Shown here: in pieces, positions 1 through 64,000 of the stretch | Numbering within the stretch: position 1 is the first letter of the stretch | Layout of the letters: the number at the start of each line of letters is the position of its first letter | Assembly: GCF_000313565.1 (NCBI RefSeq) | Contig: NZ_HE578927.1 | Span: 106,334 to 170,333 of the forward strand | DNA length: 64,000 nt | Direction: 5' to 3' | Origin: Dielma fastidiosa | Lineage (GTDB): Bacteria; Bacillota_I; Bacilli_A; Erysipelotrichales; Erysipelotrichaceae | Notes under the pieces: generated by a model | Told to the model about the DNA's origin: nothing | Seen by the model: only the letters and a program-made list of their open reading frames with translations | Database searches by the model: none | Program-made: the position numbers and the translations under genes

Positions 1-16
1 GCCGTGTAAATTACAC

Positions 17-45
17 TTGATTAAATAAGTGCTATAAAGTAGAAT
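17..45 (+). promoter_or_regulatory. Sigma-A type promoter of the left-edge membrane-protein genes
   Basis: A -35 TTGATT (17-22) and a -10 TAGAAT (40-45) are separated by 17 bases. They lie just upstream of the AAGGAGGG ribosome site at about 52-59 that serves the first gene. This is motif reading only. Confidence 0.5.
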
Positions 46-66
46 ATATGCAAGGAGGGATTGGCA

Positions 67-372
67 ATGGATAACAAGACTTGTTTAGTATTAACAAAAA
101 CATTAAGAAGTGTAGCAGTAGTAATTTTAGCGCTAGGCATTTTAGGCTCATTTTATTTTGCAGATACTTTTTTTGGTTCACGTGAATACTCTGTTCTTTT
201 CAAACTTACAGTTGCTTTAATTGGTTCTGCATATACATTTTGTGTTTGCGCTTGTATGATGTTCTTTGCTGAAATTACAGAAAGAACAATTTATCGAGAT
301 GTTATGTTAAAAAGACAACATGAAGAAATAACTGAACTTTTAAAAGCTAATAATGCTTTATTAAAAAAGTAA
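67..372 (+). CDS. Small two-helix membrane protein, paralogue of the next gene
   Basis: A 101-residue protein of unknown function. ATG 67 is preferred over the in-frame TTG at 61 because AAGGAGGG ends about 7 bases before the ATG and almost touches the TTG. Two hydrophobic segments are visible (about residues 14-33 and 45-68), followed by a charged, probably coiled, cytoplasmic tail. The helix-1 pattern of an L-rich stretch ending in GIxGS, and the AEI/GEI-xER motif after helix 2, are shared with the gene at 396, so the two are likely tandem paralogues. The motif resembles small membrane proteins of Firmicutes that end in an acidic GEI(I/L)xxL tail, but no function is assigned. Base composition is very AT-rich compared with the main chromosome to the right. 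Confidence 0.7.
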   Translation: MDNKTCLVLTKTLRSVAVVILALGILGSFYFADTFFGSREYSVLFKLTVALIGSAYTFCVCACMMFFAEITERTIYRDVMLKRQHEEITELLKANNALLKK

Positions 373-395
373 AATGAAACGAGAAAGGAATAACT

Positions 396-725
396 ATGAC
401 TACTGGAAATAATGATAATGGAATGTTATTGCTGGCAACAATAATAAAGAAATTAGCTTTAGTATTACTTGTTTTAGGATTAATAGGCTCTTATTTCATA
501 GGTAAAACTATGGGAGAAATTAAATATTTACTAAACACTTACACTAGATATATTAGCTACGATTTCAGTTCTTTTCTAATAGGTGCGATTATTACTATAA
601 TTACATCCTTACTAATTTATGTATTAGGAGAAATCTTAGAAAGAGTTGTATTTTGTGATGCAAACATACTCACTTTCTATAATGCCATGATTGAGAAGAA
701 AGAAGAAGAAACACATGTTGATTAA
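396..725 (+). CDS. Small two-helix membrane protein, paralogue of the preceding gene
   Basis: A 109-residue protein with hydrophobic segments at about residues 10-35 and 60-80 and a short charged tail containing GEILER. It matches the gene at 67 in helix-1 layout (LGLIGS against LGILGS) and in the motif after helix 2. AAAGGA lies about 5-6 bases before the ATG. Its last bases overlap the start of the next gene, so the three genes probably form one transcript from the promoter at 17-45. Function unknown; a shared membrane complex is inference. Confidence 0.68.
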   Translation: MTTGNNDNGMLLLATIIKKLALVLLVLGLIGSYFIGKTMGEIKYLLNTYTRYISYDFSSFLIGAIITIITSLLIYVLGEILERVVFCDANILTFYNAMIEKKEEETHVD

Positions 726-1584
726 AAATATTACAAAAGAAACTAATAATTTTAATACTTCGTTAGACGTAAAAAAGAAACATAATCATAAATATCTAAA
801 AATAGTCTCTTTAATAATTGTGATTTGCATAGCTATTTATCTATTTATTTCTAAAGATACGATAATAGTTTCATACAAAGTTATACAATGTTTAAATAAT
901 GGCAATGTTTCTGAAGCTAATTCTTTTTATCAAAACTATGATGATAAAATAAATGATTTAACACGTTATTTAATTATTGAATCATACAATAAAAATGTAG
1001 AAAAAGATTTAAAATCAGCTATGTATGATTTCAGTAGTGCTATTGCATTAAGTAAAAATTTAAATGATAGTTATTTTAATTTAGTAGGTGAATATTATGT
1101 TTTAGGTCAAAATTTAAATTTAGATAAAAACAATCAAGCTTTTGATTTTGTTTCTAAAATGTCTGATTTAAGATTGGGATTTAAAAATAATCTATTTAAC
1201 TTAATATATATTGCAAGCCCATATAAAGATGAGATTTCAAACAATCTGTCTTCTATTTTATCCAATTTTGCTATTAAAAATTACAGTAGTGTAAAAAGAG
1301 AACTGGATAATATGAATGAAAACATTGAATCATGTGAATCTTATATGTATAAATCTTATCCAGAATATTACAAAGGCGCTTCTAGCAATTATAATCTTTT
1401 AGGTATAACAAAAGAATATTTTTATAATTTATCTGATATGTATACTTCTGCTATCAAATATAATTATCAAGCATTTGATGATGCAAATAACGAAGCACAG
1501 ACTACTAATAAAACAATGCAAGAAATATTAAATAATACTAGTGAATTTCTTAGTGATTTAGAAATACTAGCAAATATGAGATAA
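715..1584 (+). CDS. Single-pass membrane-anchored protein with large helical outer domain
   Basis: A 289-residue protein from ATG 715; an in-frame TTG at 691 lies deep inside the upstream gene and is less likely. A hydrophobic anchor at about residues 28-46 follows a Lys-rich N-terminus, predicting N-in/C-out. The remaining roughly 240 residues are rich in Asn, Ser, Tyr and Lys, look helical, and have no motif I recognise. It overlaps the upstream membrane-protein gene by 11 bases, which suggests translational coupling. The ribosome site is weak (purine-rich GAAGAAGAA only). Very AT-rich, like its neighbours. It could be a surface protein of an accessory element. Confidence 0.65.
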   Translation: MLIKNITKETNNFNTSLDVKKKHNHKYLKIVSLIIVICIAIYLFISKDTIIVSYKVIQCLNNGNVSEANSFYQNYDDKINDLTRYLIIESYNKNVEKDLKSAMYDFSSAIALSKNLNDSYFNLVGEYYVLGQNLNLDKNNQAFDFVSKMSDLRLGFKNNLFNLIYIASPYKDEISNNLSSILSNFAIKNYSSVKRELDNMNENIESCESYMYKSYPEYYKGASSNYNLLGITKEYFYNLSDMYTSAIKYNYQAFDDANNEAQTTNKTMQEILNNTSEFLSDLEILANMR

Positions 1585-1592
1585 TAATTACT

Positions 1593-1828
1593 ATGACTAA
1601 AGGTAAAATTAATATTAAATTATTGATTTATTGGATAATAAGAAATTAAGTAAATCTGATTTATGTTTATTAACCAACATCAGTTTAAGTACAATAAATA
1701 ACTACTGTAATAACACAGTAAAGTTATTAGTTGTTCATGTGCTATGTAAGCTATGTAATGTACTAGGATATAGTATTACTGATTTGTTGAAATATACTAT
1801 AAATAAAGAAAGAGGACTTCAAATTTAG
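1593..1828 (+). pseudogene. Frameshifted Cro/C1-type (HTH_26-like) small regulator
   Basis: ATG 1593 opens a frame reading MTKGKINIKLL that soon hits a stop. A second frame one base back reads IDLLDNKKLSKSDLCLLTN and continues to 1828. Joined near 1620-1625 they give a complete helix-turn-helix of about 70 residues with the family pattern (N-terminal K-rich strand, SKSDL helix, ISLSTINN recognition helix, C-terminal LGYSITDLLKY). The simplest reading is loss of one base. A separate 65-codon ORF could start at TTG 1631, but it would lack the first helix. The family match is by pattern; the frameshift needs read-level confirmation. Confidence 0.5.
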
Positions 1829-1895
1829 TCCTTTTTGTTTAAATTTTACTAAGTAATATATGATACAATATAAATACATAAAGAAGAAAATAGAA

Positions 1896-2237
1896 ATGAC
1901 TATATTCGAATAATACAACAGATTTAATGAATTGGCTCATCAAGTTGATAAAGCTTATGTCACATGTCATACTCATAAACAAGAAATCTCTATCAAAGCA
2001 CAAATTATAAATCTTATTGAAATAATTGGTAAACCACATTCAGTAGAAGTGCCAACAGAACGTGAAGTTCAATTTGATTGTTGTCAACGCAAATGTTCAT
2101 TAGTGTTCTTAAGGTTTGAAGAAGCTAAAGAAAATTTTAAAAATAATATAGAAACTATGAACTTAGAAGATTATTTTGAAACTAATAACTTTGAATTAAA
2201 ATTTACTTTTACGAAAAAAATAATTAGTAAAACATAA
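1896..2237 (+). pseudogene. Unknown small protein with in-frame TAA after codon 5
   Basis: ATG 1896, preceded by a purine-rich AAGAAGAAAA stretch, reads MTIFE, then TAA at 1911-1913, then YNRFNELAHQVDK and on for about 108 codons to 2237 in the same frame. A CAA-to-TAA change would account for it. Alternatively translation starts at TTG 1932, giving a 101-residue product. The protein has Cys/His residues (CHTHK, DCCQRKC) but no recognised domain. With the frameshifted regulator just upstream it suggests a decaying patch. Confidence 0.45.
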
Positions 2238-2243
2238 TATTAA

Positions 2244-2420
2244 TTAACTTGCTTTATTATTTTCTTGCTCTTCAACGAACTTTATATCAACTTGTATACT
2301 AATATTATTATTTTCTTTACAATCATACCATCTTTTATCAATAAATTCTTTTATCCATTCAATAGCTTCATCATCATGTGGTATAAAATCAAAATTCTGT
2401 GTTATTTTCATACTATTCAT
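2244..2420 (-). CDS. Small acidic hypothetical protein
   Basis: A 58-residue ORF starting at MNSMK (ATG 2420); a longer frame to 2459 exists, but its extra N-terminus is hydrophobic and has no ribosome site. The product is soluble, mixed charge, with a central EAIEWIKEFIDKRWYD helix and C-terminal alternating hydrophobics. No family recognised. It faces the preceding plus-strand ORF tail to tail with 6 bases between. Composition is AT-rich like the rest of the left-hand patch. Confidence 0.4.
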   Translation of the reverse strand: MNSMKITQNFDFIPHDDEAIEWIKEFIDKRWYDCKENNNISIQVDIKFVEEQENNKAS

Positions 2421-2459
2421 CTCGCTTTCTATTAAAAAAATATTCATTAATACTATCAA

Positions 2460-2498
2460 AAAGGATTATAACATACAGAAAATATGTTATAGTCCTTT
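2460..2498 (+). terminator. Long hairpin with weak T tract closing the AT-rich patch
   Basis: Arms 2460-2475 (AAAGGATTATAACATA) and 2483-2498 pair over 16 bases with one mismatch around a 7-base loop. The sequence ATGTTTTTG follows on the plus strand. It may end plus-strand transcription of the left-hand patch; the T tract is imperfect. Confidence 0.45.
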
Positions 2499-2587
2499 AT
2501 GTTTTTGTGTGAATTACTTTACTATATATCTCAATAGGTTACTTTACGAATCGCAGATCTTATAAACCTTATATGTCTTTCTAGTCT

Positions 2588-2631
2588 ATTCAATGGCTAA
2601 TGCAAAGGCTTTGCATACTTGCTCATTGAAT
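2588..2631. repeat. Imperfect inverted repeat in gene-free DNA
   Basis: ATTCAATG...GCAAAG (from 2588) is mirrored by CTTTGCAT...CATTGAAT (to 2631) with a small bulge. It sits in the gene-free stretch between the AT-rich patch and the lipoprotein gene and marks the compositional boundary. It could be a hairpin or the edge of a small element; no transposase is present. Confidence 0.4.
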
Positions 2632-2643
2632 TATAAAAAATAA

Positions 2644-2664
2644 AGCAGCCTCAATGAAGCTGCT
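2644..2664 (-). terminator. Intrinsic terminator of the YehR-like lipoprotein gene
   Basis: On the minus strand AGCAGC and GCTGCT pair around a 9-base loop. A T-rich run (TTATTTTTT) follows 8 bases after the stop codon and hairpin. Confidence 0.8.
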
Positions 2665-2671
2665 CATTTGC

Positions 2672-3127
2672 TTATTCTGCGTCTTTACATTCAATACCGT
2701 TTTGGTTGTTTAATTCAAGTGTTTCTTTGATTCCAATATAATCTGCTTCACCTGCTTCTACAATACCCGCTGATTGTAAATCAGCAATTGATGCTGCTGT
2801 GAAATCAATCGTTGTTGTTTCTACAAATGTATCATCATCTTTAAATTCATAGGTATAAGTCATGCCTTCAATAGCGCCGTATGCTTCATTAGCAGTCTTC
2901 GCTGCGGCTTCAATCATTTCCTTTGTCATGCCTGATTCTGAAATCGTAATTGTATTGGTATTGGTTTGCTTCATTACTTTAGTACCGTCATGTTCAAAAA
3001 CAGTATTTACAATAACACCAGAATCTTCCAACGTACATACGGTTTTCTTTAAATCTTCTTCCTTTGGTGTAGATGAACATCCCACTAAGCATAATGCCGC
3101 TAAGCAGCTCAATAATAGTTTCTTCAT
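2672..3127 (-). CDS. YehR-like (DUF1307) lipoprotein
   Basis: A 151-residue lipoprotein. The signal peptide ends in the lipobox LVGC with the lipidated Cys at residue 17, so the mature protein is anchored to the outer face of the membrane. The body has the YehR/DUF1307 pattern: a hydrophobic beta-strand after TVCTLE, a QTNTNTITIS strand, a helix around residues 75-90 and a C-terminal strand pair with IGIKETLE. Function of the family is not established. The gene is monocistronic, with an AAAGGAGAAAG ribosome site and its own terminator. Confidence 0.8.
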   Translation of the reverse strand: MKKLLLSCLAALCLVGCSSTPKEEDLKKTVCTLEDSGVIVNTVFEHDGTKVMKQTNTNTITISESGMTKEMIEAAAKTANEAYGAIEGMTYTYEFKDDDTFVETTTIDFTAASIADLQSAGIVEAGEADYIGIKETLELNNQNGIECKDAE

Positions 3128-3234
3128 TTCTTTCTCCTTTTAGATCTCATTCTGTGATTCCTCATTATTATACCATATTCTTATTCACGTGTTTTCCGAA
3201 TTTTGCCAACCATTTGACGTTTTGCGCAAGAAAA

Positions 3235-3258
3235 GCAGAAATCATATCAGATTTCCGC
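3235..3258 (-). terminator. Terminator overlapping the oppF stop codon
   Basis: GCGGAAATC and GATTTCTGC (minus strand) pair with a 6-base loop followed by TTTTCTT. The left arm contains the last codons of oppF, so the hairpin straddles the stop codon and ends the opp operon. Confidence 0.7.
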
Positions 3259-4185
3259 CTTTTTACTCCATGCTTCAAGCTCTTCATCAGTAGCAAGCAC
3301 ATAATGCTCACCACCCAGATAATGCTGAGTCCCTAAGTTATAATCAATGCCGCTGGTCGCATAGTCATAAGCCAATGCGATTCTTTTCTTCTCAACATGC
3401 GGATTTGCATGCGGAATTGCCGACAGCAGACTCTTGGTATATGGGTGAATCGGATTGTTGAAGATTTCTTCCGTCGTCCCGGTTTCCACTAAATGTCCCA
3501 GATGCAGTACACCGATACGGTCAGAGATATATTTAACCATTGATAAATCATGGGCAATAAACAAATAAGCTGTATTGGTCTGCTTCTGAATTTCTTTCAT
3601 TAAATTGACAACCTGTGCCTGAATGGATACATCCAGCGCGGAAATTGCTTCATCAGCAATAATCAGTTCAGGATCCATAATCAACGCGCGGGCAATACCG
3701 ATACGCTGACGCTGACCGCCGGAGAATTGATGCGGATAACGCATCGCATGCTCATGCGATAAGCCTACCAGTTCAAGAATCTTATAAACTTTTTCTTCAC
3801 GTTCCTTTTCATCCTTGCAGAGATGATGGATATCCAGCCCTTCCGCAATAATATCAATAACCTTCTTGCGCGGATTCAGACAGGCCATCGGATCTTGGAA
3901 AATCATCTGCATCTTCGTGCGCAGATGCTTCACCTGATGCTGGCTCAGTTTGCCTGAAATATCAACGCCTTCAAAGGTAATCGTACCGGATGTAGGTTCG
4001 TAAAGGCGGATAATTGAACGGCCGGTGGTTGACTTACCCGAACCGGATTCACCTACTAAACCATAGGTTTCGCCCGGATAGATCACAAATGAAATGCCGT
4101 CTACCGCTTTAACCGAATATTTCTTATTTACCTTAAAATGTTGTTTCAAGTCTTTAACTTCAAGTAAAGGAGTTCTTTCTTCCAT
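3247..4185 (-). CDS. oppF: Oligopeptide ABC transporter ATP-binding protein OppF
   Basis: A 312-residue ATPase that energises peptide uptake with OppD on the inner face of the membrane. Walker A GESGSGKS is at about residues 45-52, the signature FSGGQRQR at 154-161, and Walker B LIIADEA at about 174-180, followed by the C-terminal oligopeptide-transporter extension (HPYTKSLLSAIP). Start: ATG 4185 is preferred, because AAGGAGG lies about 9 bases upstream and only 1 base from the alternative ATG 4194. It begins 1 base after the oppD stop codon, so the two are coupled. Family length is about 310-330. The exact peptide preference cannot be read from sequence. Confidence 0.93.
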   Translation of the reverse strand: MEERTPLLEVKDLKQHFKVNKKYSVKAVDGISFVIYPGETYGLVGESGSGKSTTGRSIIRLYEPTSGTITFEGVDISGKLSQHQVKHLRTKMQMIFQDPMACLNPRKKVIDIIAEGLDIHHLCKDEKEREEKVYKILELVGLSHEHAMRYPHQFSGGQRQRIGIARALIMDPELIIADEAISALDVSIQAQVVNLMKEIQKQTNTAYLFIAHDLSMVKYISDRIGVLHLGHLVETGTTEEIFNNPIHPYTKSLLSAIPHANPHVEKKRIALAYDYATSGIDYNLGTQHYLGGEHYVLATDEELEAWSKKAEI

Positions 4186-4186
4186 C

Positions 4187-5257
4187 TTATTCATCCTCCT
4201 TCAGCATGTTATCGATACGATGACGCAAAGTCAGCGGCATCTCAACCTTAGGTGCATCTTCATGAAGCAGCCATGAAGATACACGATGCTTGCCGCCGAC
4301 GTTGAACATTGGCGGTTCAAGCCTAAAGTCGATATTTAGAGCGTATTCATTACGAACCGCAAAGGCATCGCCTTCTACCTTGTTGAGCAAGTTAGGAGGG
4401 GTTCCCGGTATTGTATACAGAACTTCCTCATTGGTATTGACATCCGGCATTGAAGACAGCAGACCCCACGTATACGGATGACGAGGATCATAGAAAATCT
4501 CATCAACACTGCCCTTTTCAATGATTTTTCCTGCATACATAACTGCAACATAGTCAGCGACCTTCGCAACTACGCCTAAATCATGAGTAATATAAATAAC
4601 CGATATATTCTTCTTCGCTTGGATTTCCTTAATCAATTCAAGAATTTTTGCCTGAATCGTCACATCCAGCGCCGTTGTTGGTTCATCACAAATCAAGATA
4701 TCAGGATCACATGCCAAAGCGATGGCAATAACCACACGCTGCCGCATACCGCCGGACAGCTGGTGCGGATAATTCTTCATCCGTTTCTCAGGATCAGTAA
4801 TCCCTACTTCTTCAAGCAGTTCTACGGCTTTTTTGTAAGCCTCTGCCTTGGAAACCTTATAATGATACATCATGCCTTCCATGATTTGTTTGCCGATCGT
4901 CATTGTTGGATTTAATGATGTCATCGGATCTTGGAAAACCATAGCAATATGCTTCCCGCAGATTTTATGCTGCATCTCCCGATTTGAAAGCTTTAAAAGA
5001 TCCTGTGAAACCTTTTCGCCATTTTCATCAGTATAATTAAAGATAATACTGCCGTCATTCACAAAGCCATTGCCGCTGAGAATGCCCATGATTGCTTTTA
5101 CCGTTACTGATTTACCAGAGCCGGATTCACCTACGATAGCAATTGTTTCGCCACGGAATAAGTCAAGACGGACACCGCGGATCGCATTAACGATACCATT
5201 GCTGGTTTTAAATGAAATTGCCAGATCACGGATTGATAATACTCTTTCTTTTTCCAT
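4187..5257 (-). CDS. oppD: Oligopeptide ABC transporter ATP-binding protein OppD
   Basis: A 356-residue ATPase, partner of OppF. Walker A GESGSGKS is at about residues 43-50, the Q-loop [11 protein letters not shown] near 107-117, the signature LSGGMRQR at 167-174, and Walker B is followed by [10 protein letters not shown]. The C-terminal oligopeptide/dipeptide extension has the usual PDVNT and GTPPNLL motifs, although the Cys residues that bind a cluster in some dipeptide transporters are absent in that region. ATG 5257 follows AGGTGA; a GTG at 5263 is too close to the ribosome site. A short C-terminal tail after about residue 300 is longer than in typical OppD. Confidence 0.92.
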
Positions 5258-5267
5258 CTTCACTCAC

Positions 5268-6278
5268 CTACATTTCCTTCATGGTCGGATCGAGCGCCTC
5301 TTTCAGACCATCTGCCAGCAAGTTGAAGCTAAGCATCAATACTGCCAATACAACTGCGGGAATCAAGGTCATAAACGGCGCAACCGTAAATGACTTAAAG
5401 CCATCAGAAATTAAAACACCCAGCGATACATTCGGTGCCGGAATACCCAGACCAATAAATGACAATGTTGTTTCCATAAAGATAGCATTAGGAATCGAGA
5501 ACATTGACATGATAATCAATTGACCAATGATATTCGGCAGAATATCCTTAAAGATAATTCTGAGATTGCCGGCGCCCAAAGTTTTTGAAGCCAGAACATA
5601 TTCCTGCTCCTTCAGTTTCAGCATCTGCGCACGCGCAACACGGCTCATGCCGATCCAGCCAGTCAGAATCAATACAAATAAAATCGGCACAATACCAGGT
5701 TTTAAAACAATCAGCATCAAGGTTGCGATAACCAAGGTAGGAATTGAATTGATAATTTCAACGATACGCTGCATTACCATATCCACCTTACCGCCAAAAT
5801 AACCTGAAATTAAACCATAAGTCATACCGATGATCATATCAACCGCAACTGCCGCTGCCGCAATGATCAATGATACACGGGTACCGCTCCAAGTTCTCAG
5901 CCATAAATCACGGCCAAGCTCATCAGTACCGAATAAATAGTAAATACCTTCAACACCTTTTTTGGCATAGACATCGACACCTCTTGACATACCGTTAAAG
6001 ATTCCTAAATGCTCAAGACCAGGTATCTTTGGCGGCAGACTTTGATGAGCGACGTTAACACCGTTAATCGTATATTCTGAGAGCATCGGAGCCAGTACAG
6101 CCAGTAAAATGATAATCACTATACAAACCAGACCGACCAATGCGCCTTTATTTTCCTTTAAACGTGCAGCCACGTCTTTCCAGAAAGATTGATTTTCATA
6201 AACTTTATCGATGTAAAGATCCTTGCGGTGTGCCAGCTGAAAATCATCTTTAAGGAATACTGTATCTTGATTACTCAT
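5268..6278 (-). CDS. oppC: Oligopeptide ABC transporter permease OppC
   Basis: A 336-residue membrane permease. A 40-residue cytoplasmic N-terminus leads to the first membrane helix (about 48-68), then an outer loop ending in YYLFGTDELGRDLWLRTWSG, the classic OppC signature, then five further helices. The coupling motif before the last helices reads EQEYVLASKTLGAG. It pairs with OppB to form the pore. AAGGAGG is 6 bases before the start, and the gene overlaps oppB by 8 bases, so translation is coupled. Confidence 0.92.
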   Translation of the reverse strand: MSNQDTVFLKDDFQLAHRKDLYIDKVYENQSFWKDVAARLKENKGALVGLVCIVIIILLAVLAPMLSEYTINGVNVAHQSLPPKIPGLEHLGIFNGMSRGVDVYAKKGVEGIYYLFGTDELGRDLWLRTWSGTRVSLIIAAAAVAVDMIIGMTYGLISGYFGGKVDMVMQRIVEIINSIPTLVIATLMLIVLKPGIVPILFVLILTGWIGMSRVARAQMLKLKEQEYVLASKTLGAGNLRIIFKDILPNIIGQLIIMSMFSIPNAIFMETTLSFIGLGIPAPNVSLGVLISDGFKSFTVAPFMTLIPAVVLAVLMLSFNLLADGLKEALDPTMKEM

Positions 6279-7212
6279 TGGTACCTCCTTTTACTAAGCG
6301 AATCCGCGGATCAATTACACCATATAATAAATCGACAGCAAACATTACAACTACATACAGCAAGCTGTAAATAAATGCGCATGCCATAACTACATTATAA
6401 TCATTAGCCTGAATTCCCATTGTCAGCAGCTGACCGATACCTGGAATTGAAAACATTTTTTCAATAACTAATGAGCCGGTCATAACGCCTACGATCAGCG
6501 GTGCCATAACGGTAATTACCGGAATCAGCGTATTGCGCAGCGCATGACGGAAAATCAAAATCGGACGAGACAGCCCCTTTGATTGCGCAAGCAGCATATA
6601 TTCACTGCCCAAGACATCAACCATTTCACTGCGGGTAAAGCGGGCAATCTGCGCGATTGAGAACAATGAGAGCGCGATGGTCGGCATAATACTGGAAACA
6701 AAAGGTTTCTGCAGCATAAAGATCGACGGCAGCCAATTCAAAGTCTTCGAGAACAATAAAATAAATAACATGGCAAACAGAAAGTTAGGTATTGAAACGC
6801 CTAATACCGCAAAGACAGATGTCAAGGTGTCAATCCAAGTATTTTTCTTTAAGGCTGATACAATACCAAGCACGATGCCTACTGGAACGCCGACAATAAT
6901 TGCCTGCAAACCAAGACGGATCGATACCCATAAACGAGCATCCAGCATCTGAGAAATCGGCATATTCTTCTGAATCGAATAGCTGACACCCAGATCGCCC
7001 CGAAGCATCATCACCACATAATCTACAAAACGCACCAGGAATGGCCGATTCAAACCGTATTTAGTTTCAATGATCAAACGCTGGGCATCAGTCAGCTTTT
7101 CATCATTGAATGGTGTACCAGGCATGAATTCAAGCATCAAATACAAGACAAACAAAATAACCAAAAGGGTGACAGCCGATATAGCGACACGTTTTAGTAC
7201 ATATTTTGTCAT
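6271..7212 (-). CDS. oppB: Oligopeptide ABC transporter permease OppB
   Basis: A 313-residue membrane permease with a first helix at about residues 9-29 and the OppB/DppB layout: FMPGTPF motif after helix 1, the KYGLNRPFLVRFVDYV loop, then five helices. The cytoplasmic coupling loop contains SEYMLLAQSKGLSRP. A strong AAGGAGGGG precedes the ATG. It follows oppA after a hairpin terminator, so the permease and ATPase genes should be expressed below the binding protein. Confidence 0.92.
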   Translation of the reverse strand: MTKYVLKRVAISAVTLLVILFVLYLMLEFMPGTPFNDEKLTDAQRLIIETKYGLNRPFLVRFVDYVVMMLRGDLGVSYSIQKNMPISQMLDARLWVSIRLGLQAIIVGVPVGIVLGIVSALKKNTWIDTLTSVFAVLGVSIPNFLFAMLFILLFSKTLNWLPSIFMLQKPFVSSIMPTIALSLFSIAQIARFTRSEMVDVLGSEYMLLAQSKGLSRPILIFRHALRNTLIPVITVMAPLIVGVMTGSLVIEKMFSIPGIGQLLTMGIQANDYNVVMACAFIYSLLYVVVMFAVDLLYGVIDPRIRLVKGGTNE

Positions 7213-7245
7213 TTTACCCCTCCTTTTCGTATGATTAAAAATAAA

Positions 7246-7273
7246 ACAGCACAGTGCGAGAGCACTGTACTGT
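7246..7273 (-). terminator. Intercistronic terminator between oppA and oppB
   Basis: Arms at 7262-7273 and 7246-7257 (minus-strand ACAGTACAGTGC and GCACTGTGCTGT) pair over 12 bases with one mismatch and a 4-base loop. TTTTATTTTTAA follows on the minus strand. It probably lets some transcripts through to oppBCDF and ends most after oppA. Confidence 0.8.
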
Positions 7274-7285
7274 TAGAACTGCTTT

Positions 7286-8923
7286 CTACTCTCTTGTAAG
7301 ATTCTTATAAATTGTAGGAACGCCTACTGAGTGGAATTCAAATCCGGATACACCTGATTTGATCATAACGGCAGAACCAGTCTGATAAACCGGCAGGATG
7401 ACTGCTTCATCCATAACGATCTTCTCAGCTTGTTTCAATGCTTCCCAGCGAGCGTCTAAATCAGAAGTAAGCTCACCCTTAGTCGCATTTTCAATCAACG
7501 CGTCATATTCAGCATTTGACCAATGGCCATAGTTGTAAGAAGCACCAGTAATCCACATATCAAGATAAGTCATTGGGTCAGCATAGTCAGGACCCCAGCG
7601 AGTTAAACCAATTTCGTAAGTGCCGTTTTGCATAGCCTGCAGACGTGCTTTCTTAGGCTGCTGCTTCAGATTCAAAGTAACACCCGGCAGCGTCGTTTCG
7701 ATTTCAGACTTAACAAATTCAGCTACTTTCTTACTTGATTCAGTATCTTCAAATAACAATTCATATTCAAACGTATCTTTGCCTAATTCTTTCTTAGCGG
7801 CTTCAAAATATTCAAGAGCTTTAGCCTTATCAACATTCAGATAAGTATCCGTTGTATCACGGAAATCTTTGCCGTCCGGACCGACTGCCAATTTTACAGG
7901 AATTGCGAAATTAGCTGCAATCGAACCATCTTTTAACACATTTTCAGCAATCTGTTCTTTGTCATAAGCATAAGCAAAGGCAAGACGCAGGTTCTGATTT
8001 TCTAAACCGGCAACATCTTCATTTGGAGACATATACCATAAGTAACCACCTAATGTAATAGTATATTCAGGAGAATCTTTATACTGTTCAACCATTTCAC
8101 CAGTCAGCTTAACATAATCAACTGTACCCTGTTCAAAGGCTACCATTGCAGATTGTGCATCTTTGATGACCTGGAAGTTTAAATTATCAATTTTAACATT
8201 AGCAGCATCGTAATAGGTTTCATTTTTAACCATTTCATAGTTAGCGCCCTGATTCCAAGCAGTCATCTTGAATGGGCCGTTAGCTAATAATGCATCTGGA
8301 GTCAATGCGTATTGATCGCCAAATTGATTATAGAAATCTTCACGAATCGGATAGAATGATGGGAAAGCCATCAATTGATTAAAGAAAGGAACCGGATATT
8401 CAAGTTCAACCTTTAATGTTTTGTCATCAACAGCGCTGACACCTAATTCAGTCGTTGCCATTTCGCCATTAGTAACAGCAGAAGCGTTTTTAATACCCGC
8501 AACACCGATCATATAAGCATACTCAGAAGCGGTTGCCGGATCAGCTAAACGACGCCATGCAAATACGAAGTCATTCGCTGTAACTGGATTTCCGTCAGAC
8601 CAGTTCGCATCGCGCAGAGTGAACGTATAAGTCAATCCGTCTTCACTTACCTGTTCATCAGAAGCGATAGCTAAAACCGCGTTGCCGTCAGCATCTAATG
8701 TATAGAGACCTTCAATTGTTGCAGCAATTGCTTCAAATGAAGTACCATCAGTCGCAAGGCATGTATCCATTGAGGAAAGTTCTACATCATTGGCAACCGT
8801 TACTGTCTTGGCACCGTCTGCAGTTCCTCCATTTCCACCGTTATCTCCATTACCGCCGCCACCGCAACCGGCAACCAGCGCTAACGTAAGAAATCCGGTA
8901 AGAAGCATTTTAAGCTTTTTCAT
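7286..8923 (-). CDS. oppA: Oligopeptide-binding lipoprotein OppA
   Basis: A 545-residue substrate-binding protein (SBP family 5). The signal peptide ends in LVAGC with the lipidated Cys at residue 20, followed by a Gly/Asn-rich linker. The family landmarks are present: the strand TYTFTLRDANWSDGNPVTANDFVFAW, the lid region with NLRLAFAYAYDKEQI, and C-terminal EIGLTRWGPDYADPMTYLDMW. Together these mark it as OppA, which delivers peptides to OppBCDF. First gene of the operon; a good promoter lies 50 bases upstream and a terminator just after the stop, consistent with high expression of the binding protein. Confidence 0.93.
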   Translation of the reverse strand: MKKLKMLLTGFLTLALVAGCGGGGNGDNGGNGGTADGAKTVTVANDVELSSMDTCLATDGTSFEAIAATIEGLYTLDADGNAVLAIASDEQVSEDGLTYTFTLRDANWSDGNPVTANDFVFAWRRLADPATASEYAYMIGVAGIKNASAVTNGEMATTELGVSAVDDKTLKVELEYPVPFFNQLMAFPSFYPIREDFYNQFGDQYALTPDALLANGPFKMTAWNQGANYEMVKNETYYDAANVKIDNLNFQVIKDAQSAMVAFEQGTVDYVKLTGEMVEQYKDSPEYTITLGGYLWYMSPNEDVAGLENQNLRLAFAYAYDKEQIAENVLKDGSIAANFAIPVKLAVGPDGKDFRDTTDTYLNVDKAKALEYFEAAKKELGKDTFEYELLFEDTESSKKVAEFVKSEIETTLPGVTLNLKQQPKKARLQAMQNGTYEIGLTRWGPDYADPMTYLDMWITGASYNYGHWSNAEYDALIENATKGELTSDLDARWEALKQAEKIVMDEAVILPVYQTGSAVMIKSGVSGFEFHSVGVPTIYKNLTRE

Positions 8924-8973
8924 AGTATTTCCTCCCTAACTTGTCCAAGCATGCAAGATACTTGATTGATGTT

Positions 8974-9003
8974 AGTATAAACCCTCTTTTCACACATTGT
9001 CAA
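8974..9003 (-). promoter_or_regulatory. Promoter of oppA
   Basis: On the minus strand, -35 TTGACA (9003-8998) and -10 TATACT (8979-8974) are 18 bases apart and about 50 bases upstream of the oppA start. A consensus -35 is unusual in this window and suggests strong transcription. Confidence 0.75.
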
Positions 9004-9020
9004 GAAAAATTTCATTTTAT

Positions 9021-9060
9021 TTTCATATGAAATGAAATATTTTACAATATCATTTCATAT
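9021..9060. promoter_or_regulatory. Nested palindromes upstream of the oppA promoter
   Basis: TTTCATATGAAA (9021-9032) is a perfect 12-base palindrome. Its right part, ATATGAAATGA (9025-9035), is repeated inverted as TCATTTCATAT at 9050-9060. The block begins 18 bases upstream of the -35. It looks like a regulator site; the protein is unknown. The rest of 9061-9255 is AT-rich and shows no gene. Confidence 0.5.
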
Positions 9061-9261
9061 TTAACAGCATTGTAAGAAAGCTTGATTTCATAAGCTATTT
9101 GCACATTAGTTAAATTTTGTTAGTTTTATATAGCATACATATGTATCTATATTGCGGACATACCGATATAATTTTATGCTATGAATGACTTGCTGAAAGT
9201 GTAGTTTTTGGAATTTTATGTGAATGATGAAAAGTCTAGCTTTCATACAGAAAAATAAAAA

Positions 9262-9278
9262 GTCCGCATTTCACGGAC
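9262..9278 (-). terminator. Terminator of mnmM
   Basis: On the minus strand GTCCG and CGGAC pair around a 7-base loop and are followed by TTTTTATTTTT. It lies directly after the mnmM stop codon. Confidence 0.8.
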
Positions 9279-9279
9279 A

Positions 9280-9813
9280 TTAATGTTTATCGATCAGCAG
9301 CAGATACGGTGCCTGACATCGGTTCGTTAATTGTATTCTGGTCACATCATAAATCTTAGCAGGTAATTTTTCACAATAGCTTTCAATTTCCGCACTTTCC
9401 GCAAGACCATGCGCAAAGCCTGGATATAATACAAGGATGATCCGGCCGCCGGTCAGAAGTCTTGGCAGCATCTGATCAAGGGCGCTGATGACCTCAAGCG
9501 CCTGTGTCGTTATAGCTTTATCACCATGGGGCAGATAACCAAGATTAAAGATTCCGGCCTTAAACCGATCAACCGTATCCGCCGCTTTCGCATGTGAGGC
9601 AAGAATCAATTCTGCGCTGAGATTTCTTTCAAAGAGCGCCTGCTTGGTCAGTTTGATTGCTTCTATTTGAATATCAAAGCCAAATACATGCTGACAATGA
9701 GCGGCTAGAAAGCATGTGTCAAATCCCTGCCCGCATGTAAAATCAACGGCTGTATCTGTTTCATTTAATACTTCACTCAAAAAGTCATGCGCTAAATCAA
9801 CGATTTTCTTCAT
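9280..9813 (-). CDS. mnmM: MnmM (YtqB)-type tRNA wobble-uridine methyltransferase
   Basis: A 177-residue class I SAM-dependent methyltransferase of the rRNA_methylase/YtqB family. Motif I reads DFTCGQGFDTCFLA (about residues 24-37), motif II GFDIQ (45-49), and the family-specific FNLGYLPHGDK near 90-100, with GGRIILVLYPGF later. YtqB enzymes methylate 5-aminomethyl-2-thiouridine at the wobble position of tRNA, completing mnm5s2U. It is divergent from cca, also a tRNA maturation gene. The function is from family knowledge; length is typical of the family (about 180-190). Confidence 0.8.
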   Translation of the reverse strand: MKKIVDLAHDFLSEVLNETDTAVDFTCGQGFDTCFLAAHCQHVFGFDIQIEAIKLTKQALFERNLSAELILASHAKAADTVDRFKAGIFNLGYLPHGDKAITTQALEVISALDQMLPRLLTGGRIILVLYPGFAHGLAESAEIESYCEKLPAKIYDVTRIQLTNRCQAPYLLLIDKH

Positions 9814-9885
9814 AGAGACACCCTCATTTCTTCGATAAGTATATCATAAAATGTTATAATAGAACCATTGAAAGGAGTGTTTCAG

Positions 9886-11091
9886 ATGATTGAATTTACA
9901 CTTGAGCCAGCATTATTAGAAATCTATGAGCAGCTGATACAACACGGCTATGAAGCTTATTTTGTCGGCGGCTGTATTCGTGATGCATTAATGAAGCAGG
10001 TTCCTCATGATTATGATATAACCACCTCAGCACTCCCGAAGCAAGCTATGAGCTGCTTTGACAATCGCTTTAAAATCATTCCAACCGGACTGAAGCATGG
10101 CACTATTACCGTTCATTATCAACACCATGCGGTTGAGATTACAACCTTCCGCGCGCAGGAAGTCTATGCGAATCATCGTTCGCCTGCCTCTTTGAATTTC
10201 ACCCGCTCACTCAGCGAAGATTTAAAACGCCGTGATTTCACAATCAATGCCATGGCTTATGCGCCTGAAACTGGTTTAATTGATGAGCATCATGGCTTTG
10301 AAGATTTAAAAGCAGGCTTGATTCGCTGTGTCGGTGATCCAATAACACGCTTTCAAGAAGACGCGCTGCGCATTCTTCGCTGTGTGCGTTTTGCCCATCG
10401 TTTTAATTTTGCTATTGAAGATAAGACACATCAGGCATTGATTGCCCAGCGTTCAGATCTGCATTATATATCTATTGAGCGGATTACGAGTGAATTTTTC
10501 AGTATGCTTACAGACGGCAATCCCAACTTGTTAAAAATGCTCATCAGCCTTCAGCTGCTTGAAGAACTGCTGCCGGAAATGAATGGCTTAAACGATGATG
10601 AATTAAATTTGATCAATACACAGCTAAACACTCTGCCAAATTCATTGCCGCTTAAGCTTGCCGCATTGCTGTCACCTATCAATGAAGCAGAAGCTATATT
10701 AATGCGATGGAAGGTCAGCCGTCAATTAAGAGATTATGTACTTATGCTGCTTGATGCATTGCATACACCAATAGATAGTCCATACGCATTTAGAAAATGC
10801 CTCTATGATCATCATAATAATATAGCATGGATGAACGATCTGCTGATCCTGCGGCAAGCCTTCTTTCATGAAGATCACAAAGCCGCATTAACGCATCTGC
10901 GCCAGCTGAATCAAAATGACTTGATTGACCGTCAAAAACTGGCGGTTAATGGCAATGATTGTCAGCAGCTTGGTTTACAGGGCAAAGCGATCCGTGAATG
11001 CCTTGATCAATTAATCGACGCTGTTTTAAGCGAGGAAGTAAAAAACAATCGTGAAGATCTGATTAAATATATCGAAATAATAAAAAAGTGA
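9886..11091 (+). CDS. cca: CCA tRNA nucleotidyltransferase
   Basis: A 401-residue enzyme that builds or repairs the CCA end of tRNAs. The class II nucleotidyltransferase motif YFVGGCIRDALMKQVPHDYDI (split here as GGCIRD and the DYD metal pair) is at about residues 27-46. The neck motif RRDFTINAMAY and EDALRILRCVRFA follow, and the C-terminal half is the helical tRNA-binding region. ATG 9886 with AAAGGAG 8 bases upstream is chosen over TTG 9868. A TATAAT (9854-9859) lies just upstream. Divergent from mnmM. Confidence 0.92.
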   Translation: MIEFTLEPALLEIYEQLIQHGYEAYFVGGCIRDALMKQVPHDYDITTSALPKQAMSCFDNRFKIIPTGLKHGTITVHYQHHAVEITTFRAQEVYANHRSPASLNFTRSLSEDLKRRDFTINAMAYAPETGLIDEHHGFEDLKAGLIRCVGDPITRFQEDALRILRCVRFAHRFNFAIEDKTHQALIAQRSDLHYISIERITSEFFSMLTDGNPNLLKMLISLQLLEELLPEMNGLNDDELNLINTQLNTLPNSLPLKLAALLSPINEAEAILMRWKVSRQLRDYVLMLLDALHTPIDSPYAFRKCLYDHHNNIAWMNDLLILRQAFFHEDHKAALTHLRQLNQNDLIDRQKLAVNGNDCQQLGLQGKAIRECLDQLIDAVLSEEVKNNREDLIKYIEIIKK

Positions 11092-11182
11092 TTTATTTGT
11101 ATCTTTTACTTGCCAAGAGTGCCGATAAGTGATATATTTGTCTTATAAAGTGATAAATAGTTCACAGAAGGAGTCATTGTCA

Positions 11183-11842
11183 GTGAATAAATCTAAAATT
11201 AAAGGCTTAACCATAGCTGGTATTCTAATTGTCGTTTTAATGCTTTTGTCGGTTGGTTATGATTTGTTTTATAATGCTGGCCGCATCGTTTATCCAATGG
11301 ATGCTTCAGCTTATGTTTTTCAGCTCAGTGATCTGCCGCTTTTAGCCTCAATCCTGATGCTTCTCATTTATATCTGTGTGGTTATCATTATTCTGTTTAA
11401 AGCGAACCTTAACCGCCAGAAAGCTTTACCGGCGCAAAATAAAACGCGAAAAATCAGTCCTAAGTTAGGTTATCTTGGTTTCCTTGGCTTTTTAGGTTTT
11501 GCCGGCATTTGGACTTATCAGATTGATGCTTCGATATTTCCTTTCTGCTTTTTTGTTTTCTTTGGCTTTTTCAGCTTTTTTCTGGAAGGTAAAATGTCGG
11601 ACACATTGATTGATGAACGTTTTCAGCAAAACGCTCAAGCCGCCCAGCTAAAGGCATTAAAAATTGGTTTCACGATCATATTCCTTGCGGTTATCATCGT
11701 CTCTCAGGGACGCTTCATTCATAATCTTGACATGATTGCCATCATTCTGACCATCACGCTTTCTCTGGATATTGCCCTTACTTTATTTTTATGTGAGTAT
11801 TTTCTGTACCGTCTGGATCATGACGAGCAATTATCGGAGTAA
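11183..11842 (+). CDS. DUF3796-type multi-pass membrane protein
   Basis: A 219-residue protein starting at GTG 11183, placed 9 bases after AAGGAG; the longer frame to 11129 has no ribosome site. Predicted membrane segments lie at about residues 8-27, 55-78, 98-115, 120-136, 162-180 and 186-208. The Gly-Phe-rich [14 protein letters not shown] motif in the third segment is characteristic of DUF3796 proteins, whose function is unknown. It is followed 3 bases later by an XRE regulator. That pairing is common for small Firmicute membrane proteins and suggests membrane-linked control of the regulator, which is inference. Confidence 0.7.
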
Positions 11843-11844
11843 GT

Positions 11845-12045
11845 ATGTCTGAATTTATTTGTAACTTAAAAAAATATCGGGTGATGAAGGATCTGACTCA
11901 GGAACAGCTGGCAGAATTAGTAGGCGTGCGCCGTGAAACAATCATGCGGCTTGAAAAGGCGCAGTATAACCCCTCTCTAAAACTGGCGGTGGATATATCA
12001 AGAATTGTGGAAGCGCCGATTGAGGAAATCTTCATTTTCGAATAA
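11845..12045 (+). CDS. XRE-family (Cro/C1) small transcriptional regulator
   Basis: A 66-residue protein that is almost only a helix-turn-helix: [21 protein letters not shown], then [20 protein letters not shown], then a C-terminal IEEIFIFE, the YvaO/Cro-like pattern. It starts 3 bases after the membrane-protein gene and has no separate promoter, so the two are co-expressed. It likely regulates its own operon. A terminator follows directly. Confidence 0.88.
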
Positions 12046-12048
12046 TGA

Positions 12049-12080
12049 AAAAGCTCTGAAATTCAACGTTCAGAGCTTTT
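12049..12080. terminator. Bidirectional terminator
   Basis: AAAAGCTCTGAA (12049-12060) and TTCAGAGCTTTT (12069-12080) form a perfect 12-base stem. A T tract is available in both directions, so it serves the XRE gene and the convergent LURP-one gene. Confidence 0.85.
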
Positions 12081-12546
12081 ATTTACCACAGTTAGCGGCA
12101 TCGATGGCAAGTACCAGCAGTAAGCCATTAACTTCATCTTCTTCACGCATAATATCAAGCACGTAGGTATCACCCCATGCCAGCACCTTCTTATTAATAT
12201 GCAGAATTGCTTCTTCTCCATCATAAATATCATAATTCCAACCCAAATAATCACCTTCCACCTTCCATCCCATATATTCAACTTCATAATTATTTGAAAA
12301 AAAGGTAAAATTCTTATAAATGGTTCCGATCACTTCACCATTTATCTCTATCTCAAATTCCGGTAAAAAGGAAAGTACCTTTTGGTGAATCACACCCAAT
12401 TCATTTCCTTCTTGATCATAGACATGAAGCTGATGCCCCCATGCGAAAATTTCCGCTTTTACATAATATTTAGGATTTTCATATTCATCATAAACATCAT
12501 AGGTATCAGACCATGTAAATACCCTTTGTTTAATCAATAACCGCAT
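12079..12546 (-). CDS. LURP-one-related (tubby-like) protein
   Basis: A 155-residue protein starting at ATG 12546, preceded by AGAGGTGAT. It has the repeating short beta-strand pattern of LURP-one-related/tubby-C folds: FTWSDTYDVYDE, AEIFAWGHQLHVYDQ, ISFL-type strands, GWNYDIYDGEEAILHINKKVLAWGDTYVLDI. The paired FTWSD/LAWGD sequences are typical. Cytoplasmic, no signal. Bacterial members have no settled role. Monocistronic between a shared terminator and gltX. Confidence 0.7.
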   Translation of the reverse strand: MRLLIKQRVFTWSDTYDVYDEYENPKYYVKAEIFAWGHQLHVYDQEGNELGVIHQKVLSFLPEFEIEINGEVIGTIYKNFTFFSNNYEVEYMGWKVEGDYLGWNYDIYDGEEAILHINKKVLAWGDTYVLDIMREEDEVNGLLLVLAIDAANCGK

Positions 12547-12658
12547 TTTTATCACCTCTAATTACTTGATATTATAGCATTTAACCTAAGAAAATCAGCT
12601 AAGCTTACAAATGCGTCATATAAATATGAAAAGAATCATGGTTTTATCATAAAAAGGT

Positions 12659-12687
12659 TTGAAACATAATCAAAAGCAAAGTATAAT
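12659..12687 (+). promoter_or_regulatory. Promoter of gltX
   Basis: -35 TTGAAA (12659-12664) and -10 TATAAT (12682-12687) are separated by 17 bases and lie 24 bases before the ATG. The leader is too short for a T-box. Confidence 0.8.
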
Positions 12688-12711
12688 AAGAACCGTGAAA
12701 GAGGGGTTAGG

Positions 12712-14172
12712 ATGACAAAAGTAAGAACTCGTTTTGCGCCAAGTCCTACCGGTTATATGCATATCGGTAATTTGCGAACTGCTCTTTATGAATATTTAGT
12801 CGCAAAAAAAGAAGATGACGGCGTTTTTATTTTAAGAATTGAAGATACGGACCAAGGCCGTTTGGTTGAAGGTGCCACAGATATTATTTATGAAACATTA
12901 AAGCAATGTGGATTAAGTCATGATGAAGGACCGGATATCGGCGGAGAGTATGGACCTTATGTACAATCTGAACGGATGCGCTCAGGTATTTATAAGGAAT
13001 ATGCGATGAAGCTGGTTGAATTGGGCGGCGCACATGTCTGCTTCTGTAAAGAGGAAGATATTGAGGCTCAGCGTCAGGAAGTGATGGCTGCCGGTTTATC
13101 TTTTAAATATGATGATCCATGTAAACATTTAAGCAAGGAAGAAATTGATGCGCGTATCGCGGCTGGTGAAGCTTATGTAATTCGCCAAAACATTGATCCA
13201 GTAGGCACAACTTCATTTGAAGATGAGGTTTATGGTACCATTACGGTTGATAATGCAACTCTTGATGAAAGTATTTTGCTGAAATCAGATGGTTTCCCTA
13301 CCTATAACTTTGCCAACATCATTGATGATCATATGATGGATATAACGCATGTAGTCCGCGGTAATGAATATCTTTCAAGCACACCGAAATATAACCTGAT
13401 TTATCAGGCTTTCGATTGGAAGATTCCAACCTACATTCACTGTCCGCCAGTGATGAAAGATGAACAGCACAAGCTGTCAAAACGCAATGGCGATGCTTCA
13501 TTCCAGGATCTTGTTGCGAAAGGTTATCTGCCGGAAGCGATTATCAATTACATCGCACTGTTAGGCTGGGCACCAGAAAGTGAACAAGAGATTTACAGCC
13601 TAGAGGAACTAAAGAAAGCCTTCAACGTAAAACGCATCAATACCTCAGGAGCTATCTTTGATATTGAGAAGCTGACTTGGATGAATGGCATGTATCTGCG
13701 TAAGATGGAACTGGAAGAATTCTATGAACTAGTTCTGCCATATATTAATCAAGCAGTTAAAACTGAAAGCTATGATAAGAAAGAAATTGCGAAGATTCTT
13801 CAAACCCGTGTTTCAGTATTAAATGAAATACCGGGAATGATTGATTTCTTCGACAATTATCCTGTTTACAGCAATGAGTTGTATATCAATAAGAAAATGA
13901 AGACGAATGAGGAAATCTCACTGAATTCATTGATTGCTGCCAGAAAAGAGCTGGCAGGCTTAACTGAATGGAGTGAAACCTCAATCCATGATACATTGAT
14001 GAATTTAGTACAGACTCTAGGAATTAAGAATGGTCAGCTGCTGTTCCCAGTCCGTATTGCTGTATCAGGCAAACAAATGACACCGGGCGGTGCGATTGAA
14101 ATTGCGGAAATTATCGGCAAGGAAGAAACTCTGCGCCGCATTGACGCATCCATTGCTCAATTACAAAAATAA
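12712..14172 (+). CDS. gltX: Glutamate--tRNA ligase
   Basis: A 486-residue class I aminoacyl-tRNA synthetase that charges tRNA-Glu and, in organisms lacking GlnRS, may also charge tRNA-Gln. The HIGH motif appears as YMHIGN (about residues 15-20) after FAPSPTG. The KMSKS loop is HKLSKRNGD near residue 250. The C-terminal anticodon-binding domain is present and length is normal. GAAAGAGGGG precedes the start. Its cognate tRNA-Glu gene is 13 kb away at 25595. Confidence 0.95.
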   Translation: MTKVRTRFAPSPTGYMHIGNLRTALYEYLVAKKEDDGVFILRIEDTDQGRLVEGATDIIYETLKQCGLSHDEGPDIGGEYGPYVQSERMRSGIYKEYAMKLVELGGAHVCFCKEEDIEAQRQEVMAAGLSFKYDDPCKHLSKEEIDARIAAGEAYVIRQNIDPVGTTSFEDEVYGTITVDNATLDESILLKSDGFPTYNFANIIDDHMMDITHVVRGNEYLSSTPKYNLIYQAFDWKIPTYIHCPPVMKDEQHKLSKRNGDASFQDLVAKGYLPEAIINYIALLGWAPESEQEIYSLEELKKAFNVKRINTSGAIFDIEKLTWMNGMYLRKMELEEFYELVLPYINQAVKTESYDKKEIAKILQTRVSVLNEIPGMIDFFDNYPVYSNELYINKKMKTNEEISLNSLIAARKELAGLTEWSETSIHDTLMNLVQTLGIKNGQLLFPVRIAVSGKQMTPGGAIEIAEIIGKEETLRRIDASIAQLQK

Positions 14173-14175
14173 AAG

Positions 14176-14213
14176 AAATCCTGCAAATCAGTTCAGCTGA
14201 AAATGCAGGATTT
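14176..14213. terminator. Terminator between gltX and the pentapeptide gene
   Basis: AAATCCTGCA (14176-14185) pairs with TGCAGGATTT (14204-14213), and T runs follow on the plus strand. The minus strand has TTTCTTTT, so it may also end the convergent pentapeptide gene. Confidence 0.8.
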
Positions 14214-14224
14214 TTATTTTAAAA

Positions 14225-15037
14225 TTAAACAGTCTCATTCAGCCATGCTGCAGGCATGCTTAAATTAGCCGGCAGTTTTGTCTGCGCATTCCCTCTTGCC
14301 GCATTTATCTGCCCCTGAGTCAGAAAACAGCTATGACTAAGATCTGTACCTCTGATGTCGGTATCACGCAGATCAGCGCCTAAAAAATTCGTCATTGTTA
14401 ACCTGCAGCCTCTTAAATCCGCCGCCATCAGCAGACACATGCTGTAATCATGACCGCTCAGATCAGCCTTTTTGAAATTTCTTCCCGGCGCGTCATGGCC
14501 TATAATATGCTTCCCGCAGGCTTGACAGCTGATCGAATCACACGCTTGCTTTAACCGCTGATTCACTCGATGCCGCAGTTTCTCAACATCACACGCCGCC
14601 AATTGAACCGCTGATTCATTTAATACTTCCACAATCTCATCGATGTATCCATCAATTTCTTTCATCAGCTTCAAATCCTTTAAAAGATCATTCGCCGCAC
14701 TCAGATACCAGAGCATTTGATGCAGCTGCACAGCCTTGATAAAGACATCAAACATTAATGCTTTATCAGCTTGCCGCCAATCAGCACCTTTAAACACATG
14801 CTGAGTCACCCATTGTCCGGCACCAAAACAGTCATAAGCCAGACAGCCTTTCATTTTTCGTGAACTCAATTCATCATGAATCTCACATTTAAAATCAACA
14901 CATAAGTGCTGACAAGGCACCCCTGCCGCTTTATTCTGTGGGAAACCCTCACTTTTCGCAAAATACAGGGCTGTACAGCAAAGCCCGCAGCATTTCGCAC
15001 AGTCAATTTTAAATCGATTGCAACCATTATATTCCAT
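14225..15037 (-). CDS. Pentapeptide-repeat protein with Cys-rich N-terminal domain
   Basis: A 270-residue soluble protein. The first 70 residues carry a dense Cys set: C6, the pair cluster CAKCCGLCC (about 13-21), CQHLC, C51, C65 and C70, reminiscent of YkgJ-type metal or Fe-S clusters. A helical middle (about 75-165) follows, then a CQACG knuckle near 173. The C-terminus has pentapeptide repeats (FKKADLSGHD, LMAADLRGCRLTMTNFLGADLRDTDIRGTDL; about 190-240) that should fold as a right-handed beta-helix. No partner is obvious; it lies 4 bases downstream of a small zinc-ribbon membrane protein. Function unknown. Confidence 0.72.
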   Translation of the reverse strand: MEYNGCNRFKIDCAKCCGLCCTALYFAKSEGFPQNKAAGVPCQHLCVDFKCEIHDELSSRKMKGCLAYDCFGAGQWVTQHVFKGADWRQADKALMFDVFIKAVQLHQMLWYLSAANDLLKDLKLMKEIDGYIDEIVEVLNESAVQLAACDVEKLRHRVNQRLKQACDSISCQACGKHIIGHDAPGRNFKKADLSGHDYSMCLLMAADLRGCRLTMTNFLGADLRDTDIRGTDLSHSCFLTQGQINAARGNAQTKLPANLSMPAAWLNETV

Positions 15038-15041
15038 ATCT

Positions 15042-15335
15042 CTATTCCTTTTCTATCAACTGATATATAAACTTGTCAATCCATTCTCTAGGCGTGATAA
15101 AATAGATTGCCAGATTAAACAGGATTAAAATCAAAGGGTAGTAAGCGGGCCAGACAGTACGAAAATAGCTCAAGCATTTTACCAAAACTGAACTGATCAA
15201 AAGAATCAGCAGCAGCAAGGCAATCAAATTTATCTTTCGATAATGATATTGATATTGCTTATGACATGCCTCGCAGTCAGCCTGCTTGATGATTCGATTT
15301 ACTTTTAATTGCTGATGACAATTGGGACAGCGCAT
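15042..15335 (-). CDS. Zinc-ribbon membrane protein
   Basis: A 97-residue protein from ATG 15335 (GGGGAG lies 6-7 bases upstream; ATG 15341 touches it). CPNC at residues 3-6 and CEAC about 20 residues later form a single zinc ribbon. Two membrane helices follow (about 36-56 and 62-80), with a short C-terminal tail. The ribbon would be cytoplasmic. It is probably co-transcribed with the pentapeptide gene 4 bases downstream. Function unknown. Confidence 0.6.
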   Translation of the reverse strand: MRCPNCHQQLKVNRIIKQADCEACHKQYQYHYRKINLIALLLLILLISSVLVKCLSYFRTVWPAYYPLILILFNLAIYFITPREWIDKFIYQLIEKE

Positions 15336-15403
15336 CCGCATCTCCCCTTTCCACCTATGAATATTGTAACGTATAACAGATATAAATTGCAACGCAAGAA
15401 AAA

Positions 15404-15423
15404 ACCAGGCATTAAAACCTGGT
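15404..15423 (-). terminator. Terminator of the orphan lipoprotein gene
   Basis: ACCAGG and CCTGGT pair around an 8-base loop, followed on the minus strand by TTTTTTCTT. Confidence 0.8.
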
Positions 15424-15431
15424 AAATTTCT

Positions 15432-17012
15432 TTATTGCGGTTTATGGAAAACAATCGCTCGGTCATAGACAATTTCATTATAGTCCGGACCTACACCCGT
15501 AGCTTCTTCAATATATGCACGGAAAGCAATCAGCATATCAGCACCGTCATCCAAACCATAATATTTACCGTCCTCATTGCCTGTACTCTTTGGCACAATG
15601 GCACTGTATGGCTCATTGCCGTAACGATCCAGCTTATAAACATAATAATTATCCGCGTCATGGCTGCCATTATTCAAATAAGCATCCGCTGAACCAATAA
15701 ATTGATCATCATAAACACTGGTAACCCCATTCAGCTTCTCAACACCATACAATACTGCATTGGAATAAATTGCTTTATTTGTCTTTGTATGATTCACACC
15801 ATAAATCACAACGAAATCCTCATCGCTGTTGAAGGTAAAATAATCAGTGCTTAAATAAGAAGTATCACGATTATCACCCTTGCCATTCAAAGTATTAAAG
15901 ATAGAAGTAATGCCGTCAGGTACTGAAATATGCGGCATCAGCTCCGTATATGTGTACCCTTGAGCCGTATACTTATCAAGAATAGACTGACGGATCTGAT
16001 CAAGATCTTTTGAAGCATAACCCAGCTGAGCTGCTTCATGTTCACCGGTTCCTCTTGATACAACCTTTAATGCCGGGATTTCCTCAACAGCATCCTTTAC
16101 CTTAGGGGTAATACGATAAAGCGTTGATGTCTGTGCTAAGTTAGCCATATATTGCTTATTGGCTTCACTATCGGCAGGCTGTGATACACGGCCTAAGATA
16201 CCAAATGTATCAGCTCCCTTTTCAAGTCCGAGATTTAACGTTTGTGATGGAATTTCTAATACATTGATGATCTCAGAAGGGATTCCGCTTTCAATCAGCA
16301 ATGATTTCATTTCTTCATTCGTATTCTTGTCACCGCCCATAACGATTACAGCTTTGGAACCAAAAGCATCTGTTTTTTGATCAAGCAGCGCTGTTGAAGC
16401 AATATTGCGGTTATTCAGCTGATCGCCGAGACTGCCGAAAATCACATTATAATTGCCTGATTCTTCACTGCCTTTTACGGTTAAAGCATATTTATCATAG
16501 CTCAGATCCATTGTTGGGTCATTTGCGGTAAGCATCAAATATGCACCGATTGAGAAATATTTACATTCCTGCGGTAATTCAAGCATTAAGACGATAGCCT
16601 CATCCTCACGCAGCTTATAAGACCAGCCGACCGGTGCAAAATATGGATTAGCCGGGGCATTTTCAATTGCCGGATCATCAAATTTACCTGCTTCCTCATC
16701 CGCCCAGTTAAGCGCCGCGATCCCCTTGGCAGCATTCTGTTCCGGTGCCGGCGGCAGGAAGGCTACCTGATAGCTTGATCCCTGATTATTGCCGAAGCAG
16801 GAAGTCAGCTGTCCCTTACTGGCAAGCTCAAGCGTGTCCACTTCTTTATACGTTCCTTCCTGAACATAGTAATTTTCTTCAAGATGAGCAGCAAAGCTAT
16901 CCAGATTTACCGCTTTATCATTCAGCTTGTCTGAGGATATCCCAGTAATGTTAGAACATCCAGCCATAAGCAGCATCGCGCTCAGCGCTGCCGCGGTCAT
17001 TTTCTTTTTCAT
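15432..17012 (-). CDS. Large secreted lipoprotein of unknown function
   Basis: A 526-residue protein with signal peptide and lipobox LMAGC (Cys 19), so it is anchored outside the membrane. No catalytic motif is recognised. The N-terminal third has GWSYKLREDEAIVLMLELPQ, which looks like a beta-sandwich. The C-terminal half has YLSTDYFTFNSDEDFVVIYGVNHTKTNKA followed by an aromatic-rich strand region ending AFRAYIEEATGVGP. Monocistronic with its own promoter, operator-like palindrome and terminator. The long stretch without membrane segments suggests a binding or enzymatic role at the cell surface; that is inference. Confidence 0.75.
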   Translation of the reverse strand: MKKKMTAAALSAMLLMAGCSNITGISSDKLNDKAVNLDSFAAHLEENYYVQEGTYKEVDTLELASKGQLTSCFGNNQGSSYQVAFLPPAPEQNAAKGIAALNWADEEAGKFDDPAIENAPANPYFAPVGWSYKLREDEAIVLMLELPQECKYFSIGAYLMLTANDPTMDLSYDKYALTVKGSEESGNYNVIFGSLGDQLNNRNIASTALLDQKTDAFGSKAVIVMGGDKNTNEEMKSLLIESGIPSEIINVLEIPSQTLNLGLEKGADTFGILGRVSQPADSEANKQYMANLAQTSTLYRITPKVKDAVEEIPALKVVSRGTGEHEAAQLGYASKDLDQIRQSILDKYTAQGYTYTELMPHISVPDGITSIFNTLNGKGDNRDTSYLSTDYFTFNSDEDFVVIYGVNHTKTNKAIYSNAVLYGVEKLNGVTSVYDDQFIGSADAYLNNGSHDADNYYVYKLDRYGNEPYSAIVPKSTGNEDGKYYGLDDGADMLIAFRAYIEEATGVGPDYNEIVYDRAIVFHKPQ

Positions 17013-17028
17013 AAAACGCTCCTTTTCA

Positions 17029-17090
17029 TGTTCGACATATCTTTATCGAATGTCGAACATTAGATTATCACATTAAAGACATTTTGTAAA
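17029..17090 (-). promoter_or_regulatory. Promoter with downstream palindromic operator of the lipoprotein gene
   Basis: Minus-strand -35 TTTACA (17090-17085) and -10 TAATCT (17067-17062) are 17 bases apart. Starting 3 bases after the -10, TGTTCGACAT (17029-17038) and its perfect inverse ATGTCGAACA (17050-17059) flank an 11-base centre. The palindrome covers the start of transcription, the usual place for a repressor site. Confidence 0.65.
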
Positions 17091-17160
17091 CCCTGATTGT
17101 TGACGGAATCATAGTTGCATGCTACAATTTCCAAAACAGACATTAAAAGAGGTGAGTCCA

Positions 17161-17661
17161 ATGAATCGTGAAGAAGCCATACAAGAAGCCCGTAATTTCC
17201 ATTGCCCACGCTACCATGAGCTGCCGGATATCGGTCTTTATCTGGAACAGGTCATCAACGTTGTGACTTCCGCGCTCACACCAATCAGCCTGCAGGGAAA
17301 TGAGATTATCACCGGTGCGATGATCAGCAATTATATAAAAAATAATGCTCTGCCTTCACCCGTTAAAAAGAAATATTATCGCCAGCATCTTTGTTATATG
17401 ATTGTTTTAGGTATTTTAAAACAAGTCTTTACGGTTCAGCAGATTGGCCAGTTCTTTCAAATCCAGCAAGAAACATATGATCTGCAGACAGCCTATGATT
17501 ATTTCTGTACTGAATTTGAAAACGCGTTAAGAGAAGCCTTTGATTTTACCGGTGAACCACTGCCTTCACTGGAAACGAAGCGTACACAGCAAACGATTCT
17601 TGTACGAGCGATGGTATTGGCTGCCGCTAACCGCGTCTATGTAGAAAAGGTTTACCTTTAA
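17161..17661 (+). CDS. DUF1836 domain protein
   Basis: A 166-residue cytoplasmic protein; ATG 17161 follows AGAGGTGAG. The family hallmarks are the N-terminal FHCPRYHELPDIGLYLEQVI, ITGAMISNYIKNNALPSPVKKKYY and LGILKQVFTVQQI. The N-terminal part resembles a winged or MerR-like DNA-binding helix set, so a regulatory role is plausible but unproven. Divergent from the lipoprotein gene with overlapping upstream DNA, so it is a candidate regulator of it. That link is inference only. Confidence 0.75.
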   Translation: MNREEAIQEARNFHCPRYHELPDIGLYLEQVINVVTSALTPISLQGNEIITGAMISNYIKNNALPSPVKKKYYRQHLCYMIVLGILKQVFTVQQIGQFFQIQQETYDLQTAYDYFCTEFENALREAFDFTGEPLPSLETKRTQQTILVRAMVLAAANRVYVEKVYL

Positions 17662-17674
17662 TCATTTACAAATT

Positions 17675-17701
17675 AAAACACTGCATGCAGTGTTTTTTTT
17701 A
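17675..17701 (+). terminator. Terminator of the DUF1836 gene
   Basis: AAAACACTGCATGCAGTGTTTT is a 22-base palindrome continuing into a run of T at 17693-17701. A typical intrinsic terminator. Confidence 0.8.
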
Positions 17702-17717
17702 TTATCCGAAACAAAAA

Positions 17718-17733
17718 GCCAGCTTACGCTGAC
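17718..17733 (-). terminator. Terminator of the fructose-family PTS operon
   Basis: Minus-strand GTCAGC and GCTGGC pair around GTAA and are followed by TTTTTG. It closes the seven-gene operon that begins at 24120. Confidence 0.7.
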
Positions 17734-17741
17734 TTATTGTT

Positions 17742-18809
17742 TTAATTATTTGGTACTGCTTTTTCTTCTTTTTGTTCAATTGGTTTGCGCAGTAAGCCCA
17801 TCATAACGGCTGCGACAATCGTACCCACCACGATAGCTACAACAAAGCCGACTTTGCCATCGACCATCGGCAAGGTAATAAAGCTGCCATGCGGAACCGG
17901 TGAGGATACCCCTGTCAATGACGCAATGACCGCCGCGACAATACAGCCGGTAATCGTTGACGGCAGGATATGCTTCAAATCAGCAATTACAAATGGTATC
18001 GCTCCCTCGGTAATGCCCATGAAACCCATAATACCCGCAGTCTTAGCCGCATTGCGGTCAGCCTGAGTCCATTTATTTTTAAACAATACTGTTGATAAGA
18101 AGATTGCCATTGGCGGAATACCCGGACATACACGATAAATACCGTTTGGCCCCATAACACCTTCCGCAATCAACGCAATAGTAAACATCGTCACTGTCTT
18201 AGTAATTGGACCACCCATATCAATCTCACAGATCGCACCGATAATGATTGCGAATAAAAGCTGATTGGTGCCGTTCATATTGGTCAGGAAATCCATCAAG
18301 ATATTGATTAATTCACCCATTGGGTTAGCAATACAATATATATAGAAGATACCTAAAACAAATGTTGAAACAACCGGTACAATTAAAATCGGCATAATTG
18401 ATTTAATCGCGTTGGGAACCTTCCAGCTCTTCATCCAGCGAACAAAATAACCCGCTAATATACCTAAAATCAAAGCACCCAGAAAACCTGTCTTAGCCCC
18501 TGTATCACCAATCGTATTATTGGCGATATACCCTAAAATAAAGCCTGGCACCAAACCTGGACGGCCGGCAATTGAATAAGCGATATAAGCGGCTAATACT
18601 GGAATCATCATAAATAAACCAGCCGCGCCAATAATTTTTAAGTTAGCCATAAATGAATTGGCAACGACAATACCGGTAGAGGTCGCATCACCGCCCAGCA
18701 ATGAGAATGAGAACAGGATACCGCCGGCAACTACTAATGGCATCATGTATGATGTTCCTGTCAACAACGCTTTTTGAATATTTTTTAATTCTTTCTTTAA
18801 CCCTTCCAT
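17742..18809 (-). CDS. PTS fructose-family EIIC transporter
   Basis: A 355-residue membrane channel that imports a sugar as its phosphate. About nine hydrophobic segments are visible. The EIIC_2 landmarks are GTSYMMPLVVAGGILFSFSLLGG near the N-terminus, GRPGLVPGFILGYIANN, and the substrate-site region GGPITKTV, followed by GITEGAIPFVIADL and PVPHGSF. It lacks fused EIIA and EIIB, which are separate genes just upstream. A fructose-type fold does not fix the substrate; neighbouring genes suggest a sugar acid or alditol. Confidence 0.88.
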   Translation of the reverse strand: MEGLKKELKNIQKALLTGTSYMMPLVVAGGILFSFSLLGGDATSTGIVVANSFMANLKIIGAAGLFMMIPVLAAYIAYSIAGRPGLVPGFILGYIANNTIGDTGAKTGFLGALILGILAGYFVRWMKSWKVPNAIKSIMPILIVPVVSTFVLGIFYIYCIANPMGELINILMDFLTNMNGTNQLLFAIIIGAICEIDMGGPITKTVTMFTIALIAEGVMGPNGIYRVCPGIPPMAIFLSTVLFKNKWTQADRNAAKTAGIMGFMGITEGAIPFVIADLKHILPSTITGCIVAAVIASLTGVSSPVPHGSFITLPMVDGKVGFVVAIVVGTIVAAVMMGLLRKPIEQKEEKAVPNN

Positions 18810-18821
18810 AATGTTCTCCTT

Positions 18822-19136
18822 TTATTTTAGTCCATAATGCTCTAATGCTTTATCTAAAATCCGTTCAGGATATGAAATAGCTTCATCAACATTGCCATAA
18901 TAAACGTTCTTCCCCTCGAAACGTTCTTCCTCCTCAATTTGAATGCTTACTGCTAAAATAATCATATCCGCACGGTCAATGTCCTCTTCACTTAATTCAT
19001 TTTCAATACCGATACTTCCCTGTGTTTCAATGTGATACTCATACCCGCGTCTTCTGCACTCAGCCTCTAATGACTCCTGTGCCATATAAGTATGAGCAAT
19101 GCCTGTCGGACAAGCCGTAATACCAACTACAAACAT
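18822..19136 (-). CDS. PTS fructose-family EIIB
   Basis: A 104-residue phosphotransfer protein. The phosphocysteine lies in ITACPTGIAHTYMA (Cys 9), the strict EIIB-fructose motif. It takes phosphate from the EIIA encoded immediately upstream and passes it to the sugar on EIIC. Its start codon follows the EIIA stop without a gap and EIIC begins 12 bases after it, so the three form a tight unit. Confidence 0.9.
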   Translation of the reverse strand: MFVVGITACPTGIAHTYMAQESLEAECRRRGYEYHIETQGSIGIENELSEEDIDRADMIILAVSIQIEEEERFEGKNVYYGNVDEAISYPERILDKALEHYGLK

Positions 19137-19598
19137 TTAATTCAGCTCCTTTGCGATATCTTCGTTTATTTTTTCTAAATATTGAAATGCTTCATCATTA
19201 TTTTTACAAGCCAACAGCTTTTCTCTGAATTCCTGCTTCATCAGATTTTTACTGATTTGAGAAATCAGCTTTAAATGAATCACATTTTTTCTGCTCTCCG
19301 GTACGCCGATCATAAACAGCAGATCAACTTCCTTTTGTTCATTTCCCCATAATATCGTATGTTTGGGTTTCATAAAGCCGACAAAAGCTTCGCGTACTGT
19401 GTCGCTCATACCATGCGGAATAGCTACGCCAAAACCGACAGCGGTAGAAAACTCTTCTTCACGATGATAGATGGCTTTTAAAAAGCTCTCTTCATCCTCT
19501 ATAACCTGAAGCTGAACCGCCTGATGGACAAGCTTTTCAATCGCTTCACTCTGGCTGTCAACTTCTTCATCTACAAATACAAGTTCTTTTCTAATCAT
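19137..19598 (-). CDS. PTS fructose-family EIIA
   Basis: A 153-residue EIIA_2 protein. The phosphohistidine is in GVAIPHGMSD (about His 63), with an N-terminal SQSEAIEKLVHQAV helix typical of the family. It accepts phosphate from HPr. It overlaps the PRD regulator gene by 8 bases. Besides driving transport it probably signals to the PRD regulator, which has its own EIIA- and EIIB-like domains. Confidence 0.9.
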   Translation of the reverse strand: MIRKELVFVDEEVDSQSEAIEKLVHQAVQLQVIEDEESFLKAIYHREEEFSTAVGFGVAIPHGMSDTVREAFVGFMKPKHTILWGNEQKEVDLLFMIGVPESRKNVIHLKLISQISKNLMKQEFREKLLACKNNDEAFQYLEKINEDIAKELN

Positions 19599-21522
19599 AA
19601 TATTCCCCTATTCCTAACAGTACCTGAATCGTACGTTGATCAATTTTCTGTCTGAATGCCTCTGCCAGCTCACGGCTTTTAATAAGGCAGTATAAATCAT
19701 CTAAGATTTTTTTACTGATTGTCAGATCATTTTCCGCGATATTGAAGAAAATAACGAGCTTGACGGTGTGATTTTTCCATTTTTTTGCTGTTTTAAGCAA
19801 ATAGAAACTGATGATCGTTTTATTAACCAGCTTGATATCACCATGCGGCAGCGCAATCTGATAAATATTATCCGTTGAACCTACGGTTTCCCGGCTCAGC
19901 ATGGATTGGGCATACCCTTCCTTTACATAACCGGCCTGCTTCAGCAATTCCGCCATGTTCATGATAATTTCTTCCTTGCTTTCAGCTTCACCTTCAATAA
20001 TAAAATCAGGATGCAGATAGCGCTTTAAGGTGGATAATTTTAATTCACTGCGCTCACTTTTCGGCGGCTGAAGAATCTGCTGCTGATAGAAAGACATGAT
20101 ATTGCGCAGATCCTCATCCGTGATGACCGGTGATACGCGGACGACCGGTTTATGAATATCTTCTACATCAACAGTTGATACGATAAAATCAATGCTGTCT
20201 AAATTGCAGCGCAGCGCTTTAGAGGTAGAAGCTGTTTCAATCGCGTTAAAGGCCGGCAGTACCATGCGCAAACGGTTTAAAATCAGTTCTGAGGTTGCGA
20301 TGCCCTGCGGACAGATCAGCAAGATACGTTTAGTACGCTGCTGAAGATCGATAAAATTTTGGAAATGAATCACCAGAAAACCAACCTCATCCTCACTGAT
20401 GTGAATATGCAAGGCATCGGCTTCACTTTCCAGTACGACCCAAGTAAGATTAAACAGCATCTCAAATTCTCTTTTAATTTGTTTCAGCAATTCATTTTTA
20501 AGCTTTAACCCCTTACGCAGACGAAAGGTCATCGCGTTGAGATGCAGCAGCAGATTATTCCGATATTCCTCATTATCTGAGAATTGAACATAGATCAGCA
20601 TTTCCATTTTTTGCAGGATCTTTTCAAAGATAACCCGATCAGCTTCCATGATTTTCTCAAAATTATGAATCTGAATGCGGTCTGCAACAAGATATTCCAC
20701 AAGAAATTGAGCATCGCCTTCACTGAATTCAACATTCAGTTGCTCGGTCAGCGTTGAGAGAAACTGCTTAGCGAGAATTTGATTTGGTAAAAAGCGAATG
20801 CGGTCATAGTCAAGCAGATTGTCTTCATCCTGAATATGCCGGCCGGCGGATGCAAAGCTGGCTAATACGATTAACACTGAGGAGATATTAGTCATATAAT
20901 GTTCAGCGAGATTGATTTTCACATCCTGAATATAATCCGTCACTAAGGCAATTACCGCCTGAATGATTTGCATATCATAAAGTGCGCTGAGATGAGCCAG
21001 CTTTTCATGAAAGTCATTGCCGATCAGAAAGCCTTCATTTAATTGAATCAAGGCTTCACAGACACTGCGTTCATTGACCTCACCGCTGAGCGTGATTTCC
21101 TTGTGGCTGATATTAAACCGAAGCCCGCTTGAATTTTCCAGCAGCTGATTCATGGCAAGGATATCTTTGCGGATCGAGCTTTCAGATATGAAGAATTCAT
21201 CACCAAAGGCATCCAGTGATACCTTGTTTTGCTTCAGCAGAATGCGGTAAACCAATTCCATCCGCCGGCTTTCAATGGAGAACAGATCCGTTTCTTCATC
21301 CATTTCTTCATTGATGGCTTTCCCCTTGATTACCTCAACCCCCTGACCAGGGCTGCGCAGCAATGTATAACCGCGCTGATTGAGTTCAGGTTCAAGTAAA
21401 TCAAGATAGGAATAAACCGTTCGCTTTGAAACATTCAGCTGACGGGCATATTGTTCCACCGTGCTTTTTTGCTGCTGACGCAGTAAAATATTCAGCAATT
21501 CCTTTTGTTTAGCTGACAGCAT
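19591..21522 (-). CDS. PRD-containing PTS-regulated transcription activator
   Basis: A 643-residue MtlR/LicR-type regulator. Domains in order: an N-terminal HTH (KSTVEQYARQLNVSKRTVYSYLDLLEPE), a second HTH (VSLDAFGDEFFISESSIRKDI), two PRD domains with regulatory His residues (about 190-400, with HNFEK and HLNAM), an EIIB-like domain (RILLICPQGIATSELI) and a C-terminal EIIA-like domain (HGDIKL). ATG 21522 follows GGAG and overlaps the aldolase end by 14 bases. Longer upstream starts would read through the aldolase gene. It senses PTS phosphorylation and likely activates this operon from the palindrome at 24183. Confidence 0.88.
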   Translation of the reverse strand: MLSAKQKELLNILLRQQQKSTVEQYARQLNVSKRTVYSYLDLLEPELNQRGYTLLRSPGQGVEVIKGKAINEEMDEETDLFSIESRRMELVYRILLKQNKVSLDAFGDEFFISESSIRKDILAMNQLLENSSGLRFNISHKEITLSGEVNERSVCEALIQLNEGFLIGNDFHEKLAHLSALYDMQIIQAVIALVTDYIQDVKINLAEHYMTNISSVLIVLASFASAGRHIQDEDNLLDYDRIRFLPNQILAKQFLSTLTEQLNVEFSEGDAQFLVEYLVADRIQIHNFEKIMEADRVIFEKILQKMEMLIYVQFSDNEEYRNNLLLHLNAMTFRLRKGLKLKNELLKQIKREFEMLFNLTWVVLESEADALHIHISEDEVGFLVIHFQNFIDLQQRTKRILLICPQGIATSELILNRLRMVLPAFNAIETASTSKALRCNLDSIDFIVSTVDVEDIHKPVVRVSPVITDEDLRNIMSFYQQQILQPPKSERSELKLSTLKRYLHPDFIIEGEAESKEEIIMNMAELLKQAGYVKEGYAQSMLSRETVGSTDNIYQIALPHGDIKLVNKTIISFYLLKTAKKWKNHTVKLVIFFNIAENDLTISKKILDDLYCLIKSRELAEAFRQKIDQRTIQVLLGIGEYYD

Positions 21523-22141
21523 GGGTTTCTCCATCAAGCGCCGCTTCAAACCTGCGCAATGATGCAAGCAGTTTTTCATGATCACAGTTTATAATATCCT
21601 GTTTCTTAAAAATACCGCCTGCTGAGCCAACGTAATGATAGCCACTGTTTAATACTTCCTGTACATTTTCCGCATTAACACCGCCAACCGCTAATAATGG
21701 CAGATCACCCAATGGTTCCATCACCTTTTTCGCATAAGTCCAACTCAGCTCATTGGCTGGGAAAACCTTGACAAGATCGGCACCAAGCTGAAGCTGGGTA
21801 TAAATTTCATGAGGTGTAAAGGCGGCGGGAATAGCGATTACATCATGAGCGTGGCATGTATCGATCATTGCTTTCGTATAGCCAACCGGTGATAGAACAA
21901 ATTCTGCACCCGCGGCAATAGCTGCTTTTACTTCATCATGGGTAACGACTGTACCGGCACCGATATGCAGGCAATGCCCGTATTCCTTGGTAATTCTGCT
22001 TATGATTTCCAACGCGTTTTCAGTATTTAAGGTTATTTCTACATTCTTTACTTTTGAACTCTGACATAAGGTATCACAGACTGCCTTTACCTGTTCATAC
22101 GTATAACCTCTTAATATTGATATGACACATCCTTCCATCAT
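21509..22141 (-). CDS. KDPG/KHG-type aldolase
   Basis: A 210-residue class I aldolase of the Eda family. The Schiff-base lysine is in LVKVFPANE (about Lys 126); the catalytic Glu in VEITLNT and the GAGTVV and VGGV phosphate/substrate loops are present. The family splits 2-keto-3-deoxy-6-phosphogluconate or related keto-acids to pyruvate and an aldehyde. In this operon the substrate is probably an analogue made from the PTS-imported compound by the dehydrogenase and isomerase upstream. An AGGAGGGG ribosome site precedes ATG 22141. Confidence 0.85.
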   Translation of the reverse strand: MMEGCVISILRGYTYEQVKAVCDTLCQSSKVKNVEITLNTENALEIISRITKEYGHCLHIGAGTVVTHDEVKAAIAAGAEFVLSPVGYTKAMIDTCHAHDVIAIPAAFTPHEIYTQLQLGADLVKVFPANELSWTYAKKVMEPLGDLPLLAVGGVNAENVQEVLNSGYHYVGSAGGIFKKQDIINCDHEKLLASLRRFEAALDGETHAVS

Positions 22142-22192
22142 CGACCCCTCCTTTCTGATTTCATTGTATCCTTGATCTCTGATTTTGAAAAT

Positions 22193-23248
22193 TTATGCAT
22201 TTGCAGGAGGCTGCTGCAAAATGAATGATTCATAATAAGCTTTAATTTTTACACATTCCTCATCGGTATAGCTAAACTGATTTAATAATGCGATGCCCTG
22301 ATGCGTTTCCTCATAGAAATCATAGACACAGGCGGCGGCGATCGTTTCAAGCAGCACATCCCGTCCGCCATCATGCAATAATTGCAGCGGTTTGTATAAA
22401 CGCTCATCACTTCCCAGCTTGCGGCTGACATTGCGCGCGTTGCGTGAAATGGGATCTTTTAGATAAGGATCAGAAAATTTAATCAGCGCGTTCTTCGCAA
22501 ATTGCTGCTGTTCTCCTAAAGGCAGCTGAAAATAATCGGCCAGCCGCTGATTCATTTCCGGCAGCAGAATCATCAGCTTTTCATGAATTTGCGCGTCATT
22601 AGCCGCCTCAGCGAGCCACTCATAATGTTTCAGATAGCCTAGATAACAAATAACCGCTGACAGACAATTATATGTGTACAGCTTGCGTTTCATTAATGAA
22701 GTAAAATCATCAATCCGCGTTATCCCCTTTAAAGGCAAGATCAAGCCGCTGTTTTGAATCGGCAGATAATCCAGATCCTGCGAAATCATATCCAGGCCCT
22801 CCGCATTTTCTGTTGTGGTAAATACACCGGCATTCAAAAGCACACAATTATTTGCCGCTGCCTGATCTAAATGAACCAGCAGCTTTTCGCCCGCATTAAC
22901 AGCATTTTCAAAAAACAGTATGATTAATGGAAATTCACGTTCTTTGATCCATTCATTAAGCTGTACAGCGATGTCGGCATAGTTGGAACAGTCGATAGAA
23001 ATACATAAAATATCAGCAGTAATGAGTGCTTCATGCGCCTTTTCACTGCCGAAAACACAGCATTCCTCATAGTTAATTGTCAGTGCCGGCCGATCATTGA
23101 AAAAATGAATCTGATAACTGTTTTGTTTGTTGAGGGATTGAATCAAGGCTTCATCCTTATCACAAAAGCATAGGTTAACATCATGCAGAAAACGCGGAAT
23201 AAACCCGCGGCCGCACTTGCCAGCACCAAGAATCATAACCCGCTTCAT
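22193..23248 (-). CDS. Mannitol-dehydrogenase-family NAD(P) oxidoreductase
   Basis: A 351-residue protein. An N-terminal Rossmann motif GAGKCGRGFIPRFL with an acidic residue at the end of strand 2 (CFCDKDE) suggests NAD preference. The layout matches mannitol-1-phosphate 5-dehydrogenase, including a conserved FENAVNAG loop and a C-terminal helical domain. Some regions diverge (the usual VDRIVP stretch is not evident), so the substrate may be a different alditol or aldonate phosphate. It overlaps the upstream isomerase gene by 4 bases (ATGA). Confidence 0.75.
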   Translation of the reverse strand: MKRVMILGAGKCGRGFIPRFLHDVNLCFCDKDEALIQSLNKQNSYQIHFFNDRPALTINYEECCVFGSEKAHEALITADILCISIDCSNYADIAVQLNEWIKEREFPLIILFFENAVNAGEKLLVHLDQAAANNCVLLNAGVFTTTENAEGLDMISQDLDYLPIQNSGLILPLKGITRIDDFTSLMKRKLYTYNCLSAVICYLGYLKHYEWLAEAANDAQIHEKLMILLPEMNQRLADYFQLPLGEQQQFAKNALIKFSDPYLKDPISRNARNVSRKLGSDERLYKPLQLLHDGGRDVLLETIAAACVYDFYEETHQGIALLNQFSYTDEECVKIKAYYESFILQQPPANA

Positions 23249-24120
23249 TGCAGCACCTGGATCAAGAAAGCATAGCTTTCAGCCTCAAGCTGCCACGCGT
23301 GGTCACGTTCCTTTTCACGGATTTCCACAGCAACGCTGATTTCACCTGTGAGATAGTGATCCATCAGTTTTTTGATCGCACGGGCACTCTTAAGCGTTAA
23401 AAAGCCCTCTTCACAAAAATTCAAATGATGATCACCATAAAGCGGTGATTGTTTATCGAGGATGGCATTCGCAAAGTGTACCCGGACGATATAGGGTGCC
23501 AACGCGGCAAAGGATGCTTCAAAATCATCTTCATTTAAAGCCATGTGAGCACTGTCCCAGCATAAACAAACCTGTTTATCCTCTATGGCTGATGCCGGCA
23601 GACGATGCATAAAGCTTAAGACTGTCTCAGTGGTGCCAAGAACATTGCATTTATGGGCAAACTGATCTAAGGGTTCAATAATCAGTTTGAATGGATAGGC
23701 CTTCATATTGATTTCATCAAGCAGTTCACTCACTGATTTCACAAAAGCGTCAATGCCTTCATTAAGTGTCGTCTCAATGCCGCCGCTGGCAATCCCCAGC
23801 CATGTGCATCGGTCAAGTGCCGCAAGCTGCATCATTTCCTTTACTTTTTCCACTGCTGAAAGCCGGTTTGACTCATTGACTGAGGACAAATTCAGACCAG
23901 CCCGCGACAGCTCTCCGGTAATCCAAAACGTCAGCTGTTCGGTTTTAAACACTTCATCACAGACAGCTCGTACTGATGCTTCCTTCATGATTCGTGTTTC
24001 AATACTCGCATACCGTTTCAGTTCCCCTAAACGCTGATAAAGCTGACACAGATCCTGCTCATTATGAGTCAGCGGATCAAGTATATTAGATACTAATATT
24101 GATGGTTGATAAATAGGCAT
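23245..24120 (-). CDS. Sugar-phosphate isomerase/epimerase (xylose-isomerase-like TIM barrel)
   Basis: A 291-residue cytoplasmic TIM-barrel protein. Metal-site candidates appear in order: LIIEPLDQ (Glu), LCWDSAHM (Asp/His), VRVHFAN (His) and VAVEIRE (Glu), the arrangement of the AP-endonuclease-2/xylose-isomerase superfamily. It probably isomerises the PTS product or its oxidised form. First gene of the operon, with AAGGAGG before the ATG and a palindromic site upstream. The exact substrate is unknown. Confidence 0.75.
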   Translation of the reverse strand: MPIYQPSILVSNILDPLTHNEQDLCQLYQRLGELKRYASIETRIMKEASVRAVCDEVFKTEQLTFWITGELSRAGLNLSSVNESNRLSAVEKVKEMMQLAALDRCTWLGIASGGIETTLNEGIDAFVKSVSELLDEINMKAYPFKLIIEPLDQFAHKCNVLGTTETVLSFMHRLPASAIEDKQVCLCWDSAHMALNEDDFEASFAALAPYIVRVHFANAILDKQSPLYGDHHLNFCEEGFLTLKSARAIKKLMDHYLTGEISVAVEIREKERDHAWQLEAESYAFLIQVLQ

Positions 24121-24145
24121 AAGGTTAAACCTCCTTCATAGTTTC

Positions 24146-24201
24146 ATTTTATCAAAGCTGATGCATATAAGCCGATAATCTCTTTCAACAGCCTGTTGAA
24201 A
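24146..24201 (-). promoter_or_regulatory. Promoter region and palindromic operator of the fructose-family PTS operon
   Basis: TTTCAACAG-C-CTGTTGAAA is a perfect 19-base palindrome at 24183-24201. A -10-like TAAAAT (24151-24146, minus strand) lies about 32 bases downstream with no good -35. That is the layout expected for an activator-dependent promoter and fits the PRD regulator in the operon. Confidence 0.6.
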
Positions 24202-24300
24202 AAAAGCTGTTTTAAATTTAGGCATACTCATTCTATCAACTGAGTGATTCATTATCAAATCATCAAGCAAACAAGTTACTGGTAATTCCAACCAAAAAAA

Positions 24301-24316
24301 GGAGGCTTTTGCCCCC
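24301..24316 (-). terminator. Terminator of the glycosyltransferase gene
   Basis: Minus-strand GGGGGC and GCCTCC pair around AAAA (one G-T pair) and are followed by TTTTTTT. Confidence 0.75.
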
Positions 24317-24342
24317 CGGTAGTGTTATTCAAATAAATCAGA

Positions 24343-25329
24343 TTATTGATAATTTCGAACCAGCCGATACATCCGGCGCAGCAGCCATTCGATGGTATAC
24401 AGCTGATGTTCAAGCAGCCAGCCCTGTAAGCGGACAAAAACTGAAGTATATGCTAAAAGCGGTTTTAATGCCGTTAGATCTTCATTCAGCTTATCCTTCA
24501 TCCAATCCTTTTTCATTAACCGATAATAAAAGCCTTTGGCATCCAGTATATTCAAATTCATAGCTAAAATACTGCGATAGATTTCAGCAATATCCCTTTC
24601 CTTTAAGTGATAGAAAGGAAGCAGTGCATAAACCTCGTGACGCATCTGCTCAACATAAAGAAGACTGTTGCTGCTTAAGGTTCTGGAAAGACTGCTGCCG
24701 CCCCAACAATAATGATAATAAGGCTGATTAATTACAAGTATCTGATCAACTGCCAGCAAATAATTCATATTAAACACCAGATCTTCACCGCAATGCAGCT
24801 CCTCTTTGAAACGCAGCTGTCTGTCCATGATGATTTGATGTTCATAAAGTTTGTTGCAAGGTGAATTTAACAGACTTTTACGGCTGAATACCGCTAATTC
24901 CGTTTTATCACATAGACTTACCGCCTTTTTTTCATCATAGACATGCACATAAGCTTTATTCTCGGTTTCTAAAACATAACCGCACATAACTAAAACCGAA
25001 GCCTTGACCTGTGCCATGAGAGCAGCTGTCATTTCCGCATCGATACAATCATCGGAATCAACAAAAAGCAAATAACGTCCGCTGGCCTCTTCAATGCCTT
25101 TATTCCGGGCAGCCGATACTCCCCGATGTTCAATTTGGAATAATTGAATGCGCTGATCCTTTTCCATATAGCTTTCACATACCGCTAAAGTCTGATCCGT
25201 GCTGCCATCATCAACAATAAGAATTTCAAAATCATGAAATGTCTGAACGAGAATTGAATCCAGACAGCGGCCAATTTTATCTTCACGATTATAAACCGGT
25301 ATGATAATACTTATAAGTCCGTGATCCAT
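24343..25329 (-). CDS. Family 2 glycosyltransferase
   Basis: A 328-residue GT-A enzyme. The N-terminus reads ISIIIPVYNREDKIGRCLDSI, then DFEILIVDDGSTDQT and a metal-binding LLFVDSDDCID near residue 90, the GT2 hallmarks. ATG 25329 has AAAGGAGG 8 bases upstream; an earlier ATG at 25335 is too close. The C-terminal half is helical and probably sits at the membrane. It has a promoter and terminator of its own, no neighbouring polysaccharide genes, and no recognisable acceptor. It likely decorates a teichoic acid or surface glycan; that is inference. Confidence 0.88.
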   Translation of the reverse strand: MDHGLISIIIPVYNREDKIGRCLDSILVQTFHDFEILIVDDGSTDQTLAVCESYMEKDQRIQLFQIEHRGVSAARNKGIEEASGRYLLFVDSDDCIDAEMTAALMAQVKASVLVMCGYVLETENKAYVHVYDEKKAVSLCDKTELAVFSRKSLLNSPCNKLYEHQIIMDRQLRFKEELHCGEDLVFNMNYLLAVDQILVINQPYYHYCWGGSSLSRTLSSNSLLYVEQMRHEVYALLPFYHLKERDIAEIYRSILAMNLNILDAKGFYYRLMKKDWMKDKLNEDLTALKPLLAYTSVFVRLQGWLLEHQLYTIEWLLRRMYRLVRNYQ

Positions 25330-25372
25330 CTGCATTCCTCCTTTACCATTTCAGCAGCTAACAAACAACGAC

Positions 25373-25402
25373 ATTATATCAAAGAATTACGATTAAATGC
25401 AA
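25373..25402 (-). promoter_or_regulatory. Probable promoter of the glycosyltransferase gene
   Basis: Minus-strand TATAAT (25378-25373) with a weak -35 TTGCAT (25402-25397), spacer 18. The rest of 25403-25560 is AT-rich and shows no gene. Confidence 0.45.
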
Positions 25403-25563
25403 AAATACGCCAATTAAGCTATTTTTATTTTGACATTGTTATAATGATAATTCGAATACAGACTCTAAAATGTACTCATTGAAGGACTAGAAACAAGCAT
25501 TATAGCTTTCTTTTCTTTTATTTTAAGGCATAAATTGGACATTGATAGCACTAAGCATAAAAA

Positions 25564-25585
25564 AAACGCCTATTTCTAGACGTTT
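25564..25585 (-). terminator. Terminator of tRNA-Glu
   Basis: Minus-strand AAACGTC and GGCGTTT pair with one G-T, followed by a T run, 10 bases after the tRNA CCA. Confidence 0.7.
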
Positions 25586-25594
25586 ATTAGCATA

Positions 25595-25670
25595 TGGTGA
25601 CTCGTACGGGGTTCGAACCCGTAAATGCTGCCTTGAGAGGGCAGTGTGTTAACCATTTCACCAACGAGCC
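25595..25670 (-). tRNA. tRNA-Glu (anticodon CTC), CCA encoded
   Basis: A 76-base cloverleaf on the minus strand: acceptor GGCTCGT/ACGAGTC, D arm with GGTGAAATGGTTAAC, anticodon stem CTGCC/GGCAG with loop CTCTCAA, so anticodon CTC reading GAG codons, T arm GTTCGAACC. The encoded ACCA 3' end is present. A promoter matches 8 bases upstream and a terminator follows. Confidence 0.93.
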
Positions 25671-25678
25671 GTACATAT

Positions 25679-25707
25679 ATTTTACTCCTATTCAGCATCA
25701 AATTCAA
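25679..25707 (-). promoter_or_regulatory. Promoter of tRNA-Glu
   Basis: Minus-strand -35 TTGAAT (25707-25702) and -10 TAAAAT (25684-25679), spacer 17, ending 8 bases before the tRNA 5' end. It starts within the T tract that ends the upstream ABC operon, so the tRNA is a separate unit. Confidence 0.7.
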
Positions 25708-25714
25708 GAAAAAA

Positions 25715-25744
25715 AGCTCAACAATTCATAAAAATTGCTGAGCT
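25715..25744 (-). terminator. Terminator of the Fbp/Afu-type ABC operon
   Basis: Minus-strand AGCTCAGCAATT and AATTGTTGAGCT form a 12-base stem with one wobble pair and a 6-base loop, followed by TTTTTTTCTT. Confidence 0.85.
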
Positions 25745-25752
25745 TTACAATT

Positions 25753-27396
25753 CTATAATTGAACGCTCTTACCGCCTGAGAACTTATTGAATACCAATAA
25801 GGAAATAACTGTCAGTACCGTTAATACGGTTGACAAGGCGGCTGCCACACCATATTGACCGCGGATAACCGACGTATATATAGATACTGTCAGTGTCTGC
25901 GTCTTTACAGAATATAGGATAATGGCTGTCGACAATTCAGAAATCATCGTTACCCATGAGAGAATCGCACCAGAGATAATACCGGCAGACATCATCGGCA
26001 TCGTGATCTTGAAGAAAGTTTTTGCTTTATTGCTGCCTAAGCTTAACGCAGCTTCCTCAATACTCATTGGAATCTGCTGCAATATCGCAACGGAGGATCG
26101 AATCGTATAAGGCAGACGCCTGATAACAAGCGCGATAACCATGATCAGCATACCACCGGTAATCGGCCGTTTAAAGGCTGTAATCAACGCGATACCGATA
26201 ACTGTTCCCGGCACGATATATGGCACCATGGAAATCGTATCAACAATACCGGTCAGCCAGTTGCGGCGGCGTACCGCGATATATGCAATCAATACTGCCA
26301 GCAATACGATAATGATCAAAGCGACGATCGGTATAAATAATGTATTCCATACAGATCTGCCTAACGATGATGAGAAGATCTGCTTATACTGATCCAGTGA
26401 ATAGCCCGGCTGTCTGACCATGCCCTTATAATTCATAAATGAAGTATAAATAACATAGACCTGCGGCATAACCGCGAAACCAACTACAAAATAAGAGTAG
26501 AAATGCAGCCAGAAGCTCTTAAAACCATGAACTTCCTTTTCTTCAATCGGATGCAGTGAATTCATTGAGAATGACTTACGGTTAGAAAGCCAGCGCTGAC
26601 CGAGGAAGAATATTGTAGTAATTAAAATTGCGATAATCGACAAAGCACTTGCGAATGCAGAGTCACCGCCTACCTCAGAAATAAACTCATTGAACAGCAA
26701 TACCGGGAATGTCAGCCAGCCCTCACCAATCAGCATCGGTGTACCGAAATCAGCGAAAGCCCTCATAAATACAAGCAATGAGGATGCCAGCAGAGTAGGC
26801 ATAATCAATGGAATAATAATCTTGAAGAAGCGTCTGAAGCCTGTACAGCCCATATTCTCACTGGCCTCGATCAAGGAATTATCAACATTGGATAACGCGC
26901 CTTGAACATAGAGGAATACCAACGGATACAGCTGTAAGGTAAATACAAGCAGAATACCGCCGAAACCATAGATATCAGGTAATATAATACCTAAAGGTTT
27001 CAGAAGATTTGTGATAACGCCGCTGCGTCCCATCAGCAAAATCCATGAATAAGCACCGATAAATGGCGCTGACATAGAAGCGATGATGATCAGCATCTGC
27101 ATTACTTTTTTACCTTTAATCTTGTATTGCGTAAAAATATAAGCTAAAGGTGTACCAACGGCAATCGAAGTGAACGTTGCCGCAAAGGAAACCACGAAAC
27201 TATTTTTTAAAGCATTGGTATAATAAGGTCTTGAAAAGAACTTGGCAAAGTGCTCCATCGTTAAACCAGCAGCCCCAATAACCGCATCCTTAAACATATT
27301 CAGCAATGGATAAAGCAGGAAGATTGCATACAGGATCAAAATACCTAAGGTAATTCCGCCCCATAAGTCTAATTTAAACTTGTTGTTATTCTTCAT
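25753..27396 (-). CDS. Two-domain ABC permease (Fbp/Afu type)
   Basis: A 547-residue membrane protein with about twelve helices: two fused copies of the six-helix permease domain. The EAA coupling loops read ENMGCTGFRRFFKIIIPL (near 190) and EEAALSLGSNKAKTFFKITMP (near 470). Such fused permeases serve iron, thiamine and hexose-phosphate importers. Two starts are possible: GTG 27405 overlapping the ATPase gene by 8 bases, or ATG 27396. Neither has a strong ribosome site, so translation is likely coupled to the ATPase. Substrate is discussed in the findings. Confidence 0.85.
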   Translation of the reverse strand: MKNNNKFKLDLWGGITLGILILYAIFLLYPLLNMFKDAVIGAAGLTMEHFAKFFSRPYYTNALKNSFVVSFAATFTSIAVGTPLAYIFTQYKIKGKKVMQMLIIIASMSAPFIGAYSWILLMGRSGVITNLLKPLGIILPDIYGFGGILLVFTLQLYPLVFLYVQGALSNVDNSLIEASENMGCTGFRRFFKIIIPLIMPTLLASSLLVFMRAFADFGTPMLIGEGWLTFPVLLFNEFISEVGGDSAFASALSIIAILITTIFFLGQRWLSNRKSFSMNSLHPIEEKEVHGFKSFWLHFYSYFVVGFAVMPQVYVIYTSFMNYKGMVRQPGYSLDQYKQIFSSSLGRSVWNTLFIPIVALIIIVLLAVLIAYIAVRRRNWLTGIVDTISMVPYIVPGTVIGIALITAFKRPITGGMLIMVIALVIRRLPYTIRSSVAILQQIPMSIEEAALSLGSNKAKTFFKITMPMMSAGIISGAILSWVTMISELSTAIILYSVKTQTLTVSIYTSVIRGQYGVAAALSTVLTVLTVISLLVFNKFSGGKSVQL

Positions 27397-27397
27397 A

Positions 27398-28474
27398 TCA
27401 TTCACTCAACAAGAGATTTCTTTCGCCATCCGCTGTGAATACGTTGATTTTTTCCTTATTTACACCTAAATACATTTCACTGCCTGGTTCATAATCATCT
27501 TCCATCGTACTTTCACGAACGATCTGTGCTTCGTCGCCCGTTTCCAGCTTGATGAAATATTGAGTATTTAAACCAAGATAAACAGAATCATTAACCACAG
27601 CTTTAAAGCCGCTGCCCTGTGCCTCATGTGAAAGCACAAACTCTTCCGGACGAATTGATACTTGAACACTTTGATCCGGCAGATCCTTTAAGCGATCCAG
27701 TTCAATCGTAAAGCCATTGCTGAAATGAATCACACCTGATTTCAATTCTGCCTTAATCAGATTCGTACGTCCGATAAAGGTTGCTACGAAAACATTAGCC
27801 GGACGATGATAGATATTCTTAGGCGTACCTACATGCTGAATAACACCATCTTTCATTACGGCGATGCGATCAGAGATAGCCATAGCTTCCTCCTGATCAT
27901 GAGTTACATATACTGTTGTAATACCTACTTCACGCTGAATATTACGGATAACCACACGCATTTCCAAACGCAGCTTAGCATCAAGATTACTTAGTGGTTC
28001 ATCCATCAGCAATACATCAGGTTTAATAACCAATGCACGGGCCAAAGCGACACGCTGCTGCTGACCGCCAGACAGACGTTCCGGCATACGATCCTGATAT
28101 TCCATGATCTGCATGGCATTTAAGAACTTATCGGTTTCTGTCTTTAAAGTATCCTTGTCAGCTTTACGGTTTTTCAACCCAAATTCAACATTCTGGCGAA
28201 CGGTTAAATGCGGGAAGATCGCGTAATTTTGGAAAACCATACCAATATTACGCTTGCTTGGATCCATATCATTGATCAGCTTATCATTAAAATAAAAGCT
28301 ACCGCCCTCAATTGAGTTGAATCCAGCAATCATTCTTAATAACGTTGTTTTACCACACCCTGATGGACCCAGTAAAGTAAATAGTTCACCATCCTTTATA
28401 TCTAAAGATAAATCTTTAATAATGGTATTATCACCGTACTTTTTGACGGCATCCTTTATTCTAATTTCACTCAT
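27398..28474 (-). CDS. ABC transporter ATPase (FbpC/PotA-like)
   Basis: A 358-residue importer ATPase. Walker A GPSGCGKTT is at about residues 35-43, Q-loop FQNYAIFPHL near 83, signature LSGGQQQR near 137, Walker B VLLMDEPLSNLDAKLR near 157-172, H-loop VTHDQEEA. The C-terminal TOBE-like domain (about 240-358) is the regulatory domain of this subfamily. It powers the two-domain permease encoded next. Conserved across iron, spermidine and sugar-phosphate systems, so it does not decide the substrate. Confidence 0.9.
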   Translation of the reverse strand: MSEIRIKDAVKKYGDNTIIKDLSLDIKDGELFTLLGPSGCGKTTLLRMIAGFNSIEGGSFYFNDKLINDMDPSKRNIGMVFQNYAIFPHLTVRQNVEFGLKNRKADKDTLKTETDKFLNAMQIMEYQDRMPERLSGGQQQRVALARALVIKPDVLLMDEPLSNLDAKLRLEMRVVIRNIQREVGITTVYVTHDQEEAMAISDRIAVMKDGVIQHVGTPKNIYHRPANVFVATFIGRTNLIKAELKSGVIHFSNGFTIELDRLKDLPDQSVQVSIRPEEFVLSHEAQGSGFKAVVNDSVYLGLNTQYFIKLETGDEAQIVRESTMEDDYEPGSEMYLGVNKEKINVFTADGERNLLLSE

Positions 28475-28489
28475 ACTAAACCCTCTTCT

Positions 28490-29545
28490 TTACTTAGCTA
28501 CTGAAGTATAAATATCTTTATATTTTTCAACAATTTCATCCTTATGAGAATTTACATATTCACGGTCTTCTTCAATACGCACGATTTCATCCATCGGTGT
28601 CATGAAATCAGCAACTTCAACTTCTTTCAATACCGGACGATTTGTCAATGTTGTACCATAAATATCCTGAACTTCTTTGCTAGTGATGAAGTCAACGAAT
28701 AATTGAGCATTTTCCATATTCTTAGCATTCTTGATGATACCTGTTGTAGCTGGCAGATAAACTGAACCTTCTACCGGATAAACAATCTTAACAGGCGCAC
28801 CGTCGCGAACTAATGTAGCAGCTGGATCTTCATAAGTTAAAGCAACAACCATTTCACCATCTGCGACTGATTTATAAACTGCACTTGAACCTGATGAAAT
28901 CTTACCATCAATGTTTGTGAATAATTCTTTTACATAATTCCAAGCGCCTTCATCTTCATAGCCGCCCATTGCTAATAACATATTGGTTAATTGCGCAAAT
29001 GCAGAAGAAGAGCTGGCTGGATCTGCTGTCGCGATCTTACCTTTTAATTCAGGATTTAATAAATCAGCATAGCCTTCAATCTTGATGTCACCGATTAATT
29101 CAGTATTTACTAATAAGCATGAACCATCAAGCACATAGCTTGTTGTATAACCAGTCTCATTGGCATAGTCAGGAATGATTAAGCCCTCATTTTTAGACGT
29201 ATAGTTTTCAAACAAATCAGCGTTTTGGATATATTGTGAATGCGCGCCGCCGAACAGAATATCCGCATATGGATCATCTTTTTCTGATTGCAGACGTTTA
29301 ATCAATTCACCTGTACCTGCCTGAATCAATTCAACTTTGATATTGTATTTTTCTTCAAATAATGGAATAGTTGCATTAATCAGACCTTCTGAGTTTGGTG
29401 AGTAAACAACTAATTTACCGCCCGTTTCACTCGGTGTATCCTTATTTCCATCATCCTTTGGTGTATCATTGCCACCATTTGAAGAACATGCACCTAACGT
29501 AAGTGCCATTAACATACTTGTAAGCAATATAGTCAATTTTTTCAT
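28490..29545 (-). CDS. Substrate-binding lipoprotein of the Fbp/Afu-type transporter
   Basis: A 351-residue lipoprotein: signal peptide with LGAC (Cys 20), a Gly/Asn/Asp linker, then an SBP fold beginning LVVYSPNSEGLINATIPLFEEKY, with ADILFGGAHS and NAKNMENAQLFVDFI landmarks. Iron-binding FbpA proteins use a YY pair near the C-terminus; none is seen around TSKEVQDIYGTTLTNRP. AAGGAGGT precedes the start. First gene of a three-gene operon with a cre site in its promoter. The related AfuA and HptA proteins bind hexose phosphates, which fits better here. Confidence 0.85.
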   Translation of the reverse strand: MKKLTILLTSMLMALTLGACSSNGGNDTPKDDGNKDTPSETGGKLVVYSPNSEGLINATIPLFEEKYNIKVELIQAGTGELIKRLQSEKDDPYADILFGGAHSQYIQNADLFENYTSKNEGLIIPDYANETGYTTSYVLDGSCLLVNTELIGDIKIEGYADLLNPELKGKIATADPASSSSAFAQLTNMLLAMGGYEDEGAWNYVKELFTNIDGKISSGSSAVYKSVADGEMVVALTYEDPAATLVRDGAPVKIVYPVEGSVYLPATTGIIKNAKNMENAQLFVDFITSKEVQDIYGTTLTNRPVLKEVEVADFMTPMDEIVRIEEDREYVNSHKDEIVEKYKDIYTSVAK

Positions 29546-29582
29546 ATTTGCCTACCTCCTTATATTCTTATTATATTAATTG

Positions 29583-29596
29583 TGATAACGCTTTCA
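29583..29596. promoter_or_regulatory. Consensus cre site over the transporter promoter
   Basis: On the minus strand TGAAAGCGTTATCA matches the CcpA operator consensus (TGWNANCGNTNWCA) at every defined position. A TATAAT (-10, minus strand) lies a few bases further down, with ATGAAA about 17 bases upstream of it as a -35, so the site overlaps the core promoter and should repress it when good sugars are present. Confidence 0.75.
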
Positions 29597-29618
29597 TATC
29601 CTAAAAAAAGACAAAAAA

Positions 29619-29643
29619 GGGTATTATTCACAACTAATACCCC
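29619..29643 (-). terminator. Terminator of the two-component operon
   Basis: Minus-strand GGGTATTA and TAATACCC pair around an 8-base loop, followed by TTTTTTG and a second T run. It separates the regulator genes from the ABC operon. Confidence 0.85.
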
Positions 29644-29648
29644 ATTTT

Positions 29649-30425
29649 TTACTTAAGTGCCTTCATAAATTCCTTGGGTGAACAGCCGATATATTTCTTA
29701 AATACAATTGTGAAATATTTATAATCTTTAAAACCGCAGTCAGTCGCAATATCATAGACATAACGGCTTTCATCCTGCATCGCATCAATCGCCTTCTGAA
29801 TCCGCACCTTATTGAGATAATCATTAAAGGTTGTCCCGCAGCCATCCTTAAAACGCTTATTCAATAATGTCTCAGAATAGCTGAATACCTCACTGAGTTC
29901 TTTCATCGTAATCTTATTCATATAGTTTTCCTGAATGTATTCTACCATCCGGTTAACCAGATCATCACTGCTGTCCAGCTGGACCTTTACATCAAGTACC
30001 TGAATCGAACGAATGGCTTCCTTGCTTTCAACCTGATGCTGATAATGCAAACGCATCTTCAGCTGTTCAATCGCATGCTGAATCGCTTTATCCATCTCAT
30101 CCTGTTCAACAGGCTTGAGCAGATACTCGCTGACACCGTAACGAATTGCCTTCTGCGCATAATTGAAATCATTATACCCGGTCAGAATGATCACGCTGTA
30201 ATCAAATTCCTCATAAGTTGCATCAATCATTGCCAAGCCGCTGATAATCGGCATATTGATGTCAGTAATAACAATGTCCGGCTTCAATTCCTTGATTTTC
30301 TCAATGCCGTCTTCACCATTATCCGCTTCACCGGCGACAACACAGCCATTCTTTTCCCAATCGGTACTGAAAATAATCCCCTTGCGGATCAAATATTCAT
30401 CTTCACATATTAATACCTTATACAT
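29649..30425 (-). CDS. YesN-type response regulator with AraC DNA-binding domain
   Basis: A 258-residue regulator. The receiver domain has the acidic pair CEDE, the phosphoacceptor Asp in IVITDINMP (about residue 54) and K104-region LLKPVEQDE. The C-terminal AraC-type domain (about 160-258) ends in two HTH units, with FSYSETLLNKRFKDGCGTTFNDYLNKVR and CGFKDYKYFTIVFKKYIGCSPKEF. ATG 30425 has GGGGAG 9 bases upstream and overlaps the kinase gene. It likely activates the neighbouring transporter operon. Confidence 0.9.
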   Translation of the reverse strand: MYKVLICEDEYLIRKGIIFSTDWEKNGCVVAGEADNGEDGIEKIKELKPDIVITDINMPIISGLAMIDATYEEFDYSVIILTGYNDFNYAQKAIRYGVSEYLLKPVEQDEMDKAIQHAIEQLKMRLHYQHQVESKEAIRSIQVLDVKVQLDSSDDLVNRMVEYIQENYMNKITMKELSEVFSYSETLLNKRFKDGCGTTFNDYLNKVRIQKAIDAMQDESRYVYDIATDCGFKDYKYFTIVFKKYIGCSPKEFMKALK

Positions 30426-32097
30426 TGTGATCATCTCCCCTGATTTGTATTCTAAGACTCACTCGGGTATACTTGCCGACCTCACTTTCTACAATTAAGG
30501 TGCTCTTTTCACCATAAGATAAATAGAGACGGCGGGCAATATTAAATAAGCCATAATGAGTGGTTTCATTCTTATCTGAACGCAGACGCTGATTTAAAGC
30601 CTGTACTTCCGCTGGACTCATACCGGCGCCGTTATCCTCAACAACCAGCAGCATGCCGTCCTCATCAACACTGCCATGAATCGTAATCAGCAGCTTTTTC
30701 GCATGCGCAAAACCATATTTAATACTGTTTTCAAGGATTGGCTGAAGCAAAAGCTTAGGTACAACCACCTCGCCGCATGAATCATCTACATTGATTTCAT
30801 ACTCAAAACGATCATTGAAACGATATTTCTGAATCTTCAAAAACATATATGTGTATTTTAAATCTTCACTGAAATAAACCTGATCTAAATCATTATTTAT
30901 ACTATAACGCAAAAGCGCTGTCATCTGAATGATTAAATCTGATGCGATGCGCTGATCCATCAGAATCGAATAACGGATCGTATCCAATGTATTATAGAGG
31001 AAATGCGGATTGAACTGAGCCTCAAGCTGTTTAATTTCCGACTGACGGCGGATATCCGCTAATTCACTGTTTTTCACATGCAAGGCATTAATCTCATCCA
31101 CCATGGAATTAATATTCTCAGCTATCAGAATAAACTCATCCTCGCCTTCCAGCTTTACATGATGATGGACATCACTTTTAATCTTATCAATCTCACTGAT
31201 CAGCTGATTGATTGCCACCGTATTCGACTTAGCAATCTGATTGGCAAACCGTTTCGCAATCAGAAACAATGTAATTCCCAAAAGCAGGATAATCAATATA
31301 CCGATCCAAAGCTGTTCAAGCTGATTTTCCAAGCCGCTGAACGTAAAAATCGTAATATCATAAGCCTTTAGATAGCGATGATTAACGATATATTCACGGC
31401 CGTTATTCGTATAATGAGTCAGCGAAGAATCAAGCTTAAAGCGATTGTAATTTTGAATAAAGCTCTTTTGTGAGCAGGCGATGATATTGCCGAAGCGATC
31501 TGTAATCACACCGTCCACCTGTTCGCGGGTAATCGCGTAATTCCAGTCAGCGCCATCCATCAGAATAAAGAGATAACCGCTGATTTCAGTATTTTCCATG
31601 ATTGGATAACACATGAGAAAACGCGAATAGGTTTCACCGCGGCTGTATACCGCTGATACGATTTCTTCAGGCAAAGCCTTATCAATGACAATCCCGAGAA
31701 AACTCATAAAATGTTTGTTAAAGGCATCGGCGGGCATGGTAGAAAGCACTGGCTGGCGGTCTGAATTCAGTAAAATCAAATCCGCCTTAATTTCAAATTC
31801 AGAAGTCATCTGATAGAAATTATAAACAATATCCTGTTCCTTCTTGGTACCGTCAAGCACAGCCTGATAATCAAGTGTATTATTCGCAGAATAAAGATAC
31901 TTGGCATAATCATGATAAGTCTTTGTGAACAAACTGCTTAAGGATTCGCTGAAAAGATCAGCTTTGCGCTGATTGAGTGAATAGGAATAAATGAAAAGTG
32001 AACCGGCAAAGGCCACAATTGCGATTAAAATCAGCAAAATAATTGATTTAAAAATATTATGCTGTAATTTTGCTCTAAAGCTTGTCTGTTTCTTCAT
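30418..32097 (-). CDS. YesM-type sensor histidine kinase
   Basis: A 559-residue membrane kinase. TM1 is at about residues 16-37, an outer sensor domain of roughly 220 residues (Cache-like, with DGVITDRFGNIIA and REYIVNHRYLK) precedes TM2 at about 260-283, then a HAMP linker. The His_kinase box reads EAQFNPHFLYNTLDTIR with the phosphohistidine in NPHFLYN. The ATPase has KLLLQPILENSIKYGF and DNGAGM. A promoter -10 ends only 6 bases before the ATG and no ribosome site is visible. Co-transcribed with the response regulator. Confidence 0.88.
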   Translation of the reverse strand: MKKQTSFRAKLQHNIFKSIILLILIAIVAFAGSLFIYSYSLNQRKADLFSESLSSLFTKTYHDYAKYLYSANNTLDYQAVLDGTKKEQDIVYNFYQMTSEFEIKADLILLNSDRQPVLSTMPADAFNKHFMSFLGIVIDKALPEEIVSAVYSRGETYSRFLMCYPIMENTEISGYLFILMDGADWNYAITREQVDGVITDRFGNIIACSQKSFIQNYNRFKLDSSLTHYTNNGREYIVNHRYLKAYDITIFTFSGLENQLEQLWIGILIILLLGITLFLIAKRFANQIAKSNTVAINQLISEIDKIKSDVHHHVKLEGEDEFILIAENINSMVDEINALHVKNSELADIRRQSEIKQLEAQFNPHFLYNTLDTIRYSILMDQRIASDLIIQMTALLRYSINNDLDQVYFSEDLKYTYMFLKIQKYRFNDRFEYEINVDDSCGEVVVPKLLLQPILENSIKYGFAHAKKLLITIHGSVDEDGMLLVVEDNGAGMSPAEVQALNQRLRSDKNETTHYGLFNIARRLYLSYGEKSTLIVESEVGKYTRVSLRIQIRGDDHNV

Positions 32098-32103
32098 AAT
32101 CTT

Positions 32104-32131
32104 ATTATACCTTTTTTATAAGCTATGTAAA
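32104..32131 (-). promoter_or_regulatory. Promoter of the sensor kinase gene, abutting its start codon
   Basis: Minus-strand -35 TTTACA (32131-32126) and -10 TATAAT (32109-32104), spacer 16. The start codon lies 6 bases after the -10, so the mRNA may be leaderless. Confidence 0.6.
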
Positions 32132-32152
32132 ATATACTTAAACATAAAATAA

Positions 32153-32170
32153 GACTGACAGCTGTCAGCC
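32153..32170 (-). terminator. Hairpin downstream of the small membrane-protein gene
   Basis: Minus-strand GGCTGACAGCTGTCAGTC is a near-perfect palindrome followed by TTATTTTATG. The T tract is interrupted. Confidence 0.6.
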
Positions 32171-32180
32171 CTGTTCATTA

Positions 32181-32717
32181 TTAACTTTCTAATTGAAATT
32201 GTTCAACCAGCTTTCTTGACCGATTGAAAGCAATTAAATATAAAACCGCAAATACTAAAGATACGATGATACAGATCAGTGACAGGATTGGAATAAAGAG
32301 TACAAGATAAGTCAATATTGTAAACATTGCCCGTACCTTCCACATATACATTAACCGTTCAGCCGCTAAATCTGTTTGGCGGTTTGTTTCCATTTCCTTA
32401 ATACCATAGGTAATCATGTAAGTGCTGTAAAGATTGCCAGCTACGATAAGGCCATTGATTATCATCACTAATATCACACTGTTTGTATCGCCAAAGCCTA
32501 AAAAATCAGCGATATAAAACAGCAGTGAAATGATAGTCATGACGATTAAAGCCGGCTTTGCTTTCACAAAGCATTCACTTTCGCCGCGCAGTTCAGCAAC
32601 CCCTGACAGCATCAGCAGATAGCCGACAAAATCAGGAATCAGTCCCAATTTGGAACTGCCAAAAGTTAAAGTAAAATTAAAAAATACAAACAGCATGCCC
32701 CAGAATATTTTTTTCAT
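32181..32717 (-). CDS. Multi-pass membrane protein of unknown function
   Basis: A 178-residue protein from ATG 32717 (GAGG lies 9 bases upstream; ATG 32726 is closer to it). Five hydrophobic segments are visible, the first with FFNFTLTFGSSKLGLIPDFVGYLLMLSGV, a pattern seen in small Firmicute membrane proteins where the loop GLIPDFVGYLLM is conserved. No enzyme motif. It sits between the two-component system and the peptide/regulator cassette but has its own ribosome site and terminator. Function unknown. Confidence 0.65.
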   Translation of the reverse strand: MKKIFWGMLFVFFNFTLTFGSSKLGLIPDFVGYLLMLSGVAELRGESECFVKAKPALIVMTIISLLFYIADFLGFGDTNSVILVMIINGLIVAGNLYSTYMITYGIKEMETNRQTDLAAERLMYMWKVRAMFTILTYLVLFIPILSLICIIVSLVFAVLYLIAFNRSRKLVEQFQLES

Positions 32718-32814
32718 GTTCATCAACCTCGCATAATAATTATAAATTAATTATTAAATACCCACAAGAGATATTAAAGTTCATATTTTATCTGTAAGCA
32801 TTACAATTTGTGAA

Positions 32815-33225
32815 CTATGGAGCGGCTTCCAAGTCGATTCCCAGCTGGATGCCGTACATCAGAAACTTGCCGTTCACATATATCTCCTGATAGAAGATTT
32901 CCGCATCCACGTAATAATATCCTACTATTTCTCTAGGTGTAGCGCTATTGGTGGAATAGACGATGACCACATGACCGGCCGTTGGGTGAGTGAATTTATA
33001 TTTTATTCTTTCAAAAGCATAGACTGTTCCATCGTCCAATTTTCTGGCACCGTGTACATGTTCACTTGGCAAATCCACAAGCTGCGCTTCCATTTCTTCT
33101 CTGGTTAGTATTTCAAAGCTGGCCAGAAACTGTTCGTGTGCATATTTTCTAACGCCGATAACGAGCAGTATCATGATCAGCAAAACTGCCAATATAGCAC
33201 ATAGCCGCCGGATTTTCTTTTTCAT
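32815..33225 (-). CDS. Membrane-anchored small secreted protein
   Basis: A 136-residue protein; start ATG 33225 lies 2 bases past the stop of the preceding gene. A single hydrophobic helix (about residues 9-26) with Lys/Arg before it anchors the protein with its C-terminus outside. The outer part has ARKLDDGTVYAFERIKYKF and VVIVYSTN and a YYVD strand, suggesting a small beta domain. No family recognised. It is the last gene of a probable four-gene cassette with the peptide and HTH-TPR regulator. Composition is less AT-rich than the regulator gene, so it may have joined the cassette separately. Confidence 0.6.
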   Translation of the reverse strand: MKKKIRRLCAILAVLLIMILLVIGVRKYAHEQFLASFEILTREEMEAQLVDLPSEHVHGARKLDDGTVYAFERIKYKFTHPTAGHVVIVYSTNSATPREIVGYYYVDAEIFYQEIYVNGKFLMYGIQLGIDLEAAP

Positions 33226-33227
33226 GG

Positions 33228-33449
33228 CTATTTCCGATTGAAGAAGGCTTCTAAATGCGAAATAATTCCACAGCCAATCACAAACCATAAATCGCTTGGC
33301 TCAAAAAACGTAAAAATTAATATCAGTACAATGCCATCCACAACTGCCAGCAAAATTAAGTTTGCTTTTTTTGAAAGTTTCAGCATACAGCTTATAAATA
33401 ATACAATAATATAAATGTCTTTAAGAAAACTATAAAAATATCGGTTCAT
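33228..33449 (-). CDS. Small membrane protein of the peptide-regulator cassette
   Basis: A 73-residue protein with two hydrophobic segments (about 11-26 and 29-63, possibly split as two helices) and a short basic C-terminus. GGAGGGATATC gives a strong ribosome site. It lies 15 bases after the HTH-TPR regulator stop. Small membrane proteins next to RRNPP regulators can be immunity or export factors; no evidence picks between them. Confidence 0.55.
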   Translation of the reverse strand: MNRYFYSFLKDIYIIVLFISCMLKLSKKANLILLAVVDGIVLILIFTFFEPSDLWFVIGCGIISHLEAFFNRK

Positions 33450-33464
33450 GATATCCCTCCTTAA

Positions 33465-34688
33465 TTAAACTTTGGCTTTTATTTTTAGATAATAAATTAA
33501 TTCTTTTGTTTCATTACTTTTTTCTAAAATCTCAATTAAAATAGTAAGATAAAAATCTAAAACACCGGCCTTCTTCTCTATTAAAAATTGTTCATAAACC
33601 TTTTTAGCTTGATCAAGTGTTCTCTTTCTTGGATGTTCATTACGGTCTTTAACTAAATAACTAAATAATATAAATCTGTCCCGATAAATTTTGTCCTTTT
33701 CTAATTGCTTATTATTCAATATTACTTTATATGCACTTTTATAATCTTCTAATTTATATAAACACCATATTTTATATAATATAGCATTACCATTTTTAGG
33801 ACTTAATTTCTCTGCTTCTTTTATTAATTTAATAGCAGCTTCATGATCTCTCATTAAAATATTAACCCATGCCATATTTCTAAATATTATTGCTTTAATA
33901 TTTCGTTCTTCTTTAGTGTCTTTTAAAGCTTTTAACCATTCATTCAATTTATTTAAAGCAAGATCATATCTTCCTAACCTTATATATATATTACCGATTT
34001 GTAAATCACATTTACCTGAGCGTAAGTATGAATAATATTTATCAAATATATATTTTGCTTTTACTAAGTAATCATAAGCTTCAAAATATTGCTCACAGCT
34101 GTGAGCAATGATTCCATAATGGTAATAAATCATACCCATATTTTTCTCGTCATTAGCAATTATTAATGCTTCTTTAAGCAGCTTCATTGCTGAATCATAC
34201 TGCTTCATAGAATGCTTTCTTACTGCTCTATATTCGATAAACAATTGAAAATCTATCATACTATGATTAATTGTTGCTTCAATTTCATTCTCAAGTTTGA
34301 TCACATCATCATAATTAGCTAAAACATTAACTATATATTCAATTAGGAGTATTTTATAGTAATTACTACTAATAACATATCTTTCTCTATTGCTTTCAAT
34401 CAAATCCAAATAATAATTATTATTATTTCTCAAATAGAATATAGATTCCTTAAACTCAGCCATTAACGCATTTATTTCATCGTCAATAATATCTGTATTA
34501 GAAAAATCCACCATTAATACATTTTCTATTTTATTTATGTTTTGTGCAGTAGGTTTTTCTGTACCACGTTCAAATTTACTAAGACGCACAAATGATATAC
34601 CAGTTGCTTCACTTACAGCTTGTAGTGAATAACCCTTATATTTTCGGCAATTTTTAATTTGATAACCAATAGTATTTCTCATAAACAT
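33465..34688 (-). CDS. XRE/TPR (RRNPP-like) regulator
   Basis: A 407-residue protein. Residues about 8-60 form a Cro/C1 helix-turn-helix (KNCRKYKGYSLQAVSEATGISFVRLSKFE). The rest is a run of about eight helix pairs with TPR spacing (DSAMKLLKEALIIANDEKNMGMIYYHYGIIA; YFEAYDYLVKAKYIF; RYDLALNKLNEWL; DHEAAIKLIKEAEKL; DYKSAYKVI). This is the architecture of the PlcR/NprR/Rgg/ComR group, whose TPRs bind secreted peptides. No ribosome site precedes ATG 34688, which lies 7 bases after a small secreted-peptide gene, so translation is probably coupled to it. Confidence 0.85.
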   Translation of the reverse strand: MFMRNTIGYQIKNCRKYKGYSLQAVSEATGISFVRLSKFERGTEKPTAQNINKIENVLMVDFSNTDIIDDEINALMAEFKESIFYLRNNNNYYLDLIESNRERYVISSNYYKILLIEYIVNVLANYDDVIKLENEIEATINHSMIDFQLFIEYRAVRKHSMKQYDSAMKLLKEALIIANDEKNMGMIYYHYGIIAHSCEQYFEAYDYLVKAKYIFDKYYSYLRSGKCDLQIGNIYIRLGRYDLALNKLNEWLKALKDTKEERNIKAIIFRNMAWVNILMRDHEAAIKLIKEAEKLSPKNGNAILYKIWCLYKLEDYKSAYKVILNNKQLEKDKIYRDRFILFSYLVKDRNEHPRKRTLDQAKKVYEQFLIEKKAGVLDFYLTILIEILEKSNETKELIYYLKIKAKV

Positions 34689-34695
34689 TTATAGA

Positions 34696-34854
34696 TTAAT
34701 AGCCATATATTTCATCATCAAATAACTGAATATGATGATGAGTACAATTTGCACCCTTTTCCCCACAATAATCTGTATGAATATGTGCACAATTTTCAAC
34801 AACACAGAATAATGATAATAAGCACGTAAGTAATAAGCAATAAAGTTTTTTCAT
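34696..34854 (-). CDS. Secreted Cys/His-rich 52-residue peptide, candidate signal precursor
   Basis: A 52-residue ORF from ATG 34854 with GGGAG about 10 bases upstream. A signal peptide (KKL start, Leu/Cys-rich core, residues 1-21) is followed by a likely cleavage near ENCA. The mature part of about 30 residues has Cys 22, 30 and 37, His 24, 26, 39, 40 and 41, and an acidic aromatic end (FDDEIYGY). It lies 7 bases upstream of the RRNPP-like regulator, in the same direction. The Cys/His arrangement could bind a metal. No homologue is recalled; a short secreted metal-binding protein is the main alternative. Confidence 0.6.
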   Translation of the reverse strand: MKKLYCLLLTCLLSLFCVVENCAHIHTDYCGEKGANCTHHHIQLFDDEIYGY

Positions 34855-34878
34855 AACATTAGTTCTCCCGTTTCTATA

Positions 34879-34907
34879 ATTTTTAAACAAAATAAAAATA
34901 ATGTCAA
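34879..34907 (-). promoter_or_regulatory. Probable promoter of the peptide-regulator cassette
   Basis: Minus-strand -35 TTGACA (34907-34902) and -10-like AAAAAT (34884-34879), spacer 17. A second TTGACG lies further upstream, so control may be complex. Confidence 0.45.
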
Positions 34908-35247
34908 TAGAGCATTTAGCGATAATTCTAACATAAATCGTCAATTATTTTTAATATACACGATTTCCTTCTTTTATAATCACAGTATGATAATAGTCAG
35001 GATTTATATAAGAGTTAACATATGTCCACTCTTATTTATTAAAAAATTTTGAATTTAATCTGATTTTATCTATATAAAATTTAATTTTTTATTTTAATAA
35101 TTAAAATATGGCAAATGATATTCGTTGTAGCGCTTAGTAAAACTTATATCATAGCTTAAATTATTATCATAATGCAAAAATAATATCTTCAAATTTTACG
35201 TAAAAATTCTTTATTAAATAAAATAGATTGATTTTTTTCTTTATCAC
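34908..35247. other. Gene-free AT-rich intergenic stretch
   Basis: No ORF with a ribosome site was found on either strand. The stretch is extremely AT-rich and low in structure. It separates the peptide-regulator cassette from the GntR gene's terminator. Confidence 0.6.
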
Positions 35248-35253
35248 GCAAAA

Positions 35254-35293
35254 AAAGATTGACACTATTATTCTTTCAATAATGCCAATCTTT
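35254..35293 (-). terminator. Terminator of the GntR regulator gene
   Basis: Minus-strand AAAGATTGGCATTATT and a matching AATAATAGTGTCAATCTTT form a long, slightly bulged stem with a short loop, followed by TTTT. Confidence 0.8.
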
Positions 35294-35324
35294 CTAATTT
35301 AAGTATCAATTTTAAATTCATTAA

Positions 35325-36044
35325 CTACCGATGCAGCCGCACTACATACTTATAGCCGTTTGCCTTGTAGTAATTCTTTGAGTATTCAATCGGTATATTC
35401 ATATTATTATAAGTAATTCGTTCACGGTAAAAAATCGGCTCATCTTTATCCAAAAACATATCCTTGCGGATAGCGGGTGTTGACATGATTGCCTCAATCG
35501 TTTCTGAAGCCGATCCTAATTTTACCCCGCAGCTTTCATAAAAATCATAAAGAGAAGTTGTCGCACCGAATTTTTCAGTATCAATCACAAAACCCAAGCG
35601 CTGAGTGATATATGTTTCAAAGATACCAGATATGCGGCCATTCAATAATTTTAAACGCTTTAAATAATAAACATCTTCATTTGGTTCAATTTGTAGAAAA
35701 CCAGCTACGGAAACCGAAGCCTGCTGCACCTCACATTTTAAAATAATACTTGACGGTACATCACCGCCGCGTTTCGCATCTTCAGAGAAACCGGTCAGCT
35801 CATACAAGTCAGAGTATTTTTTCTTGGGCAGAACCACGGCACCCTTTCCCTTGATTTTCTTGATATAACCATCATGTTCCATATCCGTCAGCGCCCGGCG
35901 TACCGTAATGCGGCTGACTTTATAAATATCCTGTAATTCTGATTCTGAAGGCAAATAACTTCCAACTCCATAGGTGGAGTCCTCAATTTTTTTAATTAAT
36001 TCTTCATAAATTACCATATATAATGGTATCGTTTTATTTTCCAT
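35325..36044 (-). CDS. GntR-family (HutC/UTRA) transcriptional regulator
   Basis: A 239-residue repressor. The N-terminal winged helix has GSYLPSESELQDIYKVSRITVRRALTDMEHDGYI (about 28-61); the C-terminal UTRA domain (about 90-235) has GISGIFETYI-like strands and FYRERITYNN, and probably binds a phosphorylated sugar or related effector. Strong ribosome site AGAGAGGTGAAGGG. It lies downstream of the mannose-family PTS operon, separated by a terminator, and has its own promoter, so it is the most likely controller of that operon. Confidence 0.9.
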   Translation of the reverse strand: MENKTIPLYMVIYEELIKKIEDSTYGVGSYLPSESELQDIYKVSRITVRRALTDMEHDGYIKKIKGKGAVVLPKKKYSDLYELTGFSEDAKRGGDVPSSIILKCEVQQASVSVAGFLQIEPNEDVYYLKRLKLLNGRISGIFETYITQRLGFVIDTEKFGATTSLYDFYESCGVKLGSASETIEAIMSTPAIRKDMFLDKDEPIFYRERITYNNMNIPIEYSKNYYKANGYKYVVRLHR

Positions 36045-36067
36045 GATATTCCCTTCACCTCTCTATT

Positions 36068-36096
36068 ATTTTAAAGGATACGTTCCCTTAATTCAA
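36068..36096 (-). promoter_or_regulatory. Promoter of the GntR gene
   Basis: Minus-strand -35 TTGAAT (36096-36091) and -10 TAAAAT (36073-36068), spacer 17. Confidence 0.6.
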
Positions 36097-36174
36097 CCAA
36101 TCATTCGCCTTTCATGCCGATATTTTAGCTATTTAAGCGAGTTTTCGATGAAGTGATCATAATTCATAAAGAAA

Positions 36175-36196
36175 AACGGGTAATTAAATACCCGTT
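36175..36196 (-). terminator. Terminator of the mannose-family PTS operon, overlapping the last stop codon
   Basis: Minus-strand AACGGGTA and TACCCGTT pair around 6 bases, followed by TTTC. The stem contains part of the EIIA stop codon. Confidence 0.8.
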
Positions 36197-36614
36197 ATGC
36201 TTCTTCTGCCATTGCCTTGGCGTCAATCACCTGCATGCTTTCCTTTACACTGTCCAGCGCGTTGCTGAGGAACGCTTTAATATCATCGCCATCAAAATAT
36301 TCTCGGCTGGTCAATATTTCCAGCAATAACGGCAGATTGGCACCGGTAAGCACATAACCGCCATGCTCCGCAGTATATTTTAATGATGCGTTAAAAGGCG
36401 TTGCCGCAAACATATCAACGAGGATGCAGAAAGGCATCTTCTGATCAATATAAAGCTGGGCGGCAGCAGCAATTTTCTCACTTAATTCATCAACATCATC
36501 ACCATTCATGAAGCAGAAACTGTCAAAACAGCTTTGTTCACCGGCAATCATCTCTACCGCATTTCGCAGTCCCTTTGCAAAATCAGAATGCGTACATAAA
36601 ATTACTCCAATCAT
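36195..36614 (-). CDS. PTS mannose-family EIIA
   Basis: A 139-residue EIIA_man protein. The phosphohistidine is His 9 in GVILCTHSDFAKGL, and LVDMFAATPFNASL is the family's second landmark. It takes phosphate from HPr for the EIIB encoded at 40781. It is the last gene of the operon, overlapping the BtpA gene by 4 bases (ATGA). Confidence 0.9.
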   Translation of the reverse strand: MIGVILCTHSDFAKGLRNAVEMIAGEQSCFDSFCFMNGDDVDELSEKIAAAAQLYIDQKMPFCILVDMFAATPFNASLKYTAEHGGYVLTGANLPLLLEILTSREYFDGDDIKAFLSNALDSVKESMQVIDAKAMAEEA

Positions 36615-37429
36615 AAGTTATCCTCTCTGTGTTCTTCACGCCATTGCTGGGCTTTTTTACAGCCATCAAGAAATTGTTTAGCCCTTGCTGGATCAATTGG
36701 ATTGCGCATATCGCCATTTTTGATCCAGGTTGCAACCGAAACACCATCATAATATTTCAGCAATTCAAATACATTTTCTCCGGTCGCACCGCCGCCTAAG
36801 AAGATCGGCACATCCGGCAGGGTCTTGCGTGTTTCTTTGATTAACGAAAGACTTTCCTCACTATCCTTGCCGCTCATGAATAGGCCGTCCGCAAAGGCAC
36901 TCTTAATTGTTGTTTTCGCAGCTTTTGGTTTTGGATCAGGACAGAGATAATTGGCATTAACCTCCTGAACATCAGCATAAACCGGTATCGATGATCCGAT
37001 GCGCTTCTTAAAGGTTAAAATATCCGCGCATTGACCAAACATAAAGCCGCTTAAATCAATACTTACACCCGTATACAAATGCTCGACACGGACAAAATCA
37101 GCCTTCGTGGCTTCCGCAACCGCCAATGAAGCGATGCCGTCCCAATTAATCAGAATGCCTAAAACCTTATCCGGGAATTGCTCTTTCAGCTTGTTACCTA
37201 AAACACTCATAAAAGCGATGGTTTCGGTGCGGGCATGCTGGGCGATCGGGCCGTCGTGCATGTTTTGAAGGATAAAACCATCAAAGCCTAATTCCGCAAT
37301 CATACTGGCTTCCGCTAAAACTGTATCGATGATGCTGTCAAAGGACTGTCCATCATTCAAATAACTGCCCGGCATTGCCGGCGGCTGAATCATCACCAGA
37401 GCCAGTGGGAATTTTTTCTTATCTAACAT
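36611..37429 (-). CDS. BtpA/SgcQ family protein
   Basis: A 272-residue predicted TIM-barrel of the BtpA family. Recognised by LALVMIQPPAMPGS at the N-terminus (BtpA usually has VHLxPLPGSP), GFDGFILQNMHDGP, ILINWDG near 95-110, VEHLYTGVSIDLSG and the C-terminal VPIFLGGGATGENV followed by GVSVATWIKNGD. The family is linked by context to sugar catabolism (sgc operon) and photosystem I biogenesis in cyanobacteria; the reaction is not established. Overlaps the eIF2B-like gene by 7 bases. Confidence 0.8.
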   Translation of the reverse strand: MLDKKKFPLALVMIQPPAMPGSYLNDGQSFDSIIDTVLAEASMIAELGFDGFILQNMHDGPIAQHARTETIAFMSVLGNKLKEQFPDKVLGILINWDGIASLAVAEATKADFVRVEHLYTGVSIDLSGFMFGQCADILTFKKRIGSSIPVYADVQEVNANYLCPDPKPKAAKTTIKSAFADGLFMSGKDSEESLSLIKETRKTLPDVPIFLGGGATGENVFELLKYYDGVSVATWIKNGDMRNPIDPARAKQFLDGCKKAQQWREEHREDNL

Positions 37430-38352
37430 GGCATCTCCTCCTTACAAATCATGGAAAACAGGTCACTGGTTTTCAGTATTCCCTTTTCGCATACATATGC
37501 TGTAATACATTCAGGGCGTACACCGACAAGTTCTATTGACTCAAAGGCAACCCGTTCTTTTAATTCTTCAGGCCACTGCGCCGCTAGTTCATTTTTCAGA
37601 TCCTTGGTCAGCACTTCTTTATAAATGCCGTAGCGAGCACGGATATCCCCCTTGATCAGCGGTGTCAGCACATAATAAGGCACGTGTCTTAGCATACATA
37701 ATTCAGCTAAAATATCAGAACCAATCGTATTAAATGCCGTACCGTCAGGATAGAAGGTTTCTGCGCCGATAAAGACAGCATCTACCTTATCCAATACTGA
37801 CAGCATGGAAGCATCAGGAATAAAATGTACCGTATGACCAGACTCAACGATTCCCTTAACAAAAGGATAACCGCCATTGATCACCCTGCTTTCAGGGATA
37901 TAAACAACCAGTTTCTGATCCGCCTGACAGACAGCTTTTTCTACTGTACTTGAGTAATCAAAAATCATAATGCATGACATCTTTGCCATTAAGCGCTGGG
38001 TATACGTAAGCAGCTTCTTCAAATCTTCTTCAGCCTCATTAAAATAGGCATCCCTGGCCGCTTTTACCCGCATTTCATAGGCAGTGCTGCCCGCTTCTAT
38101 CTTCGCTTCAATCTTCGCCAGTGCCAAAACGATCGCATAGCTGGACTTGCCGCGGGTTTCCTTAAAGAAATCACCGACGATCCTGATTTTTTCACTGGCT
38201 ATGACTTCATCATTCTCAGCAGCGATATCCACATACATCGCGGATATCATTTTAATGTGATTGCTGGCACCTAATGAGCGGCCCTCTACAATATCATCAA
38301 AAGCCTTTAAACAGCTTTTGGGAAGCAGTTCTCTAACCTCATTCTTCTCCAT
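37423..38352 (-). CDS. eIF2B-family sugar-phosphate isomerase-like protein
   Basis: A 309-residue protein of the initiation-factor-2B/methylthioribose-1-phosphate isomerase superfamily. Landmarks are the Ser/Thr-rich SCIMIFDYSSTVEKAV, ESRVINGGYPFVKGI (a R-x-NGG variant of the family ESRP site), DAVFIGAETFYPDGTAFNTIGS and a C-terminal phosphate loop. Members isomerise aldose-phosphates at C1 (ribose-1,5-bisphosphate, methylthioribose-1-phosphate). In this PTS operon it should act on the imported phosphosugar or its product. Exact substrate unknown. Confidence 0.75.
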   Translation of the reverse strand: MEKNEVRELLPKSCLKAFDDIVEGRSLGASNHIKMISAMYVDIAAENDEVIASEKIRIVGDFFKETRGKSSYAIVLALAKIEAKIEAGSTAYEMRVKAARDAYFNEAEEDLKKLLTYTQRLMAKMSCIMIFDYSSTVEKAVCQADQKLVVYIPESRVINGGYPFVKGIVESGHTVHFIPDASMLSVLDKVDAVFIGAETFYPDGTAFNTIGSDILAELCMLRHVPYYVLTPLIKGDIRARYGIYKEVLTKDLKNELAAQWPEELKERVAFESIELVGVRPECITAYVCEKGILKTSDLFSMICKEEMPC

Positions 38353-38380
38353 ATATTTCTCCTTGATTCATGATTAGAAT

Positions 38381-38399
38381 AGGAGAGCGCCGCTCCCCT
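38381..38399 (-). other. Intercistronic hairpin between amidohydrolase and eIF2B-like gene
   Basis: Minus-strand AGGGGAGC and GCTCTCCT pair around a 3-base loop immediately after the stop codon at 38398. There is no T run, so it is more likely an mRNA-processing or stability element than a terminator. Confidence 0.5.
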
Positions 38400-39135
38400 A
38401 TTTCAGTTTTAATAATTGCGCAGCATTTTGATAAAAGATTTTATCCATCGCAGCCGCAGACAGATTCAGCGAATTGAATTTCATAATTGATAAATTAGTA
38501 AAATTACTTGGATAATTTGATCCATATAGGAATTTATCAACCGGTAATTCTTTAAACATCTTATGCAATGCCGGTACCTCCGTTTCATACGAAGTCTCAA
38601 GCATCAGATTTTCTGTGCCTGCTTCTTTGCATAAATCAACGGTTCCATACGTATAATCAGTGCCGCCCATATGCAGAATCACAAATTGTACCTTTGGATA
38701 ACGATGGGTGTAATAAACCCATTGCTCTGGCATTGTGTAGAAACCCTGTCCGCAAAACAGCTTAACGATCAATCCCTTTGCTTCACAGATTTCTAAGATC
38801 GGTTCAATGTTATAGGCAAATTTCTCTGGCCGATAACCATGTTCCAGCGAATTAAATTCAATCATTTTAATTTCATCAGCAGCCGCGATTCGTCTGACTT
38901 CCTCAACGGCATCATCAAGCTTAGGATTAATCACTGCGCAGCCAATCAATTTATCTGGATATTGGCGAACTAGCTCAATGATTTTGTCATTGGCCGCAGA
39001 CATACTCGCGCCATAAAACGTAGACACAACTCTTTGATCAATCTTATTTTCTTCCATATCCTGAAGCAATCCAGTCACATCGTATTCTTTGGTGATCGGA
39101 TCACGGTCAAGATGGGCATGAAAATCCAGCACCAT
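38398..39135 (-). CDS. Amidohydrolase-2 family protein with altered metal site
   Basis: A 245-residue TIM-barrel. The first metal motif HxH is present (LDFHAHLD, residues 5-7), but the third-strand His region reads LFCGQGF and the usual GSDxP Asp is Asn in LYGSNYPSN. Only one further His is seen (ILHMGGTD). The site is therefore degenerate compared with its paralogue at 41265 (HGH, THVGT, THMG, GTDWP). It may be a non-metal or structural partner. AGGTAGGT precedes the ATG. Part of the mannose-family PTS operon. Confidence 0.8.
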   Translation of the reverse strand: MVLDFHAHLDRDPITKEYDVTGLLQDMEENKIDQRVVSTFYGASMSAANDKIIELVRQYPDKLIGCAVINPKLDDAVEEVRRIAAADEIKMIEFNSLEHGYRPEKFAYNIEPILEICEAKGLIVKLFCGQGFYTMPEQWVYYTHRYPKVQFVILHMGGTDYTYGTVDLCKEAGTENLMLETSYETEVPALHKMFKELPVDKFLYGSNYPSNFTNLSIMKFNSLNLSAAAMDKIFYQNAAQLLKLK

Positions 39136-39156
39136 ATACCTACCTCCAATTTCTTA

Positions 39157-40752
39157 TTATAAAATACCAACGAATACACCAACGATACCAAGCATAATTG
39201 TAAGTACCATCAGCAGGATAATGTTAACCTTTTTCTTATCGATCAGCCAATACATCAACAATGTATAAAGCAGCGGAATCAGATTCGGCATTAAGCCATC
39301 TAATACTTCCTGAAGAGCGATTACCGTATCACCCTGTGTATAGGAGATATTTAAAGTTACATAAACTAACGCAGAAATAAAGCCGCCGCAGACCGTAAAT
39401 GCCGCGATACCTGCATATTTAGTCAGACGATCAAGCATACCGCCTTCCTGAAGATTTGCCACTAATGCCAAACCGCCTTCATAGCCTTTAAAAATACCGA
39501 AATAACGAACACCCATACCAACGATCGTCATAACCGCAAAGAACAGGATCGGGCCAATTGGGCTGATATAATTACTGGCAGCAACCATTGAACAGGCAAG
39601 ACCCGCCATGATCGGACGCAGTGTACCGTGAATCAGTGAATCACCGACACCGGCTAAAGGTCCCATCAATGCTACTTTAATTGCATTAATTGAATCAACA
39701 TCGATATCGCCGACTTTAGCGTTGCGTTCTTCCATCGCACAGGAGATACCGATACAGAAGGATGCCATACGGCCTTCAGTTAAAAACAGTTCACAGTGAC
39801 GCTGATAAGCCTTCGCGCGTTCTTCTTTATCATCATAAACCTTATCAAGAACCGGAATCATCCCCTGTAAGAAGCCATCTGCTTCCTGACGGGTTGTACA
39901 GTTACCGCTCTCAATGGCCAATGCATATTTGAATGTACGCCACAAATCTTTCTTTTCGACAACACAATAGGATCGATCACCGTTTTCAGCTTCATAATCA
40001 CTGGCTTCAAATTCTTCATCCTGACTCTTTTTCTTATCCGCATAGAAATTCAAGCCTACACAGATAATCGCGATCAATGCGATACCAATCATATTGATGC
40101 CTAAATAAGAAGCAAACAGGAAACCAACTAAGAAATAAGGCCAAGAGCTTTTATCTTTAACTGAACCAAGCAGCAAGGCAACACCGACTGCACCCAGCAA
40201 ACCGCCGCCGGCTGCGATACCATCAATCAGCCATGGCGGAATGATATCAATGAATGCCTGAACATAGCTGGCACCAAAATAGACACCAACAAAGGTTGGT
40301 ACACCAAAGCAAATATATTCAATCACTGATGGAATAATCGAAGTCCATAAAATTACTTTCTTTGGATTAGCTTCAGCCGCGGCCTTATCGACCTGACGCT
40401 GAGTAATCTCATAAATTGTAGAATTTCTTGTCTGACGGAAAATCTGACCGACAAATGAAATTGGCAGTGCCGTTGCGATACCGACTTCAACACTTCCTGT
40501 CGCGCACGCTAATGCAGTTGCCAAGCCGGCGCTGATTGTTTCATCAGGCGGAATAGCGGTACCTACGAAGATAACAGCTAAGAACATTAATTCTACCGCG
40601 CAGCCAACTTGTAAGCCCATTGTCAGATCACCGAATACTAAGCCTACTAATGGCCCGATTACGATCGGACGATATAGGAATGTATGCAGGAATGCTTTAT
40701 CTAAGAAACCAAGCCAAACGATAATAGACGTTAATAATGCTTCTATAAACAT
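39157..40752 (-). CDS. PTS mannose-family EIIC-EIID fusion
   Basis: A 531-residue membrane protein joining EIIC (about residues 1-240, with VIGPLVGLVFGDLTMGLQVGCAVELMFLA and IPPDETISAGLATALA) to EIID (about 265-531, with FCIGISCAMEERNA and the GPLAGVGDSLIHGTLRPI signature). A charged linker (KKKSQDEEFEASDYEAENGDRS) separates them. In most mannose-family systems IIC and IID are separate genes; the fusion fixes their ratio. It transports and passes substrate to IIB for phosphorylation. Confidence 0.9.
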   Translation of the reverse strand: MFIEALLTSIIVWLGFLDKAFLHTFLYRPIVIGPLVGLVFGDLTMGLQVGCAVELMFLAVIFVGTAIPPDETISAGLATALACATGSVEVGIATALPISFVGQIFRQTRNSTIYEITQRQVDKAAAEANPKKVILWTSIIPSVIEYICFGVPTFVGVYFGASYVQAFIDIIPPWLIDGIAAGGGLLGAVGVALLLGSVKDKSSWPYFLVGFLFASYLGINMIGIALIAIICVGLNFYADKKKSQDEEFEASDYEAENGDRSYCVVEKKDLWRTFKYALAIESGNCTTRQEADGFLQGMIPVLDKVYDDKEERAKAYQRHCELFLTEGRMASFCIGISCAMEERNAKVGDIDVDSINAIKVALMGPLAGVGDSLIHGTLRPIMAGLACSMVAASNYISPIGPILFFAVMTIVGMGVRYFGIFKGYEGGLALVANLQEGGMLDRLTKYAGIAAFTVCGGFISALVYVTLNISYTQGDTVIALQEVLDGLMPNLIPLLYTLLMYWLIDKKKVNIILLMVLTIMLGIVGVFVGIL

Positions 40753-40780
40753 GGTATTTCCTCCCTCGTCTAAATTTCAA

Positions 40781-41275
40781 TTATCCTAATTTTTTATTAA
40801 TCAATTCAATAGGGTCTTTCGCCTTCTCCTCAGGAATTGCCTTGACTTCCAACTTTATCCCCTTGCTGTCAAGACTGCGGATAGCTTCAACATCACCCGG
40901 TTCGACATAAATATAATCAAGCAGCTTTGTTCTGCCGACTTCTGATTTTGAATTTGAGATATTGCCGATAATAATGCGGTCAATCTTTAATCCCATTTCT
41001 ACTAAAGCATTGGCTTCTTTAGGATTTCTGACCAGCATCAATACATTCGTATTACTCTGATCCTCATTAACCCGTTTCACGGCATCCTCCTTGCTTAATA
41101 TTTCAAGCTTGATGCCTGATGGTACAGCGAATTTCAGAATCATCTGCTGAGTTTTATCACCAGCAGCCTTATCATCAACAACCATAATCATTTTAGCTGA
41201 CGCGTCTTTGATCCATTTGGTAACAATCTGACCATGAATCAGACGATCATCAATTCTGAAGACATTAATGTTCAT
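40781..41275 (-). CDS. PTS mannose-family EIIB
   Basis: A 164-residue EIIB_man protein; phosphohistidine in RIDDRLIHGQIVTKW (His 14), with the typical LMLVRNPKEA and GRTKLLDYIYV strands. Unlike fructose-type EIIB it uses His rather than Cys. Overlaps the amidohydrolase gene by 11 bases. Confidence 0.92.
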   Translation of the reverse strand: MNINVFRIDDRLIHGQIVTKWIKDASAKMIMVVDDKAAGDKTQQMILKFAVPSGIKLEILSKEDAVKRVNEDQSNTNVLMLVRNPKEANALVEMGLKIDRIIIGNISNSKSEVGRTKLLDYIYVEPGDVEAIRSLDSKGIKLEVKAIPEEKAKDPIELINKKLG

Positions 41276-42017
41276 TTTTACTTCCTCCCTTTATGGTCCA
41301 TAACTGCTCCGCGTTTTTATAGAATACATCCTCAAGCTCAGCTTCCGTAAAGCCCATCTGATAAATTTTCTGAATTTCACATTCCACTGATTTATACGGC
41401 CAGTCTGTACCAAATACAATGCGTTTAGAACCAACACAATCCTTAACCTTTTTAAGCACATCCGCCTCATACACTACAGATGTTTCAAGATAAATATTAG
41501 GAATATCACGAACCGCTTCAATGACGCTGTACGCAAACTCGCGGCAGCCCATATGTGTGAATACAAACCTTAGATTAGGATGCTTTTTCGCATAGCGAAT
41601 CCAGGCAAAGGGGGTACTTAAAGGGCTGGTACCGACATGGGTCTGAACATGAACGCCATATTGTTCGATGCGTGTGAGGACTTCCTCTAACTGCGGTGTA
41701 TTATCTGCGTAATAGCCATTCTTCCAGGAATGAAATTTAACTGCCTTATATTTTCTTTCACCGAGGCATAAATCAATTTCCTGCAGCGCGTCCGGCGCTT
41801 TTGGATTAATGAAAGCATAGGGATAAATCCGATCAGGATATTGAAGATGAGCCTCATAAACTAAATCGTTTTGAATCCGGTTCACCGTGCCGGATAAACT
41901 GCTGATGCCAATCTTAGCAATTCCATAATGATCCATATCCTTGATCAGATCATCAGCGGAATTAAGATCCCCTGAACTTGTTTTTCCCATATGTCCGTGA
42001 ATATCATACATGATCAT
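41265..42017 (-). CDS. Amidohydrolase-2 family metal hydrolase, first gene of the PTS operon
   Basis: A 250-residue TIM-barrel hydrolase. Metal ligands are visible in order: DIHGHMG (His-x-His near residues 6-8), QTHVGT (His), FTHMGC (His) and FGTDWPYK (Asp). These match PF04909 enzymes, which act on cyclic amides, lactones and related groups. AGGAGGTG is about 8 bases before the start. It is first in a seven-gene operon and may open or hydrolyse the imported compound. The substrate is unknown. Confidence 0.85.
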   Translation of the reverse strand: MIMYDIHGHMGKTSSGDLNSADDLIKDMDHYGIAKIGISSLSGTVNRIQNDLVYEAHLQYPDRIYPYAFINPKAPDALQEIDLCLGERKYKAVKFHSWKNGYYADNTPQLEEVLTRIEQYGVHVQTHVGTSPLSTPFAWIRYAKKHPNLRFVFTHMGCREFAYSVIEAVRDIPNIYLETSVVYEADVLKKVKDCVGSKRIVFGTDWPYKSVECEIQKIYQMGFTEAELEDVFYKNAEQLWTIKGGSKNEH

Positions 42018-42037
42018 GGTTATAACACCTCCTGTCT

Positions 42038-42080
42038 CTTGTTATAACTATATACTAACTTGTTATATCTAGTTTGTCAA
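42038..42080 (-). promoter_or_regulatory. Promoter with direct-repeat operator of the mannose-family PTS operon
   Basis: Minus-strand -35 TTGACA (42080-42075) and -10 TAGTAT (42057-42052), spacer 17. CTTGTTATA occurs at 42038-42046 and again at 42059-42067, 21 bases apart, two helical turns. The pair flanks the -10, the expected place for a GntR-type repressor; the GntR gene at 35325 is the candidate. Confidence 0.65.
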
Positions 42081-42220
42081 GATATACTATCAAATTCATC
42101 GATCATTTTATATATTCATTGTAAAAACCTCCTGAATCACTACTATATATGGATAAATTGAGCGATTTATAACCCTTCAGCTATAAAATTCACGCATCTG
42201 ATACTGAAATATGATTAAAA

Positions 42221-42277
42221 AAAAGACCACCCAACATAACAGCTGCCTTGATATGCCGCTGAATGTCAGGTGAATCA
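42221..42277 (-). terminator. Terminator of yitT
   Basis: On the minus strand a long bulged stem (CACCTGACAT...ATGTTGGGTG with inner CAGC/GCTG pairing) is followed by eight T. It lies 38 bases after the yitT stop. Confidence 0.7.
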
Positions 42278-42314
42278 CCCATCTTATTATGACATGTTAT
42301 ATTTTCATCCCTGT

Positions 42315-43175
42315 TCAGAATCGTTTTTCATAATTGCCGACAATTTCATTTCCCTCACTTAAGATGATAAAAGCGTTGGGATCTAATGCCAACACACACT
42401 GCTTCAGCATGCTCACCTCATACTTAGAAAGGATGGTAATAAATACATCCGTCTCTTCATTCGTATATACACCCATGCCCTGCCAGCTTGTAACACCGCG
42501 GCCCAGCTCAGTCAGTACCTTTTGCTTGACTTCTTGATGCTTGGTGATCACCATTGCCTTTACAATGATATTTTGGGTATGAATCTTATCCATCGCCAGC
42601 GCGAATACTACCGCATAGATAATGGAATAGATCGCGTTTGAAAAGGAAAAAGCAAAGGCGCAATAGGTGTAAACGAGAGCATTGATGACGATTGAAAGCC
42701 TGCCCACCGTAAAGGTTTTAGAACGCATCGCGAAAAAGACACCGAGAATATCCGCACCCGCTCCGCTGCCGCCGGCTTTCAGACATAAGCCTGTCCCATA
42801 ACCGCCAATCAATCCGGCAATGATCATGCTGGTCAGCGGATCTTTGAGAATCGCTGTTTCAGGAATCGGCACAATGGAAAAAGTAATTGTCTGAACGATG
42901 ATTGAAAGCAGCGTCAATACAAAGAACTTTTTAGATATACTTTTATACGCGATTAAAAATAAAGGGATATTCAACAGAAAATTAATGATACCGGCAATAT
43001 CAAAATTAAATTCAAGATGAAAGATTTCCGTCAGCAGTGTTCTGATAATCTGCGCGATACCGATGATTCCGCCATTATATACATGCATGGGAACCACAAA
43101 TATATTAACTGCCATTCCAAATAAAAAAGAACCAGCGATTACATATAAAAAATTAGACGTCCATTTACTCTGCAT
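42315..43175 (-). CDS. YitT family membrane protein
   Basis: A 286-residue protein with about five to six membrane helices (residues 8-30, 52-73, 80-100, 108-130, 150-200) and a C-terminal soluble DUF2179 domain from about residue 205 (AMVITKHQEVKQKVLTELGRGVTSWQGMGVYTNEETDVFITILSKYE, in pieces). Landmarks SGLGIxxNxF-type GSFLFGMAVNIFVVP and GGSGAGADILGVFF are typical of the family. Function is not established; YitT proteins are sometimes treated as putative transporters. Separate transcription unit with its own terminator. Confidence 0.85.
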   Translation of the reverse strand: MQSKWTSNFLYVIAGSFLFGMAVNIFVVPMHVYNGGIIGIAQIIRTLLTEIFHLEFNFDIAGIINFLLNIPLFLIAYKSISKKFFVLTLLSIIVQTITFSIVPIPETAILKDPLTSMIIAGLIGGYGTGLCLKAGGSGAGADILGVFFAMRSKTFTVGRLSIVINALVYTYCAFAFSFSNAIYSIIYAVVFALAMDKIHTQNIIVKAMVITKHQEVKQKVLTELGRGVTSWQGMGVYTNEETDVFITILSKYEVSMLKQCVLALDPNAFIILSEGNEIVGNYEKRF

Positions 43176-43330
43176 ACCTTAACCTCCCGCAATGAGCTGC
43201 GACCTTGATATATTATAACATATATCTCAAACATATTATATCATGTTGATGGAAGAATAAGAATATGTTATTAATCAACGACTGAAATCAAATTCTATCC
43301 AAGATAATTATAACTATTTCCTGAAATGGG

Positions 43331-43359
43331 TTGACGGAAGTGAAGAGCAGTGATAGAAT
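43331..43359 (+). promoter_or_regulatory. Promoter of the TetR/ABC-2 cassette
   Basis: -35 TTGACG (43331-43336) and -10 TAGAAT (43354-43359), spacer 17, 50 bases before the TetR start. Confidence 0.6.
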
Positions 43360-43409
43360 AAGAAACATAAGTTGCGTAACATTCGTTTCTCAACAAAGGA
43401 GGAAATTCT

Positions 43410-43973
43410 ATGCCACCTAAATTCAAATTCACAAAAGAACAAATTATTGACAGCGCGGTAAATGTTGTAAGAAAGAATGGTTCATCAGGTCTTACTGCAC
43501 GATCATTAGCAGCAGAACTTGGTTCATCTGCAAAGCCTATCTTTGGCTTGTTTCAAAATATGGAGGAAGTCCAAAAAGAGGTTATAAAAGCCGCAGATAA
43601 GCTTTATCAATCTTTCCTGCAAAAAAGTATGACAGATAATAAATATCCTCCATACAAGGCAAGCGGTATAGCATATATTCAGTTTGCCAAAGAAGAAAAG
43701 GAATTATTTAAACTGCTCTTCATGCGTGACAGGACAGGTGAAAAGCTGGAAGAAAATCGTGAAGAGCTTCGTCCCATTCTTACGATTATTATGAACAATC
43801 TTAAAATAAATGAAGATGATGCCTTTCTATTCCACATGGAAGCATGGATTTATGCTCACGGTATTGCAACCATGGTAGCAACATCCTATTTGGATTGGGA
43901 TATCGAATTTATAAACAAGGCGCTCACTGATGCATATGAAGGATTAAAATACCGTTATACGGGAGGTAAATAA
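43410..43973 (+). CDS. TetR-family regulator of the ABC-2 exporter
   Basis: A 187-residue repressor. The N-terminal HTH reads KEQIIDSAVNVVRKNGSSGLTARSLAAELGSSAKPIFGLFQNMEE (about 8-52), followed by a helical WHG-like ligand domain. AAAGGAGG is 7 bases before ATG. It is first in a three-gene unit with an ATPase and permease, so it probably controls an efflux system in response to a toxic compound. Typical length. Confidence 0.88.
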   Translation: MPPKFKFTKEQIIDSAVNVVRKNGSSGLTARSLAAELGSSAKPIFGLFQNMEEVQKEVIKAADKLYQSFLQKSMTDNKYPPYKASGIAYIQFAKEEKELFKLLFMRDRTGEKLEENREELRPILTIIMNNLKINEDDAFLFHMEAWIYAHGIATMVATSYLDWDIEFINKALTDAYEGLKYRYTGGK

Positions 43974-43975
43974 AT

Positions 43976-44707
43976 ATGTATGCCATTAAAACAGAAGGGC
44001 TTACAAAAATATACAAAGACTTGACAGCTGTAGACAATCTTAATCTAGCCATAGAGCAAGGGGAATTATTTGCGCTGCTGGGTGTAAATGGTGCAGGCAA
44101 AACAACCACAATAAAAATGCTTACTTGTCTTACAAAACCCAATCACGGTGATGCATTAATAAACGGAAACAGTATCATTACGGATACCAACAAGGTTAAA
44201 AATATCATAGGTGTTTCTCCGCAGGAAACCGCTGTTGCACCTAATTTGAGCGTCAAAGAAAATCTTGAATTAATGTGTGGAATCCATGGTTTTAACAAGG
44301 AAAAAAGACTGTCAAAAATTAAAGAACTTTCTAATCAGTTTGATTTATCTGCTATTTTAAATAAAAGAGCCGGCAAGCTGTCAGGCGGTTGGCAGCGTAG
44401 ATTAAGTATAGCCATGGCGCTTATCAGTGAACCTCAGATACTTTTTCTTGATGAGCCGACTTTGGGACTAGACGTCCTTGCTAGAAGTGATTTATGGGAT
44501 ACTATACGTGCCCTAAAAGGAAAAATAACCATTACTTTGACGACTCATTATATGGAAGAAGCAGAAATCCTTTCTGATCGTATTGGCATAATGAAAGACG
44601 GAAAACTGTTAGCCCTTGGTACAGCAGATGAAATTAAAATTTCAGCAGGCAAAGAAAAATTTGAGGATGCTTTTGTAGCAATCGTAACGGAGGCAGTAAA
44701 ATTATGA
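43976..44707 (+). CDS. ABC-2 type exporter ATPase
   Basis: A 243-residue ATPase of the DrrA/CcmA type. Walker A GVNGAGKTT is at about residues 37-45, Q-loop VSPQETAVAPNLSV, signature LSGGWQRRLS, Walker B ILFLDEPTLGLD, then H-loop TTHYMEEAE. The signature carries Trp where many relatives have Met or Gln. It starts 3 bases after the TetR gene with GGGAGG upstream and overlaps the permease gene by 4 bases (ATGA). Exports an unknown compound, likely a drug or lipid. Confidence 0.92.
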   Translation: MYAIKTEGLTKIYKDLTAVDNLNLAIEQGELFALLGVNGAGKTTTIKMLTCLTKPNHGDALINGNSIITDTNKVKNIIGVSPQETAVAPNLSVKENLELMCGIHGFNKEKRLSKIKELSNQFDLSAILNKRAGKLSGGWQRRLSIAMALISEPQILFLDEPTLGLDVLARSDLWDTIRALKGKITITLTTHYMEEAEILSDRIGIMKDGKLLALGTADEIKISAGKEKFEDAFVAIVTEAVKL

Positions 44708-45435
44708 GATTTCTAATTTTCTCAAGCAGAACAGCTAAGGAAATTTTGCGTGATACTCTAAATCTTTTCTTCGGTTTAGGCTTCCCTCTTGTGCTTATCG
44801 TTTTGCTTACAGCCATTCAATCAAACATCCCTGTCCCTATGTTTGAGCTTGATCATTTAACGCCTGGCATTACTGTATTCGGACTCTCTTTTATGACCTT
44901 GTTTTCAGCGGTACTTATTTCAAAAGACAGAGAAAGTGCATTACTGCAAAGACTATACACAACGCCGTTAACATCGTCTGATTTTATTTTCGCATATGCA
45001 TTGCCGCTTTTACCGATTGGAATTGCGCAGTGTGTTATTTGTTATATTGCGGCAATTTTTATTGGCTTGGAGCCTCAAATTACAATTCTCTATGCTGTTT
45101 TATTTGCTATCCCTGTCGCATTATTCTATATTTTCCTCGGCTTAATCTGCGGAAGTGTATTAACCGTGAAACAAGTGAGTGGTATATGCGGTGCTCTTTT
45201 AACAAACCTGTCCGCCTGGCTCTCTGGCATTTGGTTTGATGTTGAACTGGTAGGCGGTACTTTTAAAACAATTGCAAATGCCTTGCCGTTTATTCATGCC
45301 GTAGAACTTGAAAGGGCCGTTTTTAGTGGTAATTATGCGGGTATATTTCCTCATATATGGTGGGTAGCCGGATATACTGTCATAGCTATTATAGCTGCTG
45401 TCTTTTTATTTTTGCGGCAGATGAAAAAGCAATAA
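44704..45435 (+). CDS. ABC-2 type exporter permease
   Basis: A 243-residue membrane protein with six helices (about 20-40, 58-78, 98-125, 138-160, 168-190, 215-237). KDRESALLQRLYTTPLTSSDFI after helix 2 and LPFIHAVELERAVFSGNY are family landmarks. It forms the export channel with the ATPase encoded upstream. The cassette is closed by the terminator at 45471. Confidence 0.9.
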   Translation: MRFLIFSSRTAKEILRDTLNLFFGLGFPLVLIVLLTAIQSNIPVPMFELDHLTPGITVFGLSFMTLFSAVLISKDRESALLQRLYTTPLTSSDFIFAYALPLLPIGIAQCVICYIAAIFIGLEPQITILYAVLFAIPVALFYIFLGLICGSVLTVKQVSGICGALLTNLSAWLSGIWFDVELVGGTFKTIANALPFIHAVELERAVFSGNYAGIFPHIWWVAGYTVIAIIAAVFLFLRQMKKQ

Positions 45436-45470
45436 CTTCAGCTTACTAAATTTCCTTAAAATCCAAAATA

Positions 45471-45496
45471 AAAACCTCAGCAAATGCCGAGGTTTT
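45471..45496. terminator. Bidirectional terminator between exporter and dnaJ
   Basis: AAAACCTC (45471-45478) pairs with GAGGTTTT (45489-45496), T runs on both sides. It ends both convergent units. Confidence 0.85.
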
Positions 45497-45499
45497 TGT

Positions 45500-46606
45500 C
45501 TATTTCTTAAATGCTTTCTTAAACTTATCAAATGGTGATTCACTTGTCTTGCTGTTCTTTAACTTTTCATAGTATTCTTTTTCTTCGCGAGACAGCTTCG
45601 TTGGAATCTCCACTTTTACTTCTACATACTGATCGCCCTGACCGCCGCGGGGAGCTTTAACACCCTTACCGCGCAGACGGAATTGAGTACCATGCTGAGT
45701 ACCGGCTGGAATCGTCAATTCAACATCACCATAAACGGTTGGCACATCAACAGTGCAGCCTAATGTCGCATCAACAGCGCTGATTGGCACCGAGATACGA
45801 ATATCATTGCCGTCACGAACAAAATTAGGATGACGGTTTACATTGATTTCAATGTATAAGTCACCATTTGGACCACCGTTAGTACCCCGTTCGCCTTTAT
45901 TGGCTACACGGATCTGCTGACCGGACTGAATCCCTGCCGGAATCTTGATTTCCAGCTTAACACGCTTATGCTCATAGCCGCGGCCATGGCATTTCGGACA
46001 TTTATTCTTGATTTGCTTACCCGTACCGTTACATTCCGGACAGATGGAGTTTGTCATGAATACACCAAATGGGGTTCTTGACTGCTGCTGAATCTGACCT
46101 GTACCGTTACATCTTGAACATGACTGAATATCGTCTTTGCTGCGCGCACCGCTGCCTAAACACTCACTGCACTGTTCATCCACTTCCAGCGTAATTTCTT
46201 CACTCTTGCCAAATACCGCGTCCATAAAATCAATCCGCATCTGCATGAAGCGGTCATTGCCTTTGCGCGGGCCTGTAGACTGACGGCGTGAAGATGTTCC
46301 ACCGCCAAAGAAAGACCCAAAAATATCACTGAAATCATCAAAACCAGCGCCTGAGAAACCGCCGGCACCGCCGCCGAAGGCGCCGTCCATGCCCGCATGA
46401 CCAAACTGATCATAATTCGCTTTCTTTTGAGGATCGCTTAATACCTCATAGGCTTCATTAATTTCCTTAAACTTTTCCTCGGCGCCTGCTTCTTTATTCA
46501 CATCAGGATGATACTTCTTCGCCAGGGAACGGTATGCTTTTTTTATTTCAGCCTCACTTGCACCCTTACTGAGTCCAAGCACCTCATAATAATCTCTTTT
46601 TTCCAT
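45500..46606 (-). CDS. dnaJ: Chaperone DnaJ
   Basis: A 368-residue co-chaperone that stimulates DnaK ATPase. J-domain with HPD motif ([11 protein letters not shown], about residues 30-40), Gly/Phe-rich linker ([29 protein letters not shown], in pieces), four CxxCxGxG zinc repeats ([32 protein letters not shown]; about 145-210), and the C-terminal peptide-binding domain. Ends with a Lys-rich tail. Separated from dnaK by a hairpin. Last gene of the CIRCE-controlled operon. Confidence 0.96.
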
Positions 46607-46636
46607 AGAATCACCCTTGACCTTTATTCACTCGTT

Positions 46637-46673
46637 AAACACGAAATTCTAGCGATGGCTAGAATTCGTGTTT
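46637..46673 (-). other. Intercistronic hairpin between dnaK and dnaJ
   Basis: AAACACGAA(A)TTCTAGC (46637-46653) pairs with GCTAGAATTCGTGTTT (46658-46673) with one bulged base and a 4-base loop. There is no T run downstream on the minus strand, so it is likely a processing or attenuation element lowering dnaJ relative to dnaK. Confidence 0.6.
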
Positions 46674-46684
46674 CTATAAACTGT

Positions 46685-49140
<2,456 letters not shown>

Positions 49141-49150
49141 TTTATTCTCC

Positions 49151-50170
49151 TTATTCGTTGTTGAACATCTTTTCAATCTGCTGGCTCATGTATTCCATCA
49201 GCGCAACAACCTGATTATAAGGCATACGTGTAGGTCCAACTACCATCAGCTGACCTTCCTCGTCCTTATTGATCTTAAACTTGCTGGATATGACAGAAAC
49301 ATCATCAATATTCATTAATTCACGATTATCTGTACCGATCCTGATTGCCATCTCTTCATTGCCATAACCAATCTGACGCCACAGACTGCTGTTTTCCAGC
49401 ATTGACATCAGCTGCTTCAGCTTTTCAATATCGGCAAATTCCGGCTGATACAGCATATTTTTCTGTCCTGACAGATAAACCTGATCACTGGCAAACCGTA
49501 CAAAGGCATTGACAAAGGCTTCAAACAATATTTCATGCCGCTTAACCTTGCCTGCCAGCAACGGCTCAATCTCTTTCATTTTTTCAACAACTTCATTTAA
49601 CGCGATACCGCACAAATTCTCATTCAATATATTGCAGCAGGTGGTAATATCACTCATTGAAATATTATCTTCAAATTGGAAGGTTTTATTTTCTGTATGA
49701 CCATGATTGGTAATAAATATTGCCACTGCACTGCGTTCATTGATTGGAATCAGCGAGATATGCTGCAAGGTCTGATACCTTGATTCAGGTCCCAGAACCA
49801 CACTTGTCAGATTTGTCATCTGTGAGAGAATATCACAGCTTTGCCGAACTACCTCATCGATGCTCATGTTGCGGGCATCAAAGACGGTCTGCAAGGCATT
49901 GACAACCTTCTGATCAAGCTGCTTTTCCATTAGATTATCAACATAATACCGATAACCTTTAGAAGAAGGTATGCGGCCGCTAGATGTATGTGTTTTTTCA
50001 AGCAAGCCCATTTCTTCAAGCGCTGCCATTTCATTGCGCAGCGTCGCTGATGAGCAGTTGAAATCAAGCAGTGTGAGTAATGTTTTACTGCCGACCGGTT
50101 CAGCGGTACGAATAAATTCATCAACGATGGTTTTAAATACTTTCGTCTGTCTGAATGTTAGCTGATCCAT
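49151..50170 (-). CDS. hrcA: Heat-shock repressor HrcA
   Basis: A 339-residue repressor that binds CIRCE sites. N-terminal winged helix LTFRQTKVFKTIVDEFIRTAEPVGSKTL and NCSSATLRNEMAALEEMGLLEKTHTSSGRIPSSKGYRYYVD (about 3-75, in pieces), then the GAF-like and dimerisation domains. The longer GTG 50176 is too close to AAGGAG, so ATG 50170 is chosen. First gene of hrcA-grpE-dnaK-dnaJ, which it represses itself. Confidence 0.95.
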   Translation of the reverse strand: MDQLTFRQTKVFKTIVDEFIRTAEPVGSKTLLTLLDFNCSSATLRNEMAALEEMGLLEKTHTSSGRIPSSKGYRYYVDNLMEKQLDQKVVNALQTVFDARNMSIDEVVRQSCDILSQMTNLTSVVLGPESRYQTLQHISLIPINERSAVAIFITNHGHTENKTFQFEDNISMSDITTCCNILNENLCGIALNEVVEKMKEIEPLLAGKVKRHEILFEAFVNAFVRFASDQVYLSGQKNMLYQPEFADIEKLKQLMSMLENSSLWRQIGYGNEEMAIRIGTDNRELMNIDDVSVISSKFKINKDEEGQLMVVGPTRMPYNQVVALMEYMSQQIEKMFNNE

Positions 50171-50185
50171 ATTCACCGCTCCTTT

Positions 50186-50256
50186 CTAGCACTCAACCCT
50201 TCTTACTGCTAACAGTATATACCGAATCTTTAGCACTGTCAACAATAAAGTGCTAA
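50186..50256 (-). promoter_or_regulatory. hrcA operon promoter with two CIRCE-like operators
   Basis: Minus-strand -35 TTGACA (50242-50237) and -10 TATACT (50219-50214), spacer 17. One CIRCE-like site (50230-50256) reads TTAGCACTG-N9-AAGTGCTAA, one mismatch per arm, and overlaps the -35. A second (50186-50212) reads CTAGCACTC-N9-TACTGCTAA, three mismatches in all, and lies between the -10 and the ribosome site. Confidence 0.85.
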
Positions 50257-50296
50257 AATCGAATAAAAATGAATGTGAAATTGTGTCTAACATAAA

Positions 50297-50323
50297 AACG
50301 AACAGATTACGCGTCTGTTCGTT
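50297..50323 (-). terminator. Terminator of the first pilin-like gene
   Basis: Minus-strand AACGAACAGA and TCTGTTCGTT form a 10-base stem with a 7-base loop, followed by TTTATG. It overlaps the stop codon. Confidence 0.75.
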
Positions 50324-51140
50324 ATGGCATGATAATTTCTCCGGAAATCACAGGGTTAGCTTCTACCCAGTGCAGCTTTTCCATTTCTTCTTTAACAGTA
50401 TCATAGGATTTATTAGCGATTAAGATTGTCTGATTTTTTGTAGACGGCTGATACCACTTGCCGCTGTCACGGTCATAAATCAGCGAAGCAAACCAATTTT
50501 CACCTGTCGACGCATAGACATACTTTTGGCCGCTTGGTGTTGTTGTCTCTGATTTATATGTATCCATATAAGGCTGTACATAATAAACAGTATCACTTCC
50601 ATCAAGGATAAGTGTCGGCCATTTCCCGCCATTGGCTTTTTTTAAGATAGCCCGTACCTGATCATTGCTGTTTAACTGCCAATCATTAATATCCTTATCA
50701 CTTCCGTAAGGGTTAAATTGTTTGTATTTATCTGGGTTATCCATCAAATCTTTCATTTGGTCAAAAATCTGAACTGGAATTGTCGAAGTTGTTTTAGAAT
50801 GAATCGTACATTTTGTCCGATAGGCAGTTTTTCCTGAATCAGTTGTGTATGATTCAATTAAGTAGCTGCCGCCGTCAGGACATTTAGGCACAGTTGAGAA
50901 ATATTCTTCATTCTTATTATTTAGTACCTCATTCAGTAAATCATAATTTTCATCACTGCCAAGTCTGGTAAGCTTAGTCTGATAAGCACGGTTGATTGAG
51001 GTTAGATTACTATCACAAACGGCTTTCTTCGCATCTTGGGCATAACCGATAAAAGACGGTACTAAAAAAAGTGCCAAAATACCAAGAATGGCAATGACAA
51101 CGATTAATTCTATTAATGTAAATCCATCTTTCTTACGCAT
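50322..51140 (-). CDS. Type IV pilin-like protein, first of two paralogues
   Basis: A 272-residue protein with a class III prepilin peptide: short basic leader MRKKDG, cleavage before FTLIELIVVIAILGILALFLVPSF with the Glu at +5. The outer domain has CDSNLTSINRAYQTKL, PKCPDGGSYLIE with Cys residues, and a C-terminal GEIIMP end. It strongly resembles the protein at 59827 in N-terminus, CP-GG motif and last residues. No pilus assembly ATPase, platform protein or prepilin peptidase is nearby. Terminator follows. Confidence 0.75.
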   Translation of the reverse strand: MRKKDGFTLIELIVVIAILGILALFLVPSFIGYAQDAKKAVCDSNLTSINRAYQTKLTRLGSDENYDLLNEVLNNKNEEYFSTVPKCPDGGSYLIESYTTDSGKTAYRTKCTIHSKTTSTIPVQIFDQMKDLMDNPDKYKQFNPYGSDKDINDWQLNSNDQVRAILKKANGGKWPTLILDGSDTVYYVQPYMDTYKSETTTPSGQKYVYASTGENWFASLIYDRDSGKWYQPSTKNQTILIANKSYDTVKEEMEKLHWVEANPVISGEIIMP

Positions 51141-51229
51141 ATCTGTGCTCCATACTGTTTACGAATAATGTTATTATAGCATAAGCAAAAAAGAAAAACA
51201 GCCGTGAAACTTGTTCTTCGCAAAAGAAA

Positions 51230-51245
51230 ACTCCCGGAAGGGAGT
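51230..51245 (-). terminator. Terminator of the beta-glucoside-type operon
   Basis: Minus-strand ACTCCC and GGGAGT pair around 4 bases followed by TTTCTTTT. Confidence 0.75.
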
Positions 51246-52625
51246 CTACTCTTTTACAAAAGCTAGTTTTTTATTCAGCATGAGCGGACGGTAATAAGCA
51301 ACTGTATCATTCATCGGCAGCACTTCTGGATGCAGATGAATACCCAGCACTTCACTAATATATGCACGGCGCTTCATGAAAGTTTCATATAGGGTTGGAT
51401 ATTCTTGTTTTAGCTGGTTACGCAGCGCTGCATCCGCTAAAGCGATTCCGCTCTCACAGCTGGCACCGCCCAATCCTTCAACACTTGGAATGATATCAAT
51501 CTGAAGCAGCATTCCACTTTTTAAAGAAGCCGCTGAGCCTTCAAAAATCGGTGATGACAGCCATTCCTCATCCGCACACAAATGCCCAGGATTCAAATGC
51601 CAATGATATTTATGCTTAGGCAACACCTGCTCAATCTTTTGGTACATTGCATCCCCGCTCATTCCAAGCTGGATGTTTTCAAGCCATGCAGCAACCGCAT
51701 AATAATAAGGTTTGGCAATTCCATCTAAATAGGGAACTGTCAATTGTGTTTCATCATACAGTGCATAACCGCTGCGGCTGCTTAAACCACCCTTATAACC
51801 CACTGTCAAAGAAATCTTGTCACCTAGTTTAACCTGATTATCAGTGGGATAGAGATTAGCCTTAACGAAACGTTCTCCGGCAGCAGCGATCGTAACAACA
51901 CTGTTGCGCTGGCCATAACGATTCAGGCACTGCCCAAGCTCCATTTCTGAAACACCTGCCGCGAGTATATTCATAGCCGCCAGCATACCATCACTCGCTA
52001 AAGCAGATCCAAATTCATAATGGGCAAGCTCATTAGCGTTATTAATCGTTCGAATTCCTTCTGCGCCAATAAACAAATCACATCGATTCATCAGATTCTT
52101 TCTGCCTACTAAAGTTTCAAGTGCCTGAACAATATAATAAGGGAGATCAAAAAGCTGTGTATTATCATTAAACTGACTCGTGAACATTTTCCAGCCAACA
52201 ACACCAAGCTGCATTCCCTTTTGAATGCCTGCTTCCTTAAAACAATCAATCAGTGATCGTTCACCCTGCATTGGCTGATTAGGCAAAGAAAAGTACGGTA
52301 CATGAACAGCCTTTGCTTTGATTCGGGAAATACTCGCCTTATTCAAATTTTCATTGCCAAGCAGCAAATACGCTGTGCCATTTTTATGCACGACAAGCAG
52401 CGCTTCCTCAAAACGAGGAAGAAAACCAGTTAAATATTCAAAATTAGACCCATGTTCAAGATCACCATAAATAAGCATCACATCTAGTTTTTCTGATTGC
52501 ATTTTAGCAAGCAGCTTAGCTTTTCTTTCCTGCATTGTTTCATCACTCAGCATCACTGGTTTTTCAGCTTTAGATATAATAGGTTCAGGTATTTCCTTTA
52601 GTTTTACTGCATCAAATAGATTCAT
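51246..52625 (-). CDS. M24-family peptidase-like protein with degenerate metal site
   Basis: A 459-residue protein with a creatinase-type N-terminal domain (MQERKAKLLAKMQSEKLDVMLIYGD...) and an M24-like C-terminal pita-bread domain. The usual metal residues are largely lost: the canonical GD-x-v-x-x-D-x-G strand reads LGDKISLTVGYKG, the second Asp position is Ser/Arg (LSSRSGY), the HGxG-HE loop is HLNPGHLCADEEW, and the Glu of the EPG motif is Asp (LLQIDIIP). A GHL His and an ESG Glu remain. It probably lacks classic aminopeptidase activity. Last gene of the operon. Confidence 0.75.
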   Translation of the reverse strand: MNLFDAVKLKEIPEPIISKAEKPVMLSDETMQERKAKLLAKMQSEKLDVMLIYGDLEHGSNFEYLTGFLPRFEEALLVVHKNGTAYLLLGNENLNKASISRIKAKAVHVPYFSLPNQPMQGERSLIDCFKEAGIQKGMQLGVVGWKMFTSQFNDNTQLFDLPYYIVQALETLVGRKNLMNRCDLFIGAEGIRTINNANELAHYEFGSALASDGMLAAMNILAAGVSEMELGQCLNRYGQRNSVVTIAAAGERFVKANLYPTDNQVKLGDKISLTVGYKGGLSSRSGYALYDETQLTVPYLDGIAKPYYYAVAAWLENIQLGMSGDAMYQKIEQVLPKHKYHWHLNPGHLCADEEWLSSPIFEGSAASLKSGMLLQIDIIPSVEGLGGASCESGIALADAALRNQLKQEYPTLYETFMKRRAYISEVLGIHLHPEVLPMNDTVAYYRPLMLNKKLAFVKE

Positions 52626-52645
52626 AACCGCACCTCTTTTTCTTT

Positions 52646-53911
52646 TTATTTATATTCACGAAGAATCATATCCACCATCTCATCAGCTGCACCATAAGGA
52701 AAATAAGTATTATATGATTCAAAAACAATTCCATATTCATCCTTATTAACTGCATAATAGTGAAAGCCATTACTATATGCACACAGATAAGTAGGCTTTT
52801 CATCCGCATAGCGAAGTCTCGCACCTAATACAGTATCAATTTCACAAGGGACACAGACTATCCTGAAAGCTTTAAAATCATAGATATAGCTTAATGTCTC
52901 ATAATGGATATGATCCTTTTTGAGTTTATCTTTAACATCATAAAGATAGCATGTATCTATCCGATGGTAACGATCACTCTCTGGACTCAGCGTTTCCAAT
53001 TCAGCTTCCAGTTTCTGCTTTTGATTAAGCAGATACGCATTCTTTTGCGGCTCATAATCAATGTGATAAACAATTTCTTTCACATCAACTTCATCGACCT
53101 CAACCATTCGCTGAGCACATGGCTTCATCAATTGATCAGCAATACCCTCACCATAACGGATACATTCCTGCCAGTCCACACCTTTTTTTAGTAAACGCGG
53201 TGAACTGTCACCTGCTTCACCGTTGAAAATCATAACCGGATAGCCGTCATTTCCTTGTAAGCATCTGCGCATAACACCAAAGAAATCTGCACTGATCAGC
53301 ATATTCTGGGCACCAAGAATTGTAGGATGGCAAGCCAAGTTCAGAATTTTGACAATAGGCTTATTACCCGCACTGATTCGAATTTCATCACAATAGCGAT
53401 AATACTCATCATTTGGCCGATTCCGATTATTATAATAACCAGTGACTGTATGCTGATCTAAACAAACACTCACATCCTCTAGCTTGCTTATTGCCTGACG
53501 CAAAGCCAATATCATTTTATTCCGAATCAATTCCCAATACTCAAGATCTGGTTTCAAATCATAAGCCATACCATGAGAAACAACAGGTGAATTGTGCGTG
53601 TGTGAACATGCTATGGAAATCTGTTCCCGACGCAAATGAAATTCACAAGACAAAGCCTCACGGCAGAAGTCAGCAAATTCTCTTTCAACAATACAAATAT
53701 CAAGCTGTATAAAAACCAACATTGTTTTAGCTTCAATACACAGCACATCCATTAACAGATCATCACGCTGTCCATAGGCCGTTCTCAAGCCTTCACCGCT
53801 TGCAGCCTTCTGTTCCTCACTTTGATTAAAACAGAATCTAGCTTCATTATATCCTTCCATTTTACAAGGATAAAACGGATTAATTATTTCTCTTGCGTAA
53901 CCTGCCCTCAT
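52646..53911 (-). CDS. Neutral/alkaline ceramidase-like cytoplasmic hydrolase
   Basis: A 421-residue protein without a signal peptide. Its N-terminus (MRAGYAREIINPFYPCKMEGY), CSHTHNSPVVSHG (metal-binding His pair near residue 110), NLACHPTIL and FNGEAGDSSPR (the catalytic Ser motif) match the PF04734 neutral ceramidase N-terminal domain. True ceramidases are secreted and longer (about 650+ residues) and carry a C-terminal domain absent here. In sugar-PTS operons such short cytoplasmic relatives are likely amidases on an N-acylated sugar or similar group; that is inference. Confidence 0.75.
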   Translation of the reverse strand: MRAGYAREIINPFYPCKMEGYNEARFCFNQSEEQKAASGEGLRTAYGQRDDLLMDVLCIEAKTMLVFIQLDICIVEREFADFCREALSCEFHLRREQISIACSHTHNSPVVSHGMAYDLKPDLEYWELIRNKMILALRQAISKLEDVSVCLDQHTVTGYYNNRNRPNDEYYRYCDEIRISAGNKPIVKILNLACHPTILGAQNMLISADFFGVMRRCLQGNDGYPVMIFNGEAGDSSPRLLKKGVDWQECIRYGEGIADQLMKPCAQRMVEVDEVDVKEIVYHIDYEPQKNAYLLNQKQKLEAELETLSPESDRYHRIDTCYLYDVKDKLKKDHIHYETLSYIYDFKAFRIVCVPCEIDTVLGARLRYADEKPTYLCAYSNGFHYYAVNKDEYGIVFESYNTYFPYGAADEMVDMILREYK

Positions 53912-53929
53912 CCTGTCACCTGCTTTCTT

Positions 53930-55783
53930 TTAGGCATTAATTGTATACATTAAATCCTTGGCTTCAACTTTACCTGCGGCCTGTGTTGCAATCTGACTGT
54001 CATTATGTGTTGCAACCACGATGATTGTAGGATCATAGCCTTTTTCTTTCAGCAAGCTTAAATCAAAACTGCCGATTCGCTCACCGCGTTTAACTTGCTG
54101 ACCAGCCTTAATCTCAAGATTAAAGCCTTCTCCATTAAGATCAACTGTCTCCAAACCGATATGAACTAAGATTTCTTTACCATCATCAGTTGTAAAGCCC
54201 AACGCATGCTGAGTAGGGAAAATCATTGCCACCACGCCGTCAACCGGTGCATATAAGTCTCCATCAGAAGGTATGATTGCCATTCCCTTGCCAATTACAC
54301 CGCTGGCAAATGTTTTATCATTTACTTCACTTAATTCGATCATTGTACCCTTAGCCGGTGCGCAAATATCAGCCGGTGATGCTTCAACCTTAATCACCAG
54401 TTTTTTCTCAGCCGCCAGTGCTTTTTCACTCTTAGCAGCTGTTTCATCAATAGGACGTATATATGTTAACACAAAGGCAATGACAAATGCTACCGCATAA
54501 CTTAATGCTACCGCTGGCATCGTATCCTCAAAAATAGATAAGGTAATTACCGAAGGTGTAGATACTGTATAACCATGTCCTCCTAATAAGGCACTGATAA
54601 CGCCGCCAATACCGCTGGCAATAGAAACAGCCATAAACGGCCACTTAAAACGTACAAGCACACCGTAAAGGCCTGGTTCAGTGATACCAAGTAAAGCACT
54701 GATTCCTGAAGATAAAGCAACCTGACGATTACTCTTGTTCTTTAATCTGAAGAAAGCACCGAAAGCTGCACCAGATACAGCTAAAGCACTAATACCATAG
54801 ATGGCAATCAGCGGATCGTAACCATATACTTCAATATTAGAGAGAATAATTGAAGTCAAGCTTAGATGCATACCAGTGAAAACGATAAATTGACGGGTAA
54901 AGCCAACAACAAAGCCAGCAACCACCGGTGAAAAAGCAAACAGCCAATTAACTGCCATCGCAACATATGAACTTAAATAATAACCAATTGGGCCGGTAAT
55001 TCCCAAGCTGACAATACCCATGATAATAAAGATACAAACTGGTGCAAACAGCATTCGCATAGTATCCGGAATCACTTTATTCACCCATTTGTAAACATAT
55101 TTCAAAACCCATACGGATAAAATGATTGGAATCACTGAACCTGAGTATTTAACATAAGTAATCGGCAGGCCAAGCACTGAAATAGATGAACCCGCATTGT
55201 TGATTACCGTTGGATACATCAACATACCAGCGACAGCCATTGCCATCATCTGATCAGTACCGAATTTTTTAGCTGCTGAACTTGCTAACAAAAATGGCAG
55301 GAAATAAAAGGGTACATCAGAGAGAATAGTCAACAGTGTATGAAAGCCTGTTTCTGGAGTTAAGATACTCAGCATGACAAATAAACTGATCAACCCCTTT
55401 AATAAACCACCGCCGAGAATACAAGGCAGGCATGGTGATAAACAACCCGCTAAAAAATCTAAAATCATCGCAAATGAGAATTTCTTTTTCTCACCATAAT
55501 CATCAGGAACTTCACCTTGAGCTTCTATTTTATAACGGCTGATTAATTCATTATACAGGCGGCCAACCTTTTGACCAATAATTACCTGCAGTTGTCCCGC
55601 TTTCCACTGTGCTCCTAATACCCCTTCAATCTTTTCAATCGCTTCCACATCCGCTGCTGTTTCCTTTTTTAAAGTAAAGCGCAAACGTGTTGAACAATGC
55701 ATAACTGTATTAATATTATCCACACCGCCAACAAGCTGAATAATATCATCAATCATTTTTATTTCTTTTTCGCTGCTTTTCAT
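53930..55783 (-). CDS. PTS beta-glucoside-family EIIBCA
   Basis: A 617-residue fused permease. EIIB at the N-terminus has phosphocysteine in VMHCSTRLRF (about Cys 29); EIIC has about ten helices (about 110-450); EIIA at the C-terminus has phosphohistidine in EILVHIGLETVDL (about His 546). It imports and phosphorylates a beta-glucoside or related disaccharide. A strong AAGGAG lies upstream. It follows the GH1 gene by 11 bases. A beta-glucoside-type permease does not by itself reveal the true substrate. Confidence 0.92.
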   Translation of the reverse strand: MKSSEKEIKMIDDIIQLVGGVDNINTVMHCSTRLRFTLKKETAADVEAIEKIEGVLGAQWKAGQLQVIIGQKVGRLYNELISRYKIEAQGEVPDDYGEKKKFSFAMILDFLAGCLSPCLPCILGGGLLKGLISLFVMLSILTPETGFHTLLTILSDVPFYFLPFLLASSAAKKFGTDQMMAMAVAGMLMYPTVINNAGSSISVLGLPITYVKYSGSVIPIILSVWVLKYVYKWVNKVIPDTMRMLFAPVCIFIIMGIVSLGITGPIGYYLSSYVAMAVNWLFAFSPVVAGFVVGFTRQFIVFTGMHLSLTSIILSNIEVYGYDPLIAIYGISALAVSGAAFGAFFRLKNKSNRQVALSSGISALLGITEPGLYGVLVRFKWPFMAVSIASGIGGVISALLGGHGYTVSTPSVITLSIFEDTMPAVALSYAVAFVIAFVLTYIRPIDETAAKSEKALAAEKKLVIKVEASPADICAPAKGTMIELSEVNDKTFASGVIGKGMAIIPSDGDLYAPVDGVVAMIFPTQHALGFTTDDGKEILVHIGLETVDLNGEGFNLEIKAGQQVKRGERIGSFDLSLLKEKGYDPTIIVVATHNDSQIATQAAGKVEAKDLMYTINA

Positions 55784-55794
55784 CGCCGTTCTCC

Positions 55795-57231
55795 TTATTT
55801 TCCCAAATCCTGACCGTTTGATTTAATCAGTTTGCTGTACCAATAAAAGGAATCTTTTTTTATACGCCGCAAATCTAATACTTCTTGATCAGTTGTATTG
55901 ACATAAACTAAACCATAACGCTTTGCCATACCATTGCCTGTACTTAACAAATCAGTAAAAGACCATGGATTATATCCCCAAACCTCACAGCCATCCTCAA
56001 TGGCCATACCAATTTGTTCAATCTGATCACGCAGGAAATTAATACGATATTCATCATGAACATGACCATCTTCACTTAATACATCATGTGCACCAATACC
56101 ATTTTCTGTAATCATCATCGGCAGACGATAATGATCCCACATATAACGCAGCATATAACGCATCGCTATCGGATCAATTTCCCAATCCCAATCCGTCACT
56201 TCTACATAAGGATTGGCGCATAATTGATATTCGCCAGGAAACTTAGGATACACAAACTGTCCTTTAATTCCTTCCTTATTCAGCTGAAGTTCAAGATAAC
56301 TTTCATCAGGCGGACAATCCATTGCCGTATTGCTTCGATAGCAGTTCAATGCAAAGAAATCAATTTTGGCCTGCTGAATCAGTTCCATGTCTCCTGGCCG
56401 AATATCCGGATCAACATCATGAAGCTGCCAATACTTTTTCACAAAATTGCTGTACTCACGATGAACATATAAATCATTCCAGATTTTCTCAGTCAATTCC
56501 TCAGCATTCATAGCTGCAATCTGATCAGCAGGCTTACAGCTTTTTGGATAAATTGGCACATAACCGGGAACCGGTCCGATTTTCCCATCTGCAACCATCT
56601 CATGACAGGCAATAACAGCCTTAGCATGACACAGATTCATAATATGATTAATCTGCCACTTTTCTTTTTCCCAGTCTGTACATCCTTTATCAATACCTAA
56701 CCATTTGCCATAAACTATCTGCATATTCTGTTCATTAATTGACAGCCAATATTTAACACGATCACCAAATGCTTCAAAACATACTCGAACATAATGATCA
56801 AAGGCATCAATTATGCGGCGATCACGCCAACCACCTAATTCTTCATCAACCCACACTGGCATATCATAATGATACAGAGTTATGATCGGTGTAATATGAT
56901 GACGAATTAATTCATTAATCAAGTCATTATAGAACTGAATACCTTTTTCATTTACAACACCATCACTGGCAGGTATAATTCTTGACCATGAGATTGAAAA
57001 ACGATATGAACTAAATCCACATTCAGCCATCAATGCTACATCCTCTTTATAATGATGATAATGATCGGCTGTAATTGAATTATCTGTATATGGTTTTTTC
57101 TTCTTGCTGTTCAAATCAATAATTGCCGGCGTTCTGCCATCCTCAGCAACACCACCCTCAACCTGCCAGGCTGCCGATGAAGCTCCCCATAAGAACGTAT
57201 CCGGAAACTTTGGCTTTTCTTTATAATACAT
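55795..57231 (-). CDS. Glycoside hydrolase family 1, 6-phospho-beta-glucosidase type
   Basis: A 478-residue GH1 enzyme. N-terminal FPDTFLWGASSAAWQVEGG, acid/base region SINEQN (about residues 164-169; the usual form is TxNEPN), nucleophile in MITENGIG near 373, and WSFTDLLSTGNGM near the C-terminus. GH1 next to a PTS permease acts inside the cell on phosphorylated beta-glycosides. Pro-to-Gln in NEQN is an uncommon variant. AAAGGAG precedes the ATG. Confidence 0.9.
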   Translation of the reverse strand: MYYKEKPKFPDTFLWGASSAAWQVEGGVAEDGRTPAIIDLNSKKKKPYTDNSITADHYHHYKEDVALMAECGFSSYRFSISWSRIIPASDGVVNEKGIQFYNDLINELIRHHITPIITLYHYDMPVWVDEELGGWRDRRIIDAFDHYVRVCFEAFGDRVKYWLSINEQNMQIVYGKWLGIDKGCTDWEKEKWQINHIMNLCHAKAVIACHEMVADGKIGPVPGYVPIYPKSCKPADQIAAMNAEELTEKIWNDLYVHREYSNFVKKYWQLHDVDPDIRPGDMELIQQAKIDFFALNCYRSNTAMDCPPDESYLELQLNKEGIKGQFVYPKFPGEYQLCANPYVEVTDWDWEIDPIAMRYMLRYMWDHYRLPMMITENGIGAHDVLSEDGHVHDEYRINFLRDQIEQIGMAIEDGCEVWGYNPWSFTDLLSTGNGMAKRYGLVYVNTTDQEVLDLRRIKKDSFYWYSKLIKSNGQDLGK

Positions 57232-57405
57232 AGCGAATCTCCTTTATCGATATTTTCGTATATTAAATTAAATACAATGATTCAGACATTCTAGCTAACT
57301 GAATAATTCATGAGCGCGCATCAGCATTTCTCTGCCTGATCCTTGTTATCCATAGTCTAGCATTATTTTTTCTTAAAAGGGTGCCAGCTTTTGCTCCCTC
57401 TTATT
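57232..57405. other. Intergenic gap between M81 and GH1 genes
   Basis: No gene. A weak GC hairpin without a good T tract follows the M81 stop, and the GH1 gene has a strong ribosome site. A promoter for the GH1-PTS part may lie here, but no convincing -35/-10 pair was found. Confidence 0.4.
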
Positions 57406-58848
57406 CTAAATTGCATCAATTGGATACATAGGTCTTAAAATTTTCTGATACTTAATTTTCTCTGTACGCTGATTGGTAGCCCCATCGGTCAAAGACATAA
57501 CAAAATATTTAGCTGCCTGCTTCAGTTCAGGATATAAATAACCCTGTTTTACAACAATAACATCATAATCCATATTAATACCAGCATAATCATATTGAGC
57601 TTTTTCCGCAAACGATACCGCTTTTTGCGCAATCACGATATCAATAGGACGATCCTTCAGACGAACGGTAACACAGCTGCCAATCGCTGTCTGATCACCA
57701 TAATGATGATGCAGTTCACCTTTAGCAAGGATTGTAGCAATTAGCGAAACCTTAGCTGATAATGCATCTTCATCAATACCTAAGTCAAAGCTCACGGTAC
57801 TGCCTAGCGCATAATCTGCAAGCTGGTTTGCACAGCCTTCATCACTGATGCAAGCAAAGAGAATGCGTTTCTCTGCATAATCTTCCAGAGCCAGGAATTG
57901 ACGAAGAATGAACGTATTACAGCCTGGTCCGCCAGCCGTACAATTATCACCTGAATCTGTAATAAAGCATGGTTTTCCTTTTGCCGCCATCACTGCTCTC
58001 ACTGCATCCTCTGGCTCTAATGCCATACCTGTAAAATGAAACTCATGCCTTTTAGAAAAAGCAAAAGCTGCAATTTCATCTGCCTTTGTATTCGCATAAG
58101 CGGTATCCTTTTCATTATTAGGCACAACAATTACACTGGCTCCGCATTTATCACTGTCGTGACGTACATAACCAATATGATATGAGCAGCACATAATTCG
58201 CTCATCCTTTTCAATTTCATCAAGCATCTTATTAATTGAAACCATTGGTTCATCGGTGGAAACTGTCCGTTCACCACCCAAAAGCACAGGTACTTTGCGA
58301 TAAACTGGATGAATATTGCGGCGGTGATTTAACAAGTCAATTAACAAAGAAGCAACTAAACGATGACATTCCCTGCGATCTGTATGCGGTGAATGTCTAA
58401 AAGTTCGTATAATCGTACAATTATCAGCCTGCTCCTGTGACAGATTGCCATGTGGGTCCATAACCATGGCAATTGGCATATATGGGCCAACAATTTTTCT
58501 GATTTCACGGATTATATAATGCTCGCCGCTGCCGCCTGACAGTTCCTGCACATGACTGGCACCATGCAGAAAAAAGAACATTCCATCCAGTTCATGCTGG
58601 TGTTCTTTTACAGCCTTAATAAATTGATTAGCGATATAGTCAAATGCTTCCTTAGCAACAATGCCACCGGCTCTGCCATCTGCATAAATAGCAGGTATTA
58701 CTTCAATACCCTCTGCCGCAAATAAATCATCGACATATAATGCCTTAGCTACCTCATCACCTGTTTTCAGCATAAAACTAGTCAACTCACAATATTCCTT
58801 TACTCTAGCATTGGATTCCGCAACGAATCCGCCTATTAATACTTTCAT
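57406..58848 (-). CDS. M81 (MlrC-like) metallopeptidase
   Basis: A 480-residue cytoplasmic protein; ATG 58848 with AAGGAGAG upstream. Family landmarks: N-terminal GGFVAESNAR (usually GGIxHETNTF), FFFLHGASHVQEL...GSGEHYIIREIRKIVG, VMDPHGNLS (a metal-binding DxHxN variant) and RTFRHSPHTDR near 170. The C-terminal half carries DSGDNCTAGGPG. M81 includes MlrC, which cleaves linear microcystin, and related enzymes on small amides. Here it probably cleaves an amide in a glycoconjugate. It precedes the GH1/PTS genes in the same direction. Confidence 0.85.
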   Translation of the reverse strand: MKVLIGGFVAESNARVKEYCELTSFMLKTGDEVAKALYVDDLFAAEGIEVIPAIYADGRAGGIVAKEAFDYIANQFIKAVKEHQHELDGMFFFLHGASHVQELSGGSGEHYIIREIRKIVGPYMPIAMVMDPHGNLSQEQADNCTIIRTFRHSPHTDRRECHRLVASLLIDLLNHRRNIHPVYRKVPVLLGGERTVSTDEPMVSINKMLDEIEKDERIMCCSYHIGYVRHDSDKCGASVIVVPNNEKDTAYANTKADEIAAFAFSKRHEFHFTGMALEPEDAVRAVMAAKGKPCFITDSGDNCTAGGPGCNTFILRQFLALEDYAEKRILFACISDEGCANQLADYALGSTVSFDLGIDEDALSAKVSLIATILAKGELHHHYGDQTAIGSCVTVRLKDRPIDIVIAQKAVSFAEKAQYDYAGINMDYDVIVVKQGYLYPELKQAAKYFVMSLTDGATNQRTEKIKYQKILRPMYPIDAI

Positions 58849-58932
58849 GGTACAACTCTCCTTTTTCATACCTTTATGTTAATGGAACAGATAAAAAAAT
58901 GGGGTTCAATTTCTGCACCATGAAAGAAAAAA

Positions 58933-58953
58933 GCATCTGCATAAAGCAGACAC
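58933..58953 (-). terminator. Terminator between rpiR-type regulator and M81 gene
   Basis: Minus-strand GTGTCTGC and GCAGATGC pair with two wobble pairs and a 5-base loop, followed by TTTTTTC. Weak stem, good T tract. Confidence 0.6.
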
Positions 58954-58956
58954 TCA

Positions 58957-59757
58957 TTATTTTGTATTCTTGATGATCGTACCATAACGCCGCACATAGG
59001 TACTATATAGATTATCAAACACATATTCCATACCATACTTACTATAGACTGATTTCACATTCGAATAATCATTGGCGCTTAAGTGGTATACCTTATCATA
59101 AGGTACTTCAAGCTCACTGATCCTAGCCGTCGTCATCAATGCCTTATACGCCTTGAGCTGAGTAATTACAGGCATCACCGCTCTGGCAAAATTACCGGTA
59201 GCTGATACCGTCATAACATAATCATTCTCACCTAATGAAAGCAGAAAATCTATATCCATATTAGTATCAGTCATAACTCGAACAAGCTTACCGCTTAAAA
59301 TCAGAGGTCTTTGAAATTCCATCAAAAACAAAATACTCGAATAAGAAGAAAGGAATACAACATTTTCACTGTCATGAATCCGTTCTACAATACGATCCAC
59401 CTCTGATGTATCCATACGTTGATTCAGTTCATTTACCATCTTAGCTAACTCGCCAGCCAGCCATTCCCGATAATTATCTCGATCTGTAAGCTTCATAAAA
59501 TAATTATACTGATAATCAAATTCTCTGAATTCATCCTTAAGATCCTTAAAATTATCATAACCGATTTGTTGACAGAAACGGCGTACACTGCTTCTTGATA
59601 CATAACAGTCAGCCGCTACCTCATGGATATTCAGCTTGCTTAATTCGGTATAATGCTCAAGAAAATACTTGGCAAGCACATAATCCGGATCATCTGTCTT
59701 ATTCTGATTAACTATTGAAAACAATGAATAAACTAAATCTAAGCGATTTATCTGCAT
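58957..59757 (-). CDS. MurR/RpiR-family regulator
   Basis: A 266-residue regulator from ATG 59757 (AGGTG 6 bases upstream; GTG 59766 is too close). N-terminal HTH_6: LSKLNIHEVAADCYVSRSSVRRFCQQIGYDNFKDLKDEF (about 36-74, in pieces). The C-terminal SIS domain (about 100-245) has VVFLSSYSSILFLMEF and VMTVSATGNFARAV, and binds phosphosugars. It is upstream of the M81-GH1-PTS-ceramidase-M24 genes and likely senses a phosphorylated intermediate. Confidence 0.88.
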   Translation of the reverse strand: MQINRLDLVYSLFSIVNQNKTDDPDYVLAKYFLEHYTELSKLNIHEVAADCYVSRSSVRRFCQQIGYDNFKDLKDEFREFDYQYNYFMKLTDRDNYREWLAGELAKMVNELNQRMDTSEVDRIVERIHDSENVVFLSSYSSILFLMEFQRPLILSGKLVRVMTDTNMDIDFLLSLGENDYVMTVSATGNFARAVMPVITQLKAYKALMTTARISELEVPYDKVYHLSANDYSNVKSVYSKYGMEYVFDNLYSTYVRRYGTIIKNTK

Positions 59758-59826
59758 GTGTATCACCTGCAGTTATCATAGCATAAGTAAGAAGCTATAC
59801 ACAATACAGCAATTTCACAATTGTCC

Positions 59827-60693
59827 TTATGGCATAACTATCTGACCAGTAATAACCATATCCTGTGGATTTGATACTTCACTCCAACCATACTCTTGCA
59901 TCTTTTCTTTTACCTGATCAAATGACTTATCTGAAACACTGAATGATTTTTTACCCGTCCACCACTTACCAGTGTTTGAATCATAAATATAATTAGTATT
60001 CCAGTTACCATTACCATTCGGGGAAGCATAAATAATGATATCACCGCTTGAATTACTGCGATGTGAATCGATATAAGGTTGAACATATAAAGTTTGGCCA
60101 TTCACTTGTAAAGTCGGCCATGAGCCACCATTTATATATTGTAAATAATTTCGTAATTCATCATTGTTATTCAGGACATAGCTTTGAAACATTCCTATAT
60201 TTTTTGCCGTACCACCAGCTTTCTCTACACTCTCCTTATATAACTCATAATACTTTTTAAACTCATCAGAAGTGACATCCATATCTCTCACATTTTGATT
60301 AAAATGTATCATCTGATTCAGAATCTGAGTCGGTATTTTGCCTAATACATTCGAATGCTCCGAGCATACTACCTGAAAGACGGATTGTCCGGCTTCCTCA
60401 CCTGTATTAATGATATAATAAATACCACCAGATGGGCACTTAGGCGCGGTGCTGAAATCATCAAATTCATTATTCATAACTTTATCAAGAAAATCACGTT
60501 CTTCATCTTTCTCCTGCTTTGCCATCTGAAAATGATAGGCCCGCTGAATTGATGTCATATTACTTTCACAGACAGACTGTTTCGCATCTTTTGCATATCC
60601 CATAAAGGAAGGTACAAGAAAAAGTGCCAAAATACCAAGAATGGCGATAACTACAATCAATTCTATAAGTGTAAATCCTTTCCTGTTTTTCAT
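59827..60693 (-). CDS. Type IV pilin-like protein, second of two paralogues
   Basis: A 288-residue protein with the same class III prepilin peptide as 50322 (basic leader MKNRKG, then FTLIELIVVIAILGILALF, Glu +5). The outer domain shares CESNMTSIQRAYHF, PKCPSGGIYYI, a NGGSWPTL strand, WTGKKSFSVSDKSFDQVKEKM and the C-terminal GQIVMP with its paralogue. Cys residues at comparable positions suggest a disulfide. Assembly genes are not in the window. No clear terminator follows. Confidence 0.75.
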   Translation of the reverse strand: MKNRKGFTLIELIVVIAILGILALFLVPSFMGYAKDAKQSVCESNMTSIQRAYHFQMAKQEKDEERDFLDKVMNNEFDDFSTAPKCPSGGIYYIINTGEEAGQSVFQVVCSEHSNVLGKIPTQILNQMIHFNQNVRDMDVTSDEFKKYYELYKESVEKAGGTAKNIGMFQSYVLNNNDELRNYLQYINGGSWPTLQVNGQTLYVQPYIDSHRSNSSGDIIIYASPNGNGNWNTNYIYDSNTGKWWTGKKSFSVSDKSFDQVKEKMQEYGWSEVSNPQDMVITGQIVMP

Positions 60694-60861
60694 ATTTGCC
60701 TCCCCAAAAGCATACCTATCTATTATATATGTTTAATATATTATACTACAAAATAATTTATTAGCGAATGGCAATTTAACGCAAGAATCTTGATTTACAA
60801 GAATTAATCGAATTCAGCTTCTGTAACTCAGATCATCAAAGATGAAAAAAGTGTCATTGAT

Positions 60862-60890
60862 TTGAAAAAACAGTCAAAATGCATTATACT
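60862..60890 (+). promoter_or_regulatory. Promoter of pgeF
   Basis: -35 TTGAAA (60862-60867) and -10 TATACT (60885-60890), spacer 17, 50 bases before ATG 60941. Confidence 0.75.
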
Positions 60891-60940
60891 AACTTAAAGA
60901 TCATATACTCTAAATGATCGCAAATGAAAGAAGGGAATCT

Positions 60941-61717
60941 ATGAAAAAATATATCTTATGGAAAAATGATGGCATGCTTGCTGCCGGTACAACGTTAAGA
61001 GTTGCTGAACAGCCCGAGAATTTTAATATGGCTCTCCATGTAGGAGGCGATAAAGAAAATATATTAAAAAACCGCAATAAATTCTGTGAAGATTTCAACA
61101 TCAGTTTGAATCAGTGTGTATTTGCTCAGCAAACACATTCAGATCATCTAATCAAAGTTACCAACGTTGACAGCGGTAAAGGCAGTAATGACGATGCGAG
61201 CGCAATTCCTGATTGTGACGCGCTTTATACAAAAGAAAAAGGAATTATGCTTGGTGTCTTCCATGCTGACTGCGTACCAGTGCTGATTTACGATCCAATT
61301 CAGGAGCTAATTTGCGCAATCCATGCTGGCTGGCAAGGTACCGTTAAAGAAATCACTGGCAAAGCGATTAATTACCTAAAAGAGAATGAAGGTGTTGATC
61401 CATCTCAATTACTGGTTTATATCGGACCGGCAATCTGTCAGGATAATTTTGAAGTTGGTGAAGAGGTTGTAGAATTGATCAAGAACATGAGCTTTGATAC
61501 TTCAGCCTTTGTTTATCAAAACACGGAAACTAAGAAAGCTTATGTCGATAATAAAGGCTTGAACCGTGAACAGTGTATTCTTGCCGGTGTACCTTACACG
61601 AATATCTCGGTTGATAAAAACTGTACTTATTCGAATCAGGAAAACTTCTTCTCCTATCGACGGGATAAGAACTGCGGACGGCATATGAGCTTTATCATGA
61701 TGAAAGAAGGAAAATAA
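60941..61717 (+). CDS. pgeF: Purine nucleoside phosphorylase/peptidoglycan-editing factor PgeF (YfiH)
   Basis: A 258-residue multicopper-like laccase-domain protein. The active-site pattern is present: QTHSDHL, FHADCVPVLIYDP (HxDC) and AIHAGWQGTVKEI (HAGW). These are zinc-dependent enzymes acting on purine nucleosides; in enterics a role in peptidoglycan editing was also reported. ATG 60941 follows AGAAGGGA. It is followed without gap by a flavin-reductase-like gene. The role as purine enzyme fits with deoD downstream. Confidence 0.85.
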   Translation: MKKYILWKNDGMLAAGTTLRVAEQPENFNMALHVGGDKENILKNRNKFCEDFNISLNQCVFAQQTHSDHLIKVTNVDSGKGSNDDASAIPDCDALYTKEKGIMLGVFHADCVPVLIYDPIQELICAIHAGWQGTVKEITGKAINYLKENEGVDPSQLLVYIGPAICQDNFEVGEEVVELIKNMSFDTSAFVYQNTETKKAYVDNKGLNREQCILAGVPYTNISVDKNCTYSNQENFFSYRRDKNCGRHMSFIMMKEGK

Positions 61718-62215
61718 ATGAAAGAAATCAAACCTGTTGAGATTAAGGAAAATCTAATTGATTTAATTAAAAATCAGTGGATGCTGGTTACTGCCGGTAA
61801 TGCAGAAGCCTGCAACACTATGACTGCCAGCTGGGGTTTTGCCGGATATATCTGGAATCGCCCGGTTGCTGTTACTGTTGTGCGTCCACAGCGCTATACG
61901 TATCAGTTTATGGAAAAAGAAGATACCTTCTCACTCTGTTTTTTTGATGAAGAATACAGAGATGTGCTGAAGCTTTGCGGCAGTAAATCAGGACGCGACA
62001 TTGATAAAATCAAAGCAAGCGGACTGAGTGTCAATTATACTGAGGCAGCGCCTTACTTCGAAGAAGCCAAGCTTGTGCTGATTTGCCGTAAGATTGCCGT
62101 TTCAGATATTGATTCTTCCCAATTTCTTGATGCTGACATTGATAAGAATTATCCAAACAAGGATTATCATCGCAGCTATACTGGGGAAATTCTCAAGGTT
62201 TTAGAAAAAGCTTAA
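61718..62215 (+). CDS. Flavin-reductase-like FMN-binding split-barrel protein
   Basis: A 165-residue cytoplasmic protein. Landmarks: LVTAGNAEACNTMTASWGFAGYIWNRPVAVTVVRPQRYTY (flavin-binding strands, about 24-63, in pieces), FSLCFFDEEYRDVL and GSKSGRDIDKIK. This family binds FMN and reduces flavins or small aromatic substrates. It starts right after the pgeF stop, so the two are co-translated. Substrate unknown. Confidence 0.8.
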   Translation: MKEIKPVEIKENLIDLIKNQWMLVTAGNAEACNTMTASWGFAGYIWNRPVAVTVVRPQRYTYQFMEKEDTFSLCFFDEEYRDVLKLCGSKSGRDIDKIKASGLSVNYTEAAPYFEEAKLVLICRKIAVSDIDSSQFLDADIDKNYPNKDYHRSYTGEILKVLEKA

Positions 62216-62232
62216 ATTTAATCAATTTAATA

Positions 62233-62283
62233 AAAGGAAGTTTTAAGTCATTGAATCAATCAGTGAAATTAAAGCTTCCTTTT
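62233..62283 (+). terminator. Terminator of pgeF-flavin reductase
   Basis: AAAGGAAG...CTTCCTTT long stem with a large loop, followed by a T run at 62279-62285. A simple intrinsic terminator or a larger folded 3' end. Confidence 0.65.
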
Positions 62284-62346
62284 TTATTCTTCTGCCTCTA
62301 CTTAAAAAGTTGCATAACTATTAATATTACCCTTATAAAAATAAAA

Positions 62347-62376
62347 AAAGACAAAGCCTTATTCGATTTTGTCTTT
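62347..62376 (-). terminator. Terminator of deoD
   Basis: Minus-strand AAAGACAAA and TTTGTCTTT pair around a 12-base loop followed by TTTTATTTTT. Confidence 0.8.
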
Positions 62377-62389
62377 CTCATCTAAACGT

Positions 62390-63100
62390 TTAGTCAGCCA
62401 TTTCCAACGCAATCTTCATCATATTAGTAAATGAAGTTTCACGTTCTTCAGCGGTTGTTACCTGGTGCGTAATTAATGAATCAGAAATAGTCAGCAGACA
62501 AGCGGCATTCTTGCCTAAAACCTTCGCATTGTGGAACAGCGCGAAGCTTTCCATTTCTACACAAACACAGCCATGTTCATTGTAGAACTCTGCCGGACCC
62601 GCAACATTATCTTCATGATAGAAAACATCACTTGAATGAATTCTGGCTTTGATTACTGGAATATTTAATTCTTCTGCTGCTTTTTCAAGACGCGCGTTCA
62701 GTTCTTCACTTGGATATGCGATATCTGAATCATAACCATTCTGTGCCTTCGCAAAATTTGATTCACTCCAGCTGCTTTCAACCAAAATTGTATCAAACAG
62801 ATTCAGCTTATCTGTATAAGCACCTGCTGATCCAATACGGATAATATTTTCTACGCCATAGAATTTATACAGCTCATAGCTGTAAATACCGATTGAAGGC
62901 ATACCCATACCGCTGCCCATAACGGATATCTTTCTGCCCTTATAAGTACCGGTATAACCAAACATGTTGCGCACGGTATTAAACTGCACAGCGTCCTCTA
63001 AAAATGTTTCCGCGATATATTTTGCACGGAGCGGATCTCCTGGCATTAACACGGTTTTCGCAATACTTCCTACTTCTGCTCTATTATGTGGTGTTGACAT
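62390..63100 (-). CDS. deoD: Purine nucleoside phosphorylase DeoD
   Basis: A 236-residue hexameric-type phosphorylase; ATG 63100 follows AGGAGG (the longer frame starts inside the promoter). Landmarks: MPGDPLRAKYIAETF, IGSAGAY, VEMESFAL (base-binding Glu) and LTISDSLIT (catalytic Asp). It splits purine (deoxy)nucleosides with phosphate. Salvage enzyme, close to pgeF, which acts on related substrates. Confidence 0.93.
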   Translation of the reverse strand: MSTPHNRAEVGSIAKTVLMPGDPLRAKYIAETFLEDAVQFNTVRNMFGYTGTYKGRKISVMGSGMGMPSIGIYSYELYKFYGVENIIRIGSAGAYTDKLNLFDTILVESSWSESNFAKAQNGYDSDIAYPSEELNARLEKAAEELNIPVIKARIHSSDVFYHEDNVAGPAEFYNEHGCVCVEMESFALFHNAKVLGKNAACLLTISDSLITHQVTTAEERETSFTNMMKIALEMAD

Positions 63101-63221
63101 AACAAATCCTCCTTCTATGCTATTTATTATAACATACAGCCGCTCCTTCTTTGCAATAATTTTTATTAAAGCTTGCCTATCGAACACTTAAAAGCTACAA
63201 TGAATAGGACGAGGTGAAACT

Positions 63222-64000
63222 ATGAAAAGAGAAGAGGTACTTTCACAGTACAAATGGGACCTTTCATCACTTTTTCCTAATCAGGATGCCTTTGATGAAA
63301 ATATCCGTCGATGCGAGGAATTACTGACAGCCTTAAAACAGATGGAAGGGTCAATCTGTAAGGATTGTGAAAGCTTTATCGCTTATATGGAAACCAGTGA
63401 AGCATTCGGCTCCTGTTTGGACAATGCATATGTCTATGCGAAAATGTGCTGTGATGTGGAACCGGAAAAGGCTTTGAATCAGCAGAATCTTGCGAAAGCC
63501 GAGCTATTGCTAAATACTCAGCAAAGCGAGCTGGCTTTTGTTGATCTGGAACTGATCCGCCATAAAGAGATTGTAGACGAATATTTGAAGCAGCCGGCCT
63601 GCAAGGATTTCCGTTATCCGATTTCCTGTGTGTGGAAAACGATTCCGCATCGATTGGATGAAGCCGGTGAGAAAATGCTTGCCGATATGCAGGACATCTG
63701 TGACAATGCCCAGCGTACCTATCAGTCATGGCGGGTAACGTTTAAGGATGTCATGGTTGACGGCAAACCGCAGTTTCTTAATGGTGCGACACTGCGCGAA
63801 TTTCTGCGTAACCCTGACGCACAGGTACGAAAAGATGCCTATACCAATTATTTCAGTGAATATAAGCGGTTAAGCGCGCCGATGTCGAATCTATTGATTG
63901 GCCATGCCAAGGGTCAGGTCTTTAACGCACATACCAGACATTTTAATTCTGCGTTAGAAGCCAGTCTGTTTGAGGATGATGCTGATAAGAAGCTGTTTGA
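63222..64000 (+). CDS. pepF: Oligoendopeptidase F, N-terminal part, cut by the window edge
   Basis: About 260 codons of an M3 family oligoendopeptidase. ATG 63222 is preceded by GAGGTG. The N-terminus (REEVLSQYKWDLSSLFPNQDAF) and later NGATLREFLRNPDAQVRKDAYTNYF are PepF-like; the zinc HExxH site lies beyond the window. The frame stays open to base 64000 with no stop, so the gene continues. It cleaves short peptides in the cytoplasm, which fits the Opp importer near the window's left side. Confidence 0.85.
   Translation, partial: MKREEVLSQYKWDLSSLFPNQDAFDENIRRCEELLTALKQMEGSICKDCESFIAYMETSEAFGSCLDNAYVYAKMCCDVEPEKALNQQNLAKAELLLNTQQSELAFVDLELIRHKEIVDEYLKQPACKDFRYPISCVWKTIPHRLDEAGEKMLADMQDICDNAQRTYQSWRVTFKDVMVDGKPQFLNGATLREFLRNPDAQVRKDAYTNYFSEYKRLSAPMSNLLIGHAKGQVFNAHTRHFNSALEASLFEDDADKKLF

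Follow-up and report, generated by a model that had tools for sequence, protein, structure and literature searches.

A conserved Cys/His propeptide and its adjacent HTH-TPR regulator probably form an undescribed family of cell-to-cell signalling systems in Erysipelotrichales

The window studied here, a 64,000-nucleotide stretch of the Dielma fastidiosa genome, carries a gene for a small secreted Cys/His peptide located just upstream of a gene for an HTH-TPR regulator. We propose that this pair is an RRNPP-type system, made of an exported peptide and a cytosolic receptor, in which the C-terminal tail of the peptide would serve as the signal, and we put the probability of this reading at about 0.72. 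Such pairs probably constitute an undescribed family of cell-to-cell signalling systems in Erysipelotrichales. Directly observed are the gene pair, its conservation, the selection on the peptide, and the predicted fold of the receptor.

Results

The locus comprises the following features (window positions, strand, description).

34879-34907, minus: promoter-like TTGACA-17-AAAAAT 5' of the peptide gene (consensus match only)
34864-34869, minus: ribosome-binding site GGGAGA of the peptide gene (from sequence)
34696-34854, minus: gene of the 52-aa secreted propeptide, MKKLYCLLLTCLLSLFCVVENCAHIHTDYCGEKGANCTHHHIQLFDDEIYGY (19-member family)
34792-34854, minus: signal-like N-terminus, residues 1-21, MKK plus hydrophobic stretch (from sequence; helix 2-16 predicted)
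34732-34791, minus: Cys/His core, residues 22-41, CAHIHTDYCGEKGANCTHHH, with HxHxxxCG...C as the family-conserved part
34699-34731, minus: C-terminal tail IQLFDDEIYGY, candidate mature signal (family [VI]xP pattern; putative for the window copy)
34699-34722, minus: last 8 residues FDDEIYGY, perhaps the mature signal
33465-34688, minus: gene of the 407-aa HTH-TPR regulator, RRNPP-like receptor (second ATG at 34682)
33228-33449, minus: gene of a 73-aa membrane protein, 15 nt past the regulator (no family found)
32815-33225, minus: gene of a 136-aa membrane-anchored protein, MKKKIRRLCAILAVLL..., whose start adjoins the end of the 73-aa gene (no family found)
32181-32726, minus: gene of a 181-aa membrane protein, possibly the last of the operon (no family above chance)
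32151-32172, minus: terminator-like hairpin 3' of the 181-aa gene (pattern match only)

The arrangement reported in the preliminary description, a secreted Cys/His peptide 7 nt before an HTH-TPR regulator with two small membrane proteins after it, is present. The ORF of the 136-aa protein spans 32815-33288, with the ATG at 33225 as its likely start. Because promoter-like sites are common in the window (31 found versus 21.8 expected), the one at 34907-34879 is weak. The three Cys and five His previously counted in the mature part are right only if cleavage falls just before C22, and the tail of the window peptide has an L where the family pattern has a P. The peptide has no family in Pfam, NCBIfam, PHROGs, or PADLOC, a search for known RNA elements found none, and the core as a fold was rejected on account of a low-confidence model (pLDDT 61).

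The D. fastidiosa genome (3.6 Mb, 95 contigs) encodes four further regulators of the same kind, three of which are preceded by a peptide of the same design (CTHVHNEDCGPDGVNCTHEC...VQPLGDEHVPY, CTHVHTEECGENGINCKHEC...VTLLNDEHAPN, and CIHIHSSDCGYGSGKCTHRC...IQPKQDENPKF), and no such peptide ORF was found in front of the fourth, L003. This amounts to five receptors and four pairs with four different tails in a single genome. Peptide profiles were run on 316 Erysipelotrichales genomes and on a phylum sample of 392 genomes, and 19 peptides were found. In each case (19/19) the peptide gene immediately precedes that of a homologous regulator with the same orientation, so that the pairing exceeds chance; in the comparison across related genomes proposed earlier, the peptide is thus conserved and always beside the regulator. 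The two genes overlap slightly at one extreme and are about 85 nt apart at the other. At one of these loci, L020, a transposase-like gene (IS200/IS605 type by eye, about 2150-2680) splits the regulator behind the peptide gene. In the phylum sample, no peptide matched outside Erysipelotrichales at E 1e-4; the weak profile matches L024-L026 were set aside as segments of long proteins. A DNA pattern was also scanned through about 85,000 GTDB species, and since it demands an MK start and CTH it is a partial net. Most of its matches were chance or other proteins, and the true ones came only from Traorella massiliensis, other Traorella, an uncultured Erysipelotrichaceae bacterium, and Clostridiales bacterium CHKCI006, each again followed by a regulator. 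A phage or plasmid origin was rejected, the regulator having no match in 50,697 phage records or in a plasmid search.

The family peptides share a charged and hydrophobic N-terminus (an export signal as judged by charge and hydrophobicity alone), a core in which HxHxxxCG is followed further on by another Cys, and a variable C-terminal tail. Nearly every aligned peptide retains two His and two Cys, L035 being without the second His; the other Cys and His are lost in L008, L020, L022, and L023, yet the HxHxxxCG...C residues remain, and across the family the core is better conserved than the tail. The tail carries [VI]xP in 11 of 18 peptides, and [VIAN]xP stands exactly 8 residues from the end in 8; none of 5,000 shuffles reached either count, in a test inflated by the kinship of the sequences. 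Between two Traorella species, the peptide gene shows 18 synonymous codon changes against 6 non-synonymous ones (dN 0.067, dS 1.04, dN/dS about 0.06), and the peptide is under purifying selection. No amino acid change falls in the core in this comparison, and the last eight residues hold three of the six. Moreover, distances between tails correlate with those between TPR domains (r 0.48) better than distances between cores do (r 0.20). This agrees with a receptor that reads the tail, but shared descent, which inflates this test as well, could also produce the trend.

The regulator consists of an XRE-type HTH (HTH_3, residues 11-60) followed by TPR repeats. Its predicted structure (pLDDT 91) has as best solved matches Rap (Z 27.6), NprR (Z 25.8), and AimR (Z 22.6), with PlcR also listed, and eukaryotic TPR proteins score high too (LGN, Z 22.4). 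A profile built from 17 regulators aligns with NprR throughout its TPR domain (positions 61-408, E 1.7e-16). By this prediction the regulator has the fold of cytosolic RRNPP receptors, a TPR domain with an N-terminal HTH, in agreement with the RRNPP-like assignment made earlier. With NprR numbering anchored by W167 and H201 as named in PMC4970707, N269, an Asn in 15 of the 17 regulators, aligns with NprR residue 275. Rap, PlcR, and PrgX require an asparagine in the TPR groove to anchor their peptides (PMC3601992); since Asn at that position is common in other TPR proteins, the alignment is support and not proof. Separately, the HTH match is weak or missing in the peptide-linked regulators L018, L027, and L021 (genomes G068 and G063), which look as if they were drifting to Rap-like receptors without DNA binding.

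No Shine-Dalgarno sequence was found before the regulator start in the window. Translational coupling to the peptide gene, as originally suggested, is plausible there and at loci where the two genes touch or overlap, but elsewhere it is opposed by a ribosome site between the genes (L008 and L019) or a hairpin (L019, L005, and L004). These terminator-like hairpins, located between the peptide stop codon and the regulator, could set the amount of peptide above that of receptor.

In a quick tree, one clade of 33 regulators contains 17 with the peptide and 16 without it, and some of the latter are neighbours of a paired regulator (L101 and L100). On a distant branch, nine HTH-TPR regulators (L146, L150, L151, L160, L116, L145, L159, L158, and L147) are preceded by secreted peptides of other kinds, which mostly contain Cys and for the most part occupy the same position, with cores such as CVLEYNEDG...KC, ECECHCEDC...CPCH, and CTINKDGECEC; three of these peptides have a similar tail (VVPYGSKENDPKK, KIDPLEGKYDPPKG, and AVPYGRCD...). 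To judge from their sequences, these loci appear to be several further undescribed pairs.

The genes near the pairs vary between loci, and the secreted, membrane, and export genes among them are candidate targets. Behind the pair at a Traorella locus lie genes for a membrane protein, for an ABC ATPase that best matches lactococcin-972-type exporters (with a score under the curated cut-off), and for a small secreted protein. The secreted protein behind the L004 pair is related to one near a Traorella pair (29.6% over 108 aa, E 2.5e-8), and the latter shares its first part with another secreted protein. Related secreted proteins lie near three pairs of two genera (L162 11905-12339, L165 8560-9003, and L168 9928-10641) and show an [IV][IT]P[YF]A step close to where the mature part probably begins. 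The L005 pair is followed by a 188-aa secreted protein (L163 8192-8758, minus strand), which contains a hydrophobic segment and has Cys in its end part, and then by a 53-aa membrane protein (L163 8025-8186, minus strand), with a similar 58-aa membrane protein further on; these could be a bacteriocin with immunity proteins. A perfect palindrome, TTCACGTGAA, lies 70-80 nt before two Traorella peptide genes (L015 and L019); found upstream of these two peptides only, it was dropped as a shared operator.

Discussion

Based on these observations, we infer the export, processing, import, binding, and regulation steps of the proposed system, and its targets, as follows. The peptide and receptor genes would be transcribed as one operon, and the propeptide would be exported via its N-terminal signal, after which proteases would free a C-terminal tail of about 8-11 residues (IQLFDDEIYGY in the window). 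The Cys/His core would act as the pro-region between signal and tail, with a possible role in folding, in protease recognition, or in metal or disulfide chemistry. The freed tail would be re-imported by an oligopeptide permease; the window's genome encodes four OppA-type binding proteins (SBP_bac_5), a match that does not imply substrate specificity. In the cell, the HTH regulator would bind the tail in its TPR groove and would then switch the operon that encodes it, together with nearby genes whose products are secreted, located in the membrane, or involved in export.

Several observations count against this reading. The tail in the window is without the family Pro, and the better conservation of the core means that the core could be the working part. 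About half of the main-clade regulators are without such a peptide next to them, eukaryotic TPR proteins also score high as structural matches, and three regulators paired with core peptides have a weak HTH match or none. Regulator homologues lacking an adjacent secreted ORF, which the preliminary description had named as an argument against the pairing, do exist for this share; known RRNPP receptors are often alike, an adjacent propeptide being present for 40 to 100% of them depending on the subfamily (PMC9765709, Table 2). As far as its sequence can tell, the conserved HxHxxxCG...C is compatible with either a metal site or a disulfide, and in a metal- or redox-gated variant the core would bind zinc or another metal, or form an extracellular disulfide, thereby deciding processing or activity, so that the pair would report the metal or redox state. 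This variant draws on the near-complete retention of two His and two Cys while other Cys and His are lost, and on the two Traorella species compared, whose peptides are identical in the core but differ in the tail. We nevertheless judge it unlikely: related regulators have Cys peptides without the His core, which means that receptors of this family do not in general need the core, its structural model is of low confidence, and no metal genes were recognised beside the pair.

The peptide might alternatively be an end product, such as a small bacteriocin or a surface or adhesion peptide, that the regulator controls without being its receptor, as hinted at by the bacteriocin-like export genes after some loci (the lactococcin-972-type ATPase, below cut-off) and by mutually related secreted proteins. 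The strict adjacency of one peptide and one regulator, the peptide-binding receptor type of the regulator fold, the variable tail at a fixed offset, and the presence of secreted peptides with other cores before related regulators all make this quite improbable. A cis-acting leader, in which the small ORF would act on the transcription or translation of the regulator and the peptide itself would be irrelevant, is suggested by genes that touch or overlap at many loci, by the window regulator without a ribosome site, and by the hairpins in three junctions; it is hard to reconcile with the strong protein-level selection (dN/dS about 0.06) and with a secreted architecture common to distant genera, and we give it very little credence.

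Within the RRNPP-type reading, the pair resembles several known systems and differs from each. With NprR-NprX of the Bacillus cereus group it shares an HTH with a long TPR domain and an adjacent propeptide, and the alignment places an Asn, a residue common at this point in TPR proteins, at position 275, while here the propeptide is upstream in 19/19 and has a Cys/His core. In Bacillus, nprX lies downstream of nprR. The NprX-contact residues N306 and D309 of NprR are not kept in the family alignment, and neither the downstream propeptide nor the retained NprX contacts that mark the NprR subfamily were found. The Rap proteins of the Rap-Phr systems (Bacillus) are the closest solved folds (Z 27.6) and are receptors for short pheromones; they are without a DNA-binding HTH, and phr is downstream of rap. 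AimR of the arbitrium system matches the TPR fold (Z 22.6), but AimR-AimP is phage-borne. In Qsr-Qsp of Clostridium acetobutylicum, where the active peptide AEPTWGW has a conserved Pro (PMC7376267), several HTH-TPR/propeptide pairs also occur per genome; there, the peptide gene comes after the regulator and no Cys/His core is described. In PlcRa-PapRa of B. cereus, the propeptide gene papRa likewise precedes plcRa, the gene of an HTH-TPR receptor, and the pheromone PapRa7, CSIPYEY, includes both a Cys and a Pro-aromatic step (PMC3519770). It differs in a 93-aa PapRa with an internal signal, in the short TPR domain of the PlcR type, and in having no HxHxxxCG...C core reported.

These comparisons correct two points of the preliminary description. 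The upstream peptide gene is a known arrangement (PMC3519770), RRNPP propeptides being found 'immediately upstream or downstream' of the receptor (PMC9765709), and Cys is not absent from known short pheromones, as PapRa7 has one. The novelty lies instead in the Cys/His core conserved within the propeptide and in a receptor family not described before. A literature search covering few subscription journals found no paper on RRNPP-type signalling in Erysipelotrichaceae or on the peptide motif; a bare listing in the RRNPP_detector study (PMC10075063) is possible.

The predicted tails can be synthesised and are directly testable. If gating by a metal or a disulfide were true, one secreted peptide would be both an environmental sensor and a cell-to-cell signal. 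With five receptors and four distinct pairs in one genome, these systems would give Erysipelotrichales a set of private signals.
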